Shown: positions 1 through 64,000 of the stretch, piece after piece
Position numbering within the stretch: the first letter of the stretch is position 1
Layout: the number at the start of each line of letters is the position of its first letter
Source: Ecdyonurus torrentis
Taxonomy: Eukaryota > Arthropoda > Insecta > Ephemeroptera > Heptageniidae
Length of the DNA stretch: 64,000 nt
Assembly (NCBI GenBank): GCA_949318235.1
Contig: OX439136.1
Coordinates: 15,347,890 to 15,411,889, forward strand
Direction: 5' to 3'
Position numbers and translations under genes: made by a program
Notes under the pieces: generated by a model
What the model was told of the DNA's origin: nothing
What the model saw: the letters and a program-made list of their open reading frames with translations, nothing else
Databases searched by the model: none

Positions 1-70
1 TGCTGAAAGAGCTTGCATTACGTATTTATTTATGCCCGTGAATATAAGAAATGTTTTGATTTACTATCGG

Positions 71-304
71 TATACATACGGAAAGAATAAATTACGCAAC
101 TAATGCTGCATTTATGTCATTATATATAGCACAAAATATGCTAAATTAGAATAAAACGTAAATAATTATGCTATTTTATACACTGTAACATAATATTTAT
201 GCTATGCTTATATTTATTATGAGGTATCAGATAGATTATGTTGTATTGAACAAGTGTACTTAAAATAAGCTAGAATAATTATTACGTATTTTTGTCCGTG
301 TATA
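71..304 (+). mobile_element. Family 1 MITE, complete copy
   Basis: A 234 bp AT-rich element with imperfect terminal inverted repeats. The left end reads TATACATACGGAAAGAATAA and the right end, reversed, reads TATACACGGACAAAAATACG. The interior carries repeated ATAATTATGCTA and catttatgtcat words that recur in the copies at 2897, 8186, 19945 and 60724. It has no coding capacity, so it would depend on a transposase elsewhere. The superfamily cannot be assigned; the ends abut TATA, so a TA or TATA target duplication is possible. Repeat status is firm because of the multiple copies; exact ends are accurate to a few bases. Confidence 0.75.
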
Positions 305-2890
305 GTATTTTAAAAATGATCAGCTTGAAAAAAGAAGTAATATCAATCGTACAAGCCTCATGATTGATGGTTCAATTAAAACATATCATCGAAAAAACAA
401 ATACATGTCAGTAACGAATCGCGAATAAATCAATAGTTACGGACATTGATTGGTCAACCAATATGAAATATTTTAAAAAGCATGTTTTGTTACAAAGGTA
501 AACCCGATGCCTAAAATTGGTACCGATTTGACTTAATGATGAACTAGAGGCAGAACTAAAATTTCAGTCTAGTTTCTTCATTGATCATAATATCAATTGG
601 TACCTATTGATTACAAAAATACAAAGGAATACAATATAATTTGTTAAATAGTTACTTAGTTTATTGGATCGAGCCAAATTATCTGCATGAGTTGTGAATA
701 TTTGTTTGGCTCAAAAACTATATAACCAACCTCAACAATGCGTTACATTTTTTTTTTATCATTAGTCATAATGTTGATAGGGCGCATGACTTGTTAGTCA
801 TATAATATGTTTTTATAAAAAAAAAAAATAATAATAAAAATGTTGTGTTCCACTTCTTCAGCAAAATGCTTCGTTATTTGACGTGCCAAAAGCTACTTTA
901 TTGTAGAACATCCATTTTCATTAAGTTGAGCTTTATTTCCTGAGTGCTAGTGACAAATAACTTTGCTGTATATTGCATAATAGTTTTTAGCTTTTTATTT
1001 TTTTAAATTTTAGTTTCTTACTAGTTTCGAACCAAAATAGTCAATTCTTCAGCTTCTATATACTTTCTATTTATTTTTCCCAGTGTTCAATTACACTAAA
1101 TAAAGTTATTACCAATGTGTATACTTACTACAGCTCAACAGTAATAACTTCATTGCTTGTCCATATAGTAATAAATTTCAGTATTTTTTTGCTTCTATGT
1201 ACACAACGTTTATACAACTCGATATTCTTTCACTTACTGCTCTTACAGAGATGTCACTTTTTTGTTGTGTTTGCTCCATATACACATACAATTCTCTCTC
1301 TTATCAGAGGTTTCTTTATTGTTCGTGTACTTTTTTTTTATACTCTTGAATCTAAATCTCTTTAGACCATCTTTCTTTCTTTTAACAAGTTACTTTATCG
1401 TTTTGTCTTTTTATTTTGTACTTGTGATTTCAATCTTCGTTTAAAGTATCTTTACTAACTTTTTTTAAAATGTAGGTCAATTAGATTATATGGCATTTGA
1501 TTTAAAAAAAAAATGTAAACGTATATTTCAATCGACGGATAACAGTCATTTGTTTGGATGTTAGCATTAAAAAGTAAAATATTAATAAAAATAAAATGCC
1601 TTCTTTTGTGTTGTGCCTTTATGTATTATTTATCTGCAATTTTGAATGAGAAAGACCGAAAGAAAAAATATAAAATAAATTAATAAAAAATTAAAAAAAA
1701 AAAAATAAATAGGGAGAATTTTATTTTATATTCTAAAAGAAAACATTATCCTGAATCGATTGATATTATAAATTTTGAGTTCTTTAAGTATTTTTAATTA
1801 ATTTTTTGAAAATCGAAAAATGACATCACGGGTGGCAACTTTTGCGTGTAGGCCTTGGAATAAATCGCCAACTGCGACTTCATTTCGCGACTTTAAAATA
1901 TTAATTACTCCAAAATTATAAATTTGCATATCTATTGAAACAGAACGATGTATTATTTTAGAATATGATATAAAATTAACCCCTAATCTTTTATATTCTT
2001 CCTCTTTCGGTCAATATATAAAAAAGTAAACTGATATAATATTATATATTTCTTCCAACTCTTATAAAAATTGATCGACCCCCTTCTCGCCTTTTATTAT
2101 ATACTTTTTTTTTCTTTACACACCATTTTTCTTTTGTTTGCTAAATTTTCGCTTCTCCCTCCACCCTCTCTGACCACGTGACGTCATATACACGTGTAGA
2201 CTGGCACCTTATGGTATATTAACATTGATTTATATCAACTTGAACATACTAAAAATACTCTCTATTTCCATCAAACAAAAACCCATTAGTGACACTCAGA
2301 GGCATGTGAAATAAAATTTTCATTTCAAGTTTGAAAAAAAAAAAAGTTTTAAGATTAGGTCAATTGATCTATATAATTTAGAAAATAGTGTTATTATGAT
2401 GGTATTGATTATTTAGTGTTAAGGGGTTTTGCTGAAAAATTAATCAATATAGAGAACCTTTCAAGAATGCTAATAGGTCAATATGTTTGACTTTTGAATG
2501 CCAAAATAAATTAGTAATAAGATTTTCATTGCTTTTTTTTTTAAATTTTGAAAGGATAGAGAGGAGTATGAAAACAGAAACAGAGAAATTAATTTTAGAA
2601 ACCACAATAAAGTTAAAGAAACAAAATATATTATAAACCACATTTTTGTATCACATCTTTAATTTTATTGACTGTATACAAACATGGACAAAACTGTCAG
2701 ATTGCCAATTTAAAACATCAAGGAGGGGAGAATATTTTCAATAAAATTTATTTGGGTAGGTCGTTTATTTGTTTACTTTTGTTTACTTAGCAACCGAAAG
2801 TAACTAACGAATGAAAAGAAAAAGTAAACAAACTATAACTGGACCTTTTCGTAAATTCTGTTCATATAAACGTAATTTAAAATTCTACTG
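305..2890. other. AT-rich intergenic or intronic sequence without recognisable genes
   Basis: About 2.6 kb of AT-rich sequence with short A and T runs and a pyrimidine-rich tract around 1150-1440. Open frames in that tract (for example 1117-1365) are leucine, phenylalanine and serine runs forced by T and C richness and show no domain. Apart from the E-box/CRE cluster at 2175 I see nothing to annotate. Confidence 0.6.
2175..2196. promoter_or_regulatory. Candidate E-box / CRE / E-box cluster
   Basis: A canonical E-box CACGTG (2175-2180) overlaps a full palindromic CRE TGACGTCA (2179-2186), and a second CACGTG follows at 2191-2196. Such sites are bound by bHLH and CREB/ATF-type factors in animals. 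Unlike most other TGACGTCA sites in this window, this one is not inside a recognisable MITE. There is no gene next to it to regulate, so function is inference from motif clustering alone. Confidence 0.3.
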
Positions 2891-2896
2891 CTTCAT

Positions 2897-3421
2897 GCAC
2901 GAAAAGAATAAATGACGTAATTTATGTTGCATTTATGTCATTTTAGCATAAATGATGCTAAATTACATAAATAATTATGCTGTACAACATAATATTTATG
3001 CTATTTATGTAGCGTAGCATTAAGGGAGTAGGGGACCGACGTCGACCATTAGACTCAAACTTTTCTCGTCAAAAAATTCTGAAGTTTTGCACAATGATAC
3101 TTCAGCTTGAGACAATTTCAAATATATACAAATTTTGGGGGGTCACCGTGCAAATTAATTTTTTATGATTTTTTAAAATTTTAAACCCATAAGACCCAAA
3201 GTTAATTTCAATATATATATTTTTTTGGGACGGTTAATCATCATGAAATTTTTATCACGGCTAGGTGTGACCCTTAGCTATACACAATGGCACCAAATTT
3301 AGACCCCAAACACGTTCTAGATTTTGAGATATAATAAGGTCGGTACCCTACTCCCTTAAACAAATTATGATAAAAATGAGCTAGCAGAATTAGTATTTAT
3401 TTTTGTACGCGCGTACGTGTT
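2897..3421 (+). mobile_element. Family 1 MITE, interrupted by a second element
   Basis: The left end (cacgaaaagaataaatgacg) and interior (catttatgtcattttagc, ataaataattatgct) align with the copy at 71-304. The alignment stops at 3019 and resumes at about 3360 with the family 1 right end (agcagaattagtatttattt, then a tip near gtacgtgt). The intervening 340 bp is a separate TTAA-bounded element. The split shows the order of events: family 1 was here first. Confidence 0.7.
3020..3359 (+). mobile_element. Family 2 MITE, TTAA-bounded, nested in family 1
   Basis: A 340 bp element with terminal inverted repeats of about 20 bp: left TTAAGGGAGTAGGGGACCGA; right, reversed, TTAAGGGAGTAGGGTACCGA. TTAA stands at both edges, the target duplication typical of piggyBac-type transposons, although the next bases (GGG) differ from the usual CCC. 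The interior has no coding potential. Its insertion into a family 1 copy makes its boundaries reliable. Superfamily assignment is inference from TTAA only. Confidence 0.8.
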
Positions 3422-3708
3422 TCAAAGATAATGTGATGAATATATTGGAAAATAGTGCAAATTTGTAAACATGCAGCGATAAATAACACTTCGCAGTAGC
3501 AAAATATACAGTATACTATAAATTGACACATTTCTCCCTCTTAATGTGATTTTACCCTCATCTTAATTGATGACACAAAAAGACCCTTCCTTGTTACAAA
3601 CTAATGTATCAGCTGCGTGTGTATATTTACTTTGATTTGCATCGATTTCCAATAACCTAAATTTAATTTCAAACTATAAACATAGGGTGTGGTCAAGTCG
3701 TCGAAATG

Positions 3709-3736
3709 TTTTTTTTTTTTTTTTTTTTTTTTTTTT
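3709..3736. repeat. Poly-T run (about 28 bp)
   Basis: Uninterrupted T run followed by an AT-rich tail. One of many long A/T homopolymers in the window; no adjoining retroelement body is recognisable. Confidence 0.9.
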
Positions 3737-3867
3737 ATTATTATTTTTTTTAATGCAATACCTATAATTAAGATTAATGTTTATATGAATAGTAATAAAA
3801 AGTAAGGCTAATAAAAAATATTTTAAGTTGTTTCGTGTATTAAATTTTATTTCGTTTGATTTTTTTC

Positions 3868-4217
3868 TATACGCAGTACTCAGAGACTGATTTCACTGGC
3901 GCTATTTTGTTAGTGACAAATACAGTATAGGCTATAACGATAACCGAAGTGACTACTTCAAACCTAATTCTCTTTTGTGAGGACCCAATTAATCTGTAAA
4001 ACTTTAAAAGTAAAAGAAGAAAAAAAAATAGAAGAGAGAAAGAGAGAGAGAGAGAGAGAGAATATTGTAGCTCCTATTCTATAGACAATGTAATTGCTAC
4101 CATAAAGATGGCGAACAAGCGCAAGGATGTGCAAGGCGTCTATGTATTGTATCATTAATTGACTTTGTTTAATGCGCTTTGAGGCCATGTTGAGTAGATA
4201 AATACATTGTCTATTGC
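3868..4217 (+). mobile_element. Family 6 element with a second inverted repeat at its right end
   Basis: Segments align with the element at 20073-20370: ctattttgttagtgac, cttcaaacct, tagctcctat, and the right tip gcgcaaggatgtgcaaggcg followed by TCTATG. Around that tip lies another inverted pair, ctatagacaatgta at about 4080 and tacattgtctattg at about 4203, so a smaller element may be superimposed. A (GA)n tract at about 4035-4061 sits inside. Copy relationship is clear; ends are uncertain. Confidence 0.55.
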
Positions 4218-4219
4218 AT

Positions 4220-6310
4220 TAAAACCCTTTCTTTGTATTTTTTTCTATACCTTTTCCAAGAAAAATTTAAGAATATTTTGTTGCTGTGGAGTGTTTAATG
4301 TTTACACTTTACAGCTGTAAAGTAGTTTAAAATAAATACAGAGCTTGGGGGAAAAAAAAAAAAAAAAAAAACTGCCAAACTTGTAAATATATTCATTTTC
4401 TCAAATATTCTGTCAGGGCACATATGAATGAAACCTCTCTCCTACAAACGAACTTAATTTCATATTGAAGTTGAATAAAAAGTTAAATAACTTTTAATGA
4501 GCATGTGAACATATATATATGGAAGTGTTTTATACTATACGAGCTCCGTGATGTTAATTTGAAGTCTATACAGAAAAGGAAATGCATATTACAAAGAGTA
4601 TGCATTGCATTATAATAAGTCGTTGCCGTTATTTCTTTAATTATTTCATACATTTTTTTTAATTCAGCTGTCTGTAATATAAGGCATTGAAATAAACAAA
4701 AAAACGTTAAAAATTTTTAAAAAAAATTCACGTTTTACTTTTTACAACCAAAAGTTTTGTACGTATATGTATAATAAATTATTATTACGCTAACTGCTCA
4801 ATAAATTTCTATATAAAATATTATATATTTTATTATCGATCGTTTAACGATTTTTGCTATTTGCTGTGTAATTTATGTTTTACAGTTAACAGAATTTGTT
4901 TTCAAATCAGTTGAGTTTATTTTTATAAACATTTCCACAAACTTTTTGTTTTTGTATTGTAAAATTGTTGTATCTTATTCTTATATAATTCAAAAGTTAT
5001 CCCCTATATACACTTTTTTATGTCACTTGAGGTATACTTAAATTTTTAAGACCTTTTAAGATACCTTTTAATGATTATTAGATAACACAGAAAATAATTA
5101 TTGAAATTTATATTGGGGAGTGTATTAAAAAAAAAAAAAAGTTATTTAAAAATTTGCTCTCAAATTTGAAATTTGTTACTTATTTGGTCTGATTTGAAGT
5201 AATCCTATCCTTAAATATCATACTTTGCAAAAGCATAATATTTTTAAACTTAACATCTTTTCGTCCAATTACAGTAGTACCTCACAGCTTCTTAAGTTCA
5301 TGGTCTTTTACATTTGTGGATATATCACTAAAACAAAAACAAAAAAAAAAAAAAGAAAAAAAAAAAAAAAAAAGAAAAAAACAACAGAAAAACAGAAAAA
5401 ATTATTTCAAAAAATCCCTATATTTAATCTCTAATGACCAATATGATTACATAATCTCCCTCTCTCTCCCTCTTACAATATAATTTCGTGTTGTTTCAAA
5501 TGAACATTAAGTTGCCCTCCCCTGTTGCTAGTTTCCTCCACTGTGCAGCATAGTACTGTGTGTAAGTATGTATATGTTTATACAACATGTTACATTCAAC
5601 TTTATTTTCATAAAATATACACAAGAACTTCTTGAGTCTAGGATCTTACTCCCCTATGTATCGTGGTATCGTAAAAAAAGGGAACTTTATAAAAAAAAAA
5701 AAAAAGAAAGTCCCTAAGGGTCAAAATAATATAAAAAAACATACATATATGGGAATTCTTCCCTTTATTTGTGTTTGAATTTACTTTTGTAATAGTTAGA
5801 AATTCTAAAATTGGATTTAAGTAAATTTATTTATTGATTTCTTATAGTTTATTACGTTTCTTTGATGTATATTCTATACAAAATGGTATATTATTTATAA
5901 AATTACCTGTAAACAGAGTATAATATAACTTTGTTTTAAAGTTTTGAACTAATTCTGATTTATTTCTCTCAAATAGTTTTCTACCATACGTTAAAACTAA
6001 AAATAATGACGATAGAATACTGTTTGTGGGGGGTATAGTAGAAACATGGCTCAACAGGGCCCCCCCTTTGAGGTATTAAAGTTAAATTTGTAGAAGTGTC
6101 ATTCTTTTAATGTATTAATTAAGTATAAATTAGAATAGGAAATTCACTACTTTCAGTAGTATATTTATTATTATTTTAGTTAAATTTTCATTACTTTTCA
6201 TTTATGAAAAATAAAACAAGTGCACTTTCCCTCTATAGTAACGTTTAAAAAGTCACTTCTTTCATCCTACAATCAACAAACACAAAAAGTATATCTGCTT
6301 AGTTTATTGT
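4220..6310. other. AT-rich sequence with homopolymers, no gene seen
   Basis: Dominated by A and T runs (for example about 4351-4370 and an A-rich stretch at 5331-5400) with a short (TC)n stretch near 5456. The open frame at 5225-5434 is a lysine run produced by the A-rich stretch. No coding or RNA feature recognised. Confidence 0.55.
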
Positions 6311-6311
6311 A

Positions 6312-6620
6312 TGGATGGGTGTATGCCTATGACGTCATATTAAATGCGCTTTGACGCCATACTGGAGTAATGAAAAGCATTGCTCAGCATAGGACAAACT
6401 TTTTTTTTGGGCTATTTTCTTTGGGAAATCGGTTAATTTTTTATTATTACTTTTCTCACATACTTAAGATACCAATTCAACCTAATAACAGCTTCAATGC
6501 TCTCAAAAATATTGCTTAGTATTTTTAAACTTTGAAAATGTGTTATTTCCCTATGCGGCCCATGTTATTGAGTTATCCAACATGTCTTCGACTTTAACAT
6601 TAATGCATAGACCCTATATA
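6312..6620 (+). mobile_element. Family 3 MITE
   Basis: About 309 bp. Left end ATGGGTGTATGCCTATGACG; right end, reversed, ATATAGGGTCTATGC. It carries the family words TGACGTCA, gacgccatactggag, cagcataggacaaac and, near the right end, cggcccatgtta. The same order occurs at 35441-35745, in reverse at 14439-14748, and as a left-end fragment at 21661-21740. Non-coding; transposase class unknown. Confidence 0.75.
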
Positions 6621-6904
6621 ATTAGAAATGATTGTCAAACACAATATTCACAACATTTTTGTGAATAATAATAATGATAATAATAATAGCAGTAAACAAA
6701 ATCACAAATATTTGATAGCAAATATCAGAATTAGTCCTGTAAAAATTCATCCAATGAATAATACGTATTTTTTCTCATTACTTATTTAAAAGTGAGTGTC
6801 ATTATATAAAATATCATAGAATTTTATTGTATACACTAGATACTGTTAATGTTTAAGATTTTTAAAATTATTTCAATTAGCTAAACGGTGTAAACATAGC
6901 TGAC

Positions 6905-6909
<5 letters not shown>

Positions 6910-6939
<30 letters not shown>
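6910..6939. repeat. Poly-A run (30 bp)
   Basis: Uninterrupted A run between AT-rich sequences, without a recognisable retroposon body. Confidence 0.9.
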
Positions 6940-6941
<2 letters not shown>

Positions 6942-6959
6942 GCAGTTAAATATAAAATA

Positions 6960-7964
6960 AATGACGATATACATTTATTTACATTTTAGTCACAAGTATT
7001 TAAAAATCTTGGCTCACTCACACCTCACTAATTTCTATATAATACGGTTGAGTTAAAGGATTTCTATATTTATGATCTGGTATATGTATGATACGCGTGT
7101 CTCTTCACGTTGCATCTTTTTCTTGTCGTTGTTGTTGTCGTTGCAGCACTCGTGCGTGAGTGTCAAATGTTCACCATCACTAATAGACCACAAAATTAAA
7201 CATTTCACGCTTAAATCTTAGTGATTTTTTAATGTCAATTATTATGAAGGATATAAATAAGAATAATCATACATGACAAAAGTTCATTATCCTTTCTTAT
7301 CTTCTCTTTTAAATTGGGAGAGAGGATTATTATTTTTTATTATAATGTGATTTTTTATACTATATTGAATTACAATAAATTTGCAGATGTATTTGTGTTA
7401 TAGGGAAAGGAAAAGAAGATCTTAAAAGTTTTTTTTTTGTCAAGATTTTTGTAGGATATACTGCATATTTACTAGAGTAATTAGTTTCAATATTTTTTTC
7501 AAGCTATATGAATTGAAGTTCTATTATATAAATCATTATTTTGTTTTGTATAGTTTGAGTTTTAAGAGGATAGTATTAATATCATAATGAATAGTACTGT
7601 AATGAGAAATACACCCGCATAAAAAGATAAGACTCAAGCGTTATCTAAGTTTGCTTAACTATGTTAATCACAAGACAAAGCCTAATCGTTTGGTTAACAC
7701 AAAAAAAGTACTTGGTTGTTTTAACTTTAAATATATTATTTTGTTTTACAATATAAATTTACTATCTTATTTGTCACTGAAGTTAATTCAGTAAATTTTC
7801 ATCGCTATATAAAGAGTAAATAATTATGGTAGTACATGCTCATCAACATTTATTCATTACAACATAATTTATGGTGTACTGTATAATAATTGTCTTATTA
7901 CAAATCTTGCTATCTTAACCTTTCGTTACTGGATATTCCATACTCCCACAAAGTTGAAAACCTG

Positions 7965-8024
<60 letters not shown>

Positions 8025-8185
8025 TAAATAAGTGAGGCCAATTTTTGTTCCTTTTTTTTTTTTTTGCTCGATAACTATAACATTGCTGGGGTATATTTGA
8101 CCCTACAGCAGTAATGTACGAGACGTTAAGTATTTGTCATAACTTTTGTAGGCGGCAGTAACGAAAGGGTAATATTATCTTGAAT
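6960..8185. other. AT-rich sequence, no gene seen
   Basis: AT-rich single-copy-looking sequence with a pyrimidine/GTT-rich patch near 7110-7145 and an A run followed by (AAT)n at about 7965-8013. No open frame or RNA structure of note. Confidence 0.5.
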
Positions 8186-8290
8186 AGCATAATTATTTAT
8201 GCTGTTGCAATTTATAGTAACAATAATGCTATTTTATATAATGACATAAATACAGCAGAATTATACGTAATTTATTCTTTCCGTAAGCAG
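8186..8290 (-). mobile_element. Family 1 MITE, partial copy, inverted
   Basis: In reverse orientation it shows the family 1 left end (acgtaatttattctttccgt, the complement of acggaaagaataaattacg), then atgacataaat and ataatgctattttata, matching the copy at 71-304. The opposite terminus cannot be found upstream, so it is probably truncated or too diverged. Confidence 0.6.
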
Positions 8291-9041
8291 TAGACGCGTA
8301 ACAACAAAATAAATATATTATAGATAGCATTTACAGCATTATAGAAGCATTTTACATAGCAGAATTGTTAAATAAATATTATTACTGTGTAAAATAATAT
8401 TTAATTATACATACAAAATTCAGTCCACTTTGGATTAGTTTTACTTTATTAAAACATACTATATAATCTGAAGTATACATCTAGTGTACTTGTGCTTCGT
8501 GTATGATCATGGGATAACCAATAGTGCTAATTGAATGATGTAATACATTATAACAAGTTATATCACACTTTAACATATGTTGAAAAATATATATTATTTA
8601 AAAATCATATCATGGAATCTTTAAAAATAATCAATAATTAAGAGAAAACCTATAGGCTCCAGCAGGAGCCCGATATTGGTGTTATAAAAAGAAAAGTAAG
8701 ATCTTTGGATGCCAGTTTAATGATAATATTATTCATCAGTCTAAAACTGTTGTAGTTAATTAGTAAGTGATGATAGACGATATTATGTAGAGACAAAAGA
8801 TGTTCCTCCTTTCATATTTTACTAATTAGCTGGTGAATTAGAGATTAAACGATTATTTTTTTTACATAAAGTTAAATTCTAAGAAAATTGCCGTACGGCT
8901 TTGACTTATTAAACTATTAAGATTAAAGTATATCGATAAATCGATTTTATCTTGAAATCGCTTTTAATGTATTAGGTATAGAATGTTAAAAAAAAAAAAA
9001 AATGCTTCCTTTATTAAGTTCAAGGAGGTGCTAATTACTTT

Positions 9042-9077
<36 letters not shown>

Positions 9078-9356
9078 TGTTCTTAAAGATTATGTTTTCA
9101 CTCTTAGTTAAAATATATTTAGTTAACTATAGTGAGACAAAATGCTTCTTTATGAAATACTTTTGTAACAAGATAGGCGTCATTATTATATTAAAAAATT
9201 CCCACGAACGAGTTGCTAATGACATAACGCTCTATGTGAGGATGGTATAACTTCATTTTATTCTATAGCAATGTCAAACTTTATGTTTTTCACGATGTAT
9301 TCTAAATATAAATTATTTACGCAGGTGTGTAGACATTTTAATTTATTTTTATCGTA

Positions 9357-9403
<47 letters not shown>

Positions 9404-10660
9404 ATTACGCATATAGTGGGAAAATTAGTCGAAAGTATCACAAAATATTTTTACTTAATTGCATTATGCTACAGTTTTACTTATTTTCATATGCAAATTT
9501 TATCACGTATCTTCTATATCAAATAAATAATGCATGCATAATGAATAACAAACAATAAGCTTTTATTTGCTATTTGTTACAAATTGTTTTGTCATATTAT
9601 CTCTCTTCATATCTGCGTCTAAATCTCTCTATGAAATATATGATTTGTAAAACGTTTTCAATGTTATGAATGTTTTTCCCACTCAATATTTAAAAAAAAA
9701 AAAAAAAAAAAAAAAATCTCATAAGATTTTGTCATTTAGTCATTATAGTCTTCCTCATACATTTATAAATGGTACAGTACCACTTAAAAAAATGTTGTCA
9801 TAATTTTTATGTACTGTATTATTGTACAATGAAACATTACCTTTTGAAGTACTTTAATTACTTAAATTACTGTAACTTATAGTAATTTAAAAACCATGCA
9901 ATATAGTATAACTTTTTAAAAGGCTCTCTTAATAAAATTCACAATTTTACACATGATTGTGCTCTAATCACTAATGTACCATTGGAAAACTTGCTGAGAA
10001 AAACATGTGCTAAAATTAAATGCTACGAAAATCTAGTATCACAATCATATCTATGTATATTATTCATGATTGTGCATAATTATATTACCATTTAATTTTA
10101 GAGCCATAAATATTCAATATTATTTTTATGAGAAAAATATGAACTTAATTTGAATGGTATAAAAATATTTTATCATAAATTTATCATTTAGAGTAATAAA
10201 GCATAAAATTTTAATTATTAATTTCACAAACCTCAGCTTAGCTCAGTTACGGATTATACTTTAGGGTCTAAATGATATGAAAGGATATTATATCACTGCA
10301 AAAATATTTCATAATCTATACTATCAGTTCTTAGAAATCTTATTACTCTTTATATAAACGTCTTGAAATTGTTGCAATAATAAAAAAAATTGCACTTTAT
10401 CAATATTTTGATCCCAACACTCAAATTTGGAACAGTATACTGACTAAATTCATATTTTGTTTGAGTTTGTCGTTCGATACATAGATAAAAACTGTTAAAT
10501 TATTTTTAATTATACTTGTATATTAGTGTAAATAATGACTAGACCAAAGCTTGTTGTGATAATATTTGTTATTATTACGAACTGCCTATATAGGTAAACA
10601 AAGTTCCCTCTATTTCTTTTATAAGATCCATTGGTATCGGTACAACTGCGTAAAAGTATC
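8291..10660. other. AT-rich sequence with long A runs, no gene seen
   Basis: Contains A homopolymers at about 9046-9074, 9363-9400 and 9691-9716 and a small hairpin at 8655-8670 (GGCTCC arms, AGCA loop). Nothing resembling an exon or RNA gene was found. Confidence 0.5.
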
Positions 10661-10661
10661 C

Positions 10662-10964
10662 TTAAAGCCATATACCACATAAGACAATATGTGCTTTTTA
10701 ATGAATAAACACAAAATGGGATCTTCAAAAATGTTGACAATTTTTACCAGAATGCAGCCCCACGAGAGAACGCAAAAAAACTGTAAAGTATGCAATTTCC
10801 GTGACTATTCATGTTTATGACGTCAGAAACATGCATATAAATCGAAATTTCTGATCTCTGCTACAGTTGGGTTTTGAGACAAACTAAAGTTATTTATATA
10901 AGTCATATCAACTGTTTTGTGATACGTATAAATGCTTATGTTTTTCTCTGGTCTATTCCTTTAA
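10662..10964 (+). mobile_element. Family 4 MITE (TTAA-bounded, CRE core)
   Basis: 303 bp between TTAA at 10662 and TTAA at 10961. Ends are TTAAAGCCATATACCACA and, reversed from the right, TTAAAGGAATAGACCAGA. The interior aligns throughout with 33263-33608 and 56051-56395. A 24 bp palindrome at 10810-10833 centres on TGACGTCA with CATGTTT / AAACATG arms. This copy has internal deletions relative to the 345 bp copies. The TTAA boundaries suggest a piggyBac-type target, by inference. Confidence 0.8.
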
Positions 10965-11332
10965 AATGCAATCATATTATTGTATTTTATTTTTGGCAGA
11001 TACACTATTACATTGTCGTGTTAAACGTAAATAAAGTTTACTATGAAAGTACAGTACATGCATGTCCTTGCAGGTAACATCAATATCAAGTGTAACATAC
11101 GTACATTTATATTTTAATATCATTTTCCCATGACTTTGAAAAGTGCTAATGATATGGGTGTGTACGGGTGAGTACTATTAAAAAAAAAAAAAAAATTAAA
11201 AGTGTGAGATACAAAACTTTACTCCATATAATCTTAAGTTTTTTTTTTTATATATAATATAAAGAGTATGTGAATCTTATACTGTGGTGGTGTGTTTTAA
11301 ACTCTAACTTTAGATCTGAAGTCATATAGGTA

Positions 11333-11340
11333 TGACGTCA
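11333..11340. promoter_or_regulatory. Full CRE palindrome outside a recognised MITE
   Basis: TGACGTCA, with a CACGTG E-box about 50 bp downstream near 11391. No gene nearby; motif match only. Confidence 0.2.
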
Positions 11341-11602
11341 TTTTTGTATTTTTTGCATCTATTTAACATCGTTGTACACACGTAAATGTCACGTGTTTAT
11401 GTATATTTATTTACCTGTCTTTTTTTTCTAGTCACTTGGTTAAAATAAATAAATAATAAGCAGGCTTTTTAACAACAAACGGCACAGGTTAGTTTGTATC
11501 TTACATTTTTACGTTAGTTTTTATTTCTTTGAAGTTATATAAGTCGTAAGATTTTATGAAGCGTTTATTTACTCAAATCTCGTTCTTCCTACTTTGCATT
11601 AG

Positions 11603-11606
<4 letters not shown>

Positions 11607-11671
<65 letters not shown>
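11607..11671. repeat. Poly-A run (65 bp)
   Basis: The longest homopolymer noted in the window. No retroposon body or target duplication could be recognised beside it. It creates a spurious phenylalanine-run open frame on the minus strand. Length is likely to vary between alleles or assemblies. Confidence 0.9.
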
Positions 11672-11674
<3 letters not shown>

Positions 11675-13090
11675 CGAACAATCAAATGCGTGAGGAATTT
11701 TAAGACTTGAGGATTTTCCAAGCAAATAGCTATATAGGAATTCTAAGAAGTTTAGGGGTGACTCAAGTATTTTGATGAATCGCACCCAGAAAGTTTAAAA
11801 AAATATTTTGTTTACTATTTTAACTATAAGTATAAATTATTTATGGGGAAAAAGAAAAAAAAAAAAAAAAAACTGGAAAAATGTTTTCAACAGCTTTCAA
11901 ATTTTAAACCCTTTAATTATGTATAAAAGTTCCATTATTCACTCTTAACATTTTTCAATTATTTAATTATCATATCGTTTCCTAAACCACTTTACCTTAT
12001 TAAAATACACACCATGTTTAATGCTTAAAAAATTTGGCAAAACAGTTATACGTTTTTTATAACTTGGTATTTTAACTTGACACTTTAATTTTAAACTGGG
12101 TTCAAAATTATAGCGTTAAAAAAAATGAAGAGTTATTATTACACTTTTATCTTTTTTAATAAAAATAAAGGTATAGAAACAAAAAAATTAGCCTCTGACG
12201 TGTCGATTATTTTAATAGAGCTGTTTATATGTAAATGAGCTATTAATTGTAATTATCTTTAACTTTGAAGTTTTAATCTATACCGCGTCTTTCATATATA
12301 TATACTTGTTTTGTTTTCTTAAAAGACAAGACAAAAGAAATATAACTTTGAAGGTAATAATTAGTTTAAAAATATTATGTTGGCGTAAATAAAGATATAT
12401 CTGTTTTGTTTTTTTGTTACTTTTTTTTGTTACTTTCGTAAAATTATGTTTTGAGTTATTTTTAACATACTTTCGCTATTTTTTTCTTTATAAGTACTGG
12501 TACACCGAAAAAAAAAAAACACTTAAATATTCACAATGCAATCTTCAAGTTAAATTATATGACTAAAGCATCTGATAAAGTTAAAACAATGACCATATAT
12601 GGTCTTTGGTTAAGAGTACACATGACTGTGATACCATTTAAATACACTGCCAGTTTTTCTCATATAAATAGCATTGCGAATTTGGGAATTTGGCGCAAGA
12701 TTTTAAATGGTAAAATAATTTATAAGCCTGTGAACAACTGTGAGTATTAAAACAATGATTAGTATGATTACTATACATTATGAAGTAGCTATATCAAGGT
12801 AATGTACCTGTTTGCCAGAAGTCGGTGTTATATCAGCAAACTTCTAGTATTATTTAATAAATGTATTGACGCTGAATATGTATTTTGCTTTTTCTCTGGG
12901 TAATTAATAAAGGTGTGTTTATATATCGTGTAGGTTTGATTGTCTTTTGTGGCACCTCATCGTCATCGTATAGTGGTTGTGATTTGTAGCGCAATTTTGT
13001 ATCATGAAATTCAATAGGAGTAAAATATATAGGAGTAATTCTGAAGTATAAAACTGGGAAAGGAGTCTTCACGTGTGGTGCAGATGACTC
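11672..13090. other. AT-rich sequence, no gene seen
   Basis: Short open frames at 12559-12750 (plus) and 12854-13072 (minus) are the least repetitive in this stretch but lack any domain, signal or flanking splice evidence I can recognise. Confidence 0.45.
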
Positions 13091-13102
13091 TCACATCATC
13101 TT

Positions 13103-13130
13103 GATTAGAGAACTTAAAAGTTCTCTAATC
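13103..13130. repeat. Perfect 13 bp inverted repeat
   Basis: Arms GATTAGAGAACTT and AAGTTCTCTAATC separated by two A bases form a perfect 28 bp palindrome. The word ttgatt flanks on both sides. No T-tract or gene context suggests a terminator. Confidence 0.85.
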
Positions 13131-13238
13131 TTGATTCTAGAAGAGAGCTCGGTGGTGTATTATGCAAGAAAAAAGAAAAGCATTATAATAAGAAAAGTAA
13201 TTATATTAATAATTCTTTATTGACTATTTAAAATGGTA

Positions 13239-13239
<1 letters not shown>

Positions 13240-13278
<39 letters not shown>
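13240..13278. repeat. Poly-A run (39 bp)
   Basis: Homopolymer, followed by an AT-rich tail. Confidence 0.9.
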
Positions 13279-13279
<1 letters not shown>

Positions 13280-13627
13280 ATATAATAAAAAAATAAAAAA
13301 TTTATCAAAATAACAATTTAAGCTAAATTGCCACAAAGGTGGGTGGTGGCAGGGTGCATCCATCGTAGCCTCTGGGTGCATGCGTAAGCCTCCTACTTCA
13401 ATGAACGTGGGTTAAAAAAAAAAAAAAATAATAATAATAATACCACGCTGTGCATATTTATAATGTGGTATTGAATCGTTTCAAAAATTTATTGCAAACA
13501 CTCAATTTCCCATTAAACTTATTGATATAATAGACAAACTTAATAAAAAGTAATTACAATAAATATCCATATACATAAATTAAAATTAAATAGATTAAAA
13601 TAAAATTAAAATATAGTATCAGCATTA

Positions 13628-13707
13628 ATGACACTAATATAGGTAGTTAGTTTTATTATGGTATACCATCAGGTGTCGTTACTCATTATCATTAGTATTA
13701 GTGTCAT
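13628..13707. repeat. 12 bp inverted repeat pair spanning 80 bp
   Basis: ATGACACTAATA at 13628-13639 is the exact reverse complement of TATTAGTGTCAT at 13696-13707. This could be a very short fold-back element; a second copy was not found in the window. Confidence 0.5.
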
Positions 13708-14438
13708 GAGTGATTTTGAAATTTGAAAAAGGGGGATGATAATTTGGTTTACAAATTGGGTAACAATTATACATAATGCATATTATGATTCACATTAATA
13801 ACTTTAAATTGAGTTGCAATATCATTGAAGACCTATTTCATATGATGAGTCAACAATAAAAATATTAAGCGCATGAAAATAACTTAAAAAAAATATTAAT
13901 AGTGGATGTCGATATAGCTTCTGTCTTAAAATAAATTTATTCATTGTAAGTTGTAAAAAATTTACACTGCGTAGAATAATAATAATAATAAAAAGTGAGA
14001 GAACACCATTACCGTTATTTTTATGTGAATATTTTTCACAATCTAAGTTTAGATTTTTGCATCATCATCATATGTAGTTTGTAACGAGAAATTAAAACTT
14101 TAATTATTTTAGGAAAGATCATGCCAAAATAAACGTTTTAAAATAGTCTCAATGATCTTTAAATGCGGAATAAGTTTTTGATAATTTAAAAAATGATAAA
14201 TTTTGTTTAAATTTTATGACAGTTGAAGTTGTTTTGATTGATTTTAAAATTTATCTTCTATTATGAACCTTTCCTTTATATATAATATGATTAATAGAAA
14301 AAGTTGTTATTTGCATCAGCACTGCTCTCTCTCTCTCTCTCTGTCTAGGATGACGTATTTGCCAACAGTGTTATTAGAGCAAAGAAGGGATAATTAATGA
14401 CATTGGTGGCCGATTGTGGTACTTGGAGACTCAGTTAT

Positions 14439-14748
14439 ATATAGGGTGTACGTACATTCATGTTAAAGTCAACGCCATGTTGGTTCACTCAATAACATGG
14501 CCACCATAGGAAAATGACTCATCTTACCAGTTTAAAAACACGAAGAAATATTGTTGAGAGCATTGAAGCTACGTTAAATTAGTATCTCAAGTACATGTAT
14601 GTGAGAAAAATAATAATAACACTAAATTAACTGATTTCCCAAAGAAAATAGCCATAAACAAAGTTTGTCCTATCCTGAGTAATGTTATTCATTACTCCAG
14701 TATAGCATCCAAGTGCATTAATTATTACGTCATGCGCATACACCATAT
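14439..14748 (-). mobile_element. Family 3 MITE, inverted copy
   Basis: Starts with TATAGGGTGTACG and ends with gcgcatacaccatat. Reversed, it reads gtatgcgcatgacg, then actggagtaatgaataacat, tcaggataggacaaac and tggccatgttattgag, in the same order as 6312-6620. The open frame at 14748-14936 begins at its edge and is not credible as a gene. Confidence 0.75.
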
Positions 14749-15194
14749 TGCATTGTTATTTCAAAAGTTTGTTTATGACACACGGTAAAATGTTCGAGCA
14801 GAGGAGGGTTCAGTCGAGGCCCCCGGGGCAACGGTTCAGTCGATTCAGTGGTATAGATTTAGTTCAGCATTTTTTTTTTAACATTATTAACTTTGAACCA
14901 AGAAAAACCCAAAAATTAAGGGATGTCACCGCGTAAAATTTGAAATAACGATTATTGGAAATTAATTCCAACATCCCCATCCCCCCTCTTATATTACAAA
15001 AGCAAACTATCCTTAAATTATAACCAGTGTCCACTGGTAAATGACGGTATATTAGTAATCTCGAGATATTGGACTGCTGTCCTACCCTTTGAAATAAAAT
15101 TAAAATGTATTAACATTAAAAAATTGGCGCCATTATATAAAGCATACCTAATATTATTTTGACAGAGAAAAACACACGTAGAGTTCAAACAGTT

Positions 15195-15354
15195 AAGTCG
15201 ATTTAAACTATACTCGCCTCAAAAAACCTGAGTTACCTGCCGTTCGACCTTTTACAGTATCGCCCAGCCACCTCCCTTTGAAATGCGTGCGAGAAATGGG
15301 CGATACATTAGTGATAAAACTATAAATCGACTGAGGTTTTTTGAGTCTAGTATA
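15195..15354. mobile_element. Fold-back MITE with two nested inverted repeats
   Basis: Left arm TATACTCGCCTCAAAAAACC (from 15209) pairs with the right arm, reversed TATACTAGACTCAAAAAACC (ending 15354). AGTCGATTTA at about 15195 pairs with TAAATCGACT at about 15323, and an inner TATCGCCC pairs with GGGCGATA. TATA lies at each outer edge, compatible with a TA target duplication. Non-coding and single copy here. Confidence 0.55.
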
Positions 15355-15838
15355 CATTATTCATAAGGGTTTAGTGTACGTATATTAATCGATTATTTGA
15401 TCGATCTATATGACACTGATGTAAAAACTAAACGTCATATAGTATAATAATAAAACATTAACAAAATGAGCAATACTTAATACTACTATCCCGATGAGTA
15501 ATTCAACATTATTGATTTTTAGATTCAAATTATAAAGGATTATTCCCCATGGTAGACGTTACTAATTGCAGACGTATATTATATTTAAGTTCAAATATTA
15601 ATAAAATTTTCTTGAGTATTATACACTTTTAACATTGAGTCATTCACCTTTCTCGTATCGATTATGCTATTAAGTCTGAAATGTTTAACTTGAAAAATTC
15701 TAATAATAGTATAATAAAAAAATAGACGAGTTTTAATATTTTATTTTGTATTCATAGTTTTTGTTGTTGCTGCTGTATTGTTACATAAACTGTCTCCTGT
15801 TTTAATTAGTTTAAATTTTTGAATGGAAATTACATGAG

Positions 15839-15841
<3 letters not shown>

Positions 15842-15909
<68 letters not shown>
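15842..15909. repeat. (TC)n microsatellite
   Basis: About 34 uninterrupted dinucleotide units. Confidence 0.95.
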
Positions 15910-15913
<4 letters not shown>

Positions 15914-17464
15914 CTTTTATTGTTTGTGCAGTATTTAGACTATAATATAAAACTTAAAATTTTGTCGCTTATTATAGTAATAGTAATTGAACATTATTTT
16001 AACAAGATTATTTTATACGTATCAAAATAAAGAGGAGAGCAAATCTGACCCATCATTTTATGTTAGCATTTTTTCTTTTTATAATACTTCTCTTTGTAAT
16101 GATTCAAAAATAGAGAAAACGATAATTAAAGAGTATAAATCAATTTATCGTCTATAACAATTTGAATTATTCATTAATTAAATGTAATTAAACGTAAAAT
16201 AATTTCTGTTAAAAACTAATTCTGACATTACTTCAATAATGGCTAAAAATGCGACCTCATTAAGAAAAAAAAATTTAACATTCTAAAAAAAAAAAAAAAA
16301 AAAAAAAAATCACACGTTTGCAATAATTATTTCATCAAGCGATACTTCTCTGCAAACTAATAAGTAGTACTAGTATGAAATTTCATACCTTGAAAGTATA
16401 TTATATAAAAAAAAAAATAATAATAATAACTTTTTTTTATGATATTGCTTTCTCTGTCTGTCTCTCTCACTTATAGGTAGAAGTTAGATACTTATGCAAT
16501 ACGTCAGTGGGGTTTCCTTTTAGCTTTTAGTATATTGATCTTTTTTTATATATTTTATTATTCTATTTTTCTTGTTACGTGGTTGTACTCGTACAACAAA
16601 CCACTGCCTTGCTTATAGAGTGGGTGGGTGGTCTCACTTTGTAACAGTCTCTCGTTTAGAAATCAGCTGTTATTTTTTATATGTGTGATTTTATACGTTT
16701 TACCTGAGGATTTTTAATTAAAATAATAAAAAAGGTAAGAATTTATTTTATTTTCATAATATAGTAATGAACTTTAACTTTTAAGAAAACTTTATTTGTA
16801 TAGATGTGTCTAATATTCTAAATATCAAAAAATACTGCCATTTTTTTTTTAGTACAGTATTGTTAGAGTATTATTATTATTTTAATGTTTTGTGAAGAAT
16901 AATGATTATTTAATTTATACACACAAAAGTTTTGTTACGTGGTATTGAACTTCTATTTTTGTGTATTTCTTCTGTAGTGAAAATTCTCAAAATGAGACAA
17001 ATGTGATATTATATTGAGGACAAATTACTAAAATTTTCTTTTACAAAAGATTAGTGAGATTTTAAATTTAGATTATTAATACTACCGCCATACCAATGAA
17101 GGTAATCTAGATAATTATTATTGTACTCAGTAAAAGGGGTTAAAAATTGAAATTACAATTTACTTTTTTCGTATAATATCATGCTTATAAAAACATCATT
17201 ACAGTAATCTATTTTTTTTCTTCTATTTATACGACCTACTATTGTAATAATGAAAAAAATATCGATCGAAACCAAACAATAACACTAGAATTAATCAAGT
17301 TTTTTTTTAAGAATTTATCCATGGATTATAAAGTAAAATGAATTTTGATAATAAGCTTACCCACACGGATATTTATTCTTATCGTCGTTTAAGTGTTAGT
17401 TACAATTAGTGGGTTTTTAAATTTTAATTGCTTTGAACTGTACTAACGTTTTGAGAGTTTTGCA

Positions 17465-17466
<2 letters not shown>
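15910..17466. other. AT-rich sequence, no gene seen
   Basis: Holds an A run at about 16285-16309 and short T-rich tracts. No open frame above background. Confidence 0.5.

Positions 17467-17512
<46 letters not shown>
17467..17512. repeat. Poly-T run (46 bp)
   Basis: Homopolymer; on the minus strand it could be a retroposon A-tail, but no body is recognisable beside it. Confidence 0.9.
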
Positions 17513-17513
<1 letters not shown>

Positions 17514-18671
17514 TAAAAATGACGCAAGGCTGCGGACCTTTTATTCATATTATGACGATGATAAGCTTTGCTATAATATATAAAATTTACATGAAATTGC
17601 GTGTATATAACAATGGGTTCTAAAATCGTTACAATGTAGCTACTATAATGATCTTTCCATTTTCTTTATACATATTTATTTTATATTATAGCGTTTTTGA
17701 TGACAGATTTTTTTTCCCTCTAAGGTGTCTCAATTGTTATGAAATAGATTTTTATATTAATCACATTTTGGATTTTTTTTAAATAATCCTCGTGGTTGAA
17801 AAATAGATTATAATATAATTAATACATATATAGTTTAATATATTAATAAAATTAAACATCAAATTTATAAACAAACACTTGTATCTTTAAAAGGGGTTAA
17901 TTTTTTTCAAAGCATCCTATACTGCTAGTTGTATAGTGCTTTATTGTTCTTATTTGAAACTACTTTTATACTACAGTTTGTAATTTATTTTATCATTATT
18001 CAGTACTCATCAAAACATGAAGTATTCATATTTTTTCTTGTTATCAAAAATCATAAACAGAACAAATAACAAAATCTTTATTTTGTGTATAGTTTCCACA
18101 CTTCCCTTTATTTAATTTTTTTTTTTGGGTTTAAATTCTATATTGTTTTTTTTTTATATATAAATATAATATTATATAATTATTGTATATTATACATGAG
18201 AGTGAGTTTCATGGTCATTTACAAAAATTCTAAGAAGATATCGAACTGTGACGTATTATTGACATACATTCCATTTTTTTAACTTTCCACGTGCGAAAAT
18301 ACACCAAATAGTCATGGACAATCTTTTATCAAAAATGCCTGGCTCATTGTAATTAAAGAAATTCGTTTTTTTTTTAATAACTGTTAGAATTGGAAATACA
18401 AATATATTTTTATATTGAAAAAAACATTCATATTTAAAGAATATTACACTTTAGCTGAATTTTATGATCTCAATTTGAAAATTGATGATATTGATGTGCT
18501 GATGCATATATACTATATTGTATAATACACATTCAAATCTACAATAATTGTATACTGATTGTACAATATATTAATTACTATATTTGTTTTATTTCTCTTA
18601 AATTTGTGTTATTTTAAATTTTCTTCTCACTCAAACTATCCTATTCCTTGTTTTTGAATGGTTTATCGACC

Positions 18672-18673
<2 letters not shown>
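17513..18673. other. AT-rich sequence, no gene seen
   Basis: The open frame at 18085-18282 is hydrophobic low-complexity sequence with no supporting features. Confidence 0.5.

Positions 18674-18725
<52 letters not shown>
18674..18725. repeat. (TA)n microsatellite
   Basis: About 26 TA units, with an interrupted extension to about 18733. Confidence 0.95.
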
Positions 18726-18733
<8 letters not shown>

Positions 18734-19944
18734 CATTATAATTTATTGTAAATAGTTGCCAAGACCAACGCTTGTTGTAACACTATGTTACTATAAACTA
18801 CCTGGGTCAAATACCTACTTGAAAATATGTTTTACAGTGTATCTGATTATTTAGCAGTCAATAATGTCAACTACAATTGATTTTAAATAGGAAATAATTT
18901 GCTATAAATTTAATTATATTTTCTTGCATATATGTATATCATGTTGTGTTTTGACTTGACTAGTTCTATTCTGTAAAGACATATGGAACGTAATAAAATC
19001 TTATATTTTATATCAATAAAGAAATCTTATTATTATGCAATTTAAATTTTAAATATAATATAAAATTATTAAGTTTATTGCTTATAAAATAGTTATTTAT
19101 GATTGCAATATTATTTATTTAAAATTTAAATATGCAAATTATGTATTTATTACGAAACTTACCGACATTCTTTAATATCATTACAAAATAAATTTTTGCA
19201 TAATAACTTTACAAATAAAATACTATATAATATTGTATTCTATTAAAATAATCAGTATTTTACTTTTAATGATGTTTATTATTAGAATATGGTTTTAATT
19301 TTGTGTAGCCATTAACTTTTTTTTTTCTTTAATGATTGTATTGAAAACATTTCAGTATGTTTTCTAAAGATAACAAATTAAACGCTGTTGCGTGTACTTG
19401 CAAAATTATTATTATTATTTTTTTTAAAGGATTGATTTGTATATTGATTTGTATATTGGTAGTGTTTTAATCATTAACATTCATGTAATATAAAAAAGTA
19501 AGGGATTGAAATTGTAAGAGAGATTAGCCTCTTTTTTTTAACAGCCCTTAGGTTCTTGAACTTCAATCTCTAAAACAAAAAAACAGTAACTAAAAAACAG
19601 AAAACCAGTAATTAAAAATAAGTGAATGACACCGAAAGGCATAGCATGATTGACATATTATATAGAGAGATTTACGTGACAGTAGAATCAAAATATCGTG
19701 CAGAGGATATCGTGGTAAAAATACACGGAAAGTATATAATATAGATCTATTATATAACCTTGGTTACTTTATCAATCTATATATATACTGACTTGTTATC
19801 ACCTATAAATATAGAGTACTGGTGATATCAACTGCCTTACCTGTATTGATTATAGCTTTAATTATAGAAGTATATTATACGTGATTTTTGATAACTATTT
19901 TAGTTCTTATTGATATACCTGATTGTACAATTTTTATATTTTAA

Positions 19945-20467
19945 TACATACTGCATTACGGTTAAAATTACGTCATTTATTATGCTGTAGGGAATAATAA
20001 GTAAATTAATAAATGTTGCTAAATTGGAATTGCACAAAGAAGTAATGCTTTAAATAACTCGCAATTTATGTGTATAGACCGGTTGCACTCATATTTAAGA
20101 GCCGCCATTTTGTTGGTCAGGAATACACATAGGCCAGCATAGGAAAAACGTCATAATTTTATTTTTTAATAGCAAAAGAAGCTTCAAACCTCAATCAAAG
20201 CCTTATTTCTAGCTCCTAATAAGCTCGAAGAATATGAGAAAAATTCGTTCAGTTGAAATAAACTCTTTTTGTGTGAAAAATTAGGAGAAATGATGTTTCC
20301 CCTATGCTGGACAGTGCATGAGGCACCACAAACATGGCTACAAAGCGCAAGGATGTGCAAGGGGTCTATATAGTTGTCATAAAGCATATGTGTAAAGTAT
20401 ACAGGCATAAATTATTTTGATGAATCTGAGCTATAAAATAATTACGTGTCTATTTTTATCCGTGTGT
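19945..20467 (+). mobile_element. Family 1 MITE, split by a family 6 insertion
   Basis: The left part (acggttaaaattacgtcat, tattatgctg) resembles the family 1 left end. The right part after about 20384 (gagctataaaataattacg, then atttttatccgtgtg) matches the family 1 right end seen at 270-304. The middle, about 20073-20370, is a different element. This copy is more diverged than the others, so ends are approximate. Confidence 0.55.
20073..20370 (+). mobile_element. Family 6 MITE, nested in family 1
   Basis: Terminal inverted repeats: left TATAGACCGGTTGCAC; right, reversed, TATAGACCCCTTGCACATC. The interior (gccattttgttggtcag, agcttcaaacct, tagctcctaat, gcgcaaggatgtgcaag) is shared with 3868-4217. 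A non-coding element of about 298 bp. The open frame at 20184-20408 lies across it and is an artefact. Confidence 0.65.
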
Positions 20468-21046
20468 GTTGAAGGCTAGAGATTAATAAAATATTATTGT
20501 ATATTTATTTGAAATCAAAATCAAAGAACCGTTGATATAAATCTACAAATAATTATGATATACGTTTAGTGTCTATTTCAGCTGATATATAATTATAATG
20601 TAAAAATTTCTATGTCACACCACTTTGGTCAGTAGGAAAAAAAAAATCTAAAATTATCACACAAGTTAACCATTATCAATAATTTAATTGAGACAATTTG
20701 TTTTTAATACAGTTACCCGCATCGTATTAATTAATAAATAAAAGTCATGACATGCACATTTATATCCACTGCAAGCATGCATGCATACACTACTCATTAT
20801 TATTATAGTATGCAACAGTTGGAAAAAGAGGGGAGTGATGGAGGGGGGGGGGGGAGGGATGCTGGTGTGCTCTTGAGAGTATAACAATATCAAACGTACC
20901 GCTTTTGTTAACTTAATTTACATCGCATTGTTTGTTTGAATATTTTCTCACTTACTTAAGTTTTGTTCAATTTGAAGTAGAATTAATTTCTCGTGTGCAG
21001 CAAACATAACATTTACAATTCATATTGTGTAATACTGAATCCAAAT

Positions 21047-21172
21047 AAGCCTAACATTAGGCTTATAAGAATATCATTTATACGGTAGTGTTTTTATTAT
21101 AAAACATACCGAATTCAAAGAATAAAGCTGCCTTACATTAGGCTAATTAGAATATTATAATACGGTAGTTTT
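21047..21172. repeat. Imperfect 86 bp-spaced direct repeat with a hairpin
   Basis: acattaggct followed by agaatat and tacggtagt occurs at about 21055-21092 and again at 21135-21172. The first copy is preceded by its complement, giving a perfect 8 bp-stem hairpin at 21047-21064 (AAGCCTAA / TTAGGCTT). The origin of the duplication is unclear. Confidence 0.55.
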
Positions 21173-21453
21173 TTCATTCCGATTCGTTACACAGTACTAC
21201 ATAACCAATTTCTTCAATTGCAAGGTGTTCAGTATGCCTTTACGTTTCTTTGGGATAAGTACAGACGCTGTCATATAAAATATATAGTGTAAAGGCTGTA
21301 CGTGTCTGTGGTCATTTAACTAAAAAATGAAATTCTATCGGCATATGGGAATAACATGTAATTAGATAAGAGAATTGCGTCAACTGAAATCTCCATCTGA
21401 TTGCATTGAATAGTCATAAGCCAATAGAAATTCATTTTAAAGTAAAGTGACTG

Positions 21454-21577
21454 TACAGCTCTGGACAAAAGTTCCCGAACAGGGCAGCGACGGCCGCTAC
21501 GTTTTCTCATAAAGATAACATAGTGTGATTGCGGGTTGCCTATGCAAATCGTTCGGGAACTTTTGGCCAGAGCTGTA
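21454..21577. mobile_element. Short TA-bounded MITE, Tc1/mariner-like ends
   Basis: TA at both edges (21454 and 21576) encloses terminal inverted repeats: left CAGCTCTGGACAAAAGTTCC, right reversed CAGCTCTGGCCAAAAGTTCC, both continuing CGAAC. The start CAGCTCTGG resembles ends I know from Tc1-type elements, and TA is their target. AAAGTGAC / GTCACTTT outside the TAs extends the symmetry. About 124 bp, non-coding. The minus-strand open frame at 21316-21747 crosses it and is rejected. Confidence 0.7.
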
Positions 21578-21660
21578 CATGTCACTTTGAATACATTTTT
21601 GAGTGAGTGCATGTCATGAGGTACAGGAAATTGCAATGTTTTCTCTTGCTCTGTGTTCTG

Positions 21661-21740
21661 TATAGGGTGTATGCTTATGACGTCATACTGAATGTTCTTC
21701 GACGCCATACTGGAGCTAAGAATAATATTGCTTACGATAT
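21661..21740 (+). mobile_element. Family 3 MITE, left-end fragment
   Basis: TATAGGGTGTATGC, then TGACGTCA and gacgccatactggag, in the same order as 6312-6620. The match fades after about 80 bp, so it is a truncated copy. Confidence 0.65.
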
Positions 21741-22157
21741 TTTTCATTTTTAACTGATGATTTTAATGCGAAATTATATAACAAATAGGTTACAGAAGTA
21801 AACTCTGTAAAAATCTTTGTATTTTGAGCTAAAAGGGCTTAAAATAAGCAATTAAAACAATTCAAGAAAAATCAAGTTTTCATCCACAGTACAACATAAA
21901 TTTAAAAGAGACCAATAACATTATATATAAAGTTGGATAATAATTTAAAAAAATAAATTATTTAAAACGATATCTAATTACGTTAAAGTATAACAAATAG
22001 GAGTATGTGTAAAAATAATATTTATTTATAATTATTTTAAATTTAATATATTATGTATATGTATGTCAGTTATAGGTAAATAAACAGTAAATATTTTGCA
22101 ATATGTATGTATAGGCTTGAGGCATTCTCTCTCTCTCGTCTGTTATTCTAAGGTGTA

Positions 22158-22159
22158 TA

Positions 22160-22235
<76 letters not shown>
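22158..22235. repeat. (AT)n microsatellite
   Basis: About 39 AT units with one CA interruption near 22174. Confidence 0.95.
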
Positions 22236-22239
<4 letters not shown>

Positions 22240-24782
22240 CTAGTTGATTGAAAAAACACGATTTTGTTCTGTCATTTCAGTAACACTTTAATAAAACACG
22301 CAAAATGAAATACAAGTTATACAAACCACACACAATTCACATATTAAGTATATTGTGTGTAAATAAAAATGTTGTTTACAAGACTATAGTATAGCTACTG
22401 TATTACATTCTATAATACATTGTGAAACCTTACAAATCTATAATTGGTTCTTTCTATATGGATAGATGTATAGTCAAAAATATATGTACTACTGTACGCA
22501 AATTTTTAGTTTTCTGCGGTTTATTGATGAACTTTATATTGAATTATTTTACATTGAAAATGAAGTTTAAAAAATGCAGTTTACATTGAAATTTTTAAAA
22601 AAAAAAACTTAATAAAATTCCCTAGGTGTACAAGATTTGTTTGAATGGCGTGGGGGAGGCAGAGATATCAAATAAAAATCTTGCTACATAACTTAAAAAT
22701 TCAAGACCCACACGTAAAAAGAGAATAATTCTGGTCTTGCAGTTATGCTGTACGGCAAAGTTACTCTTCAGGCAGGAGTAAAGAAATAATACTCCGCTGC
22801 TTTTTTTTTTCAACCATTGCCAACAACAAAAAATGGCGTGGAAGCGCATAACTATGTTGCATAACAGAATTTGTTGGTTTATTTCCTTTTTTTCTTTTCA
22901 TATTAGTCCCCATTTTAATTGTAATTATTTATGTGACAGTCACTGACTCTAAAAAGTTAAGCTTGTAGGTGACACCAACATTTTAATGAACTTTTTATTT
23001 ATTATTATTATTTTACTAGACTTTAGTATAGTTTACAGTAAAATCACATCACGTAATTCACTTCACACTGTAATACACTGTATACAATACATACTGTAAT
23101 ATGTTACACTATTCATCTCGTCAATTTTTGAAACTTTAAACTGAAAAATATAACTTCAATAAAATATTTAAATATATTTACAGTTCAATAACCGCTATGG
23201 AAAGTAAAGCTAAAGACAGCTCCCCTTAAATTATACTTAAAAAAAAAAAAAAAAAAAAAAAAAACTGAACTTGATTACGTAACTAAAAGCAATAATTTCA
23301 TCATAGCTGTCAAAAGAACTAAATCAAACAACATTACTTCAAAAATCAATAATATAAATGAATGACACGACTAATTTATTATATTAATAATTCACAACTT
23401 TACTGATGTAAACGCTTTGACATCTATAAACTGTGTGATAATATGAATATATTATAAAGATAAAGTAAACATGCCTTGAAAAATAAAAGGGTAGTAAGTT
23501 ACGTAGATAGAGCTGTTATTGGAGTGGTGTTTGCTTTCTCTCTCACTCTCTGTACCGCACAATGATCGATACGAAAACACTAGACGTTGTAAATGTATGA
23601 CTGTACCGAGTTCACATACCTCGCTTTGCTAAACACCCACGCCGTACAAACATGGACCTTTCTACTGTCTATACACGTGTTAAGAAAATATCTACCATGT
23701 CATAGAATAATAAAATGTCGTATAATTGTGTCGTATGAACTGAAAACAACGTCAAAGTAAGTATTTTCTTGTACTATATAATTTCTAATTTTTTTTTTTT
23801 TTTTTTATATGGAACAATAACCTAAGCTGTCATACTTAATGTGTATACGATTGTAAGATATAGAAGAAATCAATGGAAGAGTTTTGTGGTAGTGAAAATC
23901 TTTTAATATACGACACTTAAATATAATTTGAGTAACACTGCTGGAAAAACTGGTATACGGTGTGCAATTTTAAATTTAGAGGCTGTGAGTTCTGTTTGCC
24001 GAATTCATGGTTGCAATATTATACGATTCGTAGTATATTTTACTTACGTTTTTATTTTCTTTGTTTTTATGTTTTTATGCGGAATTAAGGCATACTTGTG
24101 TAAATAAGCATCGCAGACTCAATAGTATTTACTATAGATCTATAGTTATACGAGTCAATGAAAAACTGGTGAATAAACTTACAAATTAAATATATATTTT
24201 TCCTAGTGATATTTTGAGAATAAAATAGCTTCAAACGTACAACAATTTTAGAGGTCAGTAGGGTCACCACTATCATGCAAAATTATTAATCACGAATTTT
24301 TCATATTGTACTTATATAAATCTTCATGCTGATTTCAATAATTTTTCCTCTTTTCCTTTATATCGTAAACGCTATCGGATCCTGATTTTTTTTTATTTTT
24401 ATGATAGATAGTTATAACATAGGGAGGGGATAAAATTGTGAAACTTTTAGTGTTACAGTATCCTTCTGACTACAACCCTTAACTAAATATGAATTTTCTA
24501 GCTCAGCAGTAATTGTGACGCAATTCAAGCACATCATTGAATAGACTAAATCAATAATATAATCCTTGAACTAAAATTATGACGCATATTTTATTGAAAG
24601 TACTTTTTTGACAGTTATATCAACTTAATCTTAATATTATAAAATAAATTCCATTTGTTTATTATTAAAAAAAGTCTTTTTTTTTACACAAAATAATAAC
24701 AAATTTTAGTTCCAAGCATCTATTTTTTCTTTCCTATATAAAATTTACTTCCGTGCTATATTTAGAACGTTTTACGTTCAAA
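22236..24782. other. AT-rich sequence left of the GC-rich block, no gene seen
   Basis: Single-copy-looking AT-rich sequence with A runs (for example about 23239-23264). The last 150 bp before the block remain AT-rich up to about 24780, so the compositional change is abrupt. Confidence 0.5.
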
Positions 24783-24793
24783 TTGGCCGAGAA

Positions 24794-24849
24794 AAAGGGG
24801 CGCCGCAGGCGCCCCCCCCCTAAAGGGGGTGGCGCTGCGGCGCCCCTTT
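24794..24849. repeat. Nested GC hairpins at the start of unit 1
   Basis: Outer arms AAAGGGGCGCCGCAGGCGCC and GGCGCTGCGGCGCCCCTTT are near-complementary and enclose an inner CCCCC-TAAA-GGGGG stem. The left arm also folds on itself as GGGGCGCC-GCA-GGCGCCCC. The layout recalls the branched terminal hairpins of some single-stranded DNA viruses, but that is only a structural analogy. Confidence 0.85.
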
Positions 24850-24912
24850 GATTGCCACTAGAGTGCTATAAGTAGAGCGCGGGGGGGGCAAAAATACGAA
24901 AACGCAAGTTTG

Positions 24913-24947
24913 GCGGGGCGCCGACGCCGCAGGCGTCGGCGCCCCGC
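24913..24947. repeat. Perfect 16 bp-stem hairpin, GCA triloop (unit 1)
   Basis: Arm GCGGGGCGCCGACGCC at 24913-24928, loop GCA at 24929-24931, exact complement at 24932-24947. The C-GCA-G apex matches the loop class of the other hairpins in the unit. In unit 2 the stem has one mismatch. Confidence 0.95.
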
Positions 24948-25004
24948 GCGGAAATTTTTTGGGCGCGAGCTCAAACTAAATGTCTGTCGTTTCGTGAAAA
25001 AAAA

Positions 25005-25050
25005 GCGCCGAAAAGGCGCGTACTTTCGGCGCCGCAAGGCGCCGAAAGTA
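25005..25050. repeat. Two adjacent hairpins: GCGCC stem and 13 bp stem with GCAA loop (unit 1)
   Basis: GCGCC-GAAAA-GGCGC at 25005-25019 is followed by arm TACTTTCGGCGCC (25021-25033), loop GCAA and the exact complement to 25050. GCAA is a GNRA tetraloop. The second stem has one mismatch in unit 2. Confidence 0.95.
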
Positions 25051-25300
25051 CAAAACCAAATGGTACAAAACGATTTTTTGAAATTTTTGACGCCACAGAA
25101 AGTTGTCTAGATTTTTGCGCACGGATTTCCCCCCCTGAAACCACCGAAAATCCGCGCGAAAAACCGAAAATTCGCCGAAACCGCGCGTTTTTTTCGGCGC
25201 ATTTGAAATTTTAAACTTTTTTTTTGAAATCATTCCCGGGGCGTCAAAATAGAGTTTCGGACTCAAAAAAAGTTTCGGACAAATTATTTTCGGCGCGGCG

Positions 25301-25425
25301 CCATTTTCGGTCCAGGTATACCCTGAACTGGAGCCCATTCGACCCTTAATAACTTTAGAACGGATAACGGCAGATATGACAAACCGGGTATAGGAAGACG
25401 TCTTTTGACGAGCTCTACCAGGATC
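25301..25425. other. Best-conserved block of unit 1
   Basis: Across about 120 bp, from ccattttcggtccagg to gagctctaccaggatccg, I count two substitutions against 29101-29225. The following 200 bp diverge more. It contains no open frame, and the CG-rich hairpin theme is absent here. It may be a functional core or a recently homogenised patch. Confidence 0.7.
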
Positions 25426-25639
25426 CGTTCGAAAATCCGAAAAAAATCCGGTTTTCGGAAAGTTATTTCGAAAAAACCGATTCCTTATGGGTTTTCTTAA
25501 CTAACGTTTTCCGGATTTGCGGAAAAACCGGTCCTGCGATTTTTGTGAAACTCTCAGGTTAAGGTTTTCTAACAAGGGCGGATTTTTTCCCGGATTCGGA
25601 TTTTCAAAAAAAATCCGAAATTTTCGACACTTCGTTACA

Positions 25640-25661
25640 TTTTCGGCGCTGGCGCCGAAAA
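25640..25661. repeat. 10 bp-stem hairpin TTTTCGGCGC (unit 1)
   Basis: TTTTCGGCGC-TG-GCGCCGAAAA, identical in unit 2 at 29440-29461. It marks the change from the CG-dense left part to a more A/T-rich segment. Confidence 0.9.
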
Positions 25662-25779
25662 TTTTGGCGCTACAAAAAAAAAAAAAAATTTAAATGTGCA
25701 AAATTAAATTCCCTACAAAATGTATATATTGGATTTTTGATTACGGTTCATAGTTAGCGCTCAAACGTATTACCAACTT

Positions 25780-26500
25780 TTTGTACGGAGGCCAAAATTG
25801 AAAAAAACAACTTTTTCTCGGCTTATGGGATTTAACATGGGAAAAAACATTTTTTTCGAAGAAAAAAATGCCGCACACCGTTTCGGGTCGATTTTTACCC
25901 GAACTAAACGAATCCGAAGCCAGATTGTCAAAAAAGTCAAAATTCGAAAAGTTATTCAAATTTGAAATTTTTTTGAAAATCTCAAAAGTCGGATTAAGTT
26001 TTAAAACTCAAAAAAAAAACCGAAAAAATTCATTTTGAGTTGAGAATTAGTTATAAAATTTTGTTTTGCGTCGAAAATGTGGTATGAAGTTTTTCGCTCC
26101 GACGCTTAGTTACGGAGATAAATCGATTTTACGGAGGCAATGAAAAGTGAAAAATTTATTTTTTCTCAAAAAAAATGATATTTTTTTATAACTTTTAAAC
26201 CAATAGAGATAGAGCTTAATTTTAACATTTGCCTTATGGGGACCTCCGGTCCCTATAAGGTCTCCCAAATGAACTTTTTCCGTAAAACCGAATGGCGCAA
26301 ACGGCTCATTCCTACCTCCCATAGGAAAAAAGTTACGGAGGGGGTGAAATTACGGAATTTGCGGAGCCGGGCTTACGGAGGCGGACTTTTTGGAATGTAC
26401 AAGTAACACACATGGTCTGGTCGGAAATTTTATGCCAATTCGAATGGTGTCCGTAAAATTTCCGTAACTCCTATAGTTACGGAGAAATTTACGTTTTGGT
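25780..26500. other. TTACGGAG-box region of unit 1
   Basis: TTACGGAG or close variants recur near 26109, 26132, 26334, 26371 and 26475, with TACGGAGG near 25784. One pair faces inward as TCCGTAACT / AGTTACGGA (26461-26483), a 9 bp stem. A 13 bp stem with one mismatch, CCTTATGGGGACC with a TCC loop, lies at 26232-26260. Role unknown; the same arrangement is in unit 2. Confidence 0.75.
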
Positions 26501-26727
26501 GTAGGAAAACGTGATTTTTTCGTGTCTAACACACAATACATATAAAAACCAATGCTAACGTATGTTTGACACAGTTTTCGGGCTTTTTAAGGAATTCTCG
26601 ATGCTTACTCGCGCTTTTCGATTTACTCCGACATTCTTACATAGATATGGGACTATTTCAAAGAAAGTGGCCCCATTTGGAATACGACCCAAAAAATGGT
26701 GCCCATTTACTTATATAGCTTGACATC

Positions 26728-26740
26728 GCGGCGAAGCCGC
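26728..26740. repeat. GCGGC-GAA-GCCGC hairpin (unit 1)
   Basis: Perfect 5 bp stem with GAA triloop, conserved in unit 2 at 30530-30542. Confidence 0.9.
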
Positions 26741-26800
26741 ACAATTTTAAAGAAATCTTTTTTACTAACTCACACCAACTTCTCAATTTGGCCCCGCAGG

Positions 26801-27305
26801 GCTGGGTGGTCAGTATATATATGTATACAGTGGTGTTTCATGAACTCACCGTCCCCATAGCCTCGCAGAGGTGCGTACCCCACGTTTTGCCTACACTCCC
26901 CCTCTACTCTTCAATTTTTGCCCCGCAGGGCCGGGTGTTCAGTATATAAAATATTTTAGTGGTGTTTCATGATAACACCGTCCCCATAGCCTCGCAGAGG
27001 TGCGTACCCCACGTTTTGCCAACACTCCCCCTCTACTCTTCAATTTTTGCCCCGCAGGGCCGGGTGATCAGTATATACAATATTTATGTGGTTTTCATGA
27101 TAACACCGTCCCCATAGCCTCGCAGAGGTGCGTACCCCACGTTTTGCCTACACTCCCCCTCTACTCTTCAATTTTTGCCCCGCAGGGCTGGGTGATCAGT
27201 ACAAACAATATTTTAGTGGTGTTTCATGACAACACCGGTTGCTATGCCTCGCAGAGGTGCGTACCCCACGTTTTGCCTACACTCCCCCTCTACTCTTCAA
27301 TTTTT
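26801..27305 (+). repeat. Four-copy 128-129 bp tandem array (unit 1)
   Basis: The word CCTCGCAGAGG starts at 26861, 26990, 27118 and 27247 (spacing 129, 128, 129). Each copy also has GCCCCGCAGGGC, ccctctactcttcaattttt and cgtaccccacgttttgcc. The first copy is about 10 bp shorter between its two hairpins. The fourth ends by exchanging the GCCCCGCAGGG hairpin for GCGAAGC. The copies run in register with unit 2 at a constant 3802 bp offset, so the array predates the duplication. Confidence 0.95.
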
Positions 27306-27329
27306 GCGAAGCACCGTTGTGTTCCAGAG

Positions 27330-27477
27330 TAACCTAAAAGTGCGCGAAGCGCAAAAAGTTTTCTTGTGCAAAGCAATATTGAGTTCTGAAGTAACACCCA
27401 AGTGCGCGAAGCGCAAAAAGTTTTCTTGTGCTAAGCAATATTAAGTTTTCAAGTAACACCCAAGTGCGCGAAGCGCA
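27330..27477 (+). repeat. 62 bp tandem array, three copies (unit 1)
   Basis: Starts at 27330, 27392 and 27454. Each has taac, then the hairpin GCGC-GAA-GCGC; the first two continue through aaaaagttttcttgtgc, a TGC-loop-GCA mini-hairpin and aagcaatatt. Unit 2 has two copies. Confidence 0.95.
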
Positions 27478-27500
27478 GAATCATGTTTTTATTATTTTAA

Positions 27501-27905
27501 CTCGCCGAACGAATTAACTGCCAATAAAAGTGTTACCGCTCGCCGATCTCGCACTCGCACGATCTCGCGAAGCGAGCATGTATATATACAGGTGATCGCT
27601 GGCCGATGGGTATAAAACCGAGCGAAGCGAGGTGTCACTACGAACATCGTGCTAAGCATTTTTGGGATTTGTAGTAACACCCAAGTGCGCGAAGCGCAAA
27701 ATAACACTTACACTACTTTAGCTCGCCGAAATAATTAACCGCCAATTAAAGTGTAACCGCTCGCCGATCTCGCACTCGCACGATCTCGCGAAGCGAGCAT
27801 GTATATATACAGGTGATCGCTGGCCGATGGGTATAAAACTGAGCGAAGCGATGTTACATTTTTAATCTTTGTAACATATGTTTGAGCACATCATGCTGCC
27901 GAGCG
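27501..27905 (+). repeat. 221 bp tandem repeat, two copies (unit 1)
   Basis: Copies start with ctcgccga at 27501 and 27722. Each contains ctcgcactcgcacgat, the perfect hairpin CTCGC-GAA-GCGAG (27564-27576 and 27785-27797), catgtatatatacaggtgat, gggtataaaa and gagcgaagcga. The first also carries a GCGC-GAA-GCGC hairpin at 27687-27697. Unit 2 has three copies. Confidence 0.95.
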
Positions 27906-28200
27906 AAGCGAGGTATCTTAATTTATTTAAATAAAGCATTATTGGGACATGGTTTAATGTTTTTGAATGCCAACTAAACTTTTACTTTTCCTTGCGTCGT
28001 GCCCCCTTTTTTTTAAATATAAAGCGTTCTATCAGAGTACGGAAATACTTTGCGGGGTGAAATAAGTTTTTTGAGCTTAACTAATATCATTTCATGCCCT
28101 AATAAAGTTTCCGTTCCTGATCGACTCAAACCTTTGCCAGTGACGCGTGTTGCCTTTTTTTATTTTATTTGCACACTAAAAACCTTTGCTATTGATCCGT
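27906..28200. other. Spacer in unit 1 between the 221 bp array and closing hairpins
   Basis: Less GC-rich stretch conserved with unit 2 (for example aatttatttaaataaagcat, gttctatcagagtacggaaa). No open frame or hairpin of note. Confidence 0.6.
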
Positions 28201-28234
28201 GCTCTTCTGATCCGCGGCCGGGCCTGTTCTCTCC

Positions 28235-28285
28235 CCGCCTACGGCGGATCCTCTCGCGATCCCCCGGGGCGGCTTTAGCCGCCCC
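28235..28285. repeat. Pair of GC hairpins near the end of unit 1
   Basis: CCGCC-TAC-GGCGG (28235-28247), then GGGGCGGC-TTTA-GCCGCCCC (28266-28285), separated by tcctctcgcgatccccc. Both are intact in unit 2. Confidence 0.95.
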
Positions 28286-28550
28286 CTGCGTCTCTTCCCA
28301 CCTAAACTTAAACCCTTCGACCTTCGTGCGTGACTTTTTAAGGGCACATTTTTTTTTCTACTTTTTTGAATGAAACATGAAATTTTGACTCATGACTGAC
28401 TTTTTTCACGATCTTAATTTTTTTCTCTTTCATTTTTTCACCAAAATTTTTCTAATTTTCAACCGTGCACTGCTACTGCGGATGGAAAAAAAAGTGTGAT
28501 GAAATAAAAATGAAAACGTTGATTGAGATGAAACAATGCACTGCGCTGCG

Positions 28551-28568
28551 CACCGCTTGGAAGCGGTG
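28551..28568. repeat. Closing hairpin of unit 1
   Basis: CACCGCTT-GG-AAGCGGTG, with GCGCAC and GTGCGC words around it. About 15 bp later unit 2 begins. The same hairpin closes unit 2 at 32514-32531, next to the return to AT-rich DNA. Confidence 0.9.
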
Positions 28569-28594
28569 GCGTGCGCTCCTAGTTGGCCAAGAAG

Positions 28595-28650
28595 AGGGGC
28601 GCCGCAGGCGCCCCCCCCCCCCTTAAGGGGGTGGCGCTTCGGCGCCCTTT
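28595..28650. repeat. Nested GC hairpins at the start of unit 2
   Basis: Same layout as 24794-24849: AGGGGCGCCGCAGGCGCC pairing imperfectly with GGCGCTTCGGCGCCCTTT around a C-run / G-run inner stem. The inner loop and C-run length differ from unit 1. Confidence 0.85.
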
Positions 28651-28713
28651 GATTGCCACGTGCGTGTCCTGAGTGACGAAAAAATGGGATGAAAATACAC
28701 ATTTCAAACTTAA

Positions 28714-28748
28714 GCGGGGCGCCAACGCCGCAGGCGTCGGCGCCCCGC
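28714..28748. repeat. 16 bp-stem hairpin with one mismatch (unit 2)
   Basis: Arm GCGGGGCGCCAACGCC, loop GCA. One A replaces the G of unit 1, giving an A-C mismatch while the loop is intact. Confidence 0.95.
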
Positions 28749-28821
28749 GCGGAAATTTTTGCCACGCGAGCTCAAACTAAATGTCTGTCGTTTCGTGAAA
28801 AAAAAGCGCCGAAAAGGCGCG

Positions 28822-28851
28822 TACTTTCGGAGCCGCAAGGCGCCGAAAGTA
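28822..28851. repeat. 13 bp-stem GCAA hairpin with one mismatch (unit 2)
   Basis: Arm TACTTTCGGAGCC; A replaces C of unit 1. Loop and right arm are unchanged. Confidence 0.95.
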
Positions 28852-29100
28852 CAAAACCAAATGGTACAAAACGATTTTTTGAAATTTTTGACGCCACGCA
28901 AAGTTGTCTAAATTTTTCGGCACGGATTTCCCCCCCAGAAACCGCCGAAAATCCGCGCGGAAAACCGAAAATTCGCCGAAACCGCGCGTTTTTTCCCGAT
29001 ATATTCGGATTTAAAATTTTTTTTTTGAAATCATTCCCGGGGCGTCAAAATAGAGTTTTGGACTCAAAAAAGTTTCGGACAACTTATTTTCGGCGCGGCG

Positions 29101-29225
29101 CCATTTTCGGTCCAGGTATACCCTGAACTGGAGCCCATTCGACCCTTAATAACTTTAGAACGGATAACGGCAGATATAACAAACCGGGTATACGAAGACG
29201 TCTTTTGACGAGCTCTACCAGGATC
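29101..29225. other. Best-conserved block of unit 2
   Basis: Counterpart of 25301-25425 with two substitutions in about 120 bp. Confidence 0.7.
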
Positions 29226-29439
29226 CGTTCGAAAATCCGGCGAAAATCCGGTTTTCAGGCAGTTATTTTGAAAAAACCGATTCCTTATGGGATTTATTAA
29301 CTAACGTTTTCCGGATTTGCGGAAAAACCGGTCCTGCGATTTTTGTGAAACTCTCAGGTTAAGGTTTTCTCACAACGGCGGATTTTTTTCCGGATTCGGT
29401 TTTTCAAAAAAAATCCGAAATTTTCGACACTTCATTACA

Positions 29440-30310
29440 TTTTCGGCGCTGGCGCCGAAAATTTTGACGCTACAAAAAAAATAAAAAAAGAAAAATGTGC
29501 CAAATTAAATTCCCTACAAAATGTATATATTGGATTTTTGATTACGGTTCATAGTTAGCGCTCAAACGTATTACCAACTTTTTGTACGGAGGCCAAAATT
29601 GAAAAAAAAAAACTTTTTCTCGGCTTATGGGATTTAACATGGAAAAAAATATTTTTTTCGAAGAAAAAAATGCTACACACCCTTTCGGGTCGATTTTTAC
29701 CTGATCTAAACGAATCCGAAGCTAGATTGCCGAAAAAATCAAAATTCAAAAAGTTATTCGAATTCGAAATTTTTTTGAAATTCTCAAAAAACGGATTAAG
29801 TTTAAAAAGTCAAAAAAAAATCCGAAAAATTTATTTTAGAGTTAAGAATTAGTTATAAAATTTTGTTTTGCGTCGAAAATGTGGTATGAAGTTTTTCGCT
29901 CCGACGCTTAGTTACGGAGATAAAACGATTTTACGGAGGCAATGAAAAGTGAAAAAATTATTTTTTCTCAAAAAAGTTGATATTTTTTAATAACTTTAAA
30001 GCCAGTAGAGATACGGCTTAATTTTAACATTTGCCTTATGGGGACCTCCGGTCCCTATAAGGTCTCCCAAGTGAACTTTTTCCGTAAAACCGAATGGCGC
30101 AAACGGCTCATTCCTACCACCCATAGGAAAAAAGTTACGGAGGGGGTGAAATTACGGAATTTGCGGAGCCGGGCTTACGGAGGCGGACTTTTCGGAATGT
30201 ACAAGTAACACACATGGTCTGGTTGGAAATTTTATGCCGATTCGAATGGTGTCCGTAAAATTTCCGTAACTTCTATAGTTACGGAGAAATTTACATTTTA
30301 GCGTAGGAAA
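29440..30310. other. TTTTCGGCGC hairpin and TTACGGAG-box region of unit 2
   Basis: Contains the hairpin at 29440-29461, TTACGGAG boxes in the same positions relative to unit 1, and the CCTTATGGGGACC stem at 30034-30062. Confidence 0.75.
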
Positions 30311-30529
30311 ACGTGGTTTTTTCGTGTCTAACACACAATACATATAAAAACCAATGCTAACGTATGTTTGACACAGTTTTCGGGCTTTTTTAGGAATTAT
30401 CGATGCTTACTCGCGCTTTTCGATTTACTCCGACATTCTTATATAGATATGGGACTATTTCATAGAAAGTGGCCCCATTTGGAATACGACCCAAAAAATG
30501 GTGCCCATTTACTTATATAGCTTGACATC

Positions 30530-30542
30530 GCGGCGAAGCCGC
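30530..30542. repeat. GCGGC-GAA-GCCGC hairpin (unit 2)
   Basis: Identical to 26728-26740. Confidence 0.9.
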
Positions 30543-30592
30543 ACTTTTTTAAAGAAATCTTTTTTACTAACTCACACCAACTTCTCAATTTG

Positions 30593-31107
30593 GCCCCGCA
30601 GGGCTGGGTGGTCAGTATATATATGGATACAGTGGTGTTACATGAACTCACCGTCCCCATAGCCTCGCAGAGGTGCGTACCCCACGTTTTGCCTACACTC
30701 CCCCTCTACTCTTCAATTTTTGCCCCGCAGGGCCGGGTGTTCAGTATATACAATATTTTAGTGGTGTTTCATGATAACACCGTCCCCAATGCCTCGCAGA
30801 GGTGCGTACCCCACGTTTTGCCTATACTCCCCCTCTACTCTTCAATTTTTGCCCCGCAGGGCCGGGTGATCAGTATATACAATATTTATGTGGTTTTCAT
30901 GATAACACCGTCCCAAATGCCTCGCAGAGGTGCGTACCCCACGTTTTGCATACACTCCCCCTCTACTCTTTAATTTTTGCCCCGCAGGGCTGGGTGATCA
31001 GTACAAACAATATTTTAGTGGTGTTTCATGACAACACCGGTTGCTATGCCTCGCAGAGGTGCGTACCCCACGCTTTGCCCACCCTCCCCCACCATCCTGC
31101 AATTTTT
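30593..31107 (+). repeat. Four-copy 128-129 bp tandem array (unit 2)
   Basis: CCTCGCAGAGG at 30663, 30792, 30920 and 31049, each exactly 3802 bp from its unit 1 partner. The pattern of 129/128/129 spacing is preserved. The fourth copy has accumulated changes at its right end (caccctcccccaccatcctg). Confidence 0.95.
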
Positions 31108-31131
31108 GCGAAGCACCGTCGTGTTCCAGAG

Positions 31132-31217
31132 TAACCTTAAAGTGCGCGAAGCGCAAAAAGTCTTCTTGTGCTAAGCAATATTGAGTTCTGAAGTAACACC
31201 CAAGTGCGCGAAGCGCA
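31132..31217 (+). repeat. 62 bp array, two copies (unit 2)
   Basis: Starts at 31132 and 31194, one copy fewer than unit 1. Confidence 0.95.
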
Positions 31218-31240
31218 GAATCATATTTCCATTATTTTAA

Positions 31241-31875
31241 CTCGCCGAACGAATTAACTGCCAATAAAAGTGTTACCGCTCGCCGATCTCGCACTCGCAC
31301 GATCTCGCGAAGCGAGCATGTATATATACAGGTGATCGCTGGCCGATGGGTATAAAACCGAGCGAAAGCGAGGTGTCATTTTTAACATCGTGCTAAGCAT
31401 TTTTGGGATTTGTAGTAACACTAAAGTGCGCGAAGCGCAGAATAACACTAACACTACTTTAGCTCGCCGAAAAAACTAACCGTCAATAAAAGTGTTACCG
31501 CTCGCCGATCTCGCACTCGCACGATCTCGCGAAGCGAGCATGTATATATACAGGTGATCGCTGGCCGATGGGTATAAAACCGAGCGAAGCGAGATTTCAC
31601 TTTCAACATCGTGCTTAGCTTTGTTCAGATTTGTAGTAACACCCAAGTGCGCGAAGCGCAAAATAACACTAACACTACTTTAGCTCGCCGAAATAACTAA
31701 CCGCCAATAAATGTGTTACCGCTCGCCGATCTCGCACTCGCACGATCTCGCGAAGCGAGCATGTATATATACAGGTGATCGCTGGCCGATGGGTATAAAA
31801 CCGAGCAAAGCGAGGTTACATTTTTAATCTTTTTAACCTATATTTGAGCACTTCATGCTTCCGAGCGAAGCGAGG
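31241..31875 (+). repeat. 221 bp array, three copies (unit 2)
   Basis: Starts at 31241, 31463 and 31684. All three keep the CTCGC-GAA-GCGAG hairpin. GCGC-GAA-GCGC follows in the first two (31428-31438 and 31649-31659). One copy has a one-base insertion in its gagcgaagcgag word (gagcgaaagcgag near 31370). Confidence 0.95.
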
Positions 31876-32198
31876 TATCTTAATTTATTTAAATAAAGCA
31901 TTATTGTAACATGATTTATTATTGTTGGATGCCAACTAAACTTTTACTTTTTTCTTGCGTCGTGCCCCTTTTTTTTTTTAAATATTAATCGTTCTATCAG
32001 AGTACGGAAATACTTTGCGGGGTGAAAAATAGTTTTTTGAGCTTAACTTATATCATTTCATGCCCTAATAAAGTTTACGTTCCTTATCGACTCTAACCTT
32101 TGCCAGTGACGCGTGTTGCCAATTTTTTTTATTTACACACTTAAAACCTTTGCTATTGAACCGTGCTCTTCTGATCTGCGGCCGGGCAAGTTCTCTCC
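31876..32198. other. Spacer in unit 2 before the closing hairpins
   Basis: Counterpart of 27906-28200; contains ataaagcattattgtaac and gttctatcagagtacggaaa. No gene seen. Confidence 0.6.
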
Positions 32199-32249
32199 CC
32201 GCCTACGGCGGATCCTCTCGCGATCCCCCGGGGCGGCTTTAGCCGCCCC
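32199..32249. repeat. Pair of GC hairpins near the end of unit 2
   Basis: CCGCC-TAC-GGCGG (32199-32211) and GGGGCGGC-TTTA-GCCGCCCC (32230-32249), both perfect as in unit 1. Confidence 0.95.
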
Positions 32250-32513
32250 CGGCGTCACTTCCCTACTAAACTTAAACCCTTCGACCTTCGTACGTGACTT
32301 TTTGAGGGCACTTTTATTTTTATTTTTTGAATGAAAAATGAACTTTTGACTCATGACTGACTTTTCTCACGATCTTATTTTTTTTTTCTGTTTCATTTTT
32401 TCACCAAAACTATTTTACTTTCATGCCATGCACTGCCACTGCGGATGAAAAAAAAAGTGTGATGAAATAAAAACGTCAACGTTGTTTGAGACGGAAAAAT
32501 GCACTGCCCTGCG

Positions 32514-32531
32514 CACCGCTTGGAAGCGGTG
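32514..32531. repeat. Closing hairpin of unit 2
   Basis: CACCGCTT-GG-AAGCGGTG; the block ends 15 bp later at cctagt. Confidence 0.9.
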
Positions 32532-32546
32532 GCGTGCGCTCCTAGT

Positions 32547-33262
32547 AATTATTATAAGTATTGGAAATTTTATCTTAAAAATTCTATAGTAAAAATCGAC
32601 TTTTAAATTTCAAAAAATATAGTAAATAATATATTACATCCGCCTAATACAAAGATCTACTTTTACTTCTAATAATACTTTTACTATGATATTTTGCAGT
32701 TAGAGTATCCTATTGCATGAATAAAATACTTTCTGTGCTAAAATGTAAGGTGTACACTGTATGTAAACCTTGGCTAAAATGTATGTATGTATAGTAAAGG
32801 ACTGCATTATATTACATGCGCTTATTTCCTATATACACTAAGAGGTTTACCACATGAACATGATACACATAATATAAATTTTCTAATTAAATGCAAGGAA
32901 GAGTAATGTATTATATAGAAGGCTCCTTTCTTTAATTTGCAATTTACATCGTTTTTACAGCTATAGCAATCAGTATTAAAAAAAAAAAAAAAATGTACTT
33001 TTTTTCTCCCTCATATAGCTTGTACTACGATGAACTCTGTATACAAGTTAAAGGGCATCACACAAGCAATACTTTAAATTATATAAATATTAAATTTTAG
33101 GACTTTATATACTTAATTTTAATATCAATAACAAATAATTTTCGTCTGTAATTTAATGGTATAGCCTACTCTGAAATTTGTATTAATGGTATATAACTGT
33201 AATACAATATATAAGCGTTGTTAAATTGAAACCAGATTTGATTACAATTGAAGATGGATATC
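32547..33262. other. AT-rich sequence right of the GC-rich block, no gene seen
   Basis: Composition returns to AT-rich at once. It begins with aattattataag; AATT is also the tetranucleotide at the outer left edge (24781-24784). Confidence 0.5.
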
Positions 33263-33608
33263 TTACAACCATAGACCACATAAAACAACACGTGCTTTTT
33301 AATAAATAAACACGAAATGGGATCTTCAAAACTGATGACAATTTTTAGCAGAATGTTAATGTAGCCCCACGAGAGAGCGTGAAAATACTGTAAATTATGC
33401 AATTTGGGTGAAAATTCATGTTCATGACGTCAAAAACATGCAAAAATTAGTAAGAAAAAGTTGTGCGGGTTGCATAAATCGAAATTTCTGATCACTGCTA
33501 CGGGGCTACTGTTGGGTTTTGAGACAAACTAATGTTATTTATGTAAATCCCAGTAAGTTTTTGTGTGATATAAATGCTTATGTTTTTCTCTATGGTCTAT
33601 TCCTTTAA
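33263..33608 (+). mobile_element. Family 4 MITE
   Basis: 346 bp. Left end TTACAACCATAGACCACA (TTAA has become TTAC); right end reversed TTAAAGGAATAGACCATAG. Aligns with 56051-56395 along its length, including gagagagcgtgaaaatact, the TGACGTCA-centred palindrome (33417-33440) and ctgctacggggctactgttg. Confidence 0.85.
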
Positions 33609-33971
33609 ATCTTCCGCATCGTCTCCTTATATAAGATGAAAATTCAATAAAACATCACAACAATTTTGATGTCATTGGCAATGTCAGACCAATGTCATAC
33701 AAACTGCAAGCTAATATGTCATCTTTTTTTGTCCAAGTGTGCAAGAGATGTAAGGCCTTCATATAAGTGCATGTATACGTCACTATCATTTTAAATTCTC
33801 TTTGTTTGCAACTTCTCACACAATTTTATTAATTTCTTTGAGGTATATTTACACTACAGTGCTATTATAGCCTTTATCCATGGTCAAGAAATTTAAACTT
33901 CTGAAGTATTTATATATACGCATTTAAATGTTAATTGTTATATTATACTCGCCGTGTACTTATTATTGTGA

Positions 33972-34018
<47 letters not shown>

Positions 34019-35006
34019 TTACTGTGACGTAAGCAAAAAGCAAAAGTATAAATTTTAAATTATTTAAAGAAAAAAAAATTAATATACATCAATTTAATAT
34101 AAAGGATTTATTATTATGATTATTATGGATTTTATTACAATGAACTCTTCTATAATATTATTTATATATTTTTTATTCAAATTACCGAGAGAGATCAGAC
34201 GTCGAATATGTGATAGACTTTTGTTATTAAATTTGATATCGTTGTTAAAGCTTTTATTGTGTCAGTTATAGTGATACAAATTTCATGTCACCATTGAATA
34301 TTGATAGAAGTGTTGAAATTAACATGGAACTTTATGAGATTAAAATTTTAAATCATGGAAAAAAAAAAAAAAAAAAAAAATTACGCATTAATTTTTACAC
34401 ATTTGTGTCCAATTGACGTGCCTATTATTATTATTATTTTAGCTGATGATTGTAAGTATTAATCCCTGAGCATAAGCAGAAATATGTATGTATATTTGTT
34501 TATTGTAGAGATTTTGAACCTTGAATACATGAATAATATTGGAATACAAATATATTCTTTTTTTTCCCCTCTCAACGAGAAGATGTTAAAAAAAATATTT
34601 TGTTCTCTACAAATTTGAAATCTTACAAGAATATAGTTTTGAACAGTTGTATTATAGTTGAAAACTTTATTTTATTTTTAAACGTGTGAAATTAGTTCAG
34701 AACACTTGCTTTATTAATTACAATAAATATCATTAGTATTAATTGTTATTAACAGCTTGGAAATTATTTTTGAAGACCTACTTCAAAAAGTTTTATTACA
34801 CTGCTATAAAATTTTAATAATCTTTAATTTATTTATTTGTTGTGTTAGTTTTTTTTAAGGACTTTGCTGTTCTGATTTTTTTTTACATAAAAAAAATAAT
34901 AGGAAATAATAAAAAAAAAAAATAAATAAAGGGAATAGGGCACCTAATAATATTAATTTAAAAATTGATGAAAATGCATTGTGTGGCATTGCAATAACAT
35001 TTTTGC

Positions 35007-35046
<40 letters not shown>

Positions 35047-35440
35047 TACTTAAAAAATTGCACAAATAATTTCTCGTAAATAAACCAATAGCTATCAAGT
35101 ATACACGGTAAATGTCAATTTAATAAATAATATTATATGACATAATTATTCCACTTCCACAGCGATTTATATGTTGTTGGTCGTTTAAAGCGTTACTGTG
35201 TTGTGTATTTTTGCAGCCGAGCTTTATACTTCTTTACTGGTGAAAAGTAGCTTTACTGTGCAGCATAATGTAGTTTAGCAAACATATTCTGCAATCGCAT
35301 TTTTCCCGTGTATTGTAACTATATTGTATAATTATATTAGTGCATGTTTATTTTCAAATGTCAAACACTAACATTTAGAGTGCTAACGATAAATTGTAAT
35401 CAACATTTGAACTAATTTTTGTCACTGTTTTTATATATTG
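33609..35440. other. AT-rich sequence with long A/T runs, no gene seen
   Basis: Contains poly-A at 33973-34016 (44 bp), an A run near 34360-34380 and poly-T at about 35010-35045. No exon-like sequence recognised. Confidence 0.55.
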
Positions 35441-35745
35441 TTTATATGTGCATGACGTCATACACATGACGCTTCGACGCCATACTGGAGCAATGAATAA
35501 CATTGATCAGCATAGGACAAACGTGGTTTTTGACTATTTTCTTTGAAAAATTTGTTGATATTTTGTTGTGTGTTATTCTATTATTATTATTATTTTTCTC
35601 GCATACGGTACTTAAAAAATTATTTCAATCTGTTAACAGCCAGCATTACCCTTAAAATTGTGATATTTTTAAATTGGCAAAATGTGTTATAATTCCATAC
35701 CGGCCCATGTTATGTTAAATAATGACACTATATATGAATGCATCT
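35441..35745 (+). mobile_element. Family 3 MITE
   Basis: Contains TGACGTCA, cgacgccatactggag, cagcataggacaaac, tattttctttg and cggcccatgtta in the same order as 6312-6620. Terminal repeats are more diverged, so edges are approximate. Confidence 0.7.
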
Positions 35746-37970
35746 CTGAAAATCCATTACCATGTAGTATTGATTATTTGCATTATTTATATTATCTACA
35801 TCTTAAAAAAGCATAATATTTGCTTCTGATTGCAGAATTATGACACGATTACATTGAAATACGTACTATAGAAAAATCTAGAAGTATTACAAATTGTTAT
35901 TACATTATATAGAGGTCGATACATTTCTTTTTCTTTCAGTGTTAGAAGAGTAATTAATGTTATCTGTCATTGTACTAAGCAATTATCTCGTGTTGTATGC
36001 GTGCTACAAGAAAGTTGAATTATTATTATTATCATTACTGTAGCGTGCGATATAGGAATGTTTATAAGATGAATTAAACAATATTTTGCAAGACGTACTG
36101 CTTTCATTTCATTAAAAGCTTTTATTAAACATTTTTTTTTTAATGACATTTTTAAAAAGAAGTGTACATTTTTTTTTTTCGTCTTATAATTACACGAATA
36201 AATGAGTTCAAAAACCTGCGAAATTTTTAAAAATAATCAATGATTTTATAATTTTATGTAATTATGTCAATTTCATGACTTATATTAAATTTTTTTCACT
36301 GCCGCAAACTTTAGTGATATTTTTTTCTTTTCGTAAAAAAAGCATTAAGTGAATAATTTGATCTCTAATATTGTTAAAGTTAACAAATTCTAAAATGCAA
36401 GTCTCACTCAGTATTAAAGTTTCTTTAATAAAAAATTTAAAGGCCAACGAACGAAAATATTATATAAAATTACAATGATTACAAAATGATCGCAGTGAAA
36501 TTAATAACAATAATAATAAATGGCTTTTATTTAAAGGCCGTAAATTTAATGACTCGGATGAAAAATTATGAATCTGTTCAAGTTCTTTGATTTCACAGAA
36601 AAGATGACGTTTGATTTTAAATATTTGTTATTTAGCAATTTTCTTCTTCCTTCTTAAGCTCAGTGTCAACACAAAAATTTCAATTTTGAAAGGTTAAAAG
36701 ATGTTTTTTTTGCTAAAATGTGACGCATAGAAAGCTTGCTCTTTTTGTCATTTTCTTTTTCAACCTCTTTAACATTTTTGTGCGTGCTTATACATTTCAG
36801 ATGTTTAAGCAATATGGTAATTTTTAAGAAAAAATACTCTTTTTTTCTTTTTTTAAACTCAGTAGAACGTAAATGTATTTTTAATATCTTCATTCATTGA
36901 TAAAATTATATTTTACGAGCTCTCTTTTCTCGGAATGGTACTAAGCAGTTGAGAGTTATTGCTATAGATGGCAGGAGCGTGTAGATAGCTCCTGAAATAC
37001 AGGCAACTGTGTTGTACAGCAGTGATGAAAAAGTTGCATAACATTGCAGGCGCTAAAAATATTCGCTGTAATATATTTTTTATACAAATATTAATTATGT
37101 TTTTACTTGACTGGGTTCTGAAAAAACCTATCCAAGCTGAAATAAATAAATTATAATTTGCTGGAATTCATATTCTGAATAATCTGTCTTTTAAGTTGAT
37201 TGTGTAAGCGTTAGTGAACTTTTTTTTTTTTTAATTTTTATTAGTTTTTGTTACGTTTTTTTAAGAAATAAATGTTATGAAACTTATAAAAGCTAAGAAA
37301 AAATATGTACATTACTATTCGTAGTAAGTGAACCAACTCAAATTGCTACAGGGATTAAATGAACGATAGATAAACTTTAAGGAGGAAAATAAAGTACTGC
37401 GGTGTTTTGACTTTATATTTATTATTATTATTATTATTTTTTGCACAACGATACTTTAATTATAATATCTTTTAAGTTTTGGGTTATCAGTATCACCATG
37501 ACAAATTTACAATTAAAAATTTTTGATATTTAATTCCCATAAAGTGGGTCATGATTAGGCCCTAAATTTTTTTTATCATTGGTATTATATAATATAATAG
37601 TATACTATTGACTTCCAAAATTCTTTTATTCATTTTTCTTATCTTTCAAACAATGCAATAACTCAACTTAGGTTATTGTCTTTTTTTACAAAAACAATTA
37701 CAAATGATTGCCATTAAAAAAATACACAATATTTTTATTTAGAAAAACACAAACTTCAAACGATGTATATAATAAAAAGTAGGGATGAGTTAACTTTTGA
37801 ATTTGAGAGATATAAGCCTTGTTGTAATTACAACTCTTGAATATAAGTGTAACATAAAACAATTGAAGTAAGTATGGAGCAACAATAATCTCTTTATTCT
37901 CTCTTGAGACTATATAGACGTTTAAAATGATTTAAAATTCTGTTACAAACACGAGAATGTATATACGTAT

Positions 37971-37971
<1 letters not shown>
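35746..37971. other. AT-rich sequence, no gene seen
   Basis: The lysine-rich minus-strand open frame at 36666-36893 reflects A/T richness. A small patch around 36930-37030 is more balanced in composition but shows no coding signal I can defend. Confidence 0.45.

Positions 37972-38057
<86 letters not shown>
37972..38057. repeat. (CT)n microsatellite
   Basis: About 43 CT units, with a TTT interruption near 38045. Confidence 0.95.
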
Positions 38058-38242
38058 GTTTTCGCATTAAAAATTCACATAGAAAACTTTAAAAAGAGGA
38101 GACATGTTTACTGTACTGTACTGTAAAAAAAAAAAAAGAAAAAAAAAGCAAATTTAAAGTTAAAAAAGCTCCTTTTTTTATTATTTTTTTTTTCTTTGCG
38201 TCATGCGCTTTATAAACCGTAATAAGAGAAATAAGTCTCTGG

Positions 38243-38281
38243 ACCGCAGTATGAAAGTCTTGGCTTCGAATCTCTACTGCG
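38243..38281. repeat. Inverted repeat with a B-box-like sequence
   Basis: CCGCAGT pairs with ACTGCGG 25 bp later, and ggcttcgaatctc between them resembles the tRNA B box (GGTTCGANTCC). No full cloverleaf could be built, so it may be a tRNA-derived SINE scrap or chance. Confidence 0.3.
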
Positions 38282-39792
38282 GATAATGCAGCATTGACGT
38301 CACACCATATTGATATTCTTGCTCTAAACTAATTCAACGTTATATACGAGATGACAATTTATATTTTATACCAGCATCTTGCTTTGTCTTGATGTGATTA
38401 TAATTTACATAATGAGTCTAAAACTATATAGTAGATTATTTTACTAATTTTTTTTTACGTTAGTTACATCTCTGTATTTTTTTTACATTTTCTTTGATGT
38501 GTTTGCAGAGCTAAATTTGCCTTTTTTAAAAATTTATCTCTGCTAAAGATTGTACTATTCTTCATTATCTATGCTTACTTTTATTAATTATTAATATATA
38601 AATATGCAGCAAAAAAACGATGGCTTTGCATTTAAAAAATATATAAAATGACTTTGCAAATTAAAAGTAGCTTGCTTATATTCAGATTAATTAAAAATTA
38701 ATTATCATTCAAGGAAGAAGGGAAGCATTTTTTTTTATTCATTTTATGTATTTATTTTTGAAAATGTAAGAGATTGTTTTCTTACATTTTTTTTCCTCCT
38801 TCAGGGATCAAACTAACTTTCTTCAAGATTTTAATGTGATTTTGTAAAGAAATATTTTGCACATCCTATCGATTCATAATAGAGCTACTAGGTTTTTATC
38901 GCTCAGCAACGAAACTTTAAAACTTGTTAGTTTAAATATTTCTAGTGCTCTAAAAAAAAAAAAAAAAAAAAAAAAAAACTGAAAAGTAAATAAAAATATT
39001 TTAAAAGTGAGCTCTTTTCAAAAAAGTTGTTTTATTATTATTATATCTTAGAACTTAATTAGAAACTATACGTAGATTACAAATTTCATCTACAAACTAA
39101 GTTTTTATGAATTAGTGATAATCATTCTATGCCAGTATTTTTATGCATTTTTTTTTAAATAATACAATTTTTTAACCTTTTTAACTTTCTTATGTTTTAG
39201 GTAAGCCCTCATATACATCAAATTAATTGAATTTTAATTGGAGGCCACCTGCATTGTAAGTAAATATTGAAATCCATCTTACTTTATATATATACAGAAG
39301 TGGGTTGGAATAGATAGATAAAAGTACTTATATAAATTATATTTATTATATAGGTTATAATTATTACGTATATATAAGATATTTGATATTTATATTTCTT
39401 TGTGGTCATTAATCAATTTTGTTTAAAAATTTTGCACGATATGAAAGGGGCGTGGATACGTTTATTTGAACACACCCTTAAAAAAATTGTAAAGCATAAA
39501 GCAAAGTAGTTTTTTTTTAAATCTCTTTGTTGAAATCAACTGTTTTAATCAACGAATTAGAATATATTTTTAAGTGTTTTGTGTTGCCAAAACTAAGCTA
39601 TATTTCATTGTGTAATGGACCTTCTGTAAAACTTCTCACAAAGATAAGAAAATTGCGAATAGTAGCATTTATAATTGTACCTTAAATGTTTGGTTTTGAT
39701 GTTTATAACATTGGAATTTGTTAAATTATACGTTGAAAGCTTCCACGGAAGAAATAAAATTTTACAAATTATGTTGCACAACTGCTACACCA
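38282..39792. other. AT-rich sequence, no gene seen
   Basis: Includes an A run near 38953-38978. No supported feature. Confidence 0.5.
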
Positions 39793-39987
39793 TTAACAAA
39801 AAAAGAATATTACAACCGGATGCAACCCTTTTCTCGGATTCTAATTAAGTTATAGGGCTAAAATTTAACACTTATTAAGTTCAATATTACATTGATCACC
39901 TGTATAATTGTGATGTTTATCTTTGGAAAATTGCTCCAGAAAAAGGGGTGCATCCGGTTGTAAAAATCTCTGTTCTTATTTTTGCCA
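39793..39987 (+). mobile_element. Family 5 MITE
   Basis: About 195 bp with inverted ends: left ATTACAACCGGATGCAACCC, right reversed TTTACAACCGGATGCACCCC, continuing CTTTT on both sides. The reversed interior (tacaggtgatcaatgtaat, aacttaataagtgttaaatt) aligns with 42971-43140. Non-coding; target duplication not obvious. Confidence 0.75.
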
Positions 39988-40991
39988 GGGTATAGATATG
40001 TTCTTAATGCTTCGACAGCATAATAAATGCTTTGTTGTAGGGCTTTTATTTCATAGCTATTTTGTGCAATAGAGGGACTTTTACATCGCAGTTATATATC
40101 TTTTAAAGAAGCAACTTTAATGTAGTTGAGTCAACATTAGTCTTCAGTCTCTTCTTTTCGTGTGGGGATAAAAACTGCTCATTTCCCATTGTTAAAAATT
40201 CCCATTACAGTTTGTACCATGGGAAATTTTGAAGAGTACCTTTTTTTTCCAGGGGTTATAAAATGACCCATTGACAGTTTTGTGCATAGGCAATTTGAAA
40301 TAGTTAAATGAATATAGCTGTTACTGTTACCTTGAAAGTTTAGCTCATTAATAATCCATGTATATATCATTTTAAAAAAAGGAGAAGAAAAAAGAAAAAA
40401 AAATCAAACATGCAACTATTTTCGTACAGCATTTTACTTTAAATAAGGGAGAAAAAGTTTTATTGATCCTGATTTCTCACGTTAAAAAAAAAATTATAAA
40501 AACGTAAAAATCCCAGATGATTCAATTCATTGCTATTTCATCTCAATCATGAAAAAAAGGCGTGATGAAAAACAATTATATTAAACCACTTCTAGGCATT
40601 GGTTTTATTTACTAAAGTTCCTTAATAAAAGTATACAATTGCTTTTATTTATTATCACTGGTTTTGTAATATTTATTTTATTTATTTTTTAGAAATAAAC
40701 GTTAGTCATATTTTTCAATCATATTATATAGAGCTTACGAAAACCACACGCACATTTATATATATTTTTTTACTATGGTTTCAAATGTAATGGTTATGTG
40801 TATACATATTGATACGATTTTATTGATTGGGTTACTTTTATCTTTTTTTTTAACTAATTTAATTTCTGTTTTTTTAATGTTAACCATATGACATCATATC
40901 ATTTAAATTTTTTACACAGGAGGGGGATAATTTTTTTTGTGTGTGTGTGTGTGTGTTATGATGGACGCAAAAAGTAAATGTGTGGTAAGAC

Positions 40992-41022
<31 letters not shown>

Positions 41023-42970
41023 TTATATACAATTATAAATTATAATTATGGTTGTCTGTTGTGTGGTGGTATAAAAATATATGCCAGTTCTCATATAAAT
41101 CATTCGAAAAAATGTCACCTCTAAAAAAAAAAAACATTTTTGTTAAATATGAAGACATTATGTTTTAAATTAATTTTCCTAGACATAATAAAAATTGACA
41201 TTACAGCATCTTCTGCCGTTAGCATGAATAAAACCTTTTTCTATATTAATGAATAATATTATAAAATACAAACAACGTTCAGAAATCGTTTAATTTTATA
41301 CTCTCTTGCGCATATGAAATAATTTCCATCATTTTCATTACACACTTTTATTAACTTGGTCTTTTAACCCTTAAAGTAATATATCATATTTTATTATTGA
41401 GTTCGTAATTTAAATATAAATTTAACTCGGATTTGACCTTATAACCTCATCCTTATATAGTTACATATTAGTTTTAAATTTATTCATAGGATTTCCTGAT
41501 TTAAAATTCCATTCAAATTACTATTTCTTATTTTCCATGATTTAGATTATGATATTAACTCAATCGATATTTTTATAGTAAAGCTAACTTTTATGTGTTA
41601 GCAAGTAGTTGACTTATATTTTCATCGTGTCATGGAAAAATAATTAGAAGTTCTTAGAAACTTTAGCATATAAAATTTCAAAAGTTTTTTTGTGATAAAA
41701 AGTTTTATTTGTCCCATAAAAATATATAAAGTTAAGGGATAGCAATAATATATTAAAATAATAAAAATAGCATCCACATAATCAAAATCGTTTTTTCGGT
41801 CAAAATATAATTCTCTTGATATTTATGCTATAAACTGTTGGTATCTTAAAATTTTCAAGTTTTGTAAAGATCAAAACAACTTCTGCGTAGAAAGTTTTTG
41901 CTTTAAGTCCACATTTTAATGAAATTGCCAATGGAGCTTACTGCATGGTATAGAGCGTAATCACAAGCAATGCGAGAAAAAGGTTCTAGGTCCCCTAAAT
42001 TTGTTATCACCAATAACGTCTATTGAAGAGTATTTTTATAACTTGAAATAAAATTTGGCACCAACAAAAATAATAACACCTTCAATACATTAACATCATC
42101 ACGTAAATCGATACATATTTATATAAAATTGCATTGATTGATCAGTAAAGGTGCTTCACCTGTATATATGTCTACAATAAAAACGACCTGAAAGTAGATT
42201 GATGAACTCAAGATACAAAAGCTTGTGCCATCAATGTTTTTATCTTCTCTCAACATAGACGTGCCCTCAAGCTTTTCCCGTATTTTTTTTATATATTATT
42301 TATATTTTTTATATTTATCTTATAAACTATAATACTCTTAGAAGTTTGCATGAAGAAAAAAATTATAATATTCTCACAATATAATAGCAGTATTTGTAGC
42401 TCTTTGGCCCTTTTTTTCTTCTTCTTCTTCTTCTTCTCATTTCATAAGAATTTTCAAGAGTTTGAACTGACCCATTGTCTGGTAGAGGAGAGATGAAAAA
42501 AAAATGTTTTAATTATATGTTACTGGTTTTGTTTTAATTTTCTAAGAAACAAATTACACTATATTGACGAGAGTGTTTATATAATAATATTGGATTGGCC
42601 TATTTGCATTATTAACTTCGTGTGCATAAAAATTTACTGGTTTTTAAATTGCATACAATTATATTTATTGCACTCTACACTTCAACTTCAACGAGGAAAA
42701 TAAATGCAACTTCTTTTCGTTAAATAAAATGTTTTTCTTAAATTTCGTTAAAATCAATATTTTTTTAAACGTAAAATTTCATTGGCATGTAACATAAAGT
42801 AGACAAAGATGAAGTTTCAAACACTTAACTTTTTTATATCAAATTTTGTTTTCCGTGGACATGAGTCATGATATAATTAATATATTCACTTTATTTGATT
42901 TCTCTTCAAATAAACTCTAAAATTCAAATTCTGTTTCTATTTATAGAAAAAGAATTTGAATTTAAAACTC
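39988..42970. other. AT-rich sequence, no gene seen
   Basis: Contains a poly-A near 40991-41017 and a (CTT)n run at about 42418-42437. Short open frames have no recognisable domain. Confidence 0.5.
40920..40960. repeat. Short (GT)n tract
   Basis: About nine GT units at 40940-40956 after a T run. Confidence 0.8.
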
Positions 42971-43140
42971 ACAGATTTTTTTACAACCGCATGCATATAC
43001 CCCTTTCTTTCAAATAATTTACCCCAAATAAACTTAAATGTTTTACAGGTGATCAATGTAATAGTGAAGTTAATACGTGCTAAATTTTATTGCTTAAACT
43101 TGATTGGATTTCTGGAAAAAGAGGTGCTTTCGGTTTAAAT
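42971..43140 (-). mobile_element. Family 5 MITE, inverted and degraded copy
   Basis: Starts ttttttacaaccgcatgc, continues through tacaggtgatcaatgtaat and gtgctaaattttattg, and ends near agaggtgctttcggttt. This is the reverse of 39793-39987 with several changes. The open frame at 42956-43138 coincides with this element and is not a gene. Confidence 0.65.
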
Positions 43141-43441
43141 AGCCACTCGTCTTGATTTGGCAATGGTTAACGTAGCAGTCCCTAATCATTTCAAGTTTAT
43201 TCTAACTTGTAAGTCTGATTTGACATTAAAAAAAAAAAAAAAAAAAATGGCATGAAATATTTTTTACTGCAATTTTTCTGTCGTCATAGCTTTATGGCAT
43301 TATTGTTCTAAAGGCTTTAATCTATTCTAAAGAATCAAATACAAAAAAGAAATCCATCAAACTTATTGTTCTTATTATAAAAGGGAGACTATATTATTAT
43401 TGTATTCATTTTATTATTGTTATATAATATATAATTACTAA

Positions 43442-48958
<5,517 letters not shown>

Positions 48959-49016
<58 letters not shown>
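48959..49016. repeat. (TC)n microsatellite
   Basis: About 29 units. Confidence 0.95.
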
Positions 49017-49018
<2 letters not shown>

Positions 49019-50830
49019 GCGTCGAGAAACTAACTAGAAAAAGAAAAAAATGAAACTTAAATATTTCTTACGTTCTGTAATATCTTATAATTTCTACACA
49101 ATGTAAATAATAACTGTAGTTCTTTAAATTAAATTCTTAATATATTAATTAATAAAGTTATCATTTTTTTTTCTCCTGTCAGTAATTTTTAATAATTATG
49201 ACCGCAATAATAACTTCTTGTCACTTTTTTTTTGTTTTGTATTGCAAATTAAAGTTGAGTTCAAAATTTGCATTATAAAAAAAATTGGACACACACTAAG
49301 AAGTAAATTTGATTTTTCTGTAGGCAAAGGAAGGGTTTTACAACAAAAGGATATTATCATGCACTTTGTTTTTTATTGCATGTAAAATGTTTGCCTGAAG
49401 AAGTGAAGTTGAAATTAAAAAGAGATAATCTCTCGATGGACCACCAATAGGTTTCAAAATGTACCGACTTCCTGACCTATATAATATTATAAATAATACC
49501 CCTCTCTATCGCGGTACAAGGAAAAATAAAATAAGTAGATCTCTCTAGTAGACTATAATTTATATTATAAAAAATGTTAATTGATTGTTGGAAAACATCG
49601 TAGTTTATGTGCATGCAGTAAAAATATATTGTACATAGTAAAAAAAATATTGCTTGGTAAAGGTTTTCAGTTTTTTTAGCACTTTCTGTTTGCAGGGGAT
49701 ATTGCAACATTTTTTTTATTTTTTATTTTTATAAGCTTTGAAAACATACAAGCATTTTAAAATTAACAATTACAGAATTCGCAATGTCATTGAAAAATGA
49801 ATTTGATTCCTATGTTTAAAGTAATAAAAAGAAAATTTTCCATGAATGAAAAGCAATTTATGTTTAAAATAAAGAAATAATATAAAATGTAGAACCAGTG
49901 CGATGGAAAATTTTACTTCATTGCAGTATGAAAAATTAACGCAATCTTCATCCATATATGTTTTTAACACTGAGTGTATTTCCATGAGAGTAAAATTTTA
50001 TACCTACGTATTTATACAATTTTGTATGCGCATAAATCTCTATACTATGTGTATATTCACTTAAAAAAAATATTTTTTTAAATATTAAAAAAAAAGAAGA
50101 AGATATATAATTTTTTCTTCGAAGAGTGTTCAGTGATCACATAATAATATTTTATTATGGTGGAATAAATAATATAAATATGTTTAGTTATTAAGTAGTC
50201 TTTTTGTATAGATTTGTTTTGCTAGTATTTTTAAATTAAATATTTTGTTCCTAGACATTTTTTTTTTTACTATTTTGAATTGAGCTCAATGACTCATACT
50301 AATAGTAAAATGAATGAAGAAGATTTATATAAATATATACTAGATAATAATTGCAGATATAATTAATATGGCCCACATTTTACTTGGATAATCTTTACAA
50401 TATAGTTATATGCAGGGGCAGAGAAAGCCTGTGCAGTTAAAGAAAAAAATTAACCTTAACAGGTGATCTTTACAATAAAACAGTATACAAAATTCTAGTT
50501 TAATAAAATACAGGTGTATATTAAGTCTTATTTGAAAACGCTAATCTCACGATTTCACTATTTCTTGTTTTGAATTTTTTTTTCTGTAAATTTAAAAATG
50601 TAAACATTGAAATTTAAAAATTATGTTTTTTTTTTTTTTTTTTTTCTTCTCACTTTATTTTGAATTTGGAAGAGAAATTTAAATGTATTGTGGTTGCTAT
50701 ACGGTGCATTGTTATTGTAATGTTGAGGGAAAAAAAGTCACAATTATATATCATGTGCGATATTTTCTTTATCTTTTAATATATAAAAATAGCAACTTTT
50801 CAAACATGAAAAATTGTTGTTCATTGAAAT
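49017..50830. other. AT-rich sequence, no gene seen
   Basis: Minus-strand open frames at 49477-49710 and 49770-49985 are hydrophobic and AT-driven with no domain. Confidence 0.45.
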
Positions 50831-51930
<1,100 letters not shown>

Positions 51931-52264
51931 TTAAAGGCATAGACAACATGAAAACATTTGCAGTTACATCACAAAACAATTGATGGCACTGACATAAATA
52001 ACATTAATTGGTCTCAACTGTATCGCCGTAGCAGTGATCAGAAAATTTCGATTTATGCAACCCGCACAACATTTTCATACTTTAGTTTTCTGACGTTATT
52101 ATAAACAGAAATATTCACGCAAATTGCATACTTTACATATTTTGTCACACTCTCTCGTGGGGCCACATTAACATTCTGGTAAAAATTGTCTTCAGTTTTG
52201 TGGATCCCATTTTGTGTTTAATGATTAAAAAGAACATGTTGTTTCATGTTTTCTATGCCTTTAA
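51931..52264 (-). mobile_element. Family 4 MITE, inverted, diverged copy
   Basis: 334 bp between TTAA at 51931 and TTAA at 52261. Ends TTAAAGGCATAGACAACATG and, reversed from the right, TTTAAAGGCATAGAAAAC. The reversed interior contains gtggggccacattaacat, gcaacccgcacaacattttc and taacattaattggtctcaac, matching the other copies. The central TGACGTCA has decayed here. Confidence 0.8.
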
Positions 52265-52374
52265 ATATTAAAAGAATGGAGGTTATCGGTTTAAAAAAAT
52301 CTTAAAAAATTACTATGACTTAAAAAACGTAAAAGTATGTCTAGTATATAGTATTTCTCATTTGAATTTCTCCG

Positions 52375-52500
52375 GAATCGGTGGATTAGTTTTCTCAAAA
52401 CTCGCAAAAAAAAGCGTTTTTCCCCATAAACGTTTTGTTAAATTAGGGGGCCCTAAGCTTTCCCCGCGTCATCCCGCGCGCTAAACCGATAAGCTCCATT
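52375..52500. other. GC-richer patch of unknown origin
   Basis: Locally balanced composition (gggggccctaagctttcccc, cgcgtcatcccgcgcgc) next to a fold-back element. It has no link by eye to the GC-rich units and no coding frame. Confidence 0.35.
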
Positions 52501-52507
52501 AACCCTC

Positions 52508-52615
52508 GTAAGCTGCGACGCTAACTAACTAGTTAAACCGTAGTTAAGTTGTTATTTTGATTGTTGCAACAATTAAAAAAAGATAACTAAGGTTTAACTA
52601 GAGGTTGCAGCTTAC
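52508..52615. mobile_element. Fold-back element
   Basis: GTAAGCTGCGACGCTAACTA (left) pairs with the right end, reversed GTAAGCTGCAACCTCTAGTT, and TAGTTAAACC occurs in both arms. About 108 bp, non-coding, single copy here. Confidence 0.55.
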
Positions 52616-54032
52616 AGCCCTAACTGTGATATATATTAAAGCAGTTTAGTCACCTAAATGCCTCATTAGGAATCCTAAAACCCTATAGGATTTTTAACTG
52701 AAGTTAGGAATTCTAGGAACTTTCGGTGACATAAGTGGTATACGCACCTTAGGCAATTTTTTTCTTTTTTTTTCTTTTTAACCCTTTAAATGCAAATTTA
52801 TGTAGATTTTTGAATACATGATTTTGCCATAATGTAATTTTTTTAAATACTTATTTTGTTCTAACAACAACAAGAAATCATAGTAAATATTTTAAAATTG
52901 AGATTGTAAATGAGACAATAATATAGCTTAATACGAATATTAAAGTGGTCTATTTGATAAAAGTGTAAGTTTGAAGTGTTATTTAAACTTGTTATAAAAA
53001 TATATATTTGCCCTTACAAGGAATCATAAAATTACCTTAATCATGAGTTCACATAGAGTTAACGAAAAAAAAAAAAAAAAAAAAAAAAGTAAAGACTTCG
53101 AAAATAAGTATTATATACAATTGTATATGATTATACTGAAAATATATTACTATATATAAAATGACCTTCAATAAATTTTACACTTTAATTTTGAAGTATT
53201 ATATTCGTGTACTTAGATAGTTGTGGAATGCAAGGATATAAAATATATATAATCACCAAAGCGTTGAAAATATTATACACAAGTAAAAGAGTTCCTTGAA
53301 AATATACGTTGTTGTATTATATTTTTTTATCTGCAATAGAAGTTTGTGCATTACGTGATTTTAACATTTTACATGACTATGACGAGATTATGGGGGTGAA
53401 GGATGTTTTATAAATAATATAATATACTGACTGACTGACTGAAACAAAAGATGTATTGAAGGATATAGAGAGATTGAAATTTAGTAATTCTTTTTTTAAC
53501 TTTCTATAATACCAGTATAACATAAAAGAACCCAAGAAAATATTTTTTTGTAAACGTATAAATTAATGTAGGGTTTATGTGTTTATTTTTCTCTCCGTTT
53601 TTTTTTTTTAATCTGATTTAAAAAAATAATTAAATTTTTTCCATGACTATACTGTATTATACACTCGAGCAAGATAAAATTGTTAACATTTAAATTCCAT
53701 ACATATTTCTCTCTTAAGAATAACATTGAAAATTTGGCGCTGATATTTGAATGGTAAAAATTTCAATTCTAGACGAGTGTACTTTTGTATTTTTTTGATC
53801 ATTCAAATTTGCAATTTTTCAATCACTATTTTGCACTATTTTCCGTAAATTTAAAAAATACTTTGCAAATGACGGTTTGAAATAAAACACATGATGCGAA
53901 GTGTTATTTTTATTTGCCACCACCCCCTTAAACCTTTTTCTTGACATAAAAATAATTAATAAAATAATTTTAAAAACATGCGTTTTACTTCGAAACTAGT
54001 ATATTTTTTCACACTTTTTATTTATTAGAATA

Positions 54033-54073
<41 letters not shown>

Positions 54074-54940
54074 AAACAGAGCTATAATAAATCTTGTCAA
54101 AACTTTTTAATTCTAACTTTTACAAAGTTTTAAACATCAATTAAGCACGCACTACACCTTAAAAAAAAATAAAAAAAATTGTAAAATCTAGAATATTAAA
54201 ATGCTTTATATAGTTATGTGCTTTTGGAAGTTATTTTACAAGATTTTTTCGTGAATTGAATGTATAATTTCTTGTTAATCTCATAATAAAATTTCTTAAT
54301 GTACGTTTTATACAAATTTATTATTATTCTTTTGTATCTTTACTTATGTATAATAATAAATTACTTTACAAAACTATGACTTCATTCTCTCTTTTTTTTA
54401 TATACAAAAAAATCTTTATAAATAATGGTAAACTGTCTTGTACACTTGACGTACTTTTTTTTGTACGGTAAAATTATTTTATTATATGGAACTTTGACAT
54501 CGTTGTTACAGTAATTTCAACTTTATATACGTATCTTCATTTTCTCTCTCTCTCTTCTCTTTACTTTTTCGATTGCTCTTTCAGTTGGTATATTTTATTA
54601 AAACATTTTCTTTTATAGAATATAAATCAGTTTTTGTCTGGGTTTTCTTATAGGATGGCCCTGTAAGCAGTTTTATAACTTTTGCTTTTGCAATAGATTT
54701 TTTTTTTTTTTTTTTTTTTTTTTGGTTATTCCAATTTACTGAATGTATTGAACAAGTAATACAGTAGTGTCTAAATTTTTTATACATGTGGATTCAGCTT
54801 AACTTAGGAACACATTGTCACATTTCGTTATTTTTTTTTTCCAACAGTAGAAATGTATTTAGTTTTTTGTCAACAATAAACATTTTTTGTTTTCATTTTA
54901 GTTTTAGTTTTAGTTTTTTATTTTTTTTATTAAAAGAATA
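52616..54940. other. AT-rich sequence, no gene seen
   Basis: Contains A/T runs near 53065-53088, 54031-54069 and 54699-54723. CTGACTGACTGACTG near 53428 is a short tetranucleotide repeat. Confidence 0.5.
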
Positions 54941-55050
54941 GTGTTGTTCGTAAACTCTGTTTTCTTGCACCAAAAAAATGCGCATTCCATTTGAATAACC
55001 AAAGGCGATCGTCATTTTTGGTGCAGAGAACAGGGTTTACGAACAGCATT
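54941..55050. mobile_element. Fold-back MITE (110 bp)
   Basis: Left arm GTGTTGTTCGTAAACTCTGT and right arm, reversed, AATGCTGTTCGTAAACCCTG, both continuing with TTCT and TGCACCAAAAA. Arms of about 35 bp with a loop of about 40 bp. No second copy in the window. Confidence 0.7.
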
Positions 55051-56050
55051 AATAACATTTAAGGCCATGAGTTTTAAAATTATAATTATCATGAGTCTCA
55101 GTGCTCAGTGTTTATTAACATTAAATATATCTTACTGATTGACTATATCTTATATATCTATATCTTATTGATTGCAATGATAGCATATATTTCATTATAT
55201 ACCCTATACGTACAATACATAAAGTACAATACATACAACACATTATATACACATATGTGTATATGTGTATTGTGTATTGTGTATGTATACAATAAAACAA
55301 CTCTTTAAAAATGTAAAAATTGTAGAGGAACACCGCATGCAAAAAGTTGAAATACAAAATTTTGACATTTTAATCTAACATTAATTCTAATAATATTTTT
55401 TCAGAGTAAGAAATTTCTTAATTTATACTTCATTGTAGAATACAACATAAATGCTTCTAAATTATAATTGCATGAATAATAATGTTGGGATATGCTATGT
55501 AACATAGTCGCTATCCAATGTAAGATAAATTATGTTCTGAATAAATGTTACTGAAATTTAAGTTCGTAGGTGACCGACTGTACGTCAAGCATGTAAAAAC
55601 ACGATCAAATATTTAAATTATTCTACTTTAAAGATTGCATGCAAATGTGGAAATTCAAATTTTATCTGCAATTTTTAGTTTTAGCCAAATTAAAAACTTT
55701 TTAAAATTAAAATTATTATTTAAACTTTTTTTCGAAACAATAAAACATTTTTAAATTTACTTGATTTCAATTGAAAATTATATTATAGTATTTGTTTTGT
55801 TGGTAATAAAGATTGTACAAAGTATTATTGTGAAAATATAGTCCCTCTTTTATTGATTTCCGGTCCAAGTCGGTCATTCTCTTCGTTAACCAGTATATAA
55901 TTATTGCGTAATTATTTTTGTCAGTACTTATACCTGCTGATGGTCACGAATACTAATAAATGTATCATAAATATAGTTGTTACCATTGCCGTACTTTCAA
56001 ATGACATCATAAAGTGGTCAACTTTAGAGCCTTCTATTTAATTACAATCC
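55051..56050. other. AT-rich sequence, no gene seen
   Basis: A degenerate TATG/TACA-rich palindromic stretch at about 55190-55290 gives overlapping open frames on both strands; these are artefacts. Confidence 0.45.
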
Positions 56051-56395
56051 TTAAAGCCATAGACCACATAAAACAGCATGTGCTTTTTAATGAATAAACA
56101 CGAAATGTGATCTTCAAAACTGATGACAATTTTTACCAGAATGTTAATGTAGCCCCACAAGGGAGAGTAAAATAACTGTAAAGTATGCAATTTGCGTGAA
56201 TATTCATGTTTATGACGTCAGAAACATGAAAAAATTAGTATGAAAATGTTGTGCGGGTTGCATAAATTGCATTTTATTTAATCACTGCTACGGGGCTACT
56301 GTTGGGTTTTGCGACAAACTAATGTTATTTATGTAAATCCCATCAAGTGTTTTGTGATGTAAATGATAACGTTTTTCTCTGGTCTATTCCTTTAA
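56051..56395 (+). mobile_element. Family 4 MITE, best-preserved copy
   Basis: 345 bp between TTAA at 56051 and TTAA at 56392. Ends TTAAAGCCATAGACCACA and, reversed, TTAAAGGAATAGACCAGAG. Contains tgtagccccacaagggagag, the 24 bp TGACGTCA-centred palindrome at 56205-56228, gtgcgggttgcataaatt and ctacggggctactgttggg. No open frame. Confidence 0.85.
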
Positions 56396-56553
56396 ACAAA
56401 AACAATATTCTCCCGTATCTCTATAATATTTAGATATCATTAATATTCATACCATTATAAACCTAAAGTGAACAGCAAAATTAGAGGTCAACTCACAATG
56501 GAGATACAGACTTACAAAGTAAAGTAAATTTATTTTAGACATGTAGCAATAAT

Positions 56554-56555
<2 letters not shown>

Positions 56556-56617
<62 letters not shown>
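56556..56617. repeat. Poly-A run (62 bp) followed by (CTAAA)n
   Basis: Long A run continuing into four CTAAA units to about 56637. It could be the tail of a plus-strand retroposon, but nothing recognisable precedes it. Confidence 0.85.
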
Positions 56618-56623
<6 letters not shown>

Positions 56624-56639
56624 TAAACTAAACTAAAAA

Positions 56640-57230
56640 TAAATACTTGATACCATAGATGTACCAATCTTGACAATTTTATTTTATATATATTTATTTC
56701 AATAGAAAAAAAAGTATTCAGGCTAAGTACACTTTAATACAGTACTTTTATAATATATAAAATAATTTAAAAATAATTATTATTAATTTTGTGGTTTTCA
56801 ACAATTCACAACAATTTTACTTGTACGTTGAAATGCCCTGTCATGAAATTACTCCATTTTTTTATTATTATTATTTCTTTACTCATAAAAATAACTGTAT
56901 CTCGTTGTGTTAACATATGTGGTCAATTATGATTTCATATATATGTAATAATGTGTAACTAACCATAGAACATAATAATACTGTACATATCATATTTCAT
57001 AAGAAAGAAAAAAAGTACACCTTTTTTTTTTTCCTAAAAGATTGATAGACTGGAACATTATTAACATTTTAATTTGTTTAATTGTAATGTTTTATTGATT
57101 TATCATATTTTAGCACTGTTACTTTAATTAAAAATGATTTATTAGTTTAATTTAAAAATATGTTTTTGGTCGCAAATAGTTTACCACCTGATAGGAAAAT
57201 ATTAATGAATTTGAATTGATTTGAATACAT
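56640..57230. other. AT-rich sequence, no gene seen
   Basis: Nothing supported. Confidence 0.45.
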
Positions 57231-57381
57231 ACATAAATAAATAAATGAATGAATGAATGAATGAATGAATGAATGAATGAATGAATGAATGAATGAATGA
57301 ATGAATGAATGAATGAATGAATGAATGAATGAATGAATGAATGAATGAATGAATGAATGAATGAATGAATGAATGAATGAA

Positions 57382-57436
<55 letters not shown>
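57231..57436. repeat. Compound tetranucleotide array (TGAA)n(TAAA)n
   Basis: About 34 TGAA units (57246-57380) followed directly by about 14 TAAA units (57381-57436). They give a minus-strand open frame of F-I-H-S repeats, an artefact. Confidence 0.95.
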
Positions 57437-57986
<550 letters not shown>

Positions 57987-58235
57987 GCTTTTAAATTTTA
58001 AAAGAATACTAAAAATAAAATGCTGATATCATGCTCCATATTTTCTTCTTCTTTGTAAGAGAGTAACGAAAAATTTATTTTTATATTACACAAGAAGAAA
58101 TGTAGGTTTTATATTATTATTCAAAAAGAAAATAAGAAAAATTACAATTTTCATGTAAAATTATCACGCAACTTTTTTTAATGGTGTTTAATCTAACGAG
58201 TTTCTTTTTCTTTAGCAGTTTAATTTTTTTCTTTC

Positions 58236-58346
<111 letters not shown>

Positions 58347-58420
58347 ACCTTTTATTTTATATCATTTATATTTTAAATAATCTCATTATTCTACTATTTT
58401 TTTCCTTTTTCCTTTTCCTT

Positions 58421-58440
58421 CCCCCCCCCCCCCCCCCCCC
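58421..58440. repeat. Poly-C run (20 bp)
   Basis: Uninterrupted C20, unusual in so AT-rich a sequence; sequencing length errors are likely. Confidence 0.9.
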
Positions 58441-60172
58441 TTTTCCTAATAAAAATGGATTATGTAGTTGTATATAGAAACTTTTTTCAAACTTAATTTC
58501 AATGCTTAAATGCATAGGAGTAATAAAATAACTTCGTATACAAAATCATTGTAGTATAAAAATTTAATAAATAAAATAGTAAAAATTGTATTACGACACT
58601 TGATATGAAAGTTTGTTTTACGCATTGTCTTTATTAGACTTGAAATAATTATTATGGCTAATGTGTGGTGCAAGAGTTAAGAACTTTTAATGAAGTACTA
58701 TAACATTATATAACAAGTGCGTAAGCTTTCAGTTTCTATTCTTATTATACAGGTGTAACGTTTTTAAACAACTACGTATATGCACAATACACAATTTTAA
58801 TTATAATTTTTGTACACTTTTTTTTAATAGTTGCAACTATTTTGATACTGCACAATAAAGTTAATTTAAACGTAAAGGTCTGTTCACATGGAGAAATATT
58901 TGCAACTTGCAAGAAACTTGTATGGAATTTCCACTATACTATTATACATTTTCATGCAAGCAAATTAATTACTTAATGCAAAGGACTTAAAGGTTGACTT
59001 TAAAATTGAAACATAATTTGTGAAAAAATTGAATTTTTTTTTTTTTTTTTTTTTTTGCGTATATGAATTTAAAACCTTGCAAAAATTTTAATTGATCCCA
59101 GTAAATGATCAATTAATATAAAATTTAATAAATACTTAAAAGGTTAATTGGTCTCAAAATTTTGAAAATTTGTCATATAATTTATTTTATTTTGTTTTTA
59201 AAAGTATTCTAATAAAAAATGATTTAATAATAATAATTTTATTATATTAATAAATGTAAATATAATATAGTCTCATAATTTCTGATGCATCTTTTTAATA
59301 TAACTTATTTTATTTTGTGTTTTCGAAAGGATTCCAATTTAAAAAAAACATGATTTTTCAATAAGAATCGTTAATATAATAATCTCTCTTATATATGTAC
59401 TTGAAAGTCAAGAAAATTGAGGGTTTAAAAACAACTCATTGGATAAATTTTCAAATTCATATTCATAAACTTTTTATTTTCTCAATTTCCTGTTGTAAGG
59501 TACTATACAGTATTCTTAAAAAAATGATTTCTATTTAGAACGTATACAAACATATATATATATATATATATATTTTTACTTTTAAAGAATTAATTGAATA
59601 AAAAATAATTAATTTACTTTTTATGTATTTAATGAGTTATTGTTTTTATAATATACGGTATATATTATGAAGGGTATAATAAAACTTTTTCTTCATACAC
59701 ATATACATTTTCTTTATAATCCTTTTAATAATTTTTACTTTTTATTATTACTATGTATATGAAAGTGATCATATAATAATAATCTTTGCATTCTCATACA
59801 ATAAAATTATTAATTTCACTTTTCATTATCATAGTAATTAAACTTTTAGTGTATATTATTATTATTTTTTTTTTTAATATTTATGCATTGCATTTTCATT
59901 GTTTTTAATCCATGTTTATAGAATGTGCGGAGTAAAATAGTTAAAAAAAAGTAATCATTATAATTATTATTTTCTTTTATTATTTTTAATTAATGATTAT
60001 AACTTGAATTAATATTGTATCAAATTATTTAATGATGCCATGTTTACAATAAGCTTTTTCTAATAGGAATTGTTAAGTGAGCTCCATAAGAATGCATGTT
60101 ATTTTGATCAAATAGTTAACAATTCTAATTAGAAATTGTTATTGTGAACAAGGTAAGACAGTTACAACAAAA
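58441..60172. other. AT-rich sequence, no gene seen
   Basis: Includes a poly-T near 59034-59056 and (AT)n near 59554-59572. No open frame of note. Confidence 0.5.
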
Positions 60173-60174
60173 GT

Positions 60175-60213
<39 letters not shown>
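60173..60213. repeat. (CAA)n microsatellite
   Basis: About 13 CAA units ending at the left edge of the fold-back MITE. Confidence 0.95.
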
Positions 60214-60214
<1 letters not shown>

Positions 60215-60545
60215 TTAAAGGCGTAGAACACCTTGAACAAAAAACATGTCTAATATCCTAACATACCTAAATATCAAAGCTGATTTGGCCGGAGTCATTG
60301 ATTTCTAATTTATTTTCCATTCACAAAATAACAGCTGCGGGTTTGTGACATCACAGCTTGCATGTTTCCGCGCGCGTGGACTAGTGAGCTGTGACGTCAC
60401 AAACCCGCAGCTGCCATTTTGTAAATGAAAAAAAAAAAAAAAAAAAGAAAAAAAGAAATCAATGACTCCGGCCAAATTAACGTTGATATTTAGGAATGTT
60501 AGGATATTAGGCAAGTTTTTTGTTCAAGGTGTTCTACGTCTTTAA
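60215..60545. mobile_element. Full-length fold-back MITE, TTAA-bounded
   Basis: 331 bp that is an imperfect palindrome over nearly its whole length. Left end TTAAAGGCGTAGAACACC, right end reversed TTAAAGACGTAGAACACC, continuing through ttgaacaaaaaac, taatatcctaacat, gccggagtcattgatttc and tgtgacatcacagct / agctgtgacgtcacaaa at the centre. TTAA at both edges and the TTAAAGGCGTAGA start relate it to family 4 ends (TTAAAGGCATAGA). An A run in one arm breaks the symmetry. Confidence 0.85.
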
Positions 60546-60723
60546 AATATTGCTGTATAATAAATAATAATTACATAATATATTATGAACCAAAATTGTC
60601 GATATTATGTATTTATATTTTTTTTACTGTAAGTCATAATATAAACTAACACAAATACACTCAAATAATATAAGTTTAAAAACTATATATTCTAGAAATC
60701 AATTTATATAAAATTTGTATTTA

Positions 60724-60960
60724 TTGCACGAACAAAAACAAATACATAATAATTATGCTATGCATTTGCAGTACAAGTTTTTCAATACAGCATAAATTAT
60801 GCTATATGTACGTATTAATAACTATAATATGTTATACATAGCATAATTATTATGTTGCAGAACATATTTATGGTGTTTAAATTTAGTATCATTTATGTTA
60901 CAATAACAATGTTACAATAACATAAATGTAATAAATATCGTAATTTATTCTATGCGTGTG
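60724..60960 (-). mobile_element. Family 1 MITE, inverted copy
   Basis: Left edge gcacgaacaaaaacaaatac is the complement of the family right end; right edge tcgtaatttattctatgcgt is the complement of the left end. Interior words agcataattattatgttg and ataacataaatg are shared. About 237 bp. Confidence 0.7.
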
Positions 60961-61007
60961 TATTTTTTTATACATAACATACATACATATCATGACGCCA
61001 TAATCCC

Positions 61008-61150
61008 TATCGGGGTAGGCCAGGACGAATCCTTTCTAGTAAGAGGGCTTACAATGATCTGTGGCTTACCAGACCACAGGCTCTACCCTTAATACCACAC
61101 TCCTCTGGGCTCCTAATACCAGACGTGTGCAGCTCGGACCACCAAATCTT
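61008..61150. repeat. Candidate retroelement fragment or SINE
   Basis: A GC-balanced 140 bp segment beginning ccctatcggggtaggc, with gtggcttaccagaccacagg (a CCACAG / CTGTGG inverted pair) and ctctgggctcctaataccag. The opening phrase resembles repeats I have met in arthropod genomes, but I cannot confirm identity. No coding frame. Confidence 0.3.
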
Positions 61151-61562
61151 ACGTCAATCGTGTACAATCAGCATAACTAAAATTTCAGCTTTCACATGTC
61201 GTTTTATGTGGTTTTTAGGAAGTGTACAGATAAGAGATAAAATTGTATTCATCAAATTTTTCCGTCCCCCACCTCTCCTTTAAAAAAAGTACATTTTTGT
61301 TAAATTGTCTCTATACTGTAAATGAATCTGTTTATATAAAAATAATTATAACAATACAGTAAAAAACATAAAAAAAATAAAAGTTTTTTTTGTTTATTTG
61401 TTTTGGAGAATAATATTTTATATAAATGAAAACAATGGTAGTATCAGGAACAGAGTGCGTATAAATAAAGGAAAGCTTTGTATTTTTTTTTATTGTCTAT
61501 TTATTTATTTTCTATGATGATGATGATGCCTAATCAAGTATCGAGAGAGTCGTGTGTCACAC

Positions 61563-61565
<3 letters not shown>

Positions 61566-61604
<39 letters not shown>
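61566..61604. repeat. Poly-A run (39 bp)
   Basis: Homopolymer between ordinary AT-rich sequences. Confidence 0.9.
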
Positions 61605-61608
<4 letters not shown>

Positions 61609-64000
61609 GCACAGTGAGCGAAATATTTCACACAAAAGCATCGTGATCTTCACGCCATATTGTCATGAAACGCGTCACGCTTCTATATCTCGGTGATTAC
61701 GGCTGCGTGAGATAGCGGGATTTTAGCGTATACTTATTATGACTTTGTTTATTGAGTTTTTTTTTCTCTCTCTGTCATCATGCCAAAAAATAGTAGAAAA
61801 AGAAATATTGTCACCTTTGTGGTGTGTTTGGAATTATTGACATAGTTTTGTGTGTAATTTTGTGCTATTTTTGTTGATAGAAAAGTCGTGAAGGAAAAAT
61901 ATAAAGTAGCTGTTTTGTGGCATTTCATCCAAATTTTCTTCGTTTTTTAAATTTTTTTTTATTATTTTTTTTACGTGCTTTTTAAATATCTTTATACTGA
62001 ACAGCAAAACAGTTCACTAATTGACAATTCACTAATTAAGTTAAACAATATAGTTGTGCTCTTCTATAAAACATAATATTTTTTTTATGGAAGTCTATTG
62101 CTTTACTATATGACGTGGAAGCTTTATTATAGTTTTGTAACTTTGCTGTACAGAACAACATAGTCGAGACAATATTGGTCATTGCTCACTGTCAGTCTTC
62201 TTTTCTTGTGTATGGGCATGGGCAATAATAATTACGTTATAATTATGATATAATTCCATCCAGTATTCAGTATTACATTTTTTCAAAATAACCTCATTTG
62301 TGCCATATTGTATGTACACTATGTACAGTATGTGTATATTATACTGTATATACCAACTTTTCTCATAGCATGCCCGCAATTATACAGAATAATTATTTTG
62401 ATTCTAAATTTGAACAATTTATGCAATATAATTATATGGTTATTATTAACTGCATCAAAATTTATTTACATTTTTTTCTATAGAAAGTTTTTTTTTTTTT
62501 TTTTTTTTTTTTTTAGTACAGTTAAATAAGTTTATCGCAAACTTTAAATATCTTTGTCAAACAAGACATATAAACAAAATTTGTTAGTTCTTTCTGCTTG
62601 CATAAAAATATACTCGAATCATTGAAATGACCAACTGTGTCATTTTACATTTAGAGAAGTGAGGTCCTAGGGATAAAATCTTTTTATAGAGCAGATACAT
62701 ATAAGGTCCCCTAATTTCCTATCCATAAGCATTTTGAGGTACCATGCTTTTAATTGAATTTATAGAAAACTATTACACCGAGGCCGGAAATATTTAAATT
62801 GGGTATAAGTATATATTACACTTAACGTGTTTTAAGCTAATAATTTTTCATCAGCGATAACCTCTTGTAACACAGTTTGCGCACAAACAAGTATTACAAT
62901 ATTGTTAACATTATATAAATTTAAAATTTGTACATGCTCACCTGTATATTATACGCACACGTACAGTAAATACATAAATTCACAACCTACAATAAGAAAT
63001 ATCGAAGAACAATAAGCGTATAATTCATACCATACATCATAGTACATACACTTCATTCTTGAAAGAAAAAAAAGTTTATATATATAATTAAAATATTATT
63101 ATTTTATAACGCATGAAAATTTTAGCTTGAATTATCAATTATATTTTATCTTAATTTATTCATGTAATAACAGTATTTTTAAATTTAGCACTTTGAATAA
63201 CCTTTGACTTTGGTTTTCTTTTGTTTCAGGTAAAGATATTGCTTTTTTATATATATACGTTAACATATATAATGACCACCCAGAGAGTAAGTACAGTACA
63301 TATAAATCCTCTCTTTACATTTATGAATTATTTAGTATGCTTAAAATGTTTTAATATTTTATAGTCATTGTTGTAAAATATATAAGGTTATAATAATCTT
63401 TAGAGCGAAAAATAACTTACTGTATATTATGTTATGTAGTGAAATATTATACATTATTATATACCTGTACAGCATTGTGTAGTTATAATTTTGATTAATT
63501 ATGTAAGGTGTGTTACGCAAATATTTTAAGGAGTTGTATATAAAGAGGGAGAGGGGAGGACTCACAATTAAGTTTTATAGTGTATTATATTTTAAATTTT
63601 ATCTTTACTTTAATAAAATGATGTAAACATGAATTTTATTTAAATATGTCGAAAATATTTGCTCGTGCGAAAAATATAATACTGGAGTGATTTAAAAGAA
63701 GCTATAGGGATTTATGTGCAGTAATGACATAAAAATAATATAATTAAAAGCAATGAAATAGATACCATAATACTGCGAGTAAAAAGCATATAAACCAAAA
63801 TGTTTTAAAATAAATGAAGATCACCTTCCTCGATCATGAGTCCTTTGAACTTAATTATAGCCTAATTTATCCTTTATATACACTGTGGAAAAATATTGAT
63901 ATACTGGATCAATCTATTAATATATTCATTTATTCATTGAGTCAGTATTTTAATAAAGCTATACTCCAAGTCGTTTGGACTTAACAAAAAAACAAAAAAA
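61605..64000. other. AT-rich sequence to the window end, no confirmed gene
   Basis: Holds a poly-T near 62490-62514 and a weak exon-like segment at 63230-63286 described under findings. Open frames are AT-driven. Confidence 0.45.

Follow-up and report, generated by a model that had tools for sequence, protein, structure and literature searches.

A tandem pair of GC-rich, hairpin-dense elements with Helitron-type ends in Ecdyonurus torrentis

Helitrons are transposons thought to copy themselves via a single-stranded circle. Canonical elements (Helitron1) start with TC and end with CTRR, carry a palindrome about 10–12 nt upstream of the 3' end, insert between A and T without target-site duplication, and rely on a Rep-helicase that is either their own or supplied by an autonomous partner. 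Helentrons (Helitron2) are instead marked by asymmetric or subterminal inverted repeats of about 11–15 bp and by insertion into TT. In Helraiser, a 19-bp palindrome lies 11 nt before CTAG, the target is A/T (a slash marks a border throughout) and circle junctions are head-to-tail (PMC4778049). In the Fusarium elements, GAA loops cap the 5' hairpins of FoHeli1/2, and FoHeli3-5 have ends of the form TGCCT...CTCCTGT (PMC5148889). The block described here, found in a 64,000-nucleotide stretch of the E. torrentis genome (the window), very probably represents a non-autonomous rolling-circle transposon of Helitron type, present twice in head-to-tail order. The unit fits neither described subclass, as its 5' end is TTGGCC rather than TC and a search for asymmetric inverted repeats found none. 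The family itself may be undescribed.

The block and its copies in the genome

An initial annotation had described the block as an isolated, tandemly duplicated unit. The direct duplication, the order of parts and the abrupt edges were borne out, except that the block ends at 32545 and not at 32546, which is a flanking host T:

24783–28582, plus strand: copy A, full-length element (TTGGCC...CTAG), 3800 bp, with host A at 24782 on its left
28583–32545, plus strand: copy B, full-length element (TTGGCC...CTAG), 3963 bp, with host T at 32546 on its right

The two copies are 92.85% identical in a pairwise alignment (271 mismatches, 179 gap columns); the single large indel is 160 bp, and the 221-bp repeats number 1.8 in A versus 3.0 in B. 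The distinct composition, CpG density and hairpin density claimed for the unit relative to the rest of the window also held. GC content is 42.9% (A) and 42.8% (B) versus 26.6% and 25.4% in the flanks, the CpG observed/expected ratio is 1.45 and 1.49 versus 0.91 and 0.85, and the unit has 36 GC-rich perfect hairpins (4.6 per kb) versus 13 (0.23 per kb) across the 56.1 kb of flank. When the unit was dinucleotide-shuffled 30 times, the mean number of such hairpins was 11.7 and the maximum 17. The isolation, on the other hand, applies within the window only. A search of the host's own 503-Mb genome, as the annotation had proposed, found dispersed full-length copies, the 5'-end query matching at nine places and the 3'-end query at ten. 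There are eight full-length copies at five loci, every one running from TTGGCC to CTAG with ends alike to the base. The window locus is C20, and copies outside it lie on C4 (two), C12 (three), C17, C15, and C8. Beyond the full-length set there is one old broken copy and one 842-bp deletion derivative (C15), which keeps the family's ends and is made up of 41 bp of the 5' end, a 61-bp inverted piece and a 774-bp part that corresponds to the final 792 bp of B. Copy B is 99.27–99.95% identical to both C4 copies, the third of the three C12 copies and the C17 copy, and mismatches between copies of the family can number as few as 2 over almost 4 kb. Such identity among five copies points to recent movement, and the family was probably active recently.

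Two of the five full-length loci are head-to-tail arrays, C20 with two units and C12 with three. It is highly improbable that misassembly, whether chimeric or collapsed, produced the window locus, because the sequences of A and B are 7% apart, their repeat number is unequal by one unit and all borders are transposon termini; the order of an A'-type followed by a B-type copy also recurs on another contig (C12). The block could alternatively be a macrosatellite, in which a 3.8-kb unit was tandemly amplified by unequal exchange and the dispersed copies arose by segmental duplication. The two arrays would fit, as would the 100% identity of two C12 units (the A' pair) across 3745 bp and a long apparent array with related repeats on C26. 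A tandem satellite is, however, found mainly in arrays and has no fixed ends, whereas three of the five full-length loci hold just one complete unit, bounded by exact ends and with differing flanks. Furthermore, the arrays begin and finish in the same phase (TTGGCC/CTAG), and the neighbours A and B, like A' and B, belong to different subfamilies that are 7–8% diverged. We therefore regard a macrosatellite as very unlikely. Rolling-circle transposon copies lying head to tail are also described for tandem Helitron arrays and Helitron-derived satellites, many of which combine a single 3' end with several 5' ends (PMC12628747). The arrays found here differ in being made of whole elements of different subfamilies, with both ends on each.

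The annotation's view that the copies share no gene-like frame was upheld. Substitutions between A and B are spread evenly by position modulo 3 (87/94/89), so that no codon-level selection was seen between them, and none of the five frames in the unit had a Pfam match over cut-off (ten frames were tested, the other five lying outside the unit). In a search of 5.8 billion proteins no match was found for two unit frames (E limit 0.1) or for one frame outside the unit (E limit 0.001). Nothing in the window exceeded an Rfam cut-off, three weak matches in the unit (E 0.059–0.19, far under the cut-offs) being read as chance on hairpins, and ARAGORN found no tRNA in the window. The suggestion of captured plasmid, viral or organellar DNA was not supported. 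Capture of such DNA, or of a ribosomal spacer, with later duplication would account for GC and CpG values unlike those of the host, and TATA-like motifs in the internal repeats might point to a spacer. Against this, copy A had no blastn match among phage and plasmid records, no Rfam family passed its cut-off, four exact patterns had no match in viral contigs and one had none in prokaryote genomes, while identical Helitron-type termini are found at five loci. The dispersed full-length copies leave capture failing as a sole explanation, and its probability is close to nil. Five viral-contig loci (L001–L005) returned by a loose 3'-end pattern were taken as chance. The unit is instead a mobile family with Helitron-type ends and thus largely matches a transposon kind, which the annotation had named as grounds for refuting its reading.

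Element ends and insertion sites

All nine copies that have a 5' end (the eight full-length copies and the C15 derivative) begin with TTGGCC, and the canonical TC is absent. The 3' end consists of an 18-nt palindrome, 10 nt and CTAG, followed by a host T:

28551–28568, plus strand: 3'-terminal palindrome CACCGCTTGGAAGCGGTG of copy A
28579–28582, plus strand: CTAG terminus of copy A, with TTGGCC of copy B directly after it (tandem junction)
32514–32531, plus strand: 3'-terminal palindrome of copy B
32542–32545, plus strand: CTAG terminus of copy B, with host T next

A palindrome followed by 3–15 nt and CTRRT has two matches in the window, both exactly at copy ends, and the same pattern occurred on average 0.9 times per shuffled window and 0.2 times per shuffled unit. 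Genome-wide, the exact 3'-end pattern gave 10 matches and its reversed control none. A host T lies to the right of the outer 3' end in 7/7 cases, and the nucleotide immediately before the 5' end is A in 3/6, G in 2/6, and C in 1/6. Comparison of left and right flanks revealed no target duplication of at least 2 bp at any of the six loci with both ends. Every 5' border reads N/TT and every 3' border /T; with T on both sides, the borders are equally compatible with TTGGCC...CTAG and no duplication or with TGGCC...CTAG and a target duplication of one T. One of the C4 copies (C4b) sits inside a member of a repeat family of about 350 bp, and its joined flanks, TTG/TTTTGTGA, match one empty paralogue exactly across the junction. 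These paralogues are diverged, and beside the exact junction three of the four are one base shorter than the left flank of C4b. At C17 two bases are extra, which leaves that site ambiguous.

In agreement with a Helitron-type element, the unit shares with Helraiser and Helibat1 a 3' palindrome about 10–11 nt before CTAG, a host T after it and the lack of a longer target duplication, and its genomic head-to-tail junction resembles the Helraiser circle junctions (PMC4778049). It departs from Helitron1 in having TTGGCC and not TC, a left target base that is A, G or C, a 5' stem-loop of about 75 nt, a body rich in C(GNA)G and no coding. A non-autonomous element of the Helentron/Helitron2 class (HINE or DINE-1 type) was also considered. 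It would be consistent with a 5' end that is not TC, with the T on each side of the element, and with the non-autonomous state, central tandem repeats and 5'-terminal hairpin, which resemble those of elements from Drosophila, mite, oyster (Cg_HINE) and Fusarium (FoHeli) (PMC4067079, PMC7492417, PMC5148889). Several features speak against it. First, no asymmetric or subterminal inverted repeats were found in either copy, the first 60 nt pairing with the last 300 nt no better than in shuffles (54/200 and 195/200 shuffles were as good for the two copies). Second, the element ends in CTAG with a palindrome 10 nt upstream and is GC-rich relative to its host. Third, the C4b-site paralogues have four T in three of four cases, as N/T insertion predicts, and five in one. 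Membership of this class is therefore unlikely.

Hairpins and internal repeats

The unit carries hairpins from its 5' terminus onwards:

24784–24857, plus strand: long stem-loop at the 5' terminus of copy A (folded as DNA: -34.5 kcal/mol, z -6.9)
28584–28658, plus strand: long stem-loop at the 5' terminus of copy B (-26.3 kcal/mol, z -4.0)
24913–24947, plus strand: 16-bp hairpin with C(GCA)G triloop, copy A
28714–28748, plus strand: its counterpart in copy B, with one uncompensated stem mismatch
25020–25051, plus strand: 14-bp hairpin with GCAA loop, copy A; 28821–28852 in copy B, with one mismatch
26239–26253, minus strand: hairpin GGGACC-TCC-GGTCCC, a C(GGA)G triloop on the minus strand, copy A; 30041–30055 in copy B
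26783–27307, plus strand: 129-bp tandem repeats (4.1 copies) with CCTC-GCA-GAGG hairpins, copy A
30585–31109, plus strand: 129-bp tandem repeats (4.1 copies), copy B
27452–27851, plus strand: 221-bp tandem repeats (1.8 copies) with TGCGC-GAA-GCGCA and CTCGC-GAA-GCGAG mini-hairpins, copy A
31168–31827, plus strand: 221-bp tandem repeats (3.0 copies), copy B, akin to 270-bp repeats that follow the C45 Rep-helicase frame

The C(GNA)G loop is an exceptionally stable type of DNA mini-hairpin. Among triloop hairpins with a stem of at least 5 bp it accounts for 11/11 in A, 12/13 in B and 0/5 in the flanks, with seven distinct stems and 0.05–0.06 expected per copy. At a stem of at least 4 bp the fractions are 15/22, 16/23 and 0/37, other triloops being at the shuffled level. 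Folding as DNA gave z -2.4 and -1.9 for the 3' ends alone, z -1.8 for the segment 28210–28300, and z -0.02 for the 221-bp repeat, no improvement on shuffles. No compensatory changes were seen in the stems, those altered in B included. Across three subfamilies, 13 hairpins picked as shared had 2/226 variable columns versus 377/3432, a comparison that is partly circular; for all 17 hairpins the count was 14/285 versus 365/3373 elsewhere (Fisher p 0.001), a count that starts after alignment column 80 because poly-C gaps affect the preceding part, where the 5' stem-loop lies. As random block placement gave equally few variable columns in 175/5000 cases, hairpin conservation offers moderate support. 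The body hairpins are not strictly needed, since the C15 derivative is without most of them. Bacterial REP palindromes are likewise hairpins tied to HUH-type enzymes (RAYTs), and several of them, e.g., from Citrobacter, can be read as GC-GNA-GC loops, a triloop reading that is ours (PMC2817692). REPs are, however, bacterial and about 20–35 nt long, and the likeness noted here is one of loop type.

A Rep-helicase frame and possible movement

At the search sensitivity used, two Rep-helicase loci were found in the genome, on C45 and C10, one of them with an uninterrupted frame. That frame, on C45, spans 2298 aa with no stops, matches Helitron_like_N (1.5e-53) and PIF1 (1e-43), and carries HUH and Y-x3-Y motifs. 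GC-rich DNA downstream of it, read as ending CTAG/T, contains the 270-bp repeats and has C(GNA)G in 5/15 triloops. No TTGGCC was found 5' of the gene, and C45 is therefore only a candidate mobiliser of the unit. The likeness of the 221- and 270-bp repeats was dropped as proof of partnership, since relatives of the 221-bp repeat occur elsewhere in the genome, C26 among them.

For the mobilising enzyme, the function of the hairpins and the cause of the tandem arrangement we infer the following. A Rep-helicase supplied in trans would nick at the 5' end of the element, peel off the strand ending in CTAG and halt at the 3' palindrome; the peeled strand would close into a single-stranded circle and then be joined at N/T sites. 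Circle-like joined ends are known here only as the genomic CTAG/TTGGCC junctions in arrays. The C(GNA)G mini-hairpins would most likely matter during the single-stranded stage, where they may confer stability, stop the helicase or start second-strand synthesis. The mixed-subfamily head-to-tail arrays would arise because the border of a resident element is itself favoured for insertion, while the identical A' pair on C12 may be a circle dimer. We tentatively put forward, as a possibility that may well prove wrong, that the body is selected as single-stranded DNA, that resident borders are preferred targets, and that TTGGCC with a 5' stem-loop together with CTAG makes up a third Helitron terminal type. 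If so, the element itself would build head-to-tail arrays of different subfamilies.

For Helitrons, ancient remnants are often all that is known. With near-identical non-autonomous copies and an uninterrupted Rep-helicase frame in one genome, the donor, the partner and the intermediate become testable. Through the C(GNA)G pattern, sequence can be tied in a checkable way to the stage at which a moving Helitron is single-stranded, and arrays of mixed subfamilies open a route to studying the change from transposon to satellite.

Organization and ends of the GC-rich unit

Outside the unit the window has about 26% GC and carries long A, TC and AT runs, and the unit itself has 43% GC and a CpG observed/expected ratio of 1.45-1.49. 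It consists of two adjoining copies:

24783-28582: copy A of the GC-rich unit, direct orientation with copy B
28583-32545: copy B of the GC-rich unit, direct orientation with copy A

The copies are 92.85% identical with one 160-bp indel, which bears out the tandem duplication proposed in the initial annotation. Both have the same arrangement, i.e., a terminal stem-loop followed by two strong GC-rich hairpins on the 5' side, a stretch of about 1.5 kb that is A/T- and CCGAAAA-rich as judged by eye, 129-bp repeats (4.1 copies in A and in B), 221-bp repeats downstream of these (1.8 in A, 3.0 in B), and finally a 3' segment, a palindrome and CTAG. None of ten frames tested, five of them within the unit, gave a Pfam match over the cut-off, and substitutions between A and B (87/94/89 by codon position) had no codon-position pattern; no gene was found in the unit, in keeping with the earlier view that the copies share no gene-like frame.

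In the window, perfect GC-rich stems with CTRRT downstream occur at two sites, each precisely at the 3' end of a copy, compared to a mean of 0.9 in shuffled windows and 0.2 in shuffled units. The 3' end reads CACCGCTTGGAAGCGGTG, 10 nt and CTAG, then T, and the final 37 nt do not differ between A and B.

Copies, insertion sites and tandem arrays

In the host genome (503 Mb, 117 contigs) a 5'-end query found 9 places and a 3'-end query 10; the exact 3'-end pattern matched 10 times and its reversed control not at all. Pooled searches gave eight full-length copies at five loci, a derivative and a truncated copy.

Copies of the element in the genome
C20 (contig of the window, which spans 15347890-15411889 there): full-length copies A and B
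C12: full-length copies 1, 2 and 3, consecutive
C4: two full-length copies
C17: one full-length copy
C15: 842-bp internally deleted derivative, with 41 bp kept from the 5' end and 774 bp from the 3' part
C8:4154436-4161148: copy with 5' end lost, interrupted by a nested element of 3366 bp that has long inverted ends

The unit is thus isolated only within the window, since full-length copies also occur on C4, C12 and C17. All eight full-length copies start with TTGGCC and end with CTAG. Five copies of the B subfamily are 99.27-99.95% identical, and copy B differs from the first C4 copy by two bases and one gap column; such identity among B-type copies is the mark of recent movement of the family. 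One C4 copy is probably intronic, because a putative TMEM201-like exon, which encodes an Ima1_N domain (E 1.6e-9), starts about 130 bp beyond its end. Judged by this exon and by how the repeats look, the host would be an animal.

TTGGCC forms the 5' end in all nine copies possessing one, and T follows CTAG at all seven outer 3' ends. At six insertion sites the base left of TTGGCC varies, being A at three, G at two and C at one. A target duplication of at least 2 bp was found at none of these six, where an element starting TT is indistinguishable from a 1-bp T duplication. One of the C4 copies (C4b) sits inside a repeat family of about 350 bp also present in the window; with the element removed its flanks read TTG|TTTTGTGA and match one empty member across the junction, with one extra base, a few bases to the left, relative to three of four members compared. 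The C17 copy also lies within this family and has two extra bases, so it is uninformative on target duplication. As the C4b empty site is insufficient alone, the point that there is no duplication of at least 2 bp rests on the flanks of all six loci.

The four members of this family in the window (10658-10965, 33262-33609, 51931-52264 on the minus strand, and 56050-56396) are 71-89% alike and have short terminal inverted repeats (CATAGACCA.../...TGGTCTATG). A second dispersed family is found at 6318-6620, 14438-14744 (minus), 35452-35713 and, in part, 21665-21732. Base composition predicts about 0.4 occurrences of TGACGTCA in the window, against 10 present; several lie within these dispersed repeat families and one in a roughly 330-bp inverted repeat at 60215-60545 that is imperfect (78.6% self-complementary).

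The array on C20 is an A-type copy followed by a B-type, and that on C12 two identical copies of subfamily A' followed by a B-type. As A, A' and B differ from each other by 6.5-8%, the A|B and A'|B pairs can, from their sequences, hardly stem from one circle, and for that reason one element would have landed precisely at the border of another. Either order of insertion obeys the N|T rule. The two A' copies, which are 100% identical across 3745 bp, may have been inserted as a dimer or have arisen by duplication afterwards. For transposon dimers in Drosophila, a review names insertion-site preference as the thought main cause (PMC12628747).

Rep-helicase loci and relatives of the 221-bp repeat

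Searched with a profile of the Helitron Rep domain, the genome gave two places:

C45:2257383-2264276, minus strand: Rep-helicase, 2298-aa frame without stops
C10:45257513-45265403: second, Helitron-like Rep-helicase locus, split across several frames

The C45 frame contains Rep (1.5e-53) and PIF1 helicase (1e-43) domains, and what we take to be the HUH (HQKRGLPHAHIVI), Y-x3-Y and Walker A motifs. The locus mostly has higher GC than the host, and about 0.9 kb past the frame begins some 8.4 kb of GC-rich DNA with hairpins whose stems reach 29 bp; as read from its single copy, this region would end in a hairpin and CTAG|T. Its 270-bp repeats are about 65-80% identical to the 221-bp repeat of the unit, on the same strand. 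No TTGGCC was found on the 5' side of the gene. We take the C45 lineage as the likeliest candidate source of the element's enzyme, although the missing TTGGCC and the presence of relatives of the repeat at other places stand against it. In 20 kb of the C10 locus no match to copy B was better than E 0.005, the best lying around an 18-mer resembling GTTTCGTGAAAAAAAAGC. This 18-mer also precedes a hairpin in the unit; it has two exact occurrences and is partial at two further places.

Relatives of the 221-bp repeat, mostly of 73-82% identity, occur on C11, C12, C17, C8 and C26, and elsewhere on C45. Clusters of 221/270-bp repeats with a spacing of about 7 kb (C45:2289232-2311881 and C11:38147660-38161510) are perhaps further Helitron-tail copies. 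C26:2810287-3186044 appears to be a long array with pieces of the C45-type 270-bp repeat (13.5 kb sampled). Its period is about 5.4-7.5 kb (5735-5736 bp within the sample), at which ungapped identity is only 0.40, so likeness of whole units is not implied.

Hairpins and mode of movement

Counted on either strand, C(GNA)G hairpins, i.e., GNA triloops closed by a C-G pair, make up 11 of 11 triloop hairpins with stems of at least 5 bp in A and 12 of 13 in B, counts that are raised by internal repeats, which leave the number of distinct stems (seven) unaffected. Shuffled copies gave 0.05-0.06 each, and none of the 5 triloop hairpins in the flanks was of this kind. When the minimum stem is lowered to 4 bp, the fractions are 15/22 in A, 16/23 in B and 0/37 in the flanks, and the other triloops (7 per copy) are at the shuffled level (6.5 and 7.2). 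GNA and GNNA loops are described as forming unusually stable, nuclease-resistant DNA mini-hairpins, the GCGAAGC type melting at up to 78 C (PMC4686876). Across the three subfamilies 14 of 285 columns are variable in all 17 hairpins, compared to 365 of 3373 elsewhere, which moderately supports lower variation in hairpin columns. In five of the seven stems the loop is on the plus strand, which would be the strand to be peeled off. We infer that the C(GNA)G hairpins act in a single-stranded stage. Against a role for them stand the C15 derivative, which is without most of these hairpins, and the C45 tail, where C(GNA)G accounts for only 5 of 15 triloops.

The element most probably works like a Helitron. 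Helraiser is described as having a 19-bp palindrome 11 nt upstream of CTAG, inserting at A|T and forming circles with ends joined head to tail (PMC4778049). The element likewise has a palindrome before CTAG and T after it, and CTAG|TTGGCC, like the Helraiser circle junction, is found in the chromosomes three times (once on C20, twice on C12). The C15 derivative suggests that the terminal stretches it keeps suffice in cis. A limited literature search gave no description that we recognised of a TTGGCC...CTAG family. Since the 3' end is that of a canonical Helitron, while the 5' end is TTGGCC rather than TC and inverted repeats like those of Helentrons/Helitron2 were not found, we call the element a Helitron kind in a new variant form, matching neither the canonical nor the Helentron/Helitron2 type.
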